DNA of 64,000 bases, taken from assembly GCF_037392515.1 (NCBI RefSeq), contig NC_090280.1:58274004-58338003 (forward strand). Direction: 5' to 3'. This document shows, in pieces, positions 1-64,000 of the stretch. Position numbers and translations under genes: made by a program. Origin of the DNA: Haliotis asinina. Taxonomy: Eukaryota; Mollusca; Gastropoda; Lepetellida; Haliotidae. Each line of letters opens with the position of its first letter. Within the stretch, counting starts at the first letter, position 1. The notes under the pieces were generated by a model. It worked only from the letters and a program-made list of their open reading frames with translations. It searched no databases and was not told the origin of the DNA.

Positions 1-837
1 TATGGATTTATTTGATAAAAAAACGAAAAAGACCTTGGACAATAATTGTTTTTCCACAAATTTTCTGTGACACTTTTATTCGTTCTTGATGGGAAAATGA
101 GAGCATAATATGTACTGAACAGATCGCTGCATCGCGGCGGCAACCAACATGACTTACTTCCAGTAGGCTTATGTCTTTTCACCCTCAGTTAAAACTGATA
201 TCTACAGACATTCGTCATGGACACTAGCTCAAAACGAAACGTTTCTAAATAAATATTTGACAGATTTATGAAACGAAGATTCTTTCAGAAGAGAGTTTAT
301 ATCGACTAAACATGTTCTAACAGTTGTGACACAATGATTGCGCTATAAAGATTAGTGAGTGCAGGGTAAACGAAGGTCAGTTTAGAAAAGGGGTAAGTTG
401 TTTTGGTACTGATGTAGGCCGGGTAGGTTAGCCCCTTGTCACAATGCAGATATGATTAATGGGAACTGCAATTATAAATTGAACAATACCAGCAAGGTTC
501 CCAGCTGATATGCCTGATGAAGTGTCGTGAATACTAGTTATATCTGTCGATGACACATGCCTCAACCGAATTTCAGAACTGGCAAGTACAATAACTGACA
601 AAAAATCCCCAAACAAACAAGACTTAACGACAATTGAGGCTTGTAACACTTTTACATTGATTAGATATTACGCAATAAGGGACAGAAATTGATTCACTTA
701 ACACCAAACGGCGAACTTCCTAGTTACGAGAGCCCGTGACATGTACAAACGTCTATCACAATCCAGTGGCTGTGTGGACAATATCCATGAACGAATGTGT
801 GTTAATATGTTTTTCTTCTAGTATATTGGCATATCTC
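1..837. other. No supported feature
   Basis: Unique-looking sequence. The longest open frame (73 residues) shows no domain. Confidence 0.5.
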
Positions 838-1018
838 CCAGCGCTCTGTAAATAACGAACCTGGACCACACGATCCCGTGATCAACAGCATGAGTGATTG
901 GAACACGATGACATGTATCAACCAAGTGAATGAGCCTGATCACTCGAACCCCTCAGTCGTCTATTACTACAATCATGAGTTCCTAAAGACCATTTCTAAC
1001 CAGGGTCATCACAGGTTT
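838..1018 (+). mobile_element. SINE family A copy (5'-truncated)
   Basis: CTGTAAATAACGAACCTGGA, GATCAACAGCATGAG, ATGACATGTATCAACCAAGT and a GAGCCTGATCAC block match other copies. Confidence 0.75.
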
Positions 1019-1711
1019 GAGGTTGACCAAAAGTGTAGATTAAGTTATTCTAAAATAGGTATTTACACTGGTAAAAATGAGTTAAAAAGGTCGAAAATCA
1101 GATATGACAGAAGGGTACCGCAAAAGGAAACGATATAAGAAACGAAGAGAATGAAGAACAGATTGGAGGAGTTATACAAGAAAGGAGGGAGTCCTTTGTG
1201 GAAGCGATGTGTCAGGAATAAAAATGGAGGCAAATTCGACGTGACAGGACATCAAAGACCAACCGAGGAAAACCCATCTTGAAACAAACTGAAGTTAAAA
1301 GTAATTCTCAAGGAATGAGCGATCTACCACAAACGCTACATAACGGACACATCAAACATTAGGAGACGGGGAGAAAAACCGAGATACAACACTTTCACTT
1401 AAACAATAGCAACATCTTGGGTTTTGTCATCTTTGATGCGATATTTCAGGTAATAGGCTGTGTTAATGTCCATCAACCAGCGCACATATAACGATCTATC
1501 GATCAGTGCTGGTACTACGTTCCCGCACCAGTTGCTAACACCACGTTGTTTGACGCTAAAGCGTGAACACCTGGTGTCATAAACTGACTGTCAGTGATGT
1601 ATCGATATGCTATTCAGTCCATCTCAATTTTAACATTTATTTCAAAGGTGTCTTCTTTCGTTTGAAACCTAAACTGTATATTCTCCGTCAAATGTGCAGA
1701 CGAATGCGTAG
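1019..1711. other. No supported feature
   Basis: A-rich unique sequence, no coding signal. Confidence 0.5.
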
Positions 1712-2108
1712 GGGTACTGGCAATATGTCAGCAATATCAGGGGACACCAGAAATTGGCTTCACACAATGTAGGCTACCTGTGTTGGGAGTCCAGTCCGGG
1801 TCCCCAGCGTGACGTACGGATGCTCGAATCAGTAGGCTGCCCCACCGTCATAGACGTTCAACCACGTGGTTGGAGGTGTAGACGTTTGTCATGTTGCATA
1901 CTAAAAAGGTGTAGCCGTTTATCAGTGAGTGAATGAGCATTGTTTACACTGCTTATGGCACTATTGCTGTAATATCACTGAAACCTGAAATGGACTTTAC
2001 ACATTGTACCCATGTGGCGTGTCGAACGGACGATTTTACCACTTGGCTACCCACCGTCATAGACGTTCATCCACGCGGTTGCAGTTGTAGACGTTTGTCT
2101 TGTTGCAT
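1712..2108 (-). repeat. Tandemly duplicated family B SINE plus flank
   Basis: Two family B SINE copies (1712-1845 and 1923-2054) are each followed by the same 57-bp flank (CACCGTCATAGACGTTCA ... GTCTTGTTGCAT, at 1843-1900 and 2052-2108). The shared flank shows that a segment of about 209 bp was duplicated after insertion. Confidence 0.75.
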
Positions 2109-3837
2109 GGGCTCGGTGACGTTGTTGATGACGTATCATCATACCTCAACAAAACGTATCCTTATTCACAATATCCATCACTGGTTTGTCTGATCCAGAC
2201 TTGATTGTTATAAGGCTCCCGTCATATAACTGCAATACTGCTCAGTGCAGCGTTATAAAACGTTAAAAACCAATTTTGCTTGCCTCAAGACATGTCCTAT
2301 CGAATCCGGCATTCATGTTTCACTTCAGTCAACACACCTCTCATTGAAGACTATAAATATTTGCGTTTTAGAAGTGGTTGGATACATTTCAAGGGCCTGG
2401 ATATTAGATTATTGTCGACAGTCTGAAATGATTTGTACAAACAGCGACATATTACGAGGAAAAAGTGTCAATAACTTTCCAATAATCTGTGTAAATATGA
2501 CACCAATCCACGGTATGTAAAAATCGATGTCTTTTAGAACAGGCAGCTTAAACTGTAAAGCTGAAGTTACTGCCACGCAGTATTTCTTTATCAAGATGTT
2601 ATTAAGTGGAATTTATTGATTTTATGCAGTCAATGTGAATGAACTTCATCCCTTAATAGAAGATAAATAAACATTTTTTATGTACACTGTTACCGTAACA
2701 TGTTACTCCGCTTTCGTCTGAGTTCATGTTTTGTAAAAACCTTTGTTATGTATGACCTGTGTCTGCGTTTATGTTTTGAAATTTTGGAATGGCATAGCTG
2801 TTCTGATACGATCGCATAACTGTGTCTGCACACTACTTGATATAATAGACTTTAGATAGTAAAGAGATGGACAAAACAATTTCCGTAATTAAAACAAAAT
2901 GTCAGATTACGGCATCATGTTCGAGCTATATCATACGCATGTGTTTATGAATCACTAATAGTGTCGACACAAGAGAAGTTCAAAGTGGGATTCTGCCACA
3001 CAAAATTAGAATCCGTTGTTCGGTCAGTATCTTTCGTGAACAGTCGGATGTAGACTGAAAACATTGGGCAGCTGTGATTGGACAGTATTATGTGACATTT
3101 TTTTAAGCTTTTGAAATGTAAATCCTTCCAGCAATTAAAACACTCTTCGGTATTTTAGCCCTATATACTTTAACAGAATACCTTAGGCTGAATGTACCCA
3201 AAACATGCTGAACCAGGAGATATTCGGCGCGGTATTTGAGTCGATGTGATTAGCTTCCGGTATTCGGAAACGAAACCGGGTTAGTTGACAATTTTTTTAT
3301 TATTATTACAGCTTCACCATCATATCGTACATATATGAATAAGTAATGACTGTTGTATGCCAACTGTTTGGCAGTAAGTAAACCCATTTCTTGATGGCCA
3401 TTCATAAGTGATTAACCAGTGGCAAAGATTATATCAACAGCAAATCAAATAAGGAGTGTGATATCCAAATACCATTTAGCTCAAAACCCAAAACCACCCA
3501 CAGGTTAAAGTCGACCTCACTACACCATTAATTCATTTCGTCCAGTTTTCGTTCGTTTCTGGCTCGGCCCATGTCTTGAAACGTACTTCGTATAGCGTTA
3601 GAATATAAATAAAATCCTCTGCATTATTTAGATGGGATATATAAGTTAGTACTAGGAGATGTCTGAACAAACTCCTCGCACCGTCATCTAGGACGAAAAG
3701 GGAAACGTGTTCTTGTGTAAAATGTTTTATTGACATTTGACCACAGGATGGACAGACTCCTGATGACTTGACTAGACTCGTCCAGATTAACAATCACAAC
3801 TGGAGACAGGCAATGACACCAAGGTGATTCCTTCGAC
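2109..3837. other. No supported feature
   Basis: AT-rich sequence with short open frames only. Confidence 0.5.
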
Positions 3838-4001
3838 TGCAGGGCGGTGGGGTAGCCTGCCAGTTAAGCGTTCAGTCGTCACACATAAGACACTGTTCGA
3901 TTCCCCTCATTTGTACAATGTGTGAAATAGATTTCTGGCGTACCGCGTCGTGATACTGCTAAAATGTTGCTAAAGTGACTTAAAAATAAACTCACTCGCT
4001 C
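3838..4001 (+). mobile_element. SINE family B copy
   Basis: tRNA-like head (GGTAGCCTGCCAGTTAAGCG, then TTCGATTCCCC as B box) followed by GTGTGAA...TTTCTGG and an ACTCACTCGCTC tail. Confidence 0.8.
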
Positions 4002-4171
4002 ATACAAATTTGGCACAAAGCCAATAATTCAGTGTACAGGAAACTACCTTCGTAACAAAAACGAATGAAATTCGTGTTAATTGAGGGCGCCAGCGCTTCT
4101 CCACAGCAAAACACAGGCTCAAATCCACACCTGTATGGTCATACAGGTACAAGTCAATACACATCCCACAC

Positions 4172-4231
4172 CTACACCCACACCCCACACCCCACACCCC
4201 ACACCCCACACCCCACACCCCACACCCCACT
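4172..4231. repeat. CACACCC heptanucleotide array (first)
   Basis: About eight tandem CACACCC units. Open frames here on both strands (His/Pro/Thr and Gly/Val/Trp/Cys) are repeat translations. Confidence 0.95.
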
Positions 4232-4578
4232 ATCTAAGCATTGTGTTTGTTTGTTGTTACTGCTCATCCCACTCATTGGCTTCATCACTCGTGCTGATTG
4301 TTGTTTTAGCTCCCTACTGGCCTCCTCCAATTAGCTACCACTTGTTTATTCTATCACATGCTGTTGTTAATGTTAATCCGCTGTTTCTCACAACATACCA
4401 TGTATATAAGCTTCTTACTATTTGGTTGTATCCACATTTAGCTTGAAAATGATGTAAGAATCTACATCGAAACGTCCCTCAACGTAATAAGTTGTAATCC
4501 ATAAAGCTGTATGCTTCATTTTTGACTCATCAACTTCATTATACAAGCACCCATACACCTGCACACATACACACATAC

Positions 4579-4655
4579 ACACCCCACACCCCACACCCCA
4601 CACCCCACACCCCACACCCCACACCACACACCCCACACCACACACCACACACTCA
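4579..4655. repeat. CACACCC heptanucleotide array (second)
   Basis: Seven or more CACACCC units preceded by CACATA repeats and decaying into CACCACA. It lies about 350 bp from the first array and has the same unit and orientation. Confidence 0.95.
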
Positions 4656-5510
4656 ACTCACACCTATGTGTATTCAGAGACTAACCAGTACACCAGTACT
4701 CTTCTTCCCCTTAGCCCTACAAAATCGTTGAAGCAATCTCGTCTTTCAAAGAGTCCATGTGTAGTGTGGTTGCGTGAATGTAGAATGCGGCTACATAACA
4801 TAAGCTGGAATAACGCTTGTCTCTAAATACATTTAACTTTGGTAGAAACAAACGATTCCTTTTGAACTAGAAGATGCCCCATTGAGATTAATATCCCGCA
4901 CTGTTTCTTTTAGGATTAGGCGGAATGGGCAGGTTCACGGAGTGAGACAGACAAAACACAACTAGAGAGACTGACATGCTGTATGTTTGTTTTGACCACT
5001 TCACCTGACACTGCCAAAAGGCACGTGCTGAGGAGCAACTCAGCTCCAAAGCTGAAAGCGGCTACCGTCCGAAGGCGAAATTTCTTGCCCGCTGAGTCCG
5101 TCCGGAAATACACCGGTAGTCGTGAAGGAGAATTTGACACGAATATCTCGTAAAACAAACACTTTTATACAATTGTACACAAATGAAATGATAAAACATG
5201 CTGTGTTTGTGCTTAGTGTTATCAGATGGCACACGTGTTATCTTAAGCGGATGGTTGTGATGACGTCACAGCTGTCATGAATATGGCAACAATTTCACCA
5301 ACAGCTATGTGATAGTATTGTGATAATGCATGATGAAAATACATACGTTGTTATCAATAATATGATTGTATACAATACCACCCCTGCTGTGTCAGGTTGC
5401 ACTGACATGGCTCCTCTTACAACAGTTACTATTTCTCTTATTTCATATTAATTACCTATATTGACTCAATACTCCAATACTATGGCCATCGCAACATGTT
5501 CACAGCAACA
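4656..5510. other. No supported feature
   Basis: Mixed unique sequence between the second heptamer array and the CTR tract. Confidence 0.5.
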
Positions 5511-6166
5511 ACTATTGCTACTGCTACTGCTGCTACTACTACCACCACCACCACCATCACCACCACTACAACTACTACTACCACCACCACCATCACCACC
5601 ATCACCACCGTTGCTGCTGCTGCTACTACTGCTACTGCTGCTACTACTACTACTACTGCTGCTGCTACTACTGCTACTAATACTACTACTGCTGCTACTA
5701 CTACTACTGCTGCTGCTACTGCTGCTGCTACTGCTACTGCTACTACTACTGCTACTAGTACTACTGCTGCTACTCCTGCTACTACTGCTACTGCTGCTAC
5801 TACTACTCCTCCTACTACTACTACTACTCCTGCTACTACTGCTACTGCTGCTACTACTACTCCTACTACTGCTACTACTACTCCTGCTACTACTGCTACT
5901 GCTGCTACTCCTACTCCTACTACTACTACTACTGCTGCTGCTACTGCTACTACTACTGCTACGACTACTGCTGCTGCTACTACTACTACTACTACTACTA
6001 CTGCTACTACTACTACTACTGCTGCTGCTGCTACTACTACTGCTGCTGCTACTGCTACCGCTACTGATACTGATACTACTACTGCTACTACTACTGCTAC
6101 TACCCCTACATTTACAACAACAACTGCTACTACCGCTACGGGTATTACTACTTGTGCTTGTGGTCT
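5511..6166. repeat. Large CTA/CTG (CTR) trinucleotide tract
   Basis: About 600 bp of triplet repeat, almost entirely CTA and CTG with scattered CTC/CCA units, degenerate after about 6104. The triplet phase is kept throughout, so open frames of poly-Leu, Thr/Ala and (on the other strand) poly-Ser run across it. These have no flanking domains and are treated as artefacts. Confidence 0.95.
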
Positions 6167-7649
6167 TTATACCAAATACTATATACTCTACACCTAATAC
6201 ATTATAGTACGTGTGCAACTGCTGTTATTGCTTCGTCTCCAACGACTACGACAACTACTGGTCATGTCTGATCATCGTGCAAGTTCCGTGATATCTCTTA
6301 AGTTTCCGACTTTCAAATAAATCATTTGACACCCTCTGCTTTATCACACAAACACCAATAATCGCCTCATAGCCCACTATTACTGCCATTAATATTTCTT
6401 TGTCACATTCTAACAATGTTATCCCACGAAACCATCACACTGTGTTCCTTGTGGAAACAACTATCAGTAGTTATTGAAGAAAAACGTCGCGGAATTATTG
6501 CTATTAAAACTTATAACGAATTTATAAGAATCCTACTTTTAACAAACCCCTTTACAAGAAATGTCAATATTCATTTGAAAGGTAAGTAGAAAACACGCCA
6601 ACGCCTCCAGAGAGCCATCTGGACTTCATTCATCATTGGCGGACAAAGCTATCAGTTGTATTGTTCCCCGGATCAGTTTATGACACATAGATAGGCAGAT
6701 GAGAGAATTCCTAAATATGGACATTCTAACTTTTTCGCGTGGAAGCAGCTGCTTTTCTCATACAGGTTAATTACGGTTTTGAATAAAATAACCATCTACT
6801 TGCTTGTTCAACTTAACATACTTTGGGAGGACTGGATTTTTCTCTGTTCATTACACGTTACGTCTTGAAAATGCTCTTATTATGCTTTAGGAACATGTTT
6901 GGGTTTTTTTCAGTTCAGATGTAGTTTGGTTGTATAAAAATGTAATCAACAGTAGCCCAGCTGTATGTCAGAGATCTGTAATTACTCCTTGGGGATATCC
7001 ATGGGTATGTATTAAGACTATTAATTTTTTTCAAACATATGTATTCTAAATTGTTTGTTTTTCTAACGTTCGAAGGAAAACCATTTTGTGTTGCTGTGAC
7101 TTATACATAATTTGATTCTTAGCAAAGTTTGAGTAGTATATATGTTGCCTTAGATACACTAATGATCTACAATGCTTTCCTTTAGAGCTTATTAGGAAAT
7201 CACTCAACGTTTTACGCATATGACAATATTATTCAAGTTACAAATAAAATATACATAGAATATCTTGGCAGATTTAAAATGGCGGTTAGAAAGTAGTTGT
7301 TTTGATAACAATTAAAGGATCATATTTTCAGAATTGTAAATCATCCTGTATATTTGCTTATGTATGTTTAAGCTGATTAACTAGTTCTCGATTACTCTCT
7401 CATAACTGAGAACTCGTCGGTTTTCCTGTTGTGCATCTCAACGTTCTCAAGGGTAAAGTATATACAGAGCTCCTGCGGCTGAGAGAAGGTGGATGGGTGA
7501 AATGGTGTCGCGTGCCAAACTGTATGATCCAAGTGGTTTGTCGATGCACGCAAAAGTCAGCTCATGGCGTTTAAAATATGCCATCGTTCAACCAGCACTG
7601 AATGGGTACCCGATAGGATAAGATGGAATGTCACTATTACCCTTCTCGT
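6167..7649. other. No supported feature
   Basis: AT-rich, no open frame with recognisable content. Confidence 0.5.
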
Positions 7650-7815
7650 GCTGGTCTGCAAATGGACAATCCGGTGATCAGCAGCAACAGCATCGACCTA
7701 AACAAGTGGGATGCGATGTCATGTGTCAAGTGAGCGAACCTGTCCACCCGATCCCGTTAGTCGCCTCTTACCTCATGCATGGGTTGCTCAAGACTAATTC
7801 TAATTACAGATTTTT
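7650..7815 (+). mobile_element. SINE family A copy
   Basis: GACAATCCGGTGATCAGCAG, ATGTCATGTGTCAAGTGAGC, CACCCGATCCCGTTAGTCGC and CATGGGTTGCTCAAGAC match the family. Confidence 0.75.
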
Positions 7816-9389
7816 ATTGGTATCTACACTTTGATGCGATGTTGATGTGAAAAGTACGCAGAGTTTCCATGTTAATTCACCTTTTCCAATATATCAGCGT
7901 TGAAAATGCACCTAGGAGTTTTTAAGGGGAATAGTTTAAAGTGAAATGTTAACCAAACGATTGATGGAAGCAAAATCATCGATGTCACATTAACAAACAT
8001 TTCAAAATTAAGCAATCGGGTAAGTAATTGTCTATCAATCAAATCAAATAAATTGGCTCGGTCAATGCCAACTATGAAACAGACAAAATACTAGCTTACA
8101 CTGTCTGCCGGCACCCCCGGGGCTGGGAGTTGATAGAAGATCACAGAGCATCAAAGGTAGGATCACCCCCAGAAGTGCTTGTTCTGTGTTAAGGAGGTTA
8201 CAGAAGGTACGTATCCAGGGATCTTCTTTATGACGTGTATGCCGAGCCAACTAACAAGATGGACCGAGGACGACGAAGTATTTGACTGAATTAAGCTCTA
8301 GTCGTAACACGTAATGTTTCTTTACGGTGCCACTTGGTCACTTCCGTTTGTAGTCGACTTACATTTCCGGTTCTGTGCAAAGATCGATGCGTGACTTGTT
8401 TTTCTCTGGCATGTTCTTGTCTCTTGTTGAGATGAACATTTTTAGTGGCTGTATCAATATGGACCTCTAATCGCCTCTAAAAAGAAGGAGCGTTCTGTAA
8501 ATACCGTGTGCTTCATGCTCGCTTGGAGATGTGATAGAGTGGTGTGGTTTCACTGACGTGACCGGTGTATCAACACACCACAGTCGGATCGCCTCTGAGG
8601 ATCTATGCGGGCAGACAACCGGCTCTAGCGAGACTTTGATGTAGACGAGAGGAGGTTCAATGCACCATTTGCTTGCTTGCTTTCTCAAGAACAGATAACA
8701 GATCTTTGATATTACTACTCATAATCCAGACAAACTACATATCACAATAATTCGTCCAGTAATTCAATCCATGAAAAGAAAATATTGAAAATTTCTGAGG
8801 CTGTCTTAATGTCATGGATGTACGTTTCTTCATCTTGTTGACGATGCAATGTGCGATACAATTATGTAATCCTTGATCAATACACTAGTTAATACTTTGC
8901 AGGGACAGAAGTTGTGTTGTCCTTACGACAGTCATCAAGCTAAAAGCCTGCTTTTCTAACAACTAGATCTAGACATCTGCTCCACAAAAATAGTATGAAC
9001 TGGCTGTTTGTTGAAGCTGAACAATTACGTATTTCATGTAGGATTAAAAGATTAGGTTTCCTTTCAAACATGAAGGCTCCTGGGTCAGATACAGTTTCTT
9101 ATGAAGCTGACAATTTGAATGGGGTTTCAAAACCATCCCGTGACCCTAACCTATTCCACATCGTACATCATCTAAAATGCATAAACGTATTATGTTCGTC
9201 ATGTAGATACTTAAAATCAATCATTTTTATGGTATTTCTTTATCACTATTTCCTTCGTATTGTAATTGCATTGGAAATTTCTTTAAAGCTGCCATTCACA
9301 AACACAATACAATATACATACAAATTATATGCAAAACGCTTTACAAACTGATGTCACTAATACTAACAATTTGTATCCAAAATGAAACG
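7816..9389. other. No supported gene
   Basis: Slightly GC-richer between 8050 and 8700, with short minus-strand frames. No family recognised. Confidence 0.45.
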
Positions 9390-9945
9390 CCCGTATCTTG
9401 CAACACTCGGCACTTGGCGTCGCCTTCAACACGCAGAAAGTGGCCCTTACCGTCGCTGCGTTCATCCAAAAGCAGGCAGGACCTTTTCTAAGCATGGAAG
9501 CTTCAAAATGTCGGCAACTGCCAGCTGATTATGTTGTCAAATCTCGTTGCCCGATCTCGACTGAAGAGACGCGTTTTTATTCACCTGTAGGCCCGCTACA
9601 TTAACTTTAATGATCTCCTCAATGCAATTACGACGGTGAAAGTCGTACTCACTACAAATGTGGATTTTCCCTCCGTAGCCTCCAATAAAGGACCAATATT
9701 GAGGCGGTCATCTATTAGATTAGCGCCGTCGAGTGGTCACGGAACGCGAAACAGGAAGAAGATGGTGTTACTGATGCCGACGCGAGATGCGATTGGGGAG
9801 ATGAGAGGTTTATCGTCCGCCTGTGCTATATCAGCGGTTGGACAGTACGACAGCTCATTGGTGGCGAGTAACGACATCAGCAGGCTACAGTCTCCCGTGC
9901 TTAGGTACAATAGAACTTGCTCTTGCATTGATTCCACAATGTCGT
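9390..9945. other. GC-richer island with open frames on both strands, unassigned
   Basis: Base composition differs from the AT-rich surroundings. Plus-strand frames at 9398-9604 and 9636-9953 and a minus-strand frame at 9737-9937 (LLMSLLATNELSYCPTADIA) overlap. No splice-consistent model or family was recognised. It could be a decayed exon or an unclassified repeat. Confidence 0.3.
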
Positions 9946-10369
9946 TATGTTAATCCCCACTTGGTGAATTAATTTATAATTTGATTTAATACAGTTATCT
10001 GAAACGAGACCCAAGGAGAATGCGTAATGAATTTTTCTGAAATGAATTAAGCAGTACCTGTAGAATGGTGTTCCAAGATTAAATGAAAGAGATAAATGAT
10101 AAAGATTAAATGAAACATACCTAAAGTTAAACTGTAGGAATAAAACGGGCTTACGAATGAGCAAATATACATTAGAATACTACACAATGTATATGTAGGT
10201 TTACGTGTAACATACATCGCGAAATAAAAAATAGACATGGCCACAAACAAAACGTTATTTAATTCAACGCCGTCGGTTCCAAATGCAGTCCCGTGCTTCA
10301 AATACTCAATAACACCCGGAAATTGGCCAGCACATGATGTTTATCTCCTAATGGCAACCTGAACGAATG

Positions 10370-10960
10370 GTCAGCATCGAAGCCTGGGTGGAAGGCCACC
10401 ATTGCAGAACTGGATGGATGGTAGCTATTGAAAACCTGGATGAATGGCCACCTTTGAATACGTGGATGGATGACCACCAATAACGACATTGATGGATGAC
10501 CCAAATTGCAGAACTATAAATGGCTGGCCGTCATTGCAGAACTACAGATGGGTGGTCGTCAATGTAGAACTACATGAATGACCGTCAATGCAGAACTATA
10601 GATGGCTGACCGTCATTTCAGAACTATAGATGGATGGCCATCATTGCAGAACCATAGATGGATGGCCATCATTGCAGAACTATAGATGAATGACCGTCAT
10701 TCCAGAACTGTAGATGGCTGGTCGTCCTTGCAGAACTATGAGTGAGTGAGTTTAGTTTTACGCCGCACTCAGCAATATTACAGCTATATGGCGGCGCAGA
10801 ACTATAGATTCATTGCAGAACTGTACATGGCTGCCCGTCATTGCAGAACTGTAGGTGGCTGGCCGTCGTTGCAGAACTAGATGGATGACCATTATTGCAT
10901 CACAAGAGGGATAGTCAGCACTGAAAGCGGCATGACTCAACATCAGCTAAAGCCTGAACG
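10370..10960. repeat. 28-bp minisatellite (GCAGAACTATAGATGG type) interrupted by a SINE fragment
   Basis: About 20 diverged copies of a 28-bp unit; copy starts at 10511 and 10539 give the period. Units share GCAGAACTATAGATGG followed by TGGCCGTCATT-like sequence. A 58-bp SINE piece interrupts it at 10739-10796. Confidence 0.9.
10739..10796 (+). mobile_element. Truncated family A SINE fragment inside the 28-bp minisatellite
   Basis: GAGTGAGTTTAGTTTTACGC through CTATATGGCGGCG only. CAGAACTAT stands on both sides, either a 9-bp target duplication or simply the array unit resuming. Confidence 0.8.
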
Positions 10961-12221
10961 AATAGGCACCATTGAAAGCACCTATGAAGACCTGGATGAA
11001 TAACCTTCACTCCAGATATGCAATTGGGGGTGAGACTTCACGAATTGTTATACTGGTTGAAGACTGGTTCGACAGGATTCATTTAGGCGGGATAGTGCTC
11101 AGCGTGGCCATAACGCTACAAATAGAAGCTTTCATATGAAGTAACTGAAATACTAACATTAAGCACCAACCCACTCACACTATACTGAAGTGGTCTCTGA
11201 AAACCCGCGTCGTTAAACACTATTTATACAACCTCCAAGGGCTTTATTGCAGGTGTCTTGTGTACGTTTGACGTCAAAATGTTACGAAACGTATCACTTC
11301 GTAGGTTCACTTTTCTTGTTGATTTTCATTCCATTGGTAACGGAATATCTTCAGTCTTCATTTTCATTTGCACTTGCTAACGAAGAAGGTATCAGAACGA
11401 TAATGTTCGAATGGTTTAACATACTTGTGTCTTGTACAGGGACCGGGTTCTTAAACAGATCTTGTGAATTATACAAATACGGCTCCAGTAATACACAAAT
11501 GACAGTAAATCACAACTGAAAATATACTGAAGAGCAAAAAAACGCAACGTGTATAGAAGACATAAACATGAACGTTTACTTGCATATGATTTCATTTTTT
11601 TCGAAACTTGTGTTTCTTTTGCTATACAATATAGTACAGCCAAGGCATAAATAAATGGTAGATACTAGATAATAACAGTGAATATGCTAGATAACACCTT
11701 GTTCAATTCACAGCTGTGAGGGCACACATGGTAATGAAGATATCAGCAAGCAAACGTAACCGTCGCGAATTATGGACCAGGTTTTGACTATGACAGAAAA
11801 GATGTCATTGTCAGCATCGGTGTGGACTGAATGCCTTCATATCTATCCAAAACTGAAATATCCTTTCAGCATTCAAAGGGCGCCAAAGATCGTCAAGCCA
11901 GGATTTGTCATCCCATTGGGGAATATTCTCAGCCAGTGTTGTTAATAGAATTCATTGCAAGAAATAGGGATCGTAGGATCTTTCTGAAAACTCAACAGGC
12001 ATTGTTTGTGCATTTAAGATACGTGTGATTACACGGAATCCGTGAGCGGGTTGAGATCAAGGTACCTTTGAATATTACTCCAGTTATGACATCTTCATCT
12101 AGAAAGTATGCATCAAAAGATGAAGGCAACAGATGTTAACTGCTCTGCCCTGCCTCAGCTAGATCTGCTCTACCCTGCTCTGCTGTGCTCTCCTCAGTTC
12201 TGCCCTGCTCCGTTCCCTTGA
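10961..12221. other. No supported feature
   Basis: Unique-looking sequence running into decayed CTGC units before the pentamer array. Confidence 0.5.
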
Positions 12222-12316
12222 GCCCTGCCCTGCCCTGCCCTGCCCTGCCCTGCCCTGCCCTGCCCTGCCCTGCCCTGTCCTGCCCTGCCCTGCCCTGCCC
12301 TGCCCTGCCCTGCCCC
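12222..12316. repeat. CCTGC pentanucleotide array
   Basis: About 19 tandem CCTGC units with one variant (CCTGT) near 12279, preceded by decayed CTGCTC-like units from about 12140. Confidence 0.95.
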
Positions 12317-13420
12317 GCTATTGCTCAAGTGGAGTGGAATGGAGTAAGAATTTCTTCTGTGGACGTTTTCTGATCTTCTTTATATTTACGTTGAAAGATA
12401 AAATAATTTAGAAACAATGTCGTCATAATACGGAATCCAATGAGTGTATATATAAGATGTGTTAGGAAGGCTTGTGAAAGAACTGCCACTCGTGAGTGAA
12501 GAGGAAGGCGCTGATTAGGTTTTTAAGTTTTCTTGGAGGAATTTGTATTTTTCGAAAGGTTTGGGTAAACATTTATTCGACAGACTTGCGGCAGCACGGG
12601 GTAAACATGACGACATAATTGTCACAAATGTGATCAGTGACGCTTTATTTAGAAATTCCTTATTTTAACAAAATGCCTTAACAAGACGTTTGAAACCTCA
12701 CGAAGTTAAAATCTTATTGTCGAGTTGAATTGGACAATAATTGGACAGCCCAATTAAGCAGAGACAATGTGCGAATTCCGCACAGGGCAAGCATTGTCTA
12801 GACTGGAATTGGTCACTGGACCTTAGAGAATCGACAATGGTCAACACTGTGTCAATATGTACTTGAGGTGATTAGTGCCGGGACAGGGACGTTCGTACGG
12901 AGTCAAGTCTTAACCTTCGAGTGAGTGAGTGAGTGAGTGAGTGAGTGAGTGAGTGAGTGAGTGAGTGAGTGAGTGAGTGAGTGAGTGAGTGAGTGAGAAT
13001 CCATCAATCTTTGAATTAATGCTGTTTGAACAATAATGTCCAACTTTGGTGGAATCCAACACGAATATGGCAGTGACACAACAAATCAAGAGTTAGATTC
13101 ACGATCAGGCTTCACATAGGCCAACCATTCCCATATATTTCAAACAAAAACTGAATTTAGCAGATATTTCCAATTGAGCCTTATGCATGCTTTCATCAGA
13201 TAGCAATTTACATGGTAAATCTTTATAAACAAACATGTCGTTAAACTCAGTAAATATTATGCATTCATGAAGGCATACTCAACAGATAAAATACTTACCC
13301 ACGGATAAAAGTAACAGATAAAACATGCATGCAGGTAACATGAACTGATGAAATAATACACTTATATGTACTTATGAAAGATAGATAAAGAATATGAACC
13401 ATACATACAAATTATACAAT
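12317..13420. other. No supported gene
   Basis: Apart from the GAGT array at 12919-12998 nothing is recognised. Confidence 0.5.
12919..12998. repeat. GAGT tetranucleotide array
   Basis: About 20 uninterrupted GAGT units. The same tetranucleotide forms the tail of the window's main SINE families, so this may be an expanded SINE tail. Confidence 0.95.
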
Positions 13421-13490
13421 GTGAGTGAGTGAGTTTAGTTTAACGCTACACTAAGCAATATTCCAGCTATATGGCGGCAGTGTGTAAACA
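13421..13490 (+). mobile_element. SINE family A fragment
   Basis: GTGAGTGAGTGAGTTTAGTT through CCAGCTATATGGCGGCAG only. Confidence 0.8.
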
Positions 13491-13629
13491 TTGTTTTGTT
13501 AATTCAACGAATTGCAGGAATGATATACCTCATACCTATAGAATCGAAAACTACGATAATTCCGGAATAATTTCTATATCCACTGTCTTTGATATATGCT
13601 CAACTGATCAACTACATTCCATAAACACG

Positions 13630-13814
13630 GGGCTGGTGGAGTAGCTTCGTGGTTAATGTGTTCGCTCGTCGAGCTGAAGATCCGGGTTCGATTCCCCTCA
13701 TGTGTACAGTGTGTGAAGCCTATTTTTAGTGTCACCCGCCTTCATATTACTGTAGTATTGCTAAATGTGGCGTGAAACTCACTCACTCACTCACTGACTC
13801 ACTCACTCACTCAT
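13630..13814 (+). mobile_element. SINE family B copy, near full length
   Basis: AGTAGCTTCGTGGTTAATGT, CCGGGTTCGATTCCCCTCAT (B box), then GTAGTATTGCTAAATGTGGC and a TCAC-repeat tail. Confidence 0.85.
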
Positions 13815-14541
13815 ACCATTAACGCATCGTATGAGAAAAATAGGCACTCACTCGTCCTCTGCCGCAGTTTAATGGACTAGGCGTCTTCCTTTTCAGCGGA
13901 GTGTCATGGTTTTCATCCTCACCTTGGGTACCATACCGAAATATGGTTGAGAGAGCTTGAAAAAAGGGTAAACTGTCATACAAGACAGTAGCATCGACTC
14001 CACTTCAGAAGCAGTAGATTCCAGATCAGTTTGGTACCTCATATAGAATCTAGATCCTCCAAGACTGCGCGTCTAACGCAATAATCTAGCACCAGCTCGA
14101 CACGCTCATTAACGAGCGAATTTCACGGAGTGATCACGAACCAGCTAGTCGAGTCAGACACACAGACCGTGGCAGTGAACCAACCGGTGCAAAGTGATGA
14201 AACCTTGTACACAGTGCCTTGTTAATAGCTAGAACATCTGTCCAACAACCATTGCCGGTTAAACAACAAATCACATAATTACAGCGTTTTCTTTTATTCT
14301 TTTGTTAGCAGTTGTTTGAAATGACTTAATCCCCCATGAAGAGAAAGGTTGTTATCTTCAGACACTGTGTCAAAGAAGACGACACGAGTTACTTCCCTTA
14401 CCTCAATTCCCTATGACCTCATCACAGGACGATGGAGGGTTCATTTCGTCATAGTGGCATGGTTGATGCTATGACAAGTTATCGCCATGATGATGATGCT
14501 ATAGGCTCCATAGTTAGACGTTACGACTTGATTGCTTTTAT
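13815..14541. other. No supported feature
   Basis: Unique-looking sequence, no coding signal. Confidence 0.5.
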
Positions 14542-14790
14542 CAGTGAGTGAGTATGGTTTTACGCTGCTTTTAGCAACATTCCAGCAATATCAAGGCACA
14601 TGACACAAGAAACAGGCTTCACATTTTCTACCCATGTGAACTCGTGAAGATCCGGGTCAGAATTGATCTTCAGTTACCCATGTTTATTGAAAAGACAGGC
14701 TCGCTGACTTGGTTGACAAAACATATCGTATCCCAATTCCGTAGATCGATGTTCATGGTGCTGATCACTGGATTGTCTGCTTTGGCAGGG
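14542..14790 (-). mobile_element. Family B SINE fragment followed by family A fragment (both minus)
   Basis: 14542-14657 has GTGAGTATGGTTTTACGCTG and ACATTCCAGCAATATCA (family B). 14693-14790 has CTCGCTGACTTGGTTGAC and GTGCTGATCACTGGATTGTC (family A, inverted). The open frames here are SINE-derived. Confidence 0.7.
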
Positions 14791-15213
14791 TATCCTGGGA
14801 ATGTCGTCTCCGGTTGGCTTGCAACCATCACCATCGATTCATCTCCACCATCCACCATCCACCCCCAATTGTCTAAACATCACTTCAGTCAATATTGCCA
14901 GACATGTTTCAACACAACGAAACTGTAAACTCATCCACCTTTGTCGTCCGCTGTGGCAACGTTTCCACGTTTTCGTTCAAATGAGCTTTTGTCACACAAC
15001 ATGGCGACTTTCTCGACAGCATGTAACCACTCTACCGCCCTTATCACAGCAAACGTCGGTCTGAGAGCTGATGTCATGGCCATATTACTGATCAACTCTG
15101 TGGAAAGGTCACGAAATGAAACTATTTGAGCCAAGATGACATCGAGAACAAAGATACACATTCAACACGCCGGTTTATCGAAGCTTCCAGTAAGAATGGT
15201 GTTTTCTCACTGT
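14791..15213. other. No supported gene
   Basis: Overlapping short frames on both strands (62-87 residues), none with a recognisable domain. Confidence 0.45.
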
Positions 15214-15274
15214 CAGTGAGTGAGTTTAGTTCTTCTCCGCATTTAGAAATATTCCAGCAATATCACGGCGGTAC
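15214..15274 (-). mobile_element. SINE fragment
   Basis: CAGTGAGTGAGTTTAGTT through ATATTCCAGCAATATCACGG. Confidence 0.75.
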
Positions 15275-15426
15275 ACTTTAGCAGTGAAGACTAGGAATAT
15301 TTTACTTGTTTTCCATTTCAAATACCGTTGCTGTTTATATAACCTCATAAAGGAAGAAATAGTTTACGGTTACATGTTTCTATTCACATATCAGTGAGTG
15401 AGTGAGTGAGTGAATGAGTGTTGCGT

Positions 15427-15737
15427 ATTTACTGTATTGCATATTCACCCTTTAGATGCTGATGATCAACTCGACCTTTAGGAATTGTTTTCTCTATTTG
15501 CCAAGTTTATTAAGTCAAATATATGACATATTTGGAGTTTAACTCACTGCAAACCATCTCCTTTGATCTCCAGTGCACTGAGGATGTTGAGAGTTGCTGT
15601 TTAAGAAAGCTCAAAGCCAAGTTGGGATAGATTAGATAGCTGACAGAAGAACAATCATGAAGAATGTGATCAGTAGTTTTGGGTCAGGTCTTCTGTTACT
15701 TTTAGGTGGTTATGAGTGAGTGGATGAGTGAGTGAGT
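15427..15737 (+). repeat. Dispersed ~300-bp repeat, copy 1
   Basis: Runs from TGTATTGCATATTCACCCTT through AACTCACTGCAAACCATCTC and GCCAAGTTGGGATAGATTAG to GGTTATGAGTGAGTG. It is highly similar to 39335-39645 in the same orientation. No open frame or inverted ends recognised. Confidence 0.85.
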
Positions 15738-17033
15738 GAGTGAGATTAATGCCGCTTTGGACAGCATGTCGATGTTGATGTTTACCTCCTTGTGCCACCA
15801 ACGATCAGAGACGTGCAGCTGACAAACGTTGTGAAGAGTGAAATATGAAATTCTATCATATGAACACCGGTTGCTGATCCGCCAAAGGGACGTAACTTTC
15901 ATCCGTCTGTGACCCGTTCCCCTTAATAATCGGTGCCACTAATGTGTACATGTTGACTTGATTTATAATTAAATAGATATGGCAGATACTGTAACCGTCG
16001 ATTTAAAACTTTCCGTTCACTGGTTCGAAAACCAAATTCGACCTTCGGAATTGTAAATAGACTGAAACAGATATCCATCCACGCGGATTTCATCAAACTA
16101 GCAAACATTTCTGACCATATAACTTTCGGCTTTTTGTGCCTGTTACACTTAAGCCACATGTCGTGACCTGTGCGACTCAAAGGGGTGAATTCTTTCATTA
16201 ACAGTAGTAGGTCTGGAATAATAAATTAACTACAGTAATATGATAGAATCGGAGGGTCCTTAACTGTTACATCGATTGCATTACTGAAATGTATTGATTA
16301 TTACTAATTTGAAGCGTCCTGGGTCGCGTCCCAGGGCCGTGTCAGGATCCGCTAATATTGGATACGAATCCTAGAATACTAGATCCCGTCCTTATCATGG
16401 ATTTCATTGAAATGACTATTCACTGTGACCTGCATAAAATGTGTGAGGCAAATTTCTGGTGTCCTCCGCCGTTATTTTGCTGGAATATTGCTAAACGTGC
16501 TGTGAAACCTCACTCACTCACTCACTCACTCACTCACTCACTCACTCACTCACTTATCTGCTTCACCGTCCACCCATTTAGCTGACAGGCTGTGATTAAA
16601 ATGAAATACCGTTAAAACTGAGCCCGTTTGCTTGACGTATTTCTGTGACGTTAGGAGACTATCACGAGAGGTATAAGCGCCAACAAGGTGAAAAAGTACC
16701 GATATTTGCCTTGAGCATGCAATGGCTGCAAACACACCACTGGGTCGCTCTGGCACTCAACCACGCCACAATATATTTCCTTGTCTCTCTCACTCTGACA
16801 ACCAGGTGTTGCCGAGACGGAGCAGTCCGTAGCTATGCTCCATCCACGGAACGAGATACCATAAATGGAGATTACTTCTTATACATGTGTTGAGAAGCGA
16901 ACTGGGATTAAATGGTGACCACATTACCAACTTGGCTACATTGATTCCACTCAGTTTAACAGGTATGGATAAAAGCTGAATTGTTCTTTTTCTTGAGAAT
17001 GATAAAACTCTCTACTTCTCTGTCTCTCTCTCA
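15738..17033. other. No supported gene
   Basis: Holds only the SINE 3' part at 16430-16555. Confidence 0.5.
16430..16555 (+). mobile_element. SINE family B 3' part with TCAC tail
   Basis: GTGTGAGGCAAATTTCTGGT, GCTGGAATATTGCTAAACGT and about a dozen CACT units. Confidence 0.8.
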
Positions 17034-17092
17034 CGTTGACTTCGACACAACCGAGTTTGTATCTTTTGAAAGTCCACCCTGTTATGCCGAAC
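17034..17092 (+). repeat. 59-bp inverted repeat, left arm
   Basis: CGTTGACTTCGACACAACCG ... ATGCCGAAC is the reverse complement of 18151-18209 with one mismatch. Possible terminal repeat of a 1.18-kb element. Confidence 0.8.
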
Positions 17093-17321
17093 ATGATTTT
17101 AAAGGTAATGTAAACGAGTATATGCACGAAGAAATCTATAGTACATCTTTCAGGTTATGTGCATATACACAAATAAACTGGACTCGGTGTATTTTCCGAA
17201 TGATTCCGAGCTGGAGCAGTTCCACTGGTTTGGTAACATCGGTTCAGCAAACAATTAAATAGGGTCACTTACGCGGCAATGACGCTCAACATGCTTCCAC
17301 TACCATTGCTAAAACTGTATG

Positions 17322-17595
17322 GAGTGAGTGAGTGAGTTTAGTTTTACGCTGCACTCAGCAATATTACAGCTATATGGCGTCGGTCTGTAAATAATCGAGT
17401 CTGGACCAGACAATCCAGTGATCAACAACATGAGCATCAATCTGTGCAATTGGGAACTGATGGCATGTGTCAACCAAGTCAGCAAGCCTGACCACCCGAT
17501 CCCGTTAGTCGCCTCTTATGACAAGCATAGTCGCCTTTTATGGCAAGCATTGGCTGGTGAAGGCCTATTCTACCCCGGGACCTTCGCGGGTTAGA
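17322..17595 (+). mobile_element. SINE family A, longest copy in the window
   Basis: Runs from GAGTGAGTGAGTGAGTTTAG through the CTATATGGCGTCGG block, GTCTGGACCAGACAATCCAG, GTCAACCAAGTCAGCAAGCC and CACCCGATCCCGTTAGTCGC to CTACCCCGGGACCTTCGCGG. The GTCGCCTYTTATGRCAAGCA block is duplicated in tandem near 17509-17550. Confidence 0.9.
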
Positions 17596-18150
17596 ACTGT
17601 AAGGAACGTTAAGTGCATGGATGTATAAGGAATGATCCTTCAAAGAGTATGTCTCCATCAGCCGACAGTCTAAGGATGTATTTTAAAAGTACAGTCTATT
17701 ACTATTTATGTAATATATAATCTAGAAACTATTATTTGAAGCAATGATATATTACCTTTGGGACCTCCGAGCGTTTCAGAAGTTTCCAAAACTGTCGATA
17801 TTTGTTTTACATAAACATAAAGACCAAACCCCATTGTATCGAAAGCATGTTACATGTGTTTGGACAGAAGAGAGCCCTGTGGCATGTTACATATTGCGCC
17901 TGATTATGATCTGCCCTTGCTTTGACTTTCCCCATGTCCAAACCGCCATGTAGTTTAAGCGGAATAGAACGGTTACGATATTTCAAGAAACAGTTTTCTT
18001 GTTCGGTTCGAATTGTTTATTGTGATTATAATTTGTATTTTATAACCTCATCAGTCAATTCATATCGTTTGTGAACGTCAACATAATGGGAAAGACATAA
18101 ATATCAAGAATCTGTTGAATGAAGAATTTTCAGTGTTGAGGCAATTAATA

Positions 18151-18209
18151 GTTCGGCATAACAGGGTCGACTTTCAAAAGATACAAACTCGGTTGTGTCG
18201 AAGTCAACG
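18151..18209 (-). repeat. 59-bp inverted repeat, right arm
   Basis: Inverted partner of 17034-17092. The 1.06-kb interior holds a full family A SINE and no gene. Confidence 0.8.
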
Positions 18210-19340
18210 CGTCCTACGTCATTAATTCGAGTCATCTGATCTTCAGAGCAACATAAAAATAATAGTTTATAAAGGAAGACGGACGTTCACGCTAGCTTTA
18301 CTCGGAGATAACGGAATATTCGGCACATCAATGTTCGAACCAAGGGTGTTAATATTTCATAGGCCACTTTAACACAACCTGTCATTTCCTATTCTTAGAC
18401 CAACTCAAATTGTATCACTCTGTCGTTGACAGCATATTCTTTGGAACGATGACAAACTCAACAACCACGATAAACAAATGTCTATCAAGCACACCTAATG
18501 TGCCGTGCATGTACACACCGTGTGTTTGGACACAGTCTCGCTGGGTCACAGATCTCAGGGGTATTTACAAACTCGCTACCTGGCTGAAGTTGAAACAAAG
18601 CATTTAATCTTCCCTATTAAGTGAGGCAATCAAATAGAAGACTTTTCAAAGTAATTCGGGTCTTCAAGTGCAGGCTTATATCAACGGTAATTAATGTGTT
18701 TATGTGTCTAATAAAGGAGGTTTCGTGTTCTTACTGCATGTATATGGAGCTGTGGTACTAACTATAGCAGTAGGGTCTGGGAGTTAATTTTGGCAATAAT
18801 TGTACGAGAAAACTAGGCACCTAACTGTATCAGAATACTGAGCTTTCTATGGTGCCTATCTACACAAGAATATGGAATACGAAGTAATTTGTTGCGACAA
18901 CCGGAAAGCAAACTGGTATGTAGACTAAAGCTTACTCTCTGAATATATAATTATAATGCTATAAGCTGGAAATAAATTCTTTTTAACTGAAAAGAGCGGC
19001 AGTCTGATGGGAGATTCAGAAAATGAGGAAATCTAGACTTGCTTCATGTAGGGCTTTACCATTGCAGGGCTTTACCATTGCAGGTAGGGCTAGGCTGCAG
19101 GGAAAATAATGCAGTTTGGGGACTGTGATAGACTAACATCTAGTCACTGAAATTAACGTATTTTACAGGGGAAAACTGTTAATAGAATATAACCATAAAC
19201 ATAACGAAAAGGAGTCCATTTTCATAAACTGCGAAAATCTAGACGTGCCACATATTGTAGACTTGCATGGGAGTTCTTGGATATGTTTGTTTCAGGGTCT
19301 GTGTGACATACTAGGTCTGTGAGCCAGACTAGGTTACATG
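18210..19340. other. No supported gene
   Basis: Unique sequence. A small direct repeat (GGGCTTTACCATTGCA, twice) lies near 19053-19084. Confidence 0.5.
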
Positions 19341-19975
19341 TTATGACAGCCTGTACGAGAATGTGGAGTTAGCTGTTATGACAAAGTACAAGATAGCAAG
19401 ACATTATCTGTTATGACAGCCTGTACGAGAATGTGGAGTTAGCTGTTATGACAAAGTACAAGATAGCAAGACATTATCTGTTATGACAGCCTGTACGAGA
19501 ATGTGGAGTTAGCTGTTATGACAAAGTACAAGGTAGCAAGACATTATCTGTTATGACAGCCTGTACGAGAATGTGGAGTTAGCTGTTATGACAAAGTACA
19601 AGATAGCAAGACATTATCTGTTATGACTAACTGTACGAGAATGTGGAGTTAGCTGTTATGACAAAGTACAAGATAGCAAGACATTATCTGTTATGACAGC
19701 CTGTACGAGAATGTGGAGTTAGCTGTTATGACAAAGTACAAGATAGCAAGACATTATCTGTTATGACTAACTGTACGGGAATATGGAGTTAGCTGTTACG
19801 ACAAAGTATAAGATAACAAGACATTATCTGTTATGACTAACTGTACGAGAATATGGAGTTAGCTGTTATGACAAGGTATAAGATAACAGGAAGCTGTATG
19901 TTATTATTAACTGTACGAGACTACAGAGATAGCTGTTATGGCCAACTTCAATCGAATAGGAAGTTACATATTATG
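19341..19975. repeat. 70-bp minisatellite, nine copies with a decay gradient
   Basis: Copies start at 19341, 19411, 19481, 19551, 19621, 19691, 19761, 19831 and about 19901. The unit includes TTATGACAGCCTGTACGAGA and GCTGTTATGACAAAGTACAA. The first copies are nearly identical; the last three diverge steadily. Confidence 0.95.
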
Positions 19976-20827
19976 ACAAACTTACGAGAATACGGAGCTA
20001 TTTTAGATGACTAAATTGCACAATCATATTTGGTAAATGGACTGCATTTACGTGTTTGAGGGAGAACGGTTTAGACATATTTTATGACACTTCAAAAGAA
20101 TGTGGCACTACGCAAGCGACACAATGGATCAAACATCTTCGGCCTGTCCCAAAATAACTTGCTGGTTTTGTGATATAAACTAAACAATCATGACCCTCCC
20201 TCGATACCTGGCTTCCAATTTCAGTCACGGTCAGGGCATCATCGACTGGAATTGAAACTATATGCTTCTGTTAAAACAGGATTACCATTTTCCCGATATT
20301 TTTTACTTGAGAAAGATTGACACACAAACCATTCAGTCTTGTTTCATGTCACCAATCATACATATGTAGTCATAGCAGAGCACTTCAGTCGTAATTGGTG
20401 GAAGTAAACCGATGAACACTCGTCTTGTACCCAGAGCTCAGAGTTTATATGTTCGATATCCACAATCTAAAGCACGCCTGTGATACATTTACATGCAAAT
20501 ATATTTCAGGAAGCCATGGAATACTCAGGCAAGTGAAATGTTCCAGGACCATAGGGATGCATACAGAAATGATTGCTATGAACCTCCGATGGAATCGGAA
20601 GAGTGGTCGTGTGGTCGCCCTAGGTGAAAAAGACATAACATGACTTGACTCGTGACATTTGAAGTGTTGTCAAACCATCACGCCAGAATCCACGGAGTTT
20701 CACATCACACGTATTTTAAAATGACGCATCATAGCACATGACTGAATGCATGTACACTGTTCAGTCTGTGAATCTATACCAGTTATCTAAGACTGCAAAC
20801 AAAAAACAAAATCCATAAATCACAGCG
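19976..20827. other. Upstream flank of the GT31 gene
   Basis: Promoter and 5' UTR of the GT31 gene are expected here, but no element can be placed. Short frames at 20425-20643 lack domains. Confidence 0.35.
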
Positions 20828-21832
20828 ATGTTAAGATTTATGTACCATCACACCCGGCTACCAAGAGTCTGGGTAAGCCACGCTATCTTGCTTATTACAG
20901 GGAGTTTAATATTGTGCACCATTATTCTGAAATCCCCCTGTAGTTTCCTAAACCTGACCCGGTGCTGCTGTATTCAGCGAACCAGTCCGCCGTCCTCCAA
21001 AAACCTCTTCCGGAGGAACAACATCAGTGGCAACACTAACTTCATCCTCAACTCCGACCACTGTAGACACCGAGCACCTGTATGGATGGTCATTGGGGTC
21101 ATCTCTCGGGTAGATAACTTCCAACGACGTCATGCTATACGATACACTTGGGGTTCATCTGTCCATCGATCGAGAAGCAGAAATGTTTGTCTCGTATTCC
21201 TTGTTGGTTTGTGCCATTCGTCCATGCAGGAGATGCTGGAAACGGAGCACAAGAAATATGGTGACGTTGTTCAGATAAACACAGACGACTCTTATCAGAA
21301 CCTTGTATGGAAGAGCGTGGCCTTGTTAAAGTGGACGACAGAGTTTTGCACAAGCTTCAGTTTCTTGTTAAAAATCGACGATGACGTGTTTGTAAATTTG
21401 GCACAGCTCTTCAGAACGCTGGATATGTTTGAAACTGAGCCGAAATTTATCATGGGGCAGATAAACAGAGGTACTAAGCCAAAGAGGAGACCAAAGTCAA
21501 AATATTTCGTTTCAAGAAACGATTATCCTGACGACGTGTATCCACCATACGTCGCCGGTGCTGCTTACGTCATTTCCGGTTTACTGACACGTGAACTCCT
21601 GGAAGCGATACCGACTTCGCCGTTGGTGCACGTGGAGGATGTTTTCATCAATGGAATCTGTGCGCAGCGAGCAGGGGCTGTCCTTATTGGTGACTGCGGT
21701 TTTTCCACTCGACATGTTAACGTGGAGCATGTCCACTGGTACCCAAACCAGATAACATTTCATGGATATACACCCACTGGAATGAAAGAGCTATGGAGAA
21801 AAACAAGAGAAATCACTCCAATTTATCAGTAA
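20828..21832 (+). CDS. GT31 family beta-1,3-galactosyl/N-acetylglucosaminyltransferase, intact single exon (334 aa)
   Basis: Probable type II Golgi enzyme that adds galactose or GlcNAc in beta-1,3 linkage to glycoprotein or glycolipid acceptors. Visible features: a short basic cytoplasmic tail, one hydrophobic anchor (about residues 15-34), a stem with two N-glycosylation sequons (NLT at 42, NIS at 65), then a catalytic domain. The GT31 landmarks are in order: RRHAIRYTWG (100-109), a FLVGL strand (124-128), the metal-binding DDD in KIDDDVF (184-186), YPPYVAGAAYVIS (238-250) and the acidic EDVF motif (270-273). The length fits B3GALT/B3GNT enzymes, and many of these are encoded by one exon. 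The ATG is the first in frame before the anchor. There are no internal stops. Donor and acceptor specificity cannot be read from sequence, so no symbol is given. An upstream non-coding exon is possible but not seen. Confidence 0.93.
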   Translation: MLRFMYHHTRLPRVWVSHAILLITGSLILCTIILKSPCSFLNLTRCCCIQRTSPPSSKNLFRRNNISGNTNFILNSDHCRHRAPVWMVIGVISRVDNFQRRHAIRYTWGSSVHRSRSRNVCLVFLVGLCHSSMQEMLETEHKKYGDVVQINTDDSYQNLVWKSVALLKWTTEFCTSFSFLLKIDDDVFVNLAQLFRTLDMFETEPKFIMGQINRGTKPKRRPKSKYFVSRNDYPDDVYPPYVAGAAYVISGLLTRELLEAIPTSPLVHVEDVFINGICAQRAGAVLIGDCGFSTRHVNVEHVHWYPNQITFHGYTPTGMKELWRKTREITPIYQ

Positions 21833-22131
21833 ATATGGATGAGTGAGTGTAACATCTCCGTGAACATTACTTCAGTTGTGTCAGCTTCAGTCTTGCTGAG
21901 AGAGGGGAGCTTTCAGTGAAGCAGCTCTAAATGAAACAAAGCCACCCTGGTGAAACAAAGCCATGAGTACAGGTACGGTATGTGTTCAGAGCGTGAGTGT
22001 CTCCTTACACTAAAGATACAGAAAAATGTAGGGCGACCAACGCAGGGAAATCCTTACACATTTCCGTCATTTTGGTTGATGTTAAAGAAACACAACTGAC
22101 TCCACCCTTCAAAAGCTATATGTCGGGGAAG

Positions 22132-22342
22132 AATGAGTGAGTGAGTGAGTGAGTTTAGTTTTACGCTGCACTCAGCAATATTACAGCTATATGGCGGCGG
22201 TCTGTAAATAATCGAGTCTGGACCAGACAATCCAGTGATCAACAACATGAGCATCGATCTGCTCAATTGGGAACCGATGACACGCGTCAACCAAGTCAGC
22301 GAGCCTGACCACCCGATCCCGTTAGTCGCCTCTTACGACATT
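22132..22342 (+). mobile_element. SINE family A copy
   Basis: Near-identical to 17322-17595 up to the CGCCTCTTACGACA block, then truncated. Confidence 0.9.
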
Positions 22343-22650
22343 TGACAGTGTTACCCCCCAAAATTGGCTCTTGCAGCTAGAATTTTGGTAAGGGCACCAA
22401 AACGAAGAGCACAACAAGGATGTCTAAACAGACTAATACCAAGTGAATATAAGCACTGTCAGTTGTAGATTACATGCAGTTGTAAAATGCTGGCAAAGCT
22501 CAGTACTCCAGGATGCACAGATATCTGCTTAGACCAGCGGGCCTCCATTTCTCGCCGACAGATGCTCAGGCGATAGACATCGAATTGCAGAAGCTCGCAG
22601 TTTTCACACCTTATTTTTCCTGTCCACCAGTTCCTTTCATATTTTGGTAG

Positions 22651-22769
22651 CGGTCTGTAAATAATCGAGTCTGGACCAGGAAATTCAGTGATTAACAGCG
22701 TGAGCACTGGTCCAGGCAACTGAGATATTGTGACATGAGTCTCAGCGAGCCTGACCACCCGATCCAGCG
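22651..22769 (+). mobile_element. SINE family A internal fragment
   Basis: CGGTCTGTAAATAATCGAGT to GCGAGCCTGACCACCCGATC, lacking the GAGT head. Confidence 0.85.
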
Positions 22770-23333
22770 TTTGCCCTCAACCCTGAAAAGCTGCAGGCCC
22801 TCAACAGCGAAAAGGACTCAGAACGATCAAATGTTATGGTTCCTAATCAGAATGTGTTAGGCCCTATAATTTGTCTTCATTATACGTAATTCCAAGGAAA
22901 CAAAAATTGTGGCAACTAACAAACATAAAGAGTATAATCTAACTTGGGTGACTGACGACTCTTCGTTTACAACAAAAACAACATCCATGTCAAGATCCAA
23001 GGAGACAGTCGGACTTAAGGACCGACGTTAATTTTGAAGGCTGGACCAATTCCGTTGATCTTTGGTTGCTGAAGACCAAAATGTAACTGGGATCTTCGCG
23101 GATACCCGGATATTTACGTATTACCATTTGATACTGCATTTGTAGATGATGACGTCGCCATCCCATATAAGAACTATTGGCCAGTGTTTATCTCCCATGT
23201 CTTCGCATGGATTCACTTCACAGGGAGAATCATCATCTATTTGTGTGTGCACAGATGAGAGAATAATGACTTTGGTTTGATATATAGGCTTTTATAATAT
23301 AGCATTCTACACAAGAAACTACATTCTGTATAG
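22770..23333. other. No supported feature
   Basis: Unique-looking sequence, no coding signal. Confidence 0.5.
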
Positions 23334-23535
23334 TCACGTTATATATATTGGCATATCATTATTGAACAATTGGTCCAGCATGTCCTCAGAATGCACTACA
23401 GACAGAGCGTATGTCTTTGCTCTGTACCATACCATAATGAAAATTGTCAGCGGTGCGAAGAAGTAGGGAATGAACCACGTCCTTGTCATGGAGAGGAAGC
23501 CCTTCATCCACAGCCCCACCCAATTCCTACAATGT
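23334..23535 (-). other. Exon-like short open frame, unknown membrane protein
   Basis: A minus-strand frame follows a possible acceptor (TACATTGTAG, ending near 23537) and reads NWVGLWMKGFLSMTRTWFIP, then a hydrophobic stretch (YFFAPLTIFIMVWY) and a polar end with a stop at 23334. It could be the last exon of a small single-pass protein. No upstream exon or family was recognised. Confidence 0.22.
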
Positions 23536-26500
23536 ACAGTTCAGTGGCAGCTGCTGGCAAACCATGTTTGACCCTCCATCCTGCAACCACTATCAGTGCA
23601 AAGTAAGCATGTGATGTGCAGTTACGAGTTGCCGTCAACACTTGCGGTGGCATTCATGCATGTGTTCATGTGTCATGTGCTGAAAGGTAACACAGGTTTT
23701 ATAGCGGCAGCTCAATGAGATACCACGTCTAACATGTCGCTCCTCTAAGACATAGTGTACTGACTCGAGGAAACACATCCTAGTTTTTACCTCTAAATTC
23801 AGGCACGTCAACAAGAAGTAGCATCCCTTATAATACGGAATTTCAAGGCCAAAAATTTTTAAAGGCTTTTTTTTTGACAAAATTATGACCAACTGGACAA
23901 GCAATTATATATGCAAACCTAATACAATTAAAAATCACCCAATAACTGGGCACTGCTGGTTTAATCTGAAATTGAATAACAGCATGATGCAAAACCTTAC
24001 CTACATAGATATCAAGGTTTAGGACCAGCAGACATCACTATGTTAACATCCGAACAGCAATGAAAGAACATATTTGGAAAGTATCTTCATCCTTTTAAAG
24101 CAAACTTGTAAAAACAGTTGTAAGCAATCTATATTACAAACACCCACACCCACACCCACACTTGACACACACAATTTCCACTTCATCGAGCGATAACTTG
24201 TAATTCAATGCTTTTTCAATGCTTTTAAGTCGATTACCAGGCTTTTTAAGGCAAAAATTGATTTTCCTGGCTTCCTAAGGCTAAGTGACCAAATTCCAGG
24301 CTTTTTCAAGACTGATCAAACCATGAATAACATTTTTGAGACACATGAAGCAATGAAACCACCATCCTCGAGCCCCCCTCCCCACCTCCCTTTCCCCCAT
24401 ACAATGGCTCTATCCTACAGACACAGGTGGTCTAACATCAACAAGAAAACCAAGAGAACATAAATAGAAAATGTATTGCTTTATTTGTTACATAGCTAAA
24501 CAAGCAAACAGAACAGCGATCAAGATAGATAGGTGTGAATCTCTAGGTAGCTGCTACATAATCATATTCTGAATCTACCCATCTCATACCATGTCTTAAT
24601 AGAAAATACCTACTGCCTTGTGCATCAAAATGAAAACAATTTACTTTTGCTGCTCTTTACACCTTTATTTTCACAAATATTCAATTGTCCTCAAGTTATA
24701 AATTAAAGCGCTTAAATACATTAAACTCAACCTATGGCATTATAACCACAACCAGGAAGCTCTCCTCATAATAAGCATATATGTCTCCTTTTCAACTCTG
24801 ATGTTTTTAATCACATTTCAGATGTTTTTAATATGTGAAACATTTGTCCTGTAATTTTCAAACTTGGAAGTAAGATTTGTTGAGATACTATAAAGGCAAT
24901 TAGAATAATATCAAAACATTTTTTGTAAAAAAATCAAATTTAACTTTCCTCATGAAATAAAAGAATACAAAATTGCAATCTATACAAAAAGATGGTCTGT
25001 TAACTGCTTTAGTAATATGATCTCTTACATTCCACTTAGGCTTGATTTACCTGGAAATGAATAGATGATATTTTCTGGCCATATAAATCATTCTTAACAT
25101 GTCGAAGACTTGCAGACTTTCAGGTGATCACAACCAGGAATACAATGTACAGGAGTGTACAATATAAATATAAGAAAGACTTACATAATTGATCAAAAAA
25201 CATCTGAGGTACTTGATCATACCTAAATAGCAAACCAACCCGATGATGTTATGAGAACAAAATATAAAATATATTAAACAATCATGAGGTCACAACCAAG
25301 CTATACCAGGGTCTGTGTAAACCTTCAGGCACGTGTTGTTATCAGACAATTAGCAAATATGTCCTTAGTCTTTGAAAAGCCATGTTTCACGATGTCATGA
25401 CCCTTTTATTTTAAAAAGGTCACAAAAAATAAATGTAGCTTTTGCAGGACAAAGAGTTTGGGCACAAAATATATTCTAATCAGTTTTGTTATAAAAATTA
25501 CAGGATTTAGTGTCTTTACTTGTTTATAAAAAATGAAAGCCAAACATTTTTGTCCCGTATTTCAGTCATTGTATAAACAAAATATAAGGTCACGAATTGA
25601 ACGGTGGATCTTAACACTCCTTACTTCATCCATTGTCTACAAGTCTGTAAAGACCCTCCCAAAACTAAAACAACCAACTGAGAATGAGTAAATGTCTAAG
25701 CCATCACAGTTTAATGATACTAAGCTGATTCTCCAAATGCCAAATCGTACAAAAAAGCTCCGCAAGCTGATACAGCAGGGCCCTGCATACAATCCACATT
25801 TAATGTTGGGAAGAGTCCTAAAAGGCCACATTCCACAAAGCAACAGTAACACTAGGGTGATCATTTCCCATACTTTCACACTGGCTTATGGTCATCCTAG
25901 CACCAAGAATGGTTTATGTAATAGGGCCCTCTTGATCATAACAATCAAATGACATGATTAAATTGAACTGAAAATATCAGCCTAAACCATTAGTATTAAG
26001 TGAATATTAAACATACCAATATATGTATGTGAATATAATAATTGTTAAACATTTAATAACACAAAATAGTTACATTTGCCATATTGCATTCATCCATCCT
26101 CCTACATATGTAGAGATTACACCATGGAATGGTTTAGATCACCAGGTTTGGCCGTGATCACATTTTGATCAGCCCTAGAATACATGTGGAAATCTAGGCT
26201 CAGATACCCTGGACTGGACAAAAATATATATTATAAATTGCATACATAACATCAGCATTAACAGAAAATCTGTTCTCTCACTTCGGTTTTACTTGAAGAA
26301 GAACAGAAGCTGTAAAATGATATAAGTTACATTACCATGAAAAGACAATCTGTGCAGTTCTAGCAGGCAGTTAAGTGGAAGAAAAGCTGAAAATCCATGG
26401 ACAGTGAAGTGACATACGGAATTTGACCAATTTGTTCAAAGTAATATTTTGGTACAGGCTGCTTTTGGTATTTTACCTGCTGTCTTTCTTTGAGATCCTA

Positions 26501-27632
26501 AAATATAAACTGAAATAAATCCAGCTCACTTCTGGAAGAATGTCCCAATTCAGGTACAAATTTAAGTATTTTTGTGGGCAATACTTAGACACTATTTATT
26601 ACTTTGTACATATACATTTAAAAAATAACTGCAACTAAATATTAGTTCACTTTTTCTCATATTAAAACACAGAGAGTATATTGTCTAGTCAATATCAGGT
26701 TTAGCTTGGCCATTCAATTCAGATCAATGTCAATTGTGGAGAATTTCTGTATTTTCATTCAGATCAAGCAGAAGTGGCTCTAGTCAAGACAGAGCACTGT
26801 GTTTGTACATATGCCTGCTTGACATAGATAAAATAACCCCTCCCCAACCAAATAAAGAAAAAAATGTGTAAATGTAGACAATTTCTGAAACTTTACCCTG
26901 AATAGTATTTGTACATAGAAACATTAAACAGAACAAAAATGTATAAATATCATCTTTAACTAAAAGTACCATATTTACAGTAATAAACACTGGGATGCTT
27001 ATAAATTTATTAAAGGGATAGGCTGGGGCAAATTAACTTATTCTATTAAAAACTTTTGTAAGAAATGAAGCAGTGGGGAAAAGATTTATTTCAAATAAAT
27101 TTCTTAAACATTTATGCCAGAATTAAACATTACAACCATTTACACAAGAAAATGCATACTAGTTTTAAATTTGTCAGGGGGCTTTAATAGGAGTAGGGTG
27201 CTTAAAGAGAGTAAATATGGTACTTAAAAAGAAAATAAATGACAGTGCGCCTGTCCTAACAGAGCCAAACAAAAAAGGCAGTTTGCACAGTAAGTAGAAT
27301 ATGTCTTGTCAGATCAAGCCTTTTGTTCAGTAAGCTATAATAAACACATAAAAGTAAAGACATTGAACACATGAATACAGGGTTTCTAACAAAGCCTTGT
27401 AAGTCAGCTTATGAGACAGAGAAGAAAAAAGGACTGTCAACGTTGGAAACAACAAGCAACAAGATGACTGAGAACTCAACTTTGAGTCCTTTCAGGCTAA
27501 CACTAGTAAGCTGTGTGAGAATTGAATCTCAAATTCATCTGTGAGTTCCAAAGGTTCAAGATGAGTTTGTATGCCAACAAACATCTTTCTTTTACAAGCT
27601 ATTTGAAATTTGTATTTAGCCACTGCCATAGT

Positions 27633-27982
27633 AAATGAGTGTGGTGGTAAAACATGGGGTTTATGTCGCTTTCAGCAATATCCAAGCAATAATCCAGGAC
27701 GGGACACTAGTAAATGGGATTCACAAATTGTACCCATGTAGGGAATCGAACCTTGGCCTTCAGCTAGATGAGCAAACACTTTTACCTACAGGCTACCCCA
27801 CAATCCCAACTGACGATAATGCATGACAGAGGTGGGGATTGTGCCATTTCAAGCAATATTCCAGCAATATCACCACAGCAAACACCAGAAAACGAGCTTT
27901 ACATATGACACCCATAGAAGGAATCAACCTGAGACTTGATGTGAACACTTTAAACATTTGGCTACCCCACCACCCAAACTGA
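27633..27982 (-). mobile_element. Two family B SINE copies in tandem orientation
   Basis: 27633-27803 (TTGTACCCATGTAGGGAATC, CAGGCTACCCCAC) and 27830-27982 (AAGCAATATTCCAGCAATAT, TTTGGCTACCCCACCACCC) are diverged minus-strand copies. Confidence 0.75.
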
Positions 27983-28461
27983 CTATAGCATGGATGACTA
28001 CAGCGATGACAACCACAGAAGTCACTTTCTGTAAGACTGTACTTTCTAAGATTGACTGACATCAGAAACTTTAACATGTTATAATGCCAAGCACCATAAG
28101 ATATATATCCAAAATACAACATTAGAAACAAATGAATTCACAGAGAACAAACATCAGTCAGGATTGGAAGTATTATGCTAAATAATTAGTGAAGACACTG
28201 CAGTGGTATATGGACATATTGTACAACTTAGCAGAAAAATAGAACATTAAGATGTCAAAAAAATATCCATGGAATCTAAACATGCAGTGAGAAATCACAT
28301 TTGCTATGGTGGAGGGAGAATATGATATTGTGGTACTTTCTTCCATGACCACAGATGCTGGTGTTCTTCTATGCCAGCGAGTTTTACACTGCTTCCAACA
28401 GTATTCCAGCTACATCAGCGTGTCACTTGTTTTCAGTTTCACCAAATTTTTTAATGCAACT

Positions 28462-28604
28462 GTCAGTGAGAGAGTTAAGTTTTATGCAGCTCTTAACAAT
28501 ATTCCAGCAGTATCATGGCAGGCAACACCAGAAATGGGCTTCACACATTGTACCCATGAGGGGAACTGGTACCTGGACTTTCATTTAACAACTAGGCTAC
28601 CCAA
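28462..28604 (-). mobile_element. SINE family B copy
   Basis: AACAATATTCCAGCAGTATC, CACCAGAAATGGGCTTCACA, TTGTACCCATGAGG and CTAGGCTACCCAAG. The 166-residue plus-strand frame across it is SINE-derived. Confidence 0.8.
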
Positions 28605-30540
28605 GTCCCCGAAAGTAACTATGAAAGAAGATGTGAGTCCCAACATTGTCAAGAATTTACTGCCTTGGTGTACATTTTATTCAAATCTCAGCCCCATCCC
28701 TAGGCTTATCAAATGGTTGACCATTCTCGTCAGACCTCTTCGGGAGTTCATATTCACTAGCTCAGCAGTTCATCGAAAGGAATGTTTGAAGACATTAACT
28801 GGGTAATATCCATGACTTCCTTGGTTAGTAGGGCAATGATGCTACTTCATTTCCATCTATTCTGAAAACATTAAAATAATAACCTCACAAGTTTTGCTCA
28901 ATATAAGGCAATCATGGGCCTATTTTCACTTTTTCCCAGTTAAAACAAACTTAGGGCCTTTTAATGTCAAAATTTCAGGCTTTTTCTAGCCTTTGCAAAC
29001 CCTTGACAATATTGTTTAACACTGCCTTCGACATTATTTCAGTGTCATGACATGTCCACTTAATGTGGGAAAACATTCCAGAGTAGTACTGTCTATTCAT
29101 GGTCACCAGCGTAACTATAGCATCCACATTGGATCAAAATTGGCAAATCTGGGATTGAAACTCACAACCATCAATAACAGTTAGGAAACTACTGTTACAT
29201 GATACAGGAAAAAAATATAAAACTACAAAAGTAAATATCACTGTTATCAGATCTTTCACTTAAATATGATTTTCAGCAGGAGGATCTAAGGACACCACAG
29301 GTGAAGGTAAACTTACTGATCAGCCAATCAGCATCAAGGCAATAGTTTTCTCGGAATCAGTGTGTCAGCGCTAGATATACCTTTTCAAGAAAGGGGAGGA
29401 GCACACTCTTGAGAAAGAGGGAGCGCACACTTCATTTTCACCTCTTTTCAATGATCATTTGATAAACTATCACATCCCCCTCGGCGATGCGCCAGTATAT
29501 TCACTGTACCAAATTCTCAACAAGAAACATTAAGTAGCTGTGATAATGTAATATTACTTTGTCAGTATTGCATTAAACACAAGAAGATGAAAGGACCCTA
29601 ACATTTCTCGTAAGGACCGGTAAAAATTTGAATGCAGTCCTCAGGGCCATTTGCTACGTTGGGCAAGGTAAATGTTTTAGATCCTTTAGATACTGGTCTC
29701 TGAGAATAGGATTAACCTTGAAGTGAAATGTCCTTAGATCCTACTGCAGATTCATAATACATGTATATAAGCATGAATGTGATTTTAATGAGGTTATCAC
29801 AAAATGAGGAATATACTGAAATTGAATGCAGGAGTACATTTAGGTCACTTCAACCCAAAAATCTATCCCAACAATAACATGAACAACAGGACTCAGTTTG
29901 TGATGCTAATAAATGAGTTAATCAAAGGATCAAACGATCAAATCTACAGATCCAACAAATCTAACAACCATATACATATGCTACTTTCAACTGACTTCAA
30001 ACGTGTATTCAGGGGACATAACTCTGGTTCCCCTCTTCACAAGGCTGTACTTGCATATTGTAGCTTAAAGGAATAGGAAGGCACCTGCACCTAGCTGAGT
30101 CGATTATATACATGGACATACATACACATGAACATAAAAATGGACGTATTTTTAGGGACATCATCATGTAATTACTAGAGACAGATTTCTTATTCTTGTT
30201 TCTCAGTGGAAACAGGGTAACAAGGTTTCTCATTTTTCACATTATTCTTTAAATATCTAACGTTCCTTTATATATGTTTTTGGTATTAGGCCAGACCAAT
30301 AACATTTCATTCTATCTAGATACAGCAAATGAAATACACGCTTATGTGCATTGTAACTTCTGCTTTCAACATTTTTTTCAAACATCCTTCAAGTCAGTCC
30401 TGACCACGTTTCACATCCAGATCTTTGTTATGTAAGGATTTTAGGGATGGACAACTTCTTTATCCAGGTGATGCAAAAGTTTGATACAGATTCATGTATC
30501 GTTGTCAAGTAAGGTACAATACCTGCATACCAGCTTGTCA

Positions 30541-30712
30541 ATGAGTGTGTGAGATATTTTGGTTTTACGCCTCTTTTAGCAATATTTCAACAAAATCACA
30601 GCAACGGACACCAGAAATTGCTTCACACATTGTACCCATGTGGGAAATTGAACCTGGGTTTTTGGTGTGACGAGTGAACACTTTAACCACTAAGCTACCC
30701 AACTTCCCCTAA
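30541..30712 (-). mobile_element. SINE family B copy, near full length
   Basis: GGTTTTACGCCTCTTTTAGC, TTGTACCCATGTGGGAAATT, GTGTGACGAGTGAACACTTT and CACTAAGCTACCC. Confidence 0.85.
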
Positions 30713-31653
30713 AGACACAAGAATCAGTATCAAAATGTCACATCACCTGACTAAAGAAGTTGTTCATCCATAAAGTTTGTCCTTATCTGACTCTCCAACT
30801 TCCAAAACTGCCACTCAAAAATATTATAGGATTGTTTTTCATAATATCACCTTGCTTGGACTAGATTTATATTGGTCTGGCCAATCATTTCACACAAAAA
30901 TCAGAAACTGGTCCTCAAGGAAAATCATTCAAATATTAATGTGGCCATAAAAAAAAACGTGTGACAACAACTAAAATATGTGATCCTGGCTATGACGGAA
31001 TGATGATAAAGTATTCTAGGTATTATGAAATATGGTGCCACACAAAACTCCAAAATCCTTAACATTCAGCTGTCCGGAAATATAACAACATCCCCCACCC
31101 AACCCTGTACAGAATGCCCAGTAACCATAGCAACATAAATACAAATATATACAGCACACGGTTACAAATAGCACTATGATGAGCAGACATATACATAGAT
31201 CTTTAAAGTATGACATCACCTGTCATCATCCAAAGTAAAAGGATGACAACAATACAGGGTTAAAATGATTCTACAGTAAATGGACCACAAGCACCTGGTA
31301 TGGGCAAATATCCTGTGCAGTCATGTTCACAGAATTTAGGGATCGTTCCTAATGTATTGCTGGGACAGTGATGATGATTTTTACTGAGAAGGATACACAA
31401 TGTGAATGATCCCCAGACCCCAACCCTTAAAATATATATGTACAAATTTATTACTCCCTTGAACTTCCCAGAACAAAATTGGTGCCACCCTCCCGTCCAG
31501 TCATCATCAAACCCAGCCATAAATTATGAACAGTCCCGTACATTATCAGTTAGAACACTGTCTAAACATACGTGATATAAAGTTGTCAAAATCATGGCTG
31601 AGAATGGTTAAAAAAATCTTACAAAAATGATCATGTATACACCTACATCAAAC

Positions 31654-31929
31654 GACAAAGGCATCTGACAATGATCCTGAGTCATACTAGCAGTAATGTC
31701 AAGCTGAACACTTTCAATCTGTGACAAAGGCATCTGACAATGATCCTGAGTCATACTAGCAGAAATGTCAAGCTGAACACTTTCAATCTGTGATAAAGGC
31801 ATCTGACCATGATCCTGGGTCATACTAGCAGAAATGTCAAGCTGAACACTTTCAATCTGTGACAAAGGCATCTGACAATGATCCTGTGTCATACTAGCAG
31901 AAATGTCAAGCTGAACACTTTCAGTCTGA
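31654..31929. repeat. 69-bp tandem repeat, four copies
   Basis: Starts at 31654, 31723, 31792 and 31861. The unit opens GACAAAGGCATCTGACAATG. The period equals 23 codons, so the minus strand stays open for 94 residues; this looks like a repeat effect, not a protein. Confidence 0.95.
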
Positions 31930-32791
31930 TGTGTTTCACATTAAGCATAGTAAGGTTAAATAAGGCAATCAGAACGATCTAAATGCCCTTCAAAGACTTG
32001 ATTACAATGTTCTCTCATTTGTTAGGTGGGAATTACTTCTAAAAAAGTCTTCCCTGTGTTCAATAGGAGCAGGATTCAGCAAAAGACACATGGAGATTAA
32101 TATTTCTGGTGCAATATTGTATCTTAGCGTAGTTGAAATCATAATCTGTGTCTTATACAGGTTTGGCTTGTGTTTCAAAAGGCAACAATGTGTCCAGATG
32201 ATATCTGTCTGATCTGTGTGTGTCTGTGTCTTATACAAGTTCCACATGACTCAAAATTCTTGGACAACCGAATACCTTAGATTGAATATGTCTGATCTGT
32301 TCTGTATGAGTACTAACATGTGAATATTACAAAAATGTGAATAGCACATGTGTTTGTGGGTCTGTATCTCAGACATGATCACATAAATAATGTGTCTGAT
32401 TGAGTCTTATATTGTATCTTGAATGTGTCGTAAATCTCAAATGTGTCTGAACAGACACATCTGTATCTAGCATGTGTCTGAGTGGAATCTTGCCATGAAA
32501 TTGTCTGCTCTGCATGAGAAACATCAGTGTCATCACCAATCAATACCTTTGTCCAAAAGAGGAGATGAAATCTGTGAACATCATTTACAGAAGATGAAAT
32601 GGACAATCACACTGACACCAAGTTTTCAATAACCAGATGCGAATCTTGTTTGTACCCTTCTAACTGGACCAACAAAAAATTGACCCAAATTTTTAATCAT
32701 CCCTTCCGGTATCTGAAGGCGGTAATATTCTCATAAACATTTCTCACATCATGTAGATAACTGGAAACAATTATTGCATCAAGATAATAGA

Positions 32792-32930
32792 GTGAGTTAA
32801 TTCAACAGCACATTTCTAGCATTTGATGGCAGAGGTCACCAAGGAACCAATTCTCATTGTAAACAGCATGAAGAATCGAACTTGGACCTTCCTGGTCAAA
32901 CACTAACCACTCAGCTACAGCACCTCCCAA
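32792..32930 (-). mobile_element. Degraded SINE family B copy
   Basis: GAGTGAGTTAATTCAACAGC start, ATGAAGAATCGAACTTGGAC and AACCACTCAGCTACAGCACC; B-box and A-box positions are still recognisable. Confidence 0.6.
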
Positions 32931-33057
32931 ACATGACAAAGACAAGATAATGATCTACGTTGCCCTTCTACTCTACCTGGGTTCCGGGTGTCACCTAGCT
33001 CATGAGATGTTTATCCATAATGAGAAGTGGATCAATGAGATGACATGATGCCTGTGT

Positions 33058-34614
33058 CTAGTAGCTGTTGTTGTAGTATGCCGGCATGGAAGTCTTCTCT
33101 CGACTCACTTCCTGGTTCTCTTGTTTGAGGAAGAAGAAGATTGCAGCCCCTACAAGGAAGAAGAGCCCACCGAGTGTCACGCCATACGTCCAGTCAATGT
33201 CCCAACGCTCCAGGTCACTGCGATGAGCGTTCGTGATGTCTTCAGAGAACTTCACTGGGAAGATGATCACCGATATTAGGATGAACAAAGCTGTAACGAA
33301 ACAATAAAGTACCATAAGTCCTTTGATTCATTCCACAAATCTGTGTCTGCTATATTGGAGTTGGTAATCTTAACTCTGAATAAGTTCAGTTTTACACCGC
33401 ACTCAGCAATTTTCCAGCTATAACGGCAGCGGTATACATATAATCAAGTTTGTACTATTTCTGACCCAGATCTTCATGGCAGACAAACATGGATTGCTGA
33501 AAGACTTCTGAAGACAAATTCCAGCCCATACCTTCATGGGTTCATGACACGTTTACTTACCTCCAAGAGCAGTCAGCACTCCTGCAATGATGTACAACAG
33601 TCTCTTGTGTGTACACAGGCCACAAATGCCGAGACCTAAGGCTCCCACTGATCCAATCAAGGCCAGAAGGGTCAGGGCAGCACAGGCTGACATCCAGTCT
33701 GAGACAGAAACCATTTTTTTAAAATAAAGTAATACAGACACATCAATCACAATTAATTTTCATTTTCAATTTGATATCCATAAAATTACTCCAAGTCCTT
33801 TAACTTACATGAAAATGTCCTTATTGGATCCTGACAAATATGTCAAACATTGCGTTTTTAAAGTCTGTGTTTGCTTATTAGTCCTTCAACATGTTCAATA
33901 CTCCAATCTGCATCGTATCAGTTTTATTATGGATAATGCATATTAAACGATCTGGACCAGTCAATCCCATCACTGAGAAAGATTCACATCATAAGGGTGC
34001 GTTGAATGGCCATCAACCAAATCACAGAACTGGGTCAACTATCCTGTTGGTCATCCCTGACAAGTTTGGAACCCGTGCAGGCCTGGGTAAGAATTGTTTT
34101 TTCAGCAAACCCATGCTTGTTGTAAAAGGCGCATAACAGGATGTCATATGATTTCCCAATTGTGTTAATCGGTGTTTATGATGTTGATCACTCGACTGTT
34201 TGGTCCAGACTAATTTATGATTACACTGCTGCCATAAAGCTAGACTACTGATGGGTGCAGTACTAAACAACAACTAAACAAGTTTCTCAGTTACGACAAG
34301 TGACATTCTACAGGACAGGATCTACCCTACTCGTTCGCAGCTGTAGGCTTATTTAGAAGACTTGATGGACTATTGCCAGTACAGCATTCCCAGTTTCACT
34401 GTCAACAAAATATTGCAGACATTAACTAAACAGATGTCTCACCTTTCTTAACACAAGCGGTGAGGGAGGACGTGATCACGTAACAATGCTCCCATAGCCC
34501 CCAGGACTGCCAGCCATCCTTCACAGCCGTGAACTTGACATCCACCCAATCAGCGGCTGCAACACCGATGATGAGGAGCAGCAACGCGATCCCCGTGAAG
34601 ATCACAGCTAGTAG
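33058..34614 (-). CDS. TMEM47: TMEM47-like tetraspan membrane protein, coding exons 2-4
   Basis: Four-pass plasma-membrane protein of the PMP22/claudin superfamily. Vertebrate TMEM47 and nematode VAB-9 act at cell-cell junctions. Exons on the minus strand are 34614-34443, 33698-33561 and 33290-33058, all with GT-AG borders and matching phases (0, 1, 1), ending at TAG 33060-33058. Joined to exon 1 at 62314-62276 the product is 193 residues; human TMEM47 is about 181. Predicted membrane segments are 14-34, 73-99, 103-128 and 151-171. The first extracellular loop has the family signature W51-GLW54 with C57 and C67. Other family-like stretches are the DWMSACAALTLLALIG start of helix 2, FPVKF after helix 3 and DWTYGV before helix 4. 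The tail ends in YYNNSY. Introns 2 and 3 carry degraded SINE copies. A different PMP22/claudin paralogue is possible, but helices 2-4 fit TMEM47 best. Confidence 0.88.
33385..33540 (+). mobile_element. SINE family A copy in TMEM47 intron 3
   Basis: CAGTTTTACACCGCACTCAG, then CGGCAGCGGTATACATATAA and GACCCAGATCTTCATGG, with the central part deleted. Confidence 0.75.
33932..34246. mobile_element. Pair of inverted, degraded family A SINE copies in TMEM47 intron 2
   Basis: About 33932-34020 reads plus (GATCTGGACCAGTCAATCCC). 34104-34246 reads minus (CAAACCCATGCTTGTTGTAA, GTTGATCACTCGACTGTTTG, GGTCCAGACTAATTTATGAT). Confidence 0.6.
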
Positions 34615-34849
34615 CTGTAGAACAAGATATATCAATCAGTTGATAAGCAATGTTGCATCAGCTCATTAGTGATGGGCCCAATTAGATGATTGTGTGTACC
34701 TTACAAGACTGTCAAGTTGTACGTCTGCTGTTTTGGTGGGTGATTGTTATGCAGCAGATGCAGAACAGGGCTGGACGAGAAGAAGCAAGTCACTTTACAG
34801 TTTTACTTCACTTTGCAAACCTTATCACATTCACAGCAAACAAGTGTGA

Positions 34850-35008
34850 ATGAGAGCATAAGTTTAGTTTTATGCCACCTTTAGTTATATGTCACCAATA
34901 TCACAGCATGGGACACCTTTGTACATAATGTACCCACGTGGGAAATCGAACCTGAGTCTTTGGGGTGATGAGTGAATACTTTAACCACTAGGCTACCTCA
35001 CTGCCCCC
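34850..35008 (-). mobile_element. SINE family B copy in TMEM47 intron 1
   Basis: TAAGTTTAGTTTTATGCCAC, AATGTACCCACGTGGGAAAT, CGAACCTGAG and ACTTTAACCACTAGGCTACC. Confidence 0.85.
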
Positions 35009-35529
35009 AACGTAGAATTAGTAACCTAGAGCCCTCTTCTGTGAGCAATATACTGATGTTGGGAAAGGAACGGACCATGGCTCATGTTGTACATTAGAAC
35101 GAAAACTGGCCCATTACAATTTGTCAGTTTACTATTGACACAAGGGCAGTGGCTCATTCAAAATTCAGCAAATGGCTAATAATCCTGAATCCAAACCCAT
35201 TGTCAAAGTTCTCTTTCCCAATCCCTGAATACGGACTTCATAGGTGGCAAATTATGAAAGTCCATTTCGTCCATGAGGGGAGCACTAACAAGTGGATAAC
35301 AGCAGTAAGATAACTAAAGCAAACAACAACACACATTTAAATGAACAATGGTTAAGATGATACTGAGTTCAGCTGCATGAAGAAGTATGCATAGTATAAT
35401 AGTAGTATAATAACTGAGATAAGCTGAAATGCAATGTCACAGAATACCACGGAACACCTAGAGGCCCTCCACTGTATGGATTCTGACAAGCACCATTTTA
35501 ATATATAATTAACACTGCGTGTCAGGCAG

Positions 35530-36300
35530 GATAAGAACAAGTATCATCTTTAAAGATCTGACATGCCGCATTAAGGTGATCATTAATTTATTATCAGCTT
35601 CAACAAGCACCAGGTTTAAAAATCTGGCATGCTACACTAAGGTGATCATTAATTTATTATCAGCTTCAACAAGCACCAGGTTTAAAAATCTGGCATGCTA
35701 CACTAAGGTGATCATTAATTTATTATCAGCTTCAACAAGCACCAGGTTTAAAAATCTGGCATGCTACACTAAGGTGATCATTAATTTATTATCAGCTTCA
35801 ACAAGCACCAGGTTTAAAAATCTGGCATGCTACACTAAGGTGATCATTAATTTATTATCAGCTTCAACAAGCACCAGGTTTAAAAATCTGGCATGCTACA
35901 CTAAGGTGATCATTAATTTTCATGCTTCTACATGGGCCATGTTCATGATGTTAAAAGATCTGGCATGCTGCGTTGAGGTAATCATTAATTATCAGTTTCG
36001 ACAAGCACCACCTTTAAAGACCTGACATACTGCTTTAAGGTGATAATTAATTATTGGCTTCAACAAGCGCCATGTTTAAAGATCTGGCATGCTGTGTTAA
36101 GGTGATCATTAATGATCAGTTTCAACAAGCACCGTCTTTAACAATGTTTAAAGATCTGACAATGTTTAAGGATTAAGGATCATTGCCTTCAACAAGTGCC
36201 ATGTTGAAAGATTAGACATACTGCGTTAACGTGATAATTAATTATTGCCTTCAACAAGCGCCATGTTTGGCATGCTGCGTTAAGGTGATCATTAATTATT
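35530..36300. repeat. 66-bp tandem repeat in TMEM47 intron 1, about 11-12 copies
   Basis: The central five copies (about 35570-35910) are identical at an exact 66-bp period; CATTAATTTATTATCAGCTT recurs at 35581 and 35647. Copies on the 3' side are diverged and shortened. The 22-codon period produces an open plus-strand frame with no recognisable domain. Confidence 0.95.
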
Positions 36301-37221
36301 ATTAACTCATCTTACACACATATCCAGCACCAGTACGGTAAATTATCATAAGTGACAAAATGTAAATACTTTGCTTTACCAACACAATCAAAGATGGATT
36401 CAACAGTAACAACAGACTCAGTGAAACACATACTCAATTGACAAATTGAAATTTAAACAGACCCAAAACAAAAAGAAATTCGATCAATTTTCCACACTTG
36501 GTGAGAACCTCGTAAAATTAAAAAGTATAAAACATGAACTAATTTGCACAGTCAGATCCTCAAATAGCACAGAAAGGGGATCAAATTCATTATACCTCTC
36601 AGCACTCTTTAATAAAAAGCAGATTTTTCCGAGCCAGTGCAAACATGAGAAATAAAAGATGTGGTTTTACATGCTCAGTGAGTGGTTAGGATTTCTGTTT
36701 TCAGACATTGTTATGCAAGGTCCGCCAGTATAGAAAACTACTGTTGATATTCCTCATAACTGGCTCATTATGTCATGGTGTTTGTGAAATGTTTCACATA
36801 ATTGCTACATGTCTGAGTAATACAGGCTGGAATGCTTGGGGCCTACCAGCTCAGTGTTTAACAGTGTACAACACTGTAACTGAGACGCTGTCTAAACACT
36901 GCCATAAACCCTACTATCAACACAGTGCTCCCTCATGTTCAAATGTATTCACTATGATGTAATACATATTTCTCAATATAAACAAATCTACTTACACCTG
37001 TACTGGATACTTAAAACCAGTAGATCTGTGAGAATACTGAGTAAGATTATAAGTTCCCAGGGAAAGCATTATAGCAGACATACCCAGAGGAGGAGGTGCG
37101 TGTGCGTGCAGGGGGGGGAATCACTCCCATTTTTGTCCTGAAATTTTGTTAAATGTGCACCCCCTTTTCTCAATAGTATGCACTCCTCTTTTTCTCAAAA
37201 AGCTGTATCAGACCCTGCAGG

Positions 37222-37395
37222 TAGTCATGTTTGGACCAGATAATCCGGTCAGCATCATGAGCATTGTTCTACACAGCTGACATATGACATGAGTTAAATA
37301 AGCCAGCGAGCCTGACCACCTGATCCTGTTAGTTGCCCCTTATGACAAGCATGGGTTACTGAAGGCGAGTTCTAACCCAGATCTTCAAGAGGCAA
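37222..37395 (+). mobile_element. SINE family A copy beside the 60-bp array
   Basis: GTTTGGACCAGATAATCCGG, GCCAGCGAGCCTGACCACCT and CAAGCATGGGTTACTGAAGG. Confidence 0.8.
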
Positions 37396-37407
37396 AACTT
37401 GTTCAAT

Positions 37408-37655
37408 GCATCATGTCATAGAACCTGCTTAAAGACTACCACCATATGTGATTGTGGCTCAGTTTGTGCATCATGTCATAGAGCCTGCTTAAAGACTACC
37501 ACCATATGTGATTGTGGCTCAGTTTGTGCATCATGTCATAGAGCCTGCTTAAAGGCTACCACCGTATGTGATTGTGGCTCAGTTTGTGCATCATGTCATA
37601 GAGCCTGCTTAAAGGCTACCACCGTATGTGATTGTGGCTCAGTTTGTGCATCATT
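37408..37655. repeat. 60-bp tandem repeat in TMEM47 intron 1, four copies
   Basis: Exact 60-bp period (starts 37408, 37468, 37528, 37588, then 8 bp of a fifth). The first two and last two copies share paired substitutions (AAAGACTACC/ACCATA versus AAAGGCTACC/ACCGTA), suggesting stepwise duplication. The translated Cys-rich repeat is not supported as a protein. Confidence 0.95.
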
Positions 37656-37780
37656 TCCCATCACTGCATTGCCCAGAGAAAAATATTTACAGATGCCTCG
37701 TAATCATACTAACTGGACATTGCTGATATTGTTCCATGTTGTCCACGCCAACATCAATTGAATTTATTAAATGACATTTA

Positions 37781-37995
37781 ATGAGTGAGTGAGAATGGTT
37801 TCACGCCAGTTTTGATAATAATAAATGTATTACAAAACATAAATAAGAAGCACTGTCTGATTACTACACTGGATAACTCAAGATGAATGCCCAGCAGCAT
37901 CATGGCAAGGGACGCCAGAAATGTTCATCACATATTGTACCAATATGGAGAACTGAACTCGGGACAAACACATTAACCACTTGTCCACCTCACCT
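37781..37995 (-). mobile_element. SINE family B copy, interrupted
   Basis: GAGTGAGTGAGAATGGTTTC at one end and GGGACGCCAGAAATGTTCAT ... AACCACTTGTCCACCTCACC at the other, with about 60 bp of unrelated sequence between. Confidence 0.65.
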
Positions 37996-38827
37996 CTCTG
38001 ACATTTAATGACATACATCACCATTATCACAGAGTTTGACCCTCCAGTCCATAGAAATCATAATTGCCTCTTTCAACAAGCAGTGGCTGACTGGGACCAT
38101 TCCAAACAAACATGCAGTGTGTCAACTTGACCACATTCACACATATGCAATGCATATTTTGTTAGTAATAGCATCAAGCAGTTACAGCATAGCTTGTAAT
38201 TTTGGTATGTACCATCTCACTATAAATTAAACCATGACCACAGCAAATGTGATTAACATACAAATACTTCACAAAACTTTGTGAATAACGATTCTGGTAC
38301 TCCACAACCAGGAATACACTTGGTGCATTTATTTTGGGGTCTTATCACAGCATAGTTAAGTCCTAGGTTAAACAATAATGTTACTTGTTGAAGACGGAAA
38401 AAGATGGTCACATATGGATGCAATTAAGGCATGCTCTTAAAAATAGATATGGATATCCCGAAATAGACCAATCCTACAAGTTAACTAACACTTATTAAAG
38501 AGGCATTCAGAAGCTGGTGTAATAAAGAGGGACAATTACCATGGATAGACAACTTCTATATTGTAATACATGGACATTTCTGTGTAGATGCTGACGCCAT
38601 TATCACTTGGTGGGTGACACTGCTAGTATTTACACCAAAGTGCCACATGTATTGCAACAGAGAAGTCGTCTATCAATGAAAATTGTCCTGGTTCTCCAAG
38701 TTACTGAGCACAAGAAAATCTGAAACCTTGTGTTGAATGTTTCAATGACATGGTACATACTAACATAGGATGATATGAACACTGTACCTATTCATAAAAC
38801 AACATTTCCTCCTATCTCAGTTGCAAA

Positions 38828-38912
38828 GATCAATGCTTATGCTGTTGATCACTGGATTGCCTGATTGTCCAGACTCAGTTACTTACAGACTGACCCATAT
38901 AGCTGGAATATT
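38828..38912 (-). mobile_element. SINE family A fragment
   Basis: CTGTTGATCACTGGATTGCC and ATATAGCTGGAATATT on the plus strand mark an inverted copy. Confidence 0.75.
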
Positions 38913-38989
38913 AGTTGGACAACAACCAAACCAAACCTAAACAAGCAGGAATTTTCTGCATCCCAGTGGAAACATTTCCATATTTTGTA

Positions 38990-39113
38990 TCCATTTTCAG
39001 TTATAACACATATATGGCACAGGATTCTGGTCCAGTACAGAGACGGGCGATATGTTGAAGAAGCTCCAAACATCCTCGGACCAGGTCAGAAAAGGTCAAA
39101 CCATCACACATTA
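38990..39113 (-). repeat. Unclassified ~105-bp repeat X, copy 1
   Basis: On the minus strand: GTGATGGTTTGACCTTTTCT, GACCTGGTCCGAGGATGTTT and TCCTGTGCCATATATG. It is inverted relative to the copy inside the SINE at 41136-41472. Confidence 0.7.
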
Positions 39114-39334
39114 ATCTCCACCAGAGCCATAACAGATTTACATCACATCCAGCCAATCCTCACCTTATATCCACATGTTTGAATCTGATACATATAAGTC
39201 ATCATGGAAACGGCAACGGCAGCAGCAGCATCCCGCTTCCACACACTGCGAGATGGAGGGATGCACTGTGTTGTGACACTGCCAAAACATTCCCCCTCTG
39301 AGTATCAGTCCATGTGTTAACCCTCCCACTCACA

Positions 39335-39645
39335 ACTGTATTGCATATTTACCCTTTAGATGCTGATGATCAACTTGACCTTTGGGAATTGTTTTCTCTG
39401 TTTGCCACATTTATTAAGTCAAATATATGACATATTTTGAGTTTAACTCACTGCAAACCATCTCCTTTGATCTCATGTGCACTGAGGATATTGAGAGTTG
39501 CTGTTTAAGAAAGCTCAAAGCCAAGTTGGGATAGATTAGATAGCTGACAGAAGAACAATCATCAAGAATGTGATCAATAGACTTTTAGGTCAGATTTTCT
39601 GTTACTTTTAGTTGGTTATGAGTGATTGGGTGAGTGGATGAGTGG
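39335..39645 (+). repeat. Dispersed ~300-bp repeat, copy 2
   Basis: Close copy of 15427-15737, same orientation, also ending in a GAGTGA-type tail. It lies in TMEM47 intron 1. Confidence 0.85.
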
Positions 39646-40042
39646 ATGAGTGGGTGAGTGAGTAGGTGATAGAGTGAGTGAGTGCCGGTATGTATTCCTA
39701 TGCTACCACTTGTTTGTTGTCCATTTATTAGGCACTATTAAGGAAGATATGTTTTAAATCACCTCTGTTTAATACAAGGCCCAAAAATGTGTACACCAGC
39801 TATTAAAGAATATATGAATTCAGATAACATATGTTTAGCCTGGGCTAACAAAAATATAATATCTAGGATATTTCACATACTTGAATTAATAATTTATAAG
39901 TGAGGAATACAGAATGTGGCTATCAGTGTCATGTTATAAGTTCTCTTAGACTGAGCACATAAACATGGATACGGCTACACTATCACTGCCCAGTAATCAG
40001 TGTTAATCAATATTAAAAACAACATGGAAAGGATAGTGTGGT

Positions 40043-40243
40043 AGTCTGTAACTTGTAAATAACCAAGTCTGGACAAGACAATCCAGTGACTGACATCATG
40101 AGCATTCATATACACACTTGGAATAGAACGACATCTGTCAACCAAGTCAGCGAACCTGACCACGCGTTACCATCAGTCAGTCATCTCTTACAACAAGCAT
40201 GATTGCTGAAGATCGCAGATCCAACCAGGATCTTCAAAGCTGA
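40043..40243 (+). mobile_element. SINE family A copy
   Basis: CAAGTCTGGACAAGACAATC, GTCAACCAAGTCAGCGAACC and CAACCAGGATCTTCAAAG. Confidence 0.8.
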
Positions 40244-41135
40244 TTCATAAAAAACTGGTCAATCTTGATTTAGTATTTTGTGTCATGTGTGTATTCAATT
40301 TCAAATTCATCATAACATGTAAATGAAAGGAGTGCCTGCATGGCCCAGTTGTCTCTTGGGGCATCATTAGCTGATAAGCTGACGAAGACCAGTTCTAACC
40401 TGTATCTATCAAGTACTATTTAGGATGAGCAATACGCCATCTCTGTCTCTATTAACCTGCAACAACAAAGCATATTTTCATACTGACATTATCTCTATTA
40501 CCCTGTAAACAAAGGAACACAGAATTTCGCTAAATCAGAAACTGACTTGGTAACATTTTGGCTCATACTTGGTTACAAAAAAACCACATTATTTGGAGAG
40601 ATAATACATTCGAATAAATGGGTTAAACAAGGATGTTTTCATTCATAGAGAACTCCCTACTATTACTAAGCATAACCTGCACAGTCATTTTGATCAGCAA
40701 GAACATTCATATCCACAGCCACAACACCTCTTAAAAAGTATTTAAAATGACCTGCAGCATTTCACGTAAAGCTAAACCATATCTCTCCTTTTAAAATAAA
40801 TGAGACAAACATTCCTGAAGTGCCCACCATTCCTTCCTGTAAGGTTGTTACTGATCATGGTGGATTATATAAATGTTCTACAACAAATTGAGGTGATTAT
40901 ATTCAAACCCAGTTTATCATTTATAATTTACAGCAGTGACATTTCTCAGAGCAAATACAGCATGTATAAACGTCTCTATTAACTGTCAGCTGCGAAATCT
41001 CTTCAAGTACCATCCTTCAACATGCATGACTAAGATAATCACGACGAGTGTAAGTGAATGAATGACTCACTTAATGACACCAGGGAATCCAAGCATAAAT
41101 GCAGCTTTGTTGTAATGTGTTACGCTAAAAGGTAG

Positions 41136-41472
41136 TTGGTTAGTATGGTGTGTAAAGCTGCACTCAGCAATACTCAAGCTATATGGCAACAGTCTGTGAA
41201 AACTGAGTCTGGATGACACAATCCAGTGACTAACAGCATGAACATTGATCTAAGCAACTGGGAACCCGTGAACACGGCTCATTAATGTGATGGTTTGACC
41301 TTTTCTGACCTGGTCCGAGGATGTTTGGAGCTATCAATGTTTCATCTGTCGCTGTATTGGACCATAATCCTGTGCCCTATATGCATAAGAATTGACCACC
41401 CAATCCCATTTGTCACCTCTTTCAATAAACATGGGTTATGCAAGACCAATTCTAACCCAGATCTTCATGGGG
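41136..41472 (+). mobile_element. SINE family A copy split by repeat X
   Basis: 5' part to about 41286 (TGCACTCAGCAATACTCAAG, TGACACAATCCAGTGACTAA); 3' part from about 41390 (GACCACCCAATCCCATTTGT, CAGATCTTCATGGGG). Confidence 0.75.
41287..41385 (+). repeat. Unclassified ~105-bp repeat X, copy 2, inserted in a SINE
   Basis: GTGATGGTTTGACCTTTTCT ... CCTGTGCCCTATATG interrupts a family A SINE, whose two halves resume on either side. Confidence 0.7.
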
Positions 41473-43189
41473 TATTCGGTAAAGGAATAATATGTTAACA
41501 TTTTCAGAACAGTGGACAAATGTCACCTTTGCGAATCTCCCAAGTCAGTTGTTTTATCAACATTTCTTCCCAAATCACACCTAAACATTAGTCAGTGACA
41601 TGTGGTCATAGAGACAAATTCATAAACTTCATAATGATGAATGGTTAGCTGTTTTTCGAAAGCCTATGTGGAATAACTCAAACTAAGTTGACCACCATAT
41701 CAGCAACCTTATATCACAGGATAATTGATATTTGAACACTAGGTGAACTGAAAGCATGGCTCTCATTGGTCAGCATCTTAGTTGCACTGTTGTACTTACA
41801 AAAGGTCAGATTTTTACCTGCATACAGATAATGACTCAAGAGCTCCTGCACTGGATATCAAGATAAACTAACAGTTTTGACAGGTAAGTAGTAGTGGGGG
41901 GAGAAAATCAGCCTTGCTTGTTACATCTATGTTCAAATTGAATATTTACAATCACCATTGTAACAGAAAAACTTAATGACAGAATTATCTCCCCTAATTT
42001 TATTCCCTCAAAATAAGTGATATCCCAGTGCCAGACTGGCACACCGGTGACTTCATCAACAGCCTAAATACAGTTCTGGTAGTCAGCAACCAGGGGACCA
42101 TCACTGAAGTTTTTCCCTTGTTTACATCAGGATTTTGCCTTTAAAATCAATGAATAAACTGCCCCTGTGCTTTTAGGGTTAACAATAAGCTGGAATTCTA
42201 AACAGCTGGAATGCCTAGGAAGACACATGTATTTGATATCAGCAGTTTCTTGCCTGTGTTAAGGGATAAAAGTTGTGCTAAGTTGAGCTTCAACATGTAA
42301 ACACAATTATTGACAGAGCGATTTCTTCATTTGCTATGAGATTGGGGAGGATTTTCTCACTTTGAAGTTTGGGGCACAACCAAAACAATCAGTTCATAAC
42401 ACAACGACCTCGACCTTCATGCCCTGAAAAACTCTAATTCGACTTGGATCTGTCTAGACAATATTAGGCAGCCATGACATGCACGGCGCCATTATAAAGG
42501 TTGATTCGGTTTTACTTAAATGTGATGTTGTTTATGACTATATATGAGCTACTTGATATTATGATATGTTAGGACTGATATACCTCACTACGATAATGAT
42601 GAAGGCTTCTCATACTTATTGTAACATTTTCAACTCATACTTGACTTTTAAAATCCAGATTTTCAACTTTGAATTGTCTCACTGAAGTCCTTTGCCAAAG
42701 CTAATGTACAGTTTATATGAAACAGAAATAAACTGACTTTGTTTCAGTCTATTTCAAAAACTGACAAGAACCTTGAAACACAATTCAAGTAAACAACTAA
42801 AACATAAACTCAACAGAGCTGCAAGTCTGCACTCAAACATCCTGTATTTTGTGTTGCGCAATTATTAATGGAAGCCAGTTACTAAACTTTCAATGTCACA
42901 CAAATCATCCATGCATCACATTTTGTCTTTTCGACCATTGATTACTTGCTATCAGACTAACAATTACAGTCTGTCAGTAGTTTCATGCATCGTTAATGAC
43001 CTATTAACAACGTATTACTCAGTGATATCTGGAGTTGCATGAAATGTCCCAGGTATGCCTACAGTCCACGTAACTGACTAACGAGTATGATAAATAGATA
43101 GATGGGATATCTATATATCGCACATATCCACGCACTAGTACATGCTCAAGGTGCTGGTATTTTCCCCTCGATCACTGGATGTCAATCTC

Positions 43190-43620
43190 AACAGCACATC
43201 ATATTTCAATCTCAACTCCCTGGACAGTATACAACTCTTCCTGCCACCAGGCGCACCGAGTTTATTGTGGCTGTCATCCTGACGAGGTACCCAACTGACA
43301 GTTGGGTGGACTGGGACACATAGTCACAGCACTTTGTCCAAGTTTACTGCACATTGCTGTACCCGCAACTAGGTGTATGCACGTGTTCATGTGGCCACCA
43401 TCTGGTCATATACCAACGGATTCGTGGGATCTTTTATGTGCACAGGGTTGTGTACTGTACACTAGGGGTTGTGACAACACTGAAAGAGTCTGCACACAAA
43501 GTTGACTCCAAGGTTTTTACACCCGGTCACAGGTGGGCTCGATCCTGAAACCTCAACATCGCTGGATCACTAGCCTGGCGTCTTAGACAGCTCGCCCACC
43601 AAGTCATGACTAACGAGCAT
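43190..43620. repeat. Possible dispersed repeat of another family
   Basis: TTGGGTGGACTGGGACACAT, GGGATCTTTTATGTGCACAG and AAGTTGACTCCAAGG resemble phrases I associate with repeated mollusc sequence. Only one copy is present here, so this rests on recall. Confidence 0.35.
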
Positions 43621-44735
43621 GAAAGTAGACATGCTTACAATTTTTGTTCAAGTAATTGATTCACCTGCTACGCACCTTAACAGATGACTTAATTAATACA
43701 GGAAATTCAATATGAACGAAATAAAATTGCTGCCATCCACTTTTGTGGAAATCAGTTACCTGCCGTCTGTGCAATCTGACTATTAAAGTTACGTGTACAA
43801 GTAACAATATAAGTTACCTGCACTAGTAATAATATACCTGCCCTAGAGCAGACTGGACATAGCAAATTCATTTTCTGGTACAACAGCTGTGAATTAATCA
43901 ATTGGCATCAGGCACTCAAAGACATATCCATATGATACATCAGACCATGGAAACCATTGATTTGGGAATCAGATCCTGGAGTGGCAAAGGGAAGTGACTT
44001 TGTACAACAAAAAGGGCACCTCCATAGAATCTTTCCCTTTCCTAATCAGCTAATAGCTGACTAATGTTAACAGGCCCTATGAGAAACTGAGGATATATCT
44101 GGCACACATACAGCAAGTATTTCAACATATGGCTGCCAAACCAAATAACTTAGCTAAGGTAGGTCACTCTGCTCCCCATGTTTTGTTGAAAAATATGTTC
44201 TGGATAAATGCAGAAATATTTGTATGATTAATACATGTGGTGCGAATAGATGCAAGAACAATTTTACTTACAAAGCTGCATAATCATGATAACGATCTGC
44301 AGTGCCATGCTCTCTGTGTGTGAGAGAGCGCCCATGTGTGTACATGTGTGCACATGTGTATGCAAGCGTGCACATTGATGTAGTGTGTGAGTTCATGTGC
44401 ACAAGCTTATGTAAGGCCGTCATATAAAAATATTCTTGTTTCTCATTACTGCCTATGCACAAAACCTTTTTTTTATTTTTCGTCAAAAAGAAAATTGACA
44501 CAAACATCGAAGATACCTCAACCCTGAGGGACCAGTGAACAGCTTATTATTAAATATCTTTCTACATAATTTGACATTATGGTCCCAGCAGATTAAGCCA
44601 TGACCATCTACATCTATTTATTGATTTAGTCACCAGACAACACTAGTAGCCAACATCAAAGGCTCATTTCCTGCTTACTATTTCAAGTACTTTCAGTGCA
44701 AAAATATACGAGGACTACTACCCGTACGGTTTTAC

Positions 44736-44949
44736 CTTATAAGATCTTATAAGATTCTTATAAGAATCTTATAAGATTCTTATAAGAAGACGAATTCTTA
44801 TAAGATTCTTATAAGAAATAACTGGGAATAAGAAACTTATAAGAAATGAAAATGGTGTTTCTTATAAGAATCTTACTCATTTCTTAGCGACAAAAATTTC
44901 TTATAAGATTTTTTCATCTTTTTCTTACTTAGTATGAGAAACTTATAAG
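44736..44949. repeat. Left subterminal array of CTTATAAG palindromes
   Basis: Eleven perfect CTTATAAG copies occur in 214 bp. The outer ones are packed at 10-11 bp (spacers AT, ATT, AAT), the inner ones 24-42 bp apart. Each octamer is its own reverse complement and, with flanks, often extends to TTCTTATAAGAA. The array starts 15 bp from the left terminus. Known En/Spm elements have subterminal motif clusters bound by an element-encoded protein; that role here is inferred. Confidence 0.9.
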
Positions 44950-45670
44950 AAGTAAAATTTTCATTTTTTTACAAAATTTATTCTCTGATATCTACAACAA
45001 ACAAAATGTACATGGAACAGAACATGATCGACAAATTTGTTCTTCTAAAACTACATAATTGTAAAGGGTTTTGCAGTTACATTGAAGTCATAATCCTTTC
45101 AAAACATTTTGTGTAATTGATAAATATTACAATTACATTGGTTTAACATTAAATTGGTTGATGAAATGTCTAACACAATAATTGTGTTTGACTGACACTG
45201 TAAAATAACATCCAAAATAGTCATTCTTTACAAACTATTTCAATCATAATAGATTTATTGCCCTGAAAAACCAAAACAGAAATTACAGAGTACTGAAAAT
45301 AAAAGACAGTTTTTCCATTGTAGAACTCAAAGAAAACATTTAATGCCAAATTAAGTTGAACTTAAAAGGAACATTGTTAAAAATATTGTAAAACAGTAAA
45401 AATACATGCACATCCCAAAGTAGAACAATATGAATAACTGGATGGTATCATGAATATAATCCAGAATAAGATAGGCAATAAAAAACATGATTCAAGCACT
45501 ACCAACAATAATCCCAAACGCAAAAGAAAATTCAAACTTCATAGGTTTAAGATTCATAAATTGTAACTTGTACAATCATAACAGTTCTTGCAATGTTTGA
45601 AATGATTGACTTTTTATGAGATCGGAATCAAAACTTAAAGGTGGTGTATTAAAAATGATAAACTAAAACT
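44950..45670. other. Transposase 3' flank inside the element
   Basis: AT-rich sequence between the left palindrome array and the transposase stop codon. It holds no supported gene and no SINE. TTTATT on the plus strand near 45251 would be an AATAAA poly(A) signal for the minus-strand transposase, but other A/T runs make this uncertain. Confidence 0.4.
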
Positions 45671-48600
45671 TTAATCTTTTTCCAAAACATTTGGTACATT
45701 ACACAAAAAAGCAGAATCAGAATCATGAACTTTGACAAACACACACTTCCGTTTCAAAGCTTTCAGATTCACAGCAATTATTTTCTTGTCATTAGTGGAC
45801 TTCACTTCCTTGATGTAACTGACACCCATGTAGTTATCACTCACTTCTAAACACCTAATCATGGCTAAGTTTCTTGTCACACAGACACAACTGCTGAGAT
45901 CCTCACACCGACACACAGGTGAAACTTGCAGGAAAGTTTCTATTATGCCGTACATATGTGATGAATTACTTTCATAGAGCACAGTACAACTATTTCTCAG
46001 AAGTACACGCCTGTATGCCTCTGAGAAGTACACATCTCCATCAACTTTAACTCGCTTAAAAGTCACAAGCCTTTCAAAAGGACTTAACACGCTTTCCTTC
46101 ACAGCTTGAGCATACTCTGGTGACAACTGTTTTAGGAATTTTGTTGCTCCAATGAGATAAATGCCAGGATCTAACATAGTACCTTTGTATTTTGATTTGC
46201 TTTTCAGCCTACAATAGAGATCATATGCCACACTATTCTTCTCTATGGCAGGAATCAACTCAGGCATTTTCTGTATAACTGCAACGGCATGAGCTATCTG
46301 TTTATCAATATGCTGTGTTCCATTAAATAACTTCAACAAACAACCATTTGCATCTTCAAAGGGAAAGCATGAAAAGCACCACAAAGGACCTAAATTCAGA
46401 ACATTATCAGGCAAGTGCAGAAGCTGGTGTACATTAAGAGTCATCACTGATTCCCCATACATCACTGGAAACATTGCAACAAATCTAGCCAGCAGTATCT
46501 TGCTGTGGCGGATATCTGAAGGTTTAATGGAATCCTGCAATAGTAAGAAAATACTTTCTGATAAAAGCAAAAAATGTCTGTAGTACTCTGGCATAAGAAT
46601 ATCATGCATAATTGTTGGAGCATAAAATAACAACCAGTATTTCCATTCAGATGCCTTCCAGTAATCTGAGTCCATTAAAGATCTGGGCAATCTTGACATG
46701 TAGTTGGGAGGTTTTATTTGGAGCAGTCGTCTATTAACTTTATCTATGAAGCCAGCAACACTAAACACTTGACAATTATGCTTACTAGCAAACCACAGTG
46801 AATGCATAAGTTTAGTTACACCAAGAAGTACTCCATGCATATAATCAATGCCAGTTCCATGTACAAAACTGAAAAATGTGAGGTAGGAAAACCACGAGGG
46901 CCCTTTGATGCCATTTACTGGCACCTTTAATCGTACCGCATCAAGAGCATCTCTAGTCACTGAGTTGTCTGATCTAGCTGGTCCATCCAAACAATCCATG
47001 TTTGGAGGGAAGACTCTTGTATGGCCTTTTCCTACTTTAACAACCTTTCCTGTCTGAAGACACTTTACGCATGATGACTGTCCATTGTATTGATTCATGG
47101 CACAAACACATGCTCTAGCAGGAAGATCACAGGTGCTTGCTATCAGTATAGCTCTACACTCCACTTCTCCATCTGGTGTGCAAGCCACAAAGCCTTGTTC
47201 CAAACCTTTCAACGTTTTCATGAAAGGTGTCAGAAATCCTGTCATTGATGGTTTTTTGGCACCATACCAAATCCCAGCTAATACCATATTTTCTGGCATT
47301 CTCCTCTCTGCATAAGGCAGTTCATTTATCATTAAGTAAATTGGCCACAAACTGGTTTTGGAGCTTCTAAATGGTTTAGCACCATCTGTATTAAAAGTCA
47401 ATGTCAAATCATACACTGACTTCAGTATCCCATCGGCAACCAATTTCTTGTATTGTAAACCATCACAGATATCTTCAACTGTATCTTCATCTCTCTTGCG
47501 ACTTCTTGATTTATGTACTGAACTGGTGATGAACCCTGGGCGTTTGAACATAGATTGCAGTTGAGATTCTATTGGAATTTCAATGAAGCCAGACACACTT
47601 CCTTCTTCATTTAGTTTCTTGGAACATAGCGGATTCTGACATGTGTCCATTTCTATGGATGTTTCAATGCCAAGCAAACAAAATGAACAGTACTTATGGA
47701 AAATCAGTGGATGGTTAACATTGTGAAAATATTTCTTGAAAGAATAAAGTGTAGTTGGAAGACAGTGTCCTGCCGTACAGTGCAAAGCAAGCAGATGCAA
47801 CAACTCTGTTATCCCATCTGATGTTAGTGAATGTCTTGTTGCAAAGGCCAGAATCAGTAGTATGCTGACAGATAAAGTTATCTGTGCACCCTTGTAAATA
47901 TAACTATTGAAGTCAGACTCTACACCGAAATTCTCATCCTCACTGTTTGGGCAATCCTCTTCTGACAGTTCATCATCAATAATACCAAATCCATCACTTG
48001 AACACGTCGAATGAAAGCTGTCATCATTCTGTGGGATTTCTTGCATGTCATCATCATCACTGAAAAAATAAAGAACAGGATATGAATAGATTTTTGTATC
48101 TTCACTACATATCAGTTATCCCTCATGAACTGCAGGCATTAGGACGATAATCTTATTGGGTAAGTGATAGTTTTCTTCTTATAAATATGCTTCAGTGATG
48201 GAAATTGATGTTTTCAAATCGGTCCACTTCATCAATTTCTGGCTACATCATTATTGTTGCTGCATCACCTACCAATGACCAATGATGATGCTTTGATAGC
48301 AATCGTAATGTCATACCATTGTAAAGATGACACCATAAGTCATTTGTTATTTTTAACAGAGGACAGAGTGAATATTCAGTCTCTTTTGGCATAAATAAGA
48401 AAATGAAGAACCCAAGTAAATCGCATTTTTAAGTGAACAAGTGTGCTTTTAAGAAATATCAAGTTATATAGACTGAAATACAAAAATGAAATGAATTATT
48501 TTTTTTTCAGAATAGGTTGACTACTTCTCCTTTTTCTCAATAGCAGATTTCTCAAATTTCTTTGGACAAGTTGAAGATTGAAATAAAGTTTGAATTCACA

Positions 48601-49011
48601 CCTGTTGTACTTCATTTCCTGAAAATCCTGAATCTTGCTTGCAATTTCATCTGGCACATGTGACTGTTGTCCTGATGTGGAATTACTTTGCAACAGAGTT
48701 GCTTCTCCAATATCATCTTCAATGTCAGCTGAGTCAGCAGAATGACTACTTGTTGCATGGTAGCTAGGCTGATTCATATCATTATCTGCAGATGACTCGC
48801 CCTCATCTTCAAATAACCCTGATTCAGACCCTGTTTGCTGGCTCTTTGTGTTATCAACAGCATCAGGAGAGCTTGGCAAATGAGAAATAATCTTGTTGTA
48901 ACTTTCCATGAATGCTCTTTTGGAACTGGGTGGGACACCCTCTTTTCCAGTGTGCTCCTTGATATATCTTTTGTAAGACGTACTAACTCTCTTTCTTGGT
49001 GGGTCTGCCAT
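45671..49011 (-). CDS. TNP2-type (EnSpm/CACTA-like) transposase, two exons, 932 aa
   Basis: Likely the DDE-type recombinase of the surrounding element. Exon 1 is 49011-48602 and exon 2 is 48059-45671. The intron has a GT donor at 48601-48600 and an acceptor after a T-rich tract at 48065-48060, and the split codon restores the frame (phase 2). Residues 1-141 are hydrophilic and very acidic near 66-110 and 138-141. A zinc-ribbon-like C261-x2-C264...C277-x4-C282 follows. The TNP2 core has NTDGAKPF (first acidic residue D362), INELP and LAGIWYG, then STCDLPARA (D448) with C467-x2-C470, and GIDYMHGVLLGVTK (D542) as a candidate third site; E608 in SEWKYWLL is an alternative. A DUF4218-like stretch (VHQLLHLP...GPLW...FPFED) covers about 675-721. 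There are no stops or frameshifts. Starting at the internal ATG 48046 would lose 141 residues. Confidence 0.87.
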
Positions 49012-50221
49012 TTCAAGTGATGTTTCTGAAAATAATCAATGTAATTTATTCAACCTTTGAGAAACTGAAAATCAAACATGTTTTATTAAATTTGAATTTA
49101 ATGATTTTATTCCATATTTATTAATCACTAACAGACAGTAACTGAAAGAGTTATGCATGAAATCTAACTGCTTTGTGTCGATATGTATGCTACTTTTATC
49201 CATTAGTGATGAAAAAACAAACTGACACGATGACACTTCTGAAAATTGCTTAATTTCCGTTAGAATGTTTCATGTTTGTGGTCACCCTTAATGTGAATTA
49301 CTAATCATTTATGACAAATAAATTGAGCGTGTACTCGCGTGTGTAAATGACATTACGCATTTTGGTCATACTATTGAACTTGACTAGTTCAGCGAGCTAT
49401 GAGCATCGATGTATGCCTTGACTCAGGAACACGATGTTTTAGATAGCTGAACTATTCTAAACTTCAAAGAATTGTAATATTCAATAAAGTGAAAATCATA
49501 TCATAATTTAGAAATAAAATACCGTGATCTTGTTACCATACCATTACTCATTTGGGACTGTCTTTCTCTTTCATTTAAAAATTCCATATCCGTCGTGAAT
49601 CGTAAAATTCGGTAAAAGGACATCAAAATCTATCTATTATAACGCACAAATGCTTAAAACGAAGTATTGCTGCAATAAGACCAGTTAATTCAACAGCCTC
49701 TTACCTTTTTTGGGCTATTTTCTCTTGAAATCCAAAGTTGACCATTTACCAAATTGAATGACTCCCTTTCAGCTCCATTGGCGGGCGGCTTCCGTTTCAT
49801 TTAATACGCATGCGCCAAAATGGGAATTCCAAAATGGTTCCGGGGTCGGAATGCAACAGTTGATTTCTAAATTTAATCGTATTGGAGGGGTAGGAAAATA
49901 CTGAATTAAATATCGGTTTTGAAAAAAGAAAGATATAAAAAATATAACTGAATAATGAAACAACCAACCATTGAAGTTTGGTATTAACAAAAATAAACCA
50001 TAAGCCTTCCTGGTTCCGATTCCTGAACATTTCCGATTCCATATGTGGAAATAACCAATGTTTCCATTTGGCGGTATTTTTCATTTCACCATTGTCTACG
50101 ACCCCGCGAATTTCAACTACTCATCATTTACCATTCCCGATTCCAGTAATTTTCACGTCCTTTGTCAAACACTGAGCGATTTTGTTTCTTCGTGTACCAT
50201 TCTTGACTCCTGATTTTGAAA
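49012..50221. promoter_or_regulatory. Divergent intergenic region between transposase and BEN gene
   Basis: About 1.2 kb separates the two start codons, so both promoters must lie here if the gene models are complete. The right half is less AT-rich than the rest and holds clustered motifs: an inverted-repeat-rich stretch around 49785-49850 (GCGGGCGGCTTCCG, GGGAATTCC, GGTTCCGGGG) and several GATTCC-type repeats near 50015-50150. No CTTATAAG octamer was seen here. I cannot place a TATA box or start site with confidence. Confidence 0.45.
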
Positions 50222-53200
50222 ATGGCAAAGACGTTCGATCGCCGTGCTGTGAGAACATACCACTTCGATGAATGTAAGTATCGAGGAATAATTTAATTGC
50301 CTAAAAGTTTTTTTTCAGATAATGACCAAACACGTATCTTTGATATGACGAAAACACTATATGAAGACGATTCTGAGTATCTATTTCGCTAGTCGTCAAC
50401 AAACTTTGTAACACTTTTTGTCGAAATTTAAAATGTGACAATTTCGTGGGTGGCGATGATTCTTCATGTCCAATTCGAAGTTTGAACGTAAAATTACGTT
50501 TACCCTGCTGTCTCCAGTCCAGGGTATTTATATCCAGACGATTGCAGTTTGACATAACAAATAAAACCTTCCTAAAATGAGACTACAGTGACTGAGGGAC
50601 TATTTGATTTATCAGCTCCATGATGGCGTAATTTAATGCCAGTTGAATGCCCCGAGTTAATTCGATTTCAATGTGACACCAGTTCATCTTTAAACAGTTG
50701 TTAAATCTCAGTACAATGATTTGTTTTGGGATTAATTTCTCAACACTTATTAGGTAACAATTGCAGTTAGTCAGTTTCATATGATCAGACTGTTTTAATA
50801 ACTCAGATTTGCTTCAATAAATCTTAGATTTGATAATGATTGACTTAATCATGGTAATATGTTACTTATAAAGACACACAGACATATTATATACTGATGC
50901 ACCAGAGACTATTATAATTGGTCTAGTCTGTATAATTTCTAATATTGTCATTGGATTTTATTTGTTCAGATTTGAGTGACCGTGATACAGTGGTTTTAAA
51001 CCTGTTATTTCAATTTATTAAAGTGAAATGGGCTGTTGTGAGATACTTCGATGGCCAGCTGAGTGGAGTCCTGAAGGGAACAGAAGTGGAAGATGAAGAG
51101 ACAGGGTTGACTCTCCAAGAGGGCTACATGCAGGAAGGAGACTATTGCATGGCCAAGTGGCTTGACAAGAAAATGTACAAGGCCAAGATTCTCTTCATAG
51201 GATGTAAGTGTAATAATAAGAAACATTCATGATTGAAGTGAGAGTTTAAAGTTTGTAAGTCTGAGTTGTATTTTAAAGAGCAAGGTAACAACAACAGATT
51301 GGATCGATGAAACAGATTTTCACCTATGTTACATTTCATGATGTCTTTGAATGATACCATAAATAGAAGATACATCATGAATATCCGTATGTAATCATTA
51401 TGTAACAACTCGTCTGAAACACATAGCACTTAGGCTGGGTCTAGCCTTAGTCCATGCCCAGTAGAAGATTAGTCCATTAGTTCATTCACAACATATTTTG
51501 ATTTTCGATCACTATTTGAAAAGCATGATATTTAAAGAAGTGTTTCTTAGTTTGAAATATTTTAGAAATGGAAAATAAAAAGGAAAGAGATTATAGTTTC
51601 CAGTAGCTCCTTGGAGAGGTTACAAATTGTGAAGTTGACATTTGTTTTCCATGAAATCATTCCTGCATTGAAGTCAAATGTTTATCCTTTCAGCTGACAA
51701 AGAAGAAGCTGCAAAGCAGGCAACTCTGCTGAAGGTGGCCTATCCTGACAGGAAGCAGGAGAAGAAAGCAGATTCTGATAAGGAAGTAGAGACCAAAAAG
51801 AGAAAACTGGCCAACCCTAACAAAGCTACGGAACCTACAAAGGTATGCAATACTTTGAAAGAAGATAATCAAATAAAGAAGGAAAGAGGAATTGTTAATT
51901 GTAGGTTTCAGTTTAGTTAAAACCTAACATTGCTAAAACGATAATTGTTACTGTACACGTTCATGAAAAGGACTCTAAGAAAAATCAGCTCAACAAAACC
52001 CAAATGGGTATCTTGCATCACGAAGTCTAATTTGGATCTAATTGGGACTAGACATAAGAATGAATTTTGCCTAGAGTGACAGTGTGCATATAAAACCAAA
52101 GCAACTACAAGCGGTTACTTGATATAACTATCAATACTGACTAATGCTACTTAAACACTACTTATGGGCAGTTAACCAGTGATTGTGAAATTACAGAAAT
52201 TAATGTAATTTACTGACAATTATTTACAAGCTCTTTATGGGTAAGTGTATTAAAAATGACCAGGGCCTATGGGAATTGAAAACAATAGTTGGAACAACTG
52301 TTATAAAACAAATTAAAACTCACTTTACTTATCGCAAAATATGATTGACAGCAAGACTGTTTCAAGGTGAAGAATTCTTGACACTATAAAGAGATATCAT
52401 GATGTTTGTATGAAGTAATTCGAGTATTGTTTTATTGTTATATTGACTTAAGCTTTTATGGATATATTTAATTTTATTAAAAATAATATTTCAGAAAGCA
52501 CCTAAGATTTCGGAAACAGAAAAGAAGGCCCAGATAAGAGCCCATGAGAAGATGGTGGAGGAGCTCTTGGTGGTGCAGTACGGCCATGGAGACCAGGTAG
52601 AGGAGTTGACAAGGAGCCTAGAGGAGAAAGACGTCATTATCAAGGAGAAGGAGCAAATCATCAGGGAAAAGGAGCAGGTTATAAAGGACAAAGAGCAGCT
52701 ATTAAAGGACAAGGAAGAGGAACTTGCTGCCACGAAAGCTAGCCTGGCAAGACTGCAGGCAAGGACAGTTCAACCTTGTCCATGCAATGGTGATCTTGCA
52801 TCCTCTTTGATGTCAGAATCAGTGCAGAGATTTATTAATCAGCTGGCTGGATTATGTCCAGTTAATCCAGCCACCGAAACTCTGCCGCAGCCAAGTACCT
52901 CCCCATCAATTCCCCGAACACCTGCTTTCTCCCCTCCTACGCAATCTATGCTCATGTCTCCACCAGCGCCGCCGCCACCTTCCCCATCTTTATCACCTGT
53001 TTCACCTAGGACAAGTACTCTGCCATCACCCTCAACATGCGATGCTGATCTCGTTGACCTTGGCGGAGGGGTGATGCTAAAGAAAATTGTCCTGGACGCC
53101 TGCATTTCTTCTGCGAAGGGATCAACCTCCAAGCTCGTGAGAAATTTGCTTCATGCATTTTTTTCTGACCAGGAGCTTGGGGAATCCTCCGCAGAAGGGA

Positions 53201-53864
53201 AAGGGACGAAGGCTGCTTTGCCAACAAAGACAGTCGCAGCAATAAAAGGTAATTCTAATAGAGAACTTGAAAAATTGAACCAAACAAGTGTAAAAAAGCA
53301 TATGAAAATATAGAATTGAACATCTCTGTACATTTTTATACAATAGATAAGTATTGTGACTATCATTCAAGTAAAAACTAGATTCATGAAAGTATCTTGA
53401 GCAGTATGTTTCTGTGGAAATGTTGAATTGTGTGTAGGTGTTAAAGTGAGTAATGTTGTGGTTTTGGATTTCATGTAGTTAAATTTTGTTCATTATTCAA
53501 AATTCATATTTATTACTTGAATACATCAAACAATGATCCCTTTTCTCCACTCGGTTATTTATTAATTATTTATTTTAATCATGTACACATAGATAAAAAT
53601 CTTTTGTTAAACAATTCTAAATTTCAAGCTTCTTTTGAACTAGTTTTCAAATGAAATATTTTAACACTGGTGATATAAACATTGTCAAAATTGTACAACA
53701 TAATACAGATAAATTGAAATGATTTAATCAATCTTTTCATTACAGGGTTCGTGTTATCAAAGAGCCCGAGGACAACTGAACGAGAGCTAGTTCAGATTAT
53801 GAACTGCCAGTGTGCAGACTCAAGAAAGAAAATGAAAAATAGAGTGATCACTACAGACCTATAA
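50222..53864 (+). CDS. BEN-domain DNA-binding protein with coiled coil and Tudor/SH3-like N-terminus, five exons, 435 aa
   Basis: Exons are 50222-50273, 50970-51203, 51694-51842, 52495-53248 and 53746-53864, all GT-AG; the joined length is 1308 nt ending in TAA. Residues about 36-95 resemble a small Tudor/SH3-type barrel (KWAVVRYFDG ... YCMAKWLDKKMYKAKIL). Residues 96-160 are lysine-rich and nuclear-signal-like (TKKRK). A heptad-rich Glu/Lys coiled coil spans about 178-236, with repeated KEKEQ and KDKEQ blocks. Residues 271-324 are Pro/Ser-rich. A BEN domain fills 331-435 (LGGGVMLKKIVLDAC ... KLVRNLLHAFF ... ELGESS ... AIKGFVLSKSP). BEN domains bind DNA, often palindromes, and can act in chromatin repression. 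It is divergent to the transposase, with about 1.2 kb between starts. An in-frame alternative exon 2 acceptor at 51023 would drop 18 residues. Confidence 0.84.
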
Positions 53865-55553
53865 GAGTCGTTTTAAAAAAATGCAGGAATTCTTGTCCCT
53901 GCTCAGTTACATAAATATTTTTTCAAATTTATTGCACTCTTTCAGCCCAAGAAGAAAATTAAGGCATTATATTTGTATATCCATGTTTAATTGTGGACAA
54001 ATGTGTTTTGATTTCTTATTCGTAACAGTCCTTAAAAGGGCGAAAATTGAGCTGTTTTCATTGTCCCTCAGTCAGGGTGTTGTTTGTTTTTCATCTCTGT
54101 TGATACAAATTCACTAAATTAGTTAACTTCGGGGTCTGATTTCCTGTGTATTAGCTGTTTAGTTCACACACATAAGGATTGAAAGATGTTTGACTTCATA
54201 TTTTCTAAATTAAGACATGTTTTGTAGCTGTCCCTCAGATATTGTTCTTTCCCATAACGACTGTGTCAAATTTGAAATAATGTATGATCACTGATGCCAA
54301 CATACCCAAACTTCTGCATGCTCTTTGGCACTTCCTGTGTTCTCATGATGACAAAAGTTCCAGATGTTCTGTTGACTGAGAGTTGTGGGGAAAGGACTTA
54401 AAATATTAGGACTTTGGGCATGTACTTATTAAGTGTCTTTCCTGTAACAATACTGTTGCACTGACATGTACAGTATTGCAAAATTTTGTTTCCATGATAG
54501 CATCCGAACTGTGAAACATTTGAAACTTGAAAAGTCCAATTTTTATGAGGGGGCATTAATTTTCCTCATAATGTAATTTGTGTTGATGTACTACATTCCT
54601 ATAACGTTCTTTCCTGTAATGCTAAGAATGGTAACTGTGGAAAGAAAACTCAGACATTTAAACAGGAACTAGGTATAATATAAACTTGTATCTTAATATA
54701 TTATTAGTGTGAACCTGTCACACTTTTGGTTCAATATATTATTATGTTTATACAATGTGAAAAAGAGATGATAAGTTACATATTTGTCCTCAGACGATTA
54801 CAGCAGAGAATGGTAATTGTTGCAGGAAAGAATATATTTGTCACTGTGATTATCATGTTCAAGGTTTTACTAACATCTTACCCCATGTAGGAGTAATCAT
54901 TACACGAATATTATTCTCTAATGTATGTGTATGCAATTAACAGCATTTGCTGGATGTACAGACACTGAATGCAACCGTTACAGTAAAGAATTTATTCTGT
55001 TACTGTAAAGAACGCTTATGTTACCGTAGAGAAAAAACAGCAGTTCACAGAGAATTTTGGTATAAAATATGCATATGTCTTAATATGTTCTTAGGTGTAA
55101 GCCTGTGTAAACTCACACTTTTTGGTTCAGTATATTGATATTTATATAATGTGATAAATGGATTGTTAAGCACCTTTTTTTATCTTTCCTGTAACAGGCA
55201 TATCTTTCCCGACTAACAATATTTTTTTTGTATTTTTTCAAGGTTTTAAGTAGTGATATTGATTTAAAAATACTGTATCAAGAAGTATGAATGTTTTCAT
55301 TACCATTAATGTAAGAAAATGTTTTCTTGGGTGAGGTTTTGCTGAATTGTGATGTAATTAAAATTGAATAGTATTTCTAATGCCGTGCTGTTGATGTTTG
55401 TTGAATTATGCTTTTGCTTATGTGACCATAAATGTAAAACTCAGAGCTTTCTATTTCTAGAACCAGTGGGTTTCTTAATGGCCATCCCCATAAAAACTGC
55501 AAACGGTCATCAGCTGTAATTCTGGTTGGTACTTCGGTTCAGTATGTGAGAAT
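53865..55553. repeat. BEN gene 3' flank with a diverged ~390-bp-spaced internal duplication
   Basis: AT-rich non-coding sequence between the BEN stop and the right array. Two similar segments lie at about 54643-54775 and 55031-55165. Both contain a TCTTAATAT...AGTGTGAACCTGT / AGGTGTAAGCCTGT stretch, then CACACTTTTTGGTTCA and a TATAATGTGA block. GTTACTGTAAAG-like motifs also recur nearby. No further gene is supported here. Confidence 0.55.
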
Positions 55554-55827
55554 CTTATAAGAATCTTATAAGAACCAATAAGGTTTCTTATAAGATTTCT
55601 TATAAGATTCTTATAAGTATCCTCTAAGTTTCTTATAAGATTTATATAAGAATTGTATAAGAATCTTATAAGTTCTTATCTAATTTGCATACAAAATTCT
55701 TATAAGAATCTTATAAGAAACTTATAAGAATCTTATAAGAAACTTATAAGAATCTTATAAGAAACTTATAGGAATCTTATCAGAAACTTATAAGAATCTT
55801 ATAAGAATCTTATAAGAAACTTATAAG
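55554..55827. repeat. Right subterminal array of CTTATAAG palindromes
   Basis: Seventeen perfect CTTATAAG octamers plus two one-base variants (CTTATAGG and CTTATCAG, near 55765-55782) occur in 274 bp. From about 55698 to the end they repeat at an exact 11-bp period with spacers of mostly alternating AAT and AAA. The outer copy ends 15 bp from the right terminus, mirroring the left array. Each octamer contains a TATAA core, so chance promoter activity is possible. Confidence 0.9.
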
Positions 55828-56035
55828 AATATTTCATATGGGTACTGAGCACAACTGAGTTATTTTCATCTAATTAATCCAGATCAGCTCAATGTCACTT
55901 CAAGTCTATATTTCTATGCAAAAATATCATGAACATGACTTCCTATCAAAAGTTCTGTCAACAGATAATGTTGGATAGTAGTGCCCATAACACGTGAAGG
56001 TCCTGGTTAGAAGTTATTTTTAGTAACCCTTGTCT

Positions 56036-56176
56036 AAAGGAATCAGGTGGTCAGGCTTGCTAACTTGCTTGACACATGCCAGCACATGCTAATCACATAG
56101 ATCAATGTTCATACTGATGATCACTGGATTGTCTGATCCAGTTATATACAGACTGCCACAATATAGCTGGAATGTT
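56036..56176 (-). mobile_element. SINE family A copy just outside the BEN/TNP2 element
   Basis: GGTGGTCAGGCTTGCTAACT, TGATCACTGGATTGTCTGAT and ATATAGCTGGAATGTTGC. It begins about 190 bp beyond the element's right end. Confidence 0.8.
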
Positions 56177-57387
56177 GCAGAGTGTGGCATAGAACTGTTA
56201 AATCGCAACCAAAGATGCATAGACGTTTTTCAGACAGTAATATTTTACAATGTCACGATGTATAAGTAAATCCCAAGTCTGCTGTATACAGAAGATGAAC
56301 ATATGTACTTCCGTCATTAACACCATCATAATATCCAGTTGTAGATGGTGTAAAGCGATGCTGTTGAACTCTGCCATACTGAAAGATGCCCACATGTTCT
56401 ACAGGATAACAACTTCCCGATGTACTGTTGTCGATGTTGTAAATCCCTCATCAGTGGGGAGGAAGTGCCCCTATTTATATGGGAGGGTGCCAAGGTGATG
56501 CAGAGTATGATGCTGAAAGATGGCAGCAATCATGTCGGATTCATGGCAGCTGTTTAAGGGAGATAATTCAGATTCCCCAGATTTGTCACCCATTGGCAAG
56601 ACTTGGATGTGGTATGGTCTAAAGGATAGTCTGATCAGTATGTTCAACATTAGTTCAGGTATTCACTTAAATTTTGTTGGATGGTTGAACATGTGTGACC
56701 AGTAGGGCTGCATCTTCAGTACCTTCTTACCGTCATAAATTGGTATATCGCAATATGCTTTTCAAAAGATACATATGACATACTCAGTAAAGAACATGTG
56801 AATCTTTGGGGTGATAACTGTCACGATTTGAATTACAATTTCATTTGCAAACATTTTTTCCTTTTTGTTATTCGATGACAAAATGGCGTATAGTAACAGT
56901 ATAAATTGTATGAAAAAGGTACATAGAATCCCAGGCAATGAAACACAAATTTGATATTACTATTATCAGAATCATAACACGCTTTGGGACTTAAAGTGTA
57001 GGAAATAGCATCAACATGTACAATCAGAGGTCACTGTCAAACCATATCAGATTGTATAATTTATTAATCACATGATCATAATGGGTCTAAGTACTGAAGT
57101 AAGTATCCGGGTCCAACCCGTTACCCACCTGCCCAACAATACCTGTAGTCCTGCCCCTTCAAATCAGCTTGTTCAAAATTAGAATAATATGTACTAACAG
57201 AAAAATCATGAGAATCTTATTCCAAGAAAGACTGTGGTATACTGCTGACAGATTCAAGTGATTTCTTGGACATAAACCTTGTTATTGTTATTGTTGAAAT
57301 AGAATTTCTGAATATAAGCCATTGAAAACATGGAGTAATGGACAATAGTTCAATCCCTTTTACAGGTTCAAATGACCTGTGAAAACC

Positions 57388-58287
57388 TAAATTAGAGTTG
57401 GTCTTCAGTAATGCATGCTTGTCATAAAGGGCAACAAACGAGATTGTGTGGTCAGGCTTGCTGACATGGTTGACACAAGTTTTCATATCCCAATTGCATA
57501 GATCAATGCTCATGCTGTTGTTCACTGGATTGTCTAATGAACAGACATACTTATTTAAAGACCACCAAAACATTGCTGGAACACTGTTGAGAGCAAATAA
57601 AACTTAATTTAAATGCACACTCAGAACAAACAGTGAATTTCTGAGTCCGAATCCACTGAGCGCTTGAGTTTAGTTTTACTCCACACTTGTCAATATTCCT
57701 GCTGTATGTGTCAACCAAGTCAGCAAGACTGATCACCTGATCCCACTTGTCATCTCTTATGACAAGCATTGGTTACTGAAGGCCAATATTCTAACCTAGA
57801 TCTTAATGGGTCTGAATCAACTTCAGTAACACCACTGTCATGTCCTCACGATATTTTATCAACCAGGAAAAATACTTAAGCATTCCCCCATTGCTATGTT
57901 TACACCAACAACTTAAACATGAATCACTGAATGAAAATGCTTAAAACTTTTTCAGCCTGCCTGAGTGAGTTGTGTTTGTAAGCCTGTCTTTCCGAATTGT
58001 CCAGCATTATCTTGGGAGGAAGGACCAGGAGTGGGCTTGACACACCGTACCCATGTGGGGAATCAAACCCTGAATAGATATTTTTACTATTGGGTTATGT
58101 TTTTTGGTATGCCTAGTTTTTAAAATTCAAACATTGGCTTTAATGCAATGCAGGGCGGTATGGTTACTTAGCCTTGTGGTTATAGTGTTTGCTTATCATG
58201 GTTCAAATGACCATCTGGGTATTATGTGTGGGTGTTAGTGATATTGCTAAAAGTGGGATAAACTGAATTAAACTCACTTGCTCAATT
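57388..58287. mobile_element. Cluster of four SINE copies in alternating orientation
   Basis: 57388-57545 is family A, minus (GTGGTCAGGCTTGCTGACAT). 57655-57808 is family A, plus, with an internal deletion (GTCAACCAAGTCAGCAAGAC). 57962-58092 is family B, minus (CGTACCCATGTGGGGAATCA). 58151-58287 is family B, plus (TTAGCCTTGTGGTTATAGTG, ATATTGCTAAAAGTGGG). Confidence 0.75.
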
Positions 58288-59884
58288 ACTGCATTGCATT
58301 CAGTGCAATAATCCTTAACTAAGCAATACAGGATCTTCTTCTTGATGAACTTTACTGTCCTCCTTGAGGCAATAACTTTGCTACCGAATTCCCGTATTTT
58401 GGCTCATGCGAAAGTTAGCCCGTGGGCAAAAGCACAGGATTGCTTTCAAATACTGTCTACAGAGTCTAGTCATTGTCTTAGACCTCAGTCAGTCTTCTCA
58501 TAATAGTTTGTGTTTTGTATTAGACTGATAACTTTATCATTCATGTTCACATTTACTCAAGTGAGTAAACATTTTCATAATGTTCGGTTTTGAATTTATA
58601 GACCAGTTTCCTAATTAAAAAGTTTTGAAAAATCCTGATTCGTTTCTGTTTTATCAAATGTTTCATCACTGGAACCAAAATTTTCGTGAATACCCAGTAT
58701 ACTATTTTCATGAACTAGGCAGTTTTTGATCACATTTGGGGAATTATACTGACATTTTCTGCAGGGCCAAGTATTGATCTCACTGCAGGAATAGATAAGC
58801 CCATGAAATTATCATACATAATACATTGCAATAACACATTTCACAAATCCAAAGATCAATATGTTCTTGAAAATAGAGAAGGGGAGAAAATGTTAATAAA
58901 CATGTTGATGAAAATGTACCATTTTCCATTAGAGTGACATTGTCATCTTGCAGAAAGCTCTGACAATTAGCCAGGGCATTGACTATCTAAACACTAATCT
59001 TGTTTAGCTGCCTCCTATTACCTTAATTAACTATATCAATATATTCATAATTTATACCTGCTTCATGCTAGCAGGTATTTGACAAATTTTAAGTTTCATT
59101 ATAACTATCAGAAATAGCACACAGAATATTCCACAGTTTAGAAACAATTTTTAAGATTATCAATGGCTGTATATATACTGAGCATGTTACGTTTATGGAG
59201 TTAGACATGCAAACATAACAAACAGTGCACAAACATCACATTTGCCTCCTTATATTTCCACATTTTTATGTTCTTATTCTCATAAATGCAAAACATATCT
59301 ATGTTCTACTCTAATATGGGTGAGATACAATTTGTATCACATTATGATTCACAATACAGTGTTTCCAAGTTAATTTACTCTCCCTTTTTGCAAACAAGTC
59401 ACAACCCTTGATTAGTTTTTTCAGAACATATAAGCTTGAGGACACTGTGCAGATTCTGCTATTTATAGGAAACCAGTAAATACTCGAAAATTTGAATAAA
59501 CTTGGCTCCCTTGGAACTTCCAGGAATCTCTGTATACAACAGGGATCTAGATAAGGGCAGTATCGGCATTTGTACGGATGAAAAATATATACACGATATG
59601 GTAGGAATAAAATCAGAAAATGTAGCAGATATGCATCACAGCGATGGTGTATGGTCTTAGAATCATTTCTAGAGGTATTTATCTGAAAAAGTTTGCTTTA
59701 TTGTTCACTGAAATGTTTACACAAGAGTAGCAATGTTGTGGTGCACATATAAAACGAAACATGAGATTACCTACACACCATTAAATTCCTTTCAGCACTG
59801 TAACTCCAACTCTTCAATTGAATAAAGAAGGCATGCATGTAACTGCCATAGAACTTGAAACTATGATACTGCTCGTGTTGAAAA

Positions 59885-60060
59885 ATGTCTGAAACTGGAC
59901 TCAAACCACAAACATCCTGATCTGAAGTCAAACACCTTGTGCACATGGCCAAAGAGGTTAACCCCTCTGGAAGATGCCAAGGTAAGGATGCTACCTGTGG
60001 GATGACTTCACACCCTGCCACACACTCCGGCATCAACAGAAGGCAGATCTCAAGCCACAC
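59885..60060 (-). mobile_element. tRNA-like SINE, family C, copy 1
   Basis: Shares GGCCAAAGAGGTTAACC, a GGATGCTACCTGTGGGATGA block and CACCCTGCC with copy 2. The region is diverged and partial. Confidence 0.55.
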
Positions 60061-60164
60061 AGAGATTTATTTTTGTCAGATTTAACATGAAAAAGCTCAG
60101 CCTACATTGGGCAACACTGAGACCTACTTTTGTCAAATTTAACTTGAACATGCTCAGCCACACA

Positions 60165-60331
60165 CTGGGCACCAATGTAGTGGCCTTAAAAATTTCTGAT
60201 TCCATTGCTGGGATTCGAACCACAGACCTTCTGTCCTCATGACCAAAGAGGTTAACCTCATCATGCAAGCTGACAAAGAAAGGATGTCGTCTGTGGGATG
60301 ACTCCACGCCCTGCTGCATATGTATCAACAT
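60165..60331 (-). mobile_element. tRNA-like SINE, family C, copy 2
   Basis: On the minus strand it contains GTTAACCTCTTTGGTCATGA and the B-box-like GGTTCGAATCCCAGC, spaced as in a tRNA-derived SINE head. It abuts the MITE at 60343. Confidence 0.6.
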
Positions 60332-60342
60332 CTCATCATATA

Positions 60343-61167
60343 CTGTAAATCATGAAATTAATGCACCATGAATTTAATGCGAGTGCAAAGGTCTTGTCTA
60401 AAATGCGTCATGACATTAATGCGAGCTCAGGAAGCTGTGTCGATTAGAAAATGCGACACCCTGATTCTTTGTTGTTCATTTTCTTTTCATTTCTTATTAC
60501 CACACACTAATTACCTGAATTGAACTTGTTAAGCATTGAATGGAATAGAGCTGACGATGTTTTGATTACGCTGCCATGTTTGATCACGTGATTGCTTGCT
60601 ACTACTTGTCTTATGATGACAACAATCAATGGTGAATTCAAGGTGGCCATGAAGAACCAATCTATTAATTGGTATGCCAACAAAGTGTCAGACAATTTGA
60701 CAGGTTCCAAAAAGGACACACTTGTGGATTTATGAATAAGTGTGATGAAGCCTCTACATGCCAAATGGATGGAGGCCGCGATTGCAAAGGTGAGCAAAGA
60801 TCGCTAAACGATCCTGCGTGGCTGGAGAATGTCCGGTCTGGCTGATGTGCTTCAATGACTTTGAACAATTGACAGTGATTATTGTAACCAGTGATAACTG
60901 ACTTGCGATACCCGTAATGAGAAAGTGACCTGTATTGACTGGTGTAGTGTGAAGTGTCAACACTTCTGCTTAGTGACAAAATTTGCCGATGAATAATTTC
61001 AATAGGTATTAATTTAAGTAGTGTCAATGAGAGGAAGAGATTTCCGTTTTCTGACGTTTATTCAAAAGTACACCCCCAGACTGAAATGCGTCATTTTAAT
61101 AATGCGACACATGTACAGATGCATTTTTCGCATTAATAAAATGTTCGCATTAATTCATGATTTACAG
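60343..61167. mobile_element. MITE-like non-autonomous DNA transposon (~825 bp)
   Basis: Left end CTGTAAATCATGAAATTAAT and right end (read inward) CTGTAAATCATGAATTAATG form terminal inverted repeats of about 22 bp with one indel. Both ends abut TA (60341-60342, 61168-61169), as in Tc1/mariner-type insertions. TTAATGCGA motifs recur inside both arms. No transposase is encoded. Confidence 0.8.
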
Positions 61168-62275
61168 TAATATGCATATGGGGACCGCATGATAGCAGTG
61201 GTCAAAACAATCGCTTGCCCAGTGGCCCAGCGACGGTGGTTTTTGCATCAGGTCTGCAGTTTGAAATACATGTAGGCCCTTATGGCGTTCAGTGAATTAG
61301 CTGTCCCTTTTTTTTCATAACTGCAGTCTTTCATATGTTTTTCACCTGTTATTATGATTCATCCATTATCCATCATGTTACGATAACTTAAACTTCACCT
61401 CCTGGTATTTCAGCGCTTTTCGCATAGGAATGTCAAAACTAATATTTTTTTAAAAAAACTTGCTCTTTGCACCATGGGCTTCGCTAATTGATTGAATAGA
61501 AACAGTGTGAAACTGTATAAGTGTAGTCTGTTTTGTTTTTTATTGATTTGATTTGAGCAAAATGGACCTGCAGATTTCATTTAGGGCCTGTAGATGTCTA
61601 AGCCTGCAGACGGAAGCAGGCCCTGATGGTCAAATGGCAAATTAAAGTATTGCAAACACTGCATGACAGCCTCATGGCTAAAACATTTGCTCTTCATGCT
61701 GAAGACCTAGGTCCACAAGGGTGCAATATTGCAATGCCCAAACAATAACCTGTCTATTTTCAAATCAACTGTGACATATTACCTCATTGTAATCACTACT
61801 GGACAAATTTGGCATTGCTTGCAGTAGCTGAATTTCAGGGCAAAACTCCCTCTTATTTCCAATAAAAAGGGTTAGGTGAGTTTGACCTGCACCATCTAAA
61901 GGGGTCGCTGTTTATGTGAGTTAGGAGATTTTAAATACCTCATTGTATAGTATATACATGTATTTATACCTCTGTAAACATTTTACCCCTGTGTAAACAC
62001 CTTTCGCGAGCTATCCAGTTTCTCACCTGTCAAGTTTTGCAAAAAACACAAGACCACAAGAAAAAATAAAATTGACATCCTAATAACTGTTGTATCTAGA
62101 TACTGAGGATATGGACTGTCAGAAAATGTCCTCACACATATAAAACAATGAAAAGTAGCCACACATATTCTCTCTCTCACATAATGTATCATTTCATGAC
62201 TTTAAGTAATTTCACCTGTCGCACCTGAAGCGTTCTGCACCTTGATTGTCATAATGCCGTGTAATTAGTTCTTAC

Positions 62276-62314
62276 CTTGATGGGACGGTACTTGACAACT
62301 TCTACTTCCACCAT
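62276..62314 (-). CDS. TMEM47: TMEM47-like gene, coding exon 1 (13 codons)
   Basis: The minus strand reads MVEVEVVKYRPIK from ATG 62314-62312 and is followed at once by a consensus donor, GTAAGAA (62275-62269). It ends in phase 0, exactly what the exon 2 acceptor at 34616-34615 needs, and joining them gives RPIK-LLAVIF. This matches the layout of vertebrate TMEM47, where a short acidic/basic cytoplasmic tail ending PLK precedes helix 1. No other ATG followed by a consensus donor was found between exon 2 and here that supplies such a tail, but that reading was by eye. The implied intron is about 27.7 kb and contains the 44721-55842 element. Transcript evidence is lacking, so a different first exon remains possible. 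Confidence 0.72.
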
Positions 62315-64000
62315 GTCTTTGTTGATTACGTGTTCAAACACAGTAAGTCTTATGTCAACAGTGAAATAACTGGAGTTGGCGCACGGTCAAGCTGAAGACT
62401 ACACTATTTACCTGATGTTATATGTATCACAACTAATGATATATATCAGTGCATTTCGAAACCCTCTGTTGTCTCCCTCTCGGTAAGTCAAACTAAAAAG
62501 GGGAGTATATGTTTTGGGTATACTATATCATGTATAGTATTTGAATCCATAGGTCTTTACATATTATAAATACATGCATCCCTAGTTCACACGTGGTAGG
62601 ATAATATATTTTGAATATTGTTCACTTTCGAATGACAACGAACGGAGAAGCGATTTTCAACGTTTTGTTGCGAAGCATATTCTTGGGACCTAAATAAGGT
62701 ACTATCAGTCACACGGCTTCAGCCAATCACGATCTTTCGGTATGTGTAACCCGAATTAGCCAGAGTATGTTGAAAGTTGTTCGGAAAGTACTCCATACCT
62801 GTGAGCTGACACACTTCCGCATGTCAGAGGTCAGAATTGTGGCATACCGTTGTGATATCTCACTGATGTTTGAAACAGCGGGCGGATTCCTTGTTAAGTT
62901 ACACTTTTGAAATGATGAAGTGTTACGGCTTGACACGATTTCTAAGTTATACACTAATTATTTCTTTGAACAGAGACAATCTGACAGTGTGTAGTCCTAC
63001 TTTATTTATTATTTAAGTGAACAAACTTTGTTTAAGGACAGTTTGAACGGATGTGGCTGATCAGGTTTAGCGGACTTATACGTTTGTTTATTCTGCAGGA
63101 CTGGCCTAAAAAAGAGAGCAAAAGCATTAATATGTGTTGTTATTTTTAACTTTTTATAGTCGGTTCTACTCCCACACATCTGTACAATGTGTGAAGCCAT
63201 TCATATATGATACCTCCTGGTGTTGCTAAAAGCGGCGTAACACTAAACTCACTCATTTGTTTAAGAAGCCGATTTGGGGTTTCTACATAGTGTCCCCAGC
63301 CGCATTGGGTGTGCGTTCAACATACATTTCCGGCAAATTTATGTTATATGAGATGTTATATATAGTACGTGCTCCTGACATGAATTCATGTATTTTCCAA
63401 GTTTACTGCATGTTTGGACTTCGTTTTTTTCTCGACAGAATTTGAAGTGTAAAATACACCTCTTTGTCTAACCAATTCTTTCTTGGTGTAAATGAACATA
63501 TTTCGTTTGCTTTTGTTTGTTAAACAGTTAATCGTAAGCTGATATTAAAACAAACGATTCCACCGGTCGAAACTATAAATAAGTTTGATAGCTTTTACGA
63601 TACAATATATTTTTGAAAGAGTAGATGCTTGCTTAGGCATTGTGCTTCTTCCCGACAATCCGAATTCGGCTTCGGCATAAGGTGAAAATGAAAGGAGGAC
63701 ACGGGTGACCCAGATGAATTTTAATTAGTGAATGCCACCAGACACCTATGATCTGGTTTCGAATCCCGTTAGTCCCGGATTGCCAATACACCGACCTCCC
63801 TTTAGGCTACCAACACCTTTCACCCCCAATTTTAAGCTTAGTGACTGTAACCGGAATACTGTCATTAGGGGATCAGAACCCCGGCCTCCCCAGGGTGCTT
63901 GACCCTTGCAGGCACGTGTTGCTAATGGAGTGTGTCTAACAAAAAGGGTAGATTATGTAACGGTACTTCATGTGCACTCATACTGATTGAACTGTCACAG
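62315..64000. other. Upstream of TMEM47 exon 1: 5' UTR and promoter expected
   Basis: If exon 1 is right, the 5' UTR and promoter start just above 62314. No clear TATA box or CpG island is visible. Apart from the SINE at 63155-63257 nothing else is recognised. Confidence 0.35.
63155..63257 (+). mobile_element. SINE family B 3' part
   Basis: CTGTACAATGTGTGAAGCCA, GTTGCTAAAAGCGGCGTAAC and ACTAAACTCACTCA. Confidence 0.8.

Follow-up and report, generated by a model that had tools for sequence, protein, structure and literature searches.

Positions 44721 to 55842 of the window (the whole 64,000-nucleotide stretch of Haliotis asinina DNA that was analyzed) hold a cut-and-paste DNA transposon that has moved recently, is potentially autonomous, and belongs among the animal CACTA/EnSpm (CMC) elements. 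In it, a TNP2-type transposase gene and a gene for a BEN protein stand between two arrays of the palindrome CTTATAAG. The best explanation of this arrangement, to which we assign a probability of about 0.6, is that dimers of the BEN protein cover both CTTATAAG arrays and bring the two ends of the element together for the transposase.

The element is a discrete mobile unit of 11,122 bp with CCC/GGG ends and TA target-site duplications. CCC starts at 44721, GGG ends at 55842, and TA lies directly outside each end (44719..44720 on the left and 55843..55844 on the right), as it does on both sides of all three copies that were found with both ends. Homology with other copies begins at the left terminus (CCCGTACGG..., 44721..44735, plus strand), whose first 9 bases are identical in the copies at C11, C5:60.51M, and C15:31.53M and carry one change each in a C7 copy and in a 174-bp copy on C5. 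The right terminus (reading inward CCCATATG..., 55828..55842, minus strand) is where homology stops in the C11 and 174-bp copies, and it recurs at C4:54.18M. Across the family, the left ends (n = 8) are preceded by TA in 6 cases, AA in 1, and CA in 1, and the right ends (n = 6) are followed by TA in 3 cases and by AT, not TA, in 3. A candidate at C3:10.5M (72% over 585 columns) was dropped because the pattern used gave no clean left end. A first-pass annotation of this DNA had described similar termini next to TA. The TA holds on both sides, but the termini match imperfectly: before the arrays only CCC.TA.G in the first 8 bases is shared, short of a terminal inverted repeat of at least 10 bp.

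A second full-length copy on another contig (C11:216098-227189) ends exactly as the window element does, shares its CCC...GGG termini, contains both genes without a stop, and differs by 31 substitutions in 11,077 aligned bases. The near-identity of these two intact copies points to recent movement. A third, older copy with both genes is located at C4:53.48M. The 174-bp derivative on C5 consists of both ends only (left end CCT), with 10 palindromes and TA flanks, and is consistent with the ends plus arrays forming the cis signal, although this single copy could alternatively be a deletion made in place. The first-pass annotation had proposed a transposon with recent activity and had named further copies with the same ends and gene pair, a short target duplication, and an empty site as expected support. 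The C11 and C4:53.48M copies, the TA duplications, and the 174-bp derivative bear the proposal out, while no empty site of the window insertion was found in a search of the same genome, where each window flank matches only itself.

The CCC...GGG ends, the 2-bp duplication, and the Transposase_21 protein together fit the animal CACTA/EnSpm (CMC) branch, and the class of the transposon is thus a known one. Plant En/Spm (TnpD plus TnpA) is alike in coupling a TNP2-type transposase with a second protein and in having subterminal repeat arrays, but its ends are CACTA rather than CCC, its target duplication is 3 bp rather than 2 bp, and the BEN protein stands here in place of TnpA. Membership in the plant type was rejected on the basis of the termini and the duplication. 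Spm uses alternative splicing (PMC1636069), whereas the window element has two divergent genes.

The transposase gene lies on the minus strand and encodes 932 amino acids in two exons (exon 1 at 48602..49011, with an open frame and a GT..AG splice; exon 2, including the stop codon, at 45671..48059). Exon 2 encodes matches to Pfam Transposase_21 (E 8.9e-8; 32 bits against a cut-off of 28.6) and DUF1258, and 47 of the 48 members of the transposase alignment (A2, window protein included) match Transposase_21 (TNP2) at E 0.1. The motif order D, D, C(2)C, H(3-4)H, E is present (D362, D448, C467/C470, H681/H685, and E705), each of these positions is invariant or at least 90% conserved in the alignment, and we infer a catalytic role for the residues of this D/D/C(2)C/H(3)H/E motif. 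The motifs agree with the CMCT pattern given in the available text of PMC12730594. The fungal CMCT relatives ESTA and Plavaka described there share the C(2)C and H(3-4)H motifs and make TA duplications (ESTA) or duplications of 2 or 3 bp (Plavaka), compared with TA in the window element; they differ in being reported in fungi, some of them with TET/JBP enzymes, and the available text does not mention BEN (ESTA was compared by description). Named relatives of the transposase come from molluscs, a brachiopod, echinoderms, a hemichordate, a sea anemone, and insects, and the transposase of the bat star is 61% identical; in a scan of IMG/VR with the transposase alignment, 14 stretches fit a pattern and none was confirmed.

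As modeled, the transposase is a RAG1-like DDE core (model residues 51-611, encoded at 46223..47905, minus strand) followed by a C-terminal BAH-like fold (model residues 630-787, at 45695..46168, minus strand). The predicted core fold is common to RAG1/RAG2, ProtoRAG, and Transib, but sequence identity to these is 7-14%, the partner in the window is BEN and not RAG2, and the C terminus is BAH-like. Of the 14 Pfam families that the 48 alignment members match at E 0.1, none is BAH.

BEN proteins are host chromatin and boundary factors and are also known from viruses. The BEN gene of the element is on the plus strand, divergent from the transposase gene, and encodes 417 amino acids in five exons: 50222..50273, 51024..51203 (a conserved N-terminal domain), 51694..51842, 52495..53248 (a probable coiled coil, judged by eye, then a Pro-rich linker and the first part of the BEN domain), and 53746..53864 (the end of the BEN domain and the stop codon). 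All five introns of the two genes are GT..AG, and both reading frames are open. The best Pfam match of the second protein is BEN (PF10523; E 9.7e-5, 22.9 bits against a gathering cut-off of 23.2), with the next family at E 0.35, and the matching domain is split across exons 4 and 5. None of the best 7,987 candidates in a protein database passed as a match to the whole protein, and the BEN region alone gave 32 candidates and no match at the thresholds used; since multi-exon genes are probably poorly covered in that database, this null result does not speak for absence. A sequence search of the PDB returned just three weak matches (E 0.15), all to unrelated proteins.

The BEN gene has dN/dS of 0.05-0.29 in all 7 older, diverged copies analyzed, and third codon positions are hit in excess in the same 7 copies (P = 0.014 to 4.9e-6), indicating that selection maintained the gene during the element's movement. 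These copies are mostly partial with shared history, and gapped or stop codons were excluded. The input comprised 10 copies (C6:36.636-36.638M, C9, C55, and C12 were left out), of which 7 contained sufficient codons of the BEN gene and 4 sufficient codons of the transposase gene. The third-position test is weaker on the transposase gene (P = 0.025 and 0.082, two copies).

The palindrome CTTATAAG occurs 28 times in the window, every time inside the two arrays; 100 runs of a first-order Markov model of the window gave 1.08 occurrences on average and never more than 4. The left array (44736..44949) contains 11 exact palindromes with 4 of 10 gaps equal to 11 bp, and the right array (55554..55827) contains 17 (19 if up to one mismatch is allowed) with 10 of 16 gaps equal to 11 bp; the C11 copy has 10 and 17, respectively. 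Start-to-start spacing of neighboring exact palindromes is 11 bp in 14 of 26 gaps, with 22 or 33 bp in 4 more. Both arrays begin exactly 15 bp inward of their terminus, and their mirror symmetry follows from the palindromic nature of the motif. The mirrored arrays of one palindrome, and between them two intact, divergent, spliced genes pairing TNP2 with BEN, had been read from the letters alone in the first-pass annotation, and that reading stands.

The pairing of a TNP2 transposase with BEN recurs, judging from sequence matches, in related transposons of the same genome beyond the window family. A second family has a transposase 37-41% identical to that of the window, its own CCC/GGG ends, and different end repeats, which do not form simple palindromes of the CTTATAAG type; neither of its two copies has a clear target duplication (flanks TC/AT and AA/TA). 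Opposite its transposase, head to head, lies a gene with the same layout as the BEN gene and two introns at matching positions and phases (by eye). The encoded protein has a weak BEN match (E 0.021, spanning positions 3-75 of 76 in the profile), and the direct similarity of the BEN-like proteins of the two families is also weak (1 and 9 of 500 shuffles were equally good). Genome-wide, a BEN-like match lies no more than 10 kb from at least 15 of the 42 transposase loci, head to head in 14 cases, against 0.026 pairs expected under uniform placement. Because the search scored the best candidates only, the pairing counts are lower bounds. Near-duplicate loci (C13:55.6M/C4:19.2M, C16/C20, and C17/C4:41.6M) mean that fewer than 15 independent events underlie the 15 pairs; in 7 of these pairs the BEN evidence is one Lys/Glu-rich exon match (E 1.1e-5 to 4.9e-4), and the C20:0.70M pair is decayed to transposase fragments and one BEN exon.

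Among the matches listed, 27 of the 42 transposase loci are without a BEN-like match within 10 kb, and 16 of the 31 BEN-like clusters are without a transposase match within that distance; one of these 16 belongs to the C4:53.48M copy, and some others carry right ends of the window family. The loci were obtained by merging 57 transposase matches and 36 + 80 BEN-like matches under a 6-kb rule, which splits the BEN gene of the C4:53.48M copy into two clusters. A relative at C8:4.78M with an open 715-amino-acid transposase frame has no BEN-like gene in the 9.8 kb upstream with the window BEN protein as the query and no match there with the second-family protein; five open reading frames in that region compared with Pfam gave no BEN, and one had a weak DDE_3 match (E 0.0035, below the cut-off). 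A PF06072 match on a tandem-repeat open reading frame at 35513-36022 of the window was taken as a repeat artifact.

The BEN protein probably recognizes the repeated palindromes at the ends of the element. It would dimerize through its Glu/Lys-rich coiled coil and bind CTTATAAG, and the frequent 11-bp spacing would bring consecutive dimers onto roughly the same face of the DNA. The BEN-coated ends would then be joined and offered to the transposase, which would cleave at CCC/GGG and, on integration, duplicate 2 bp of the target. Regulation of the shared divergent promoter region may be a further role of the BEN protein, and the BAH-like domain may tether the complex to particular chromatin. Known BEN domains offer precedents for such binding. 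The Drosophila BEN-solo factor Insensitive (Insv), likewise a coiled coil plus a BEN domain, binds as a dimer to a palindrome of 8 bp and also multimerizes (PMC6317261), and the BEN domain of NAC1 selects a 6-bp palindrome (PMC7764960). Insv differs in being a host boundary factor with the target CCAATTGG, and the available text of PMC6317261 draws no link to transposons. The Tn3-family transposase TnpA is reported to recognize the end of its transposon through a BEN-like DNA-binding domain, DBD1, which is described as a key factor determining specificity (PMC9579193), but that system is bacterial, and the domain lies within the transposase instead of forming a separate protein. Several points count against pairing of the ends by BEN: the transposase itself could bind the palindromes, the BEN match falls 0.3 bits short of the Pfam cut-off, the BEN-like proteins of the two families resemble each other weakly, the second family has other end repeats and no clear duplication, three right ends of the window family precede AT, the BEN protein had no match in the protein database at the thresholds used, and the C8 relative and the other listed transposase loci without a nearby BEN-like match lack the partner gene within the distance searched.

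In the strongest competing account, which we nevertheless regard as unlikely, the transposon is the same, but BEN acts on expression: its binding to the arrays regulates or insulates the promoters or counters silencing, and the transposase alone recognizes the ends. BEN proteins have been described as repressors and boundary factors (PMC6317261), some fungal transposons are reported to carry accessory TET/JBP enzymes (PMC12730594), and the listed transposase loci without a nearby BEN-like match favor this account. However, the arrays lie at both outer ends, a long way from the divergent promoters, and persist in the gene-less 174-bp derivative (one copy, which may be an in-place deletion), and the Tn3 precedent shows a BEN-like fold reading transposon ends.

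More doubtful still is that the element belongs to an EnSpm family of the ordinary kind that is already in a catalogue such as Repbase, its second open reading frame simply having been passed over in papers. Transposase relatives are widespread among animals, and the TRC elements (SmTRC1, Tribolium, and Aedes), CACTA relatives of animals that have CCC ends and make 2-bp duplications, were described in 2006 (PMC1636069); they also share Transposase_21, and the Schistosoma element makes a second, short and rapidly evolving protein. That protein, however, is reported to lack detectable similarity to the other TRC elements, the available text of PMC1636069 makes no mention of BEN, and SmTRC1 has a terminal inverted repeat of 54 bp, where the window element has about 8 imperfect bp and then the palindrome arrays. 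A full-text literature search found, in the portions of articles it covered, no animal transposon encoding a BEN protein. Of the suggestion in the first-pass annotation that the element is undescribed, the gene pairing and the palindrome ends survive; because CCC ends and 2-bp duplications were already known, its apparent novelty is limited to these two features. That the BEN gene was captured from the host and rides along as a passenger without a role in the element is very improbable: BEN proteins do exist as animal host chromatin factors (PMC6317261) and lone BEN-like clusters occur, but the selection seen in the 7 copies analyzed, the same layout and introns in a distant second family, and at least 14 head-to-head pairs all argue against it.

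With end-pairing by BEN as the preferred reading, the two near-identical intact copies and the 174-bp derivative make end recognition directly testable, in a system where a binding site and its binding protein may travel as a linked pair. A selected BEN gene in mobile transposons, opposite a transposase of predicted RAG1 fold, is a natural source of BEN factors, and the BAH-like domain suggests a direct tie between transposition and histone marks. Tentatively, we consider it possible that such elements represent widespread, unrecognized animal transposons with a two-part recombinase, in which a RAG1-fold, BAH-tailed TNP2 transposase works with a dedicated BEN protein for family-specific end repeats, and partner and repeats co-diverge. 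If this is true, the two-part BEN recombinase would add a third, independent solution to those of TnpD/TnpA and RAG1/RAG2, and BEN-partnered transposons would parallel the end-reading domain of Tn3 and may be a source of lineage-specific animal BEN genes.

The transposon begins with CCC at position 44721 of the window and ends with GGG at 55842, and TA lies directly outside each terminus. At either end, an array of the 8-bp palindrome CTTATAAG starts 15 bp from the terminus, with 11 exact copies in the left array and 17 in the right. The 64-kb window holds no CTTATAAG beyond these 28 (approximately 1 is expected under a first-order model), and 14 of the 26 gaps between neighboring copies are 11 bp long. 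These counts bear out the first-pass annotation, which described mirrored palindrome arrays 15 bp inside termini that adjoin TA. Further arrays of CTTATAAG or TTATAA are present at C15:48876200-48877300 (L021) and C1:56968200-56969000 (L022), and neither fetched stretch contains an end of the window element's family. Elsewhere in the window, there is an ordinary host gene for a galactosyltransferase (337 amino acids, 20819-21829, plus strand; Pfam Galactosyl_T, E = 3.8e−46) and there are minisatellites with units of 60 to 70 bp (19339-19991, 31654-31928, 35549-36141, and 37407-37654), one of which can also be read as having a 140-bp unit.

The host assembly, in which the window is C1:58274004-58338003, comprises 1.143 Gb in 159 contigs. 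A 301-bp query from the left end matched at least 44 stretches, many from the same arrays. The same ends and gene pair, which the first-pass annotation had proposed looking for at other loci, were found in a full second copy (C11 216098-227189, minus strand), whose first and last bases are identical to those of the window element. Across 11,077 aligned bases the two copies show 31 substitutions, and eight indels, each 1 to 31 bp long, also separate them. Two synonymous and two non-synonymous changes fall in the transposase gene, one synonymous and four non-synonymous changes fall in the BEN gene, and none creates a stop. Because the annotated Haliotis asinina protein P0001 (659 amino acids) differs from the window transposase by the same two residues as the C11 copy, we identify it as the transposase of that copy. 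A 174-bp copy on C5 near 13.009 Mb consists of both ends and 10 palindromes; the copy at C4:53.48M retains both genes head-to-head and, because each carries stops, is old and probably dead; and the copy at C1:91.78M has an internal deletion that fuses parts of the transposase and BEN genes.

The first-pass annotation had also named a short target duplication as supporting evidence. TA is found on each side of all three both-ended copies (window, C11, and the 174-bp copy on C5). Taken separately, left ends are preceded by TA in six of eight cases and by AA and CA in one each, while right ends are followed by TA in three of six and by AT in the other three. Given these flank counts, a 2-bp duplication with a preference for TA is likely. 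The sequences flanking the window insertion match only themselves in this assembly, which therefore offers no empty site. The stretch C6:36631791-36643233 contains several decayed, partly repeated pieces of the BEN gene and two right ends of the window element's family, followed by AT in place of TA.

The BEN gene has five exons with canonical splice sites and encodes 417 amino acids. A conserved N-terminal domain is followed by a candidate coiled coil rich in Glu and Lys (judged by eye) and by a linker rich in Pro and Ser; the BEN domain is at the C terminus (Pfam E = 9.7e−5; 22.9 bits against a cut-off of 23.2). The protein matches at least 36 stretches of its own genome. We compared a set of older copies with the window genes codon by codon, using those that retained enough codons. 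In seven copies of the BEN gene, dN/dS was 0.28, 0.16, 0.29, 0.29, 0.21, 0.26, and 0.05, and third codon positions were hit in excess (P from 0.014 to 4.9e−6). Four transposase copies gave 0.36, 0.38, 0.33, and 0.25, the last three from few changes, with a third-position excess weaker than that of the BEN gene (two copies; P = 0.025 and 0.082). Because BEN dN/dS is low, third positions are preferentially changed, and copies carry both genes, we conclude that the BEN gene moved and was selected as a component of the element.

Matches of the BEN proteins of the window element and of a related second family were combined with transposase matches, and loci were paired within 10 kb. A BEN-like match lies within this distance of 15 of the 42 transposase loci found, where uniform placement predicts 0.026; several of the 15 pairs are near-duplicates of one another. 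Fourteen pairs are head-to-head, the remaining one being the deleted C1:91.78M copy. A strong BEN match underlies eight pairs and a single exon the other seven. No partner lies within this distance of 27 transposase loci or of 16 of the 31 BEN-like clusters, a number of which are truncated copies. BEN-like copies also occur in tandem-looking arrays with no transposase match nearby (C15:40560044-40609805 and C13:8162566-8177543), possibly as amplified or domesticated BEN genes; L049, the sole array unit inspected, contains separate BEN-like pieces. At C9:66268899-66279745 and C55:47597-58443, both BEN proteins match within 11 kb at identical spacing. The two contigs look like duplicates of each other, and the matches may represent a further family.

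The transposase of the second family (C13:55.63M) is 37 to 41% identical to that of the window element. Upstream of it lies a divergent, opposite-strand gene of six exons, whose 324-amino-acid product has BEN as its top Pfam family (E = 0.021, under the cut-off; profile positions 3 to 75 of 76) and matches at least 80 stretches of the genome. Two of its introns, one behind the N-terminal domain and one within the BEN domain, share place and phase with introns of the window BEN gene (by eye). Direct sequence similarity between the two families' BEN-like proteins is weak: shuffled sequences scored as well in 1 of 500 trials for the BEN parts and in 9 of 500 for the N-terminal parts. The ends, CCCTACC... 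and ...GTAAGGG, were fixed against a 99% identical copy at C4:19.17M, represented by its two end regions, and give lengths of 10,158 and 10,262 bp. The flanks of these two copies (TC/AT and AA/TA) show no evident duplication. The end repeats, GAAGCGCCC and GGCGCCCC motifs by eye, are unlike CTTATAAG.

The window's TNP2-type transposase carries at its C terminus a BAH-like domain (45695-46168), a possible chromatin reader whose position also aligns in animal relatives. A sea star relative, P0003 from Patiria miniata, is 61% identical to the window transposase, versus 37 to 41% for the abalone's own second family, a likeness that would reflect either old sharing or horizontal transfer.

Animal CACTA relatives have CCC ends and 2-bp duplications, as described in 2006, and one of them, SmTRC1, has a second, rapidly evolving protein (PMC1636069). 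The wider CMCT group is marked by C(2)C and H(3-4)H motifs (PMC12730594). Novelty does not extend to the presence of a BEN-like fold within a transposase: in the bacterial Tn3 family, a transposase domain with this fold touches the inverted repeat and is key to specificity (PMC9579193). The accessible parts of the open full-text literature, to which our claim of novelty is limited, yielded no account of a BEN partner encoded by an animal transposon; the BEN genes of PMC4574769 are bracovirus genes.

Other studies suggest how such a partner might act. The fly BEN protein Insv, which contains a coiled coil, dimerizes on the 8-bp palindrome CCAATTGG and also forms higher multimers (PMC6317261), and the motif selected by the BEN domain of NAC1 is a 6-bp palindrome (PMC7764960). 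In maize, transposition requires both TNPA and TNPD, and TNPD stabilizes TNPA on DNA (PMC1636069). An 8-bp palindrome present at both ends, often at an 11-bp repeat, would be a substrate that a BEN protein could coat cooperatively; we infer this binding, as well as end pairing and any role for the BAH-like domain. By analogy with maize, we propose that the BEN protein fills the TNPA role and would be the element's equivalent of TNPA.
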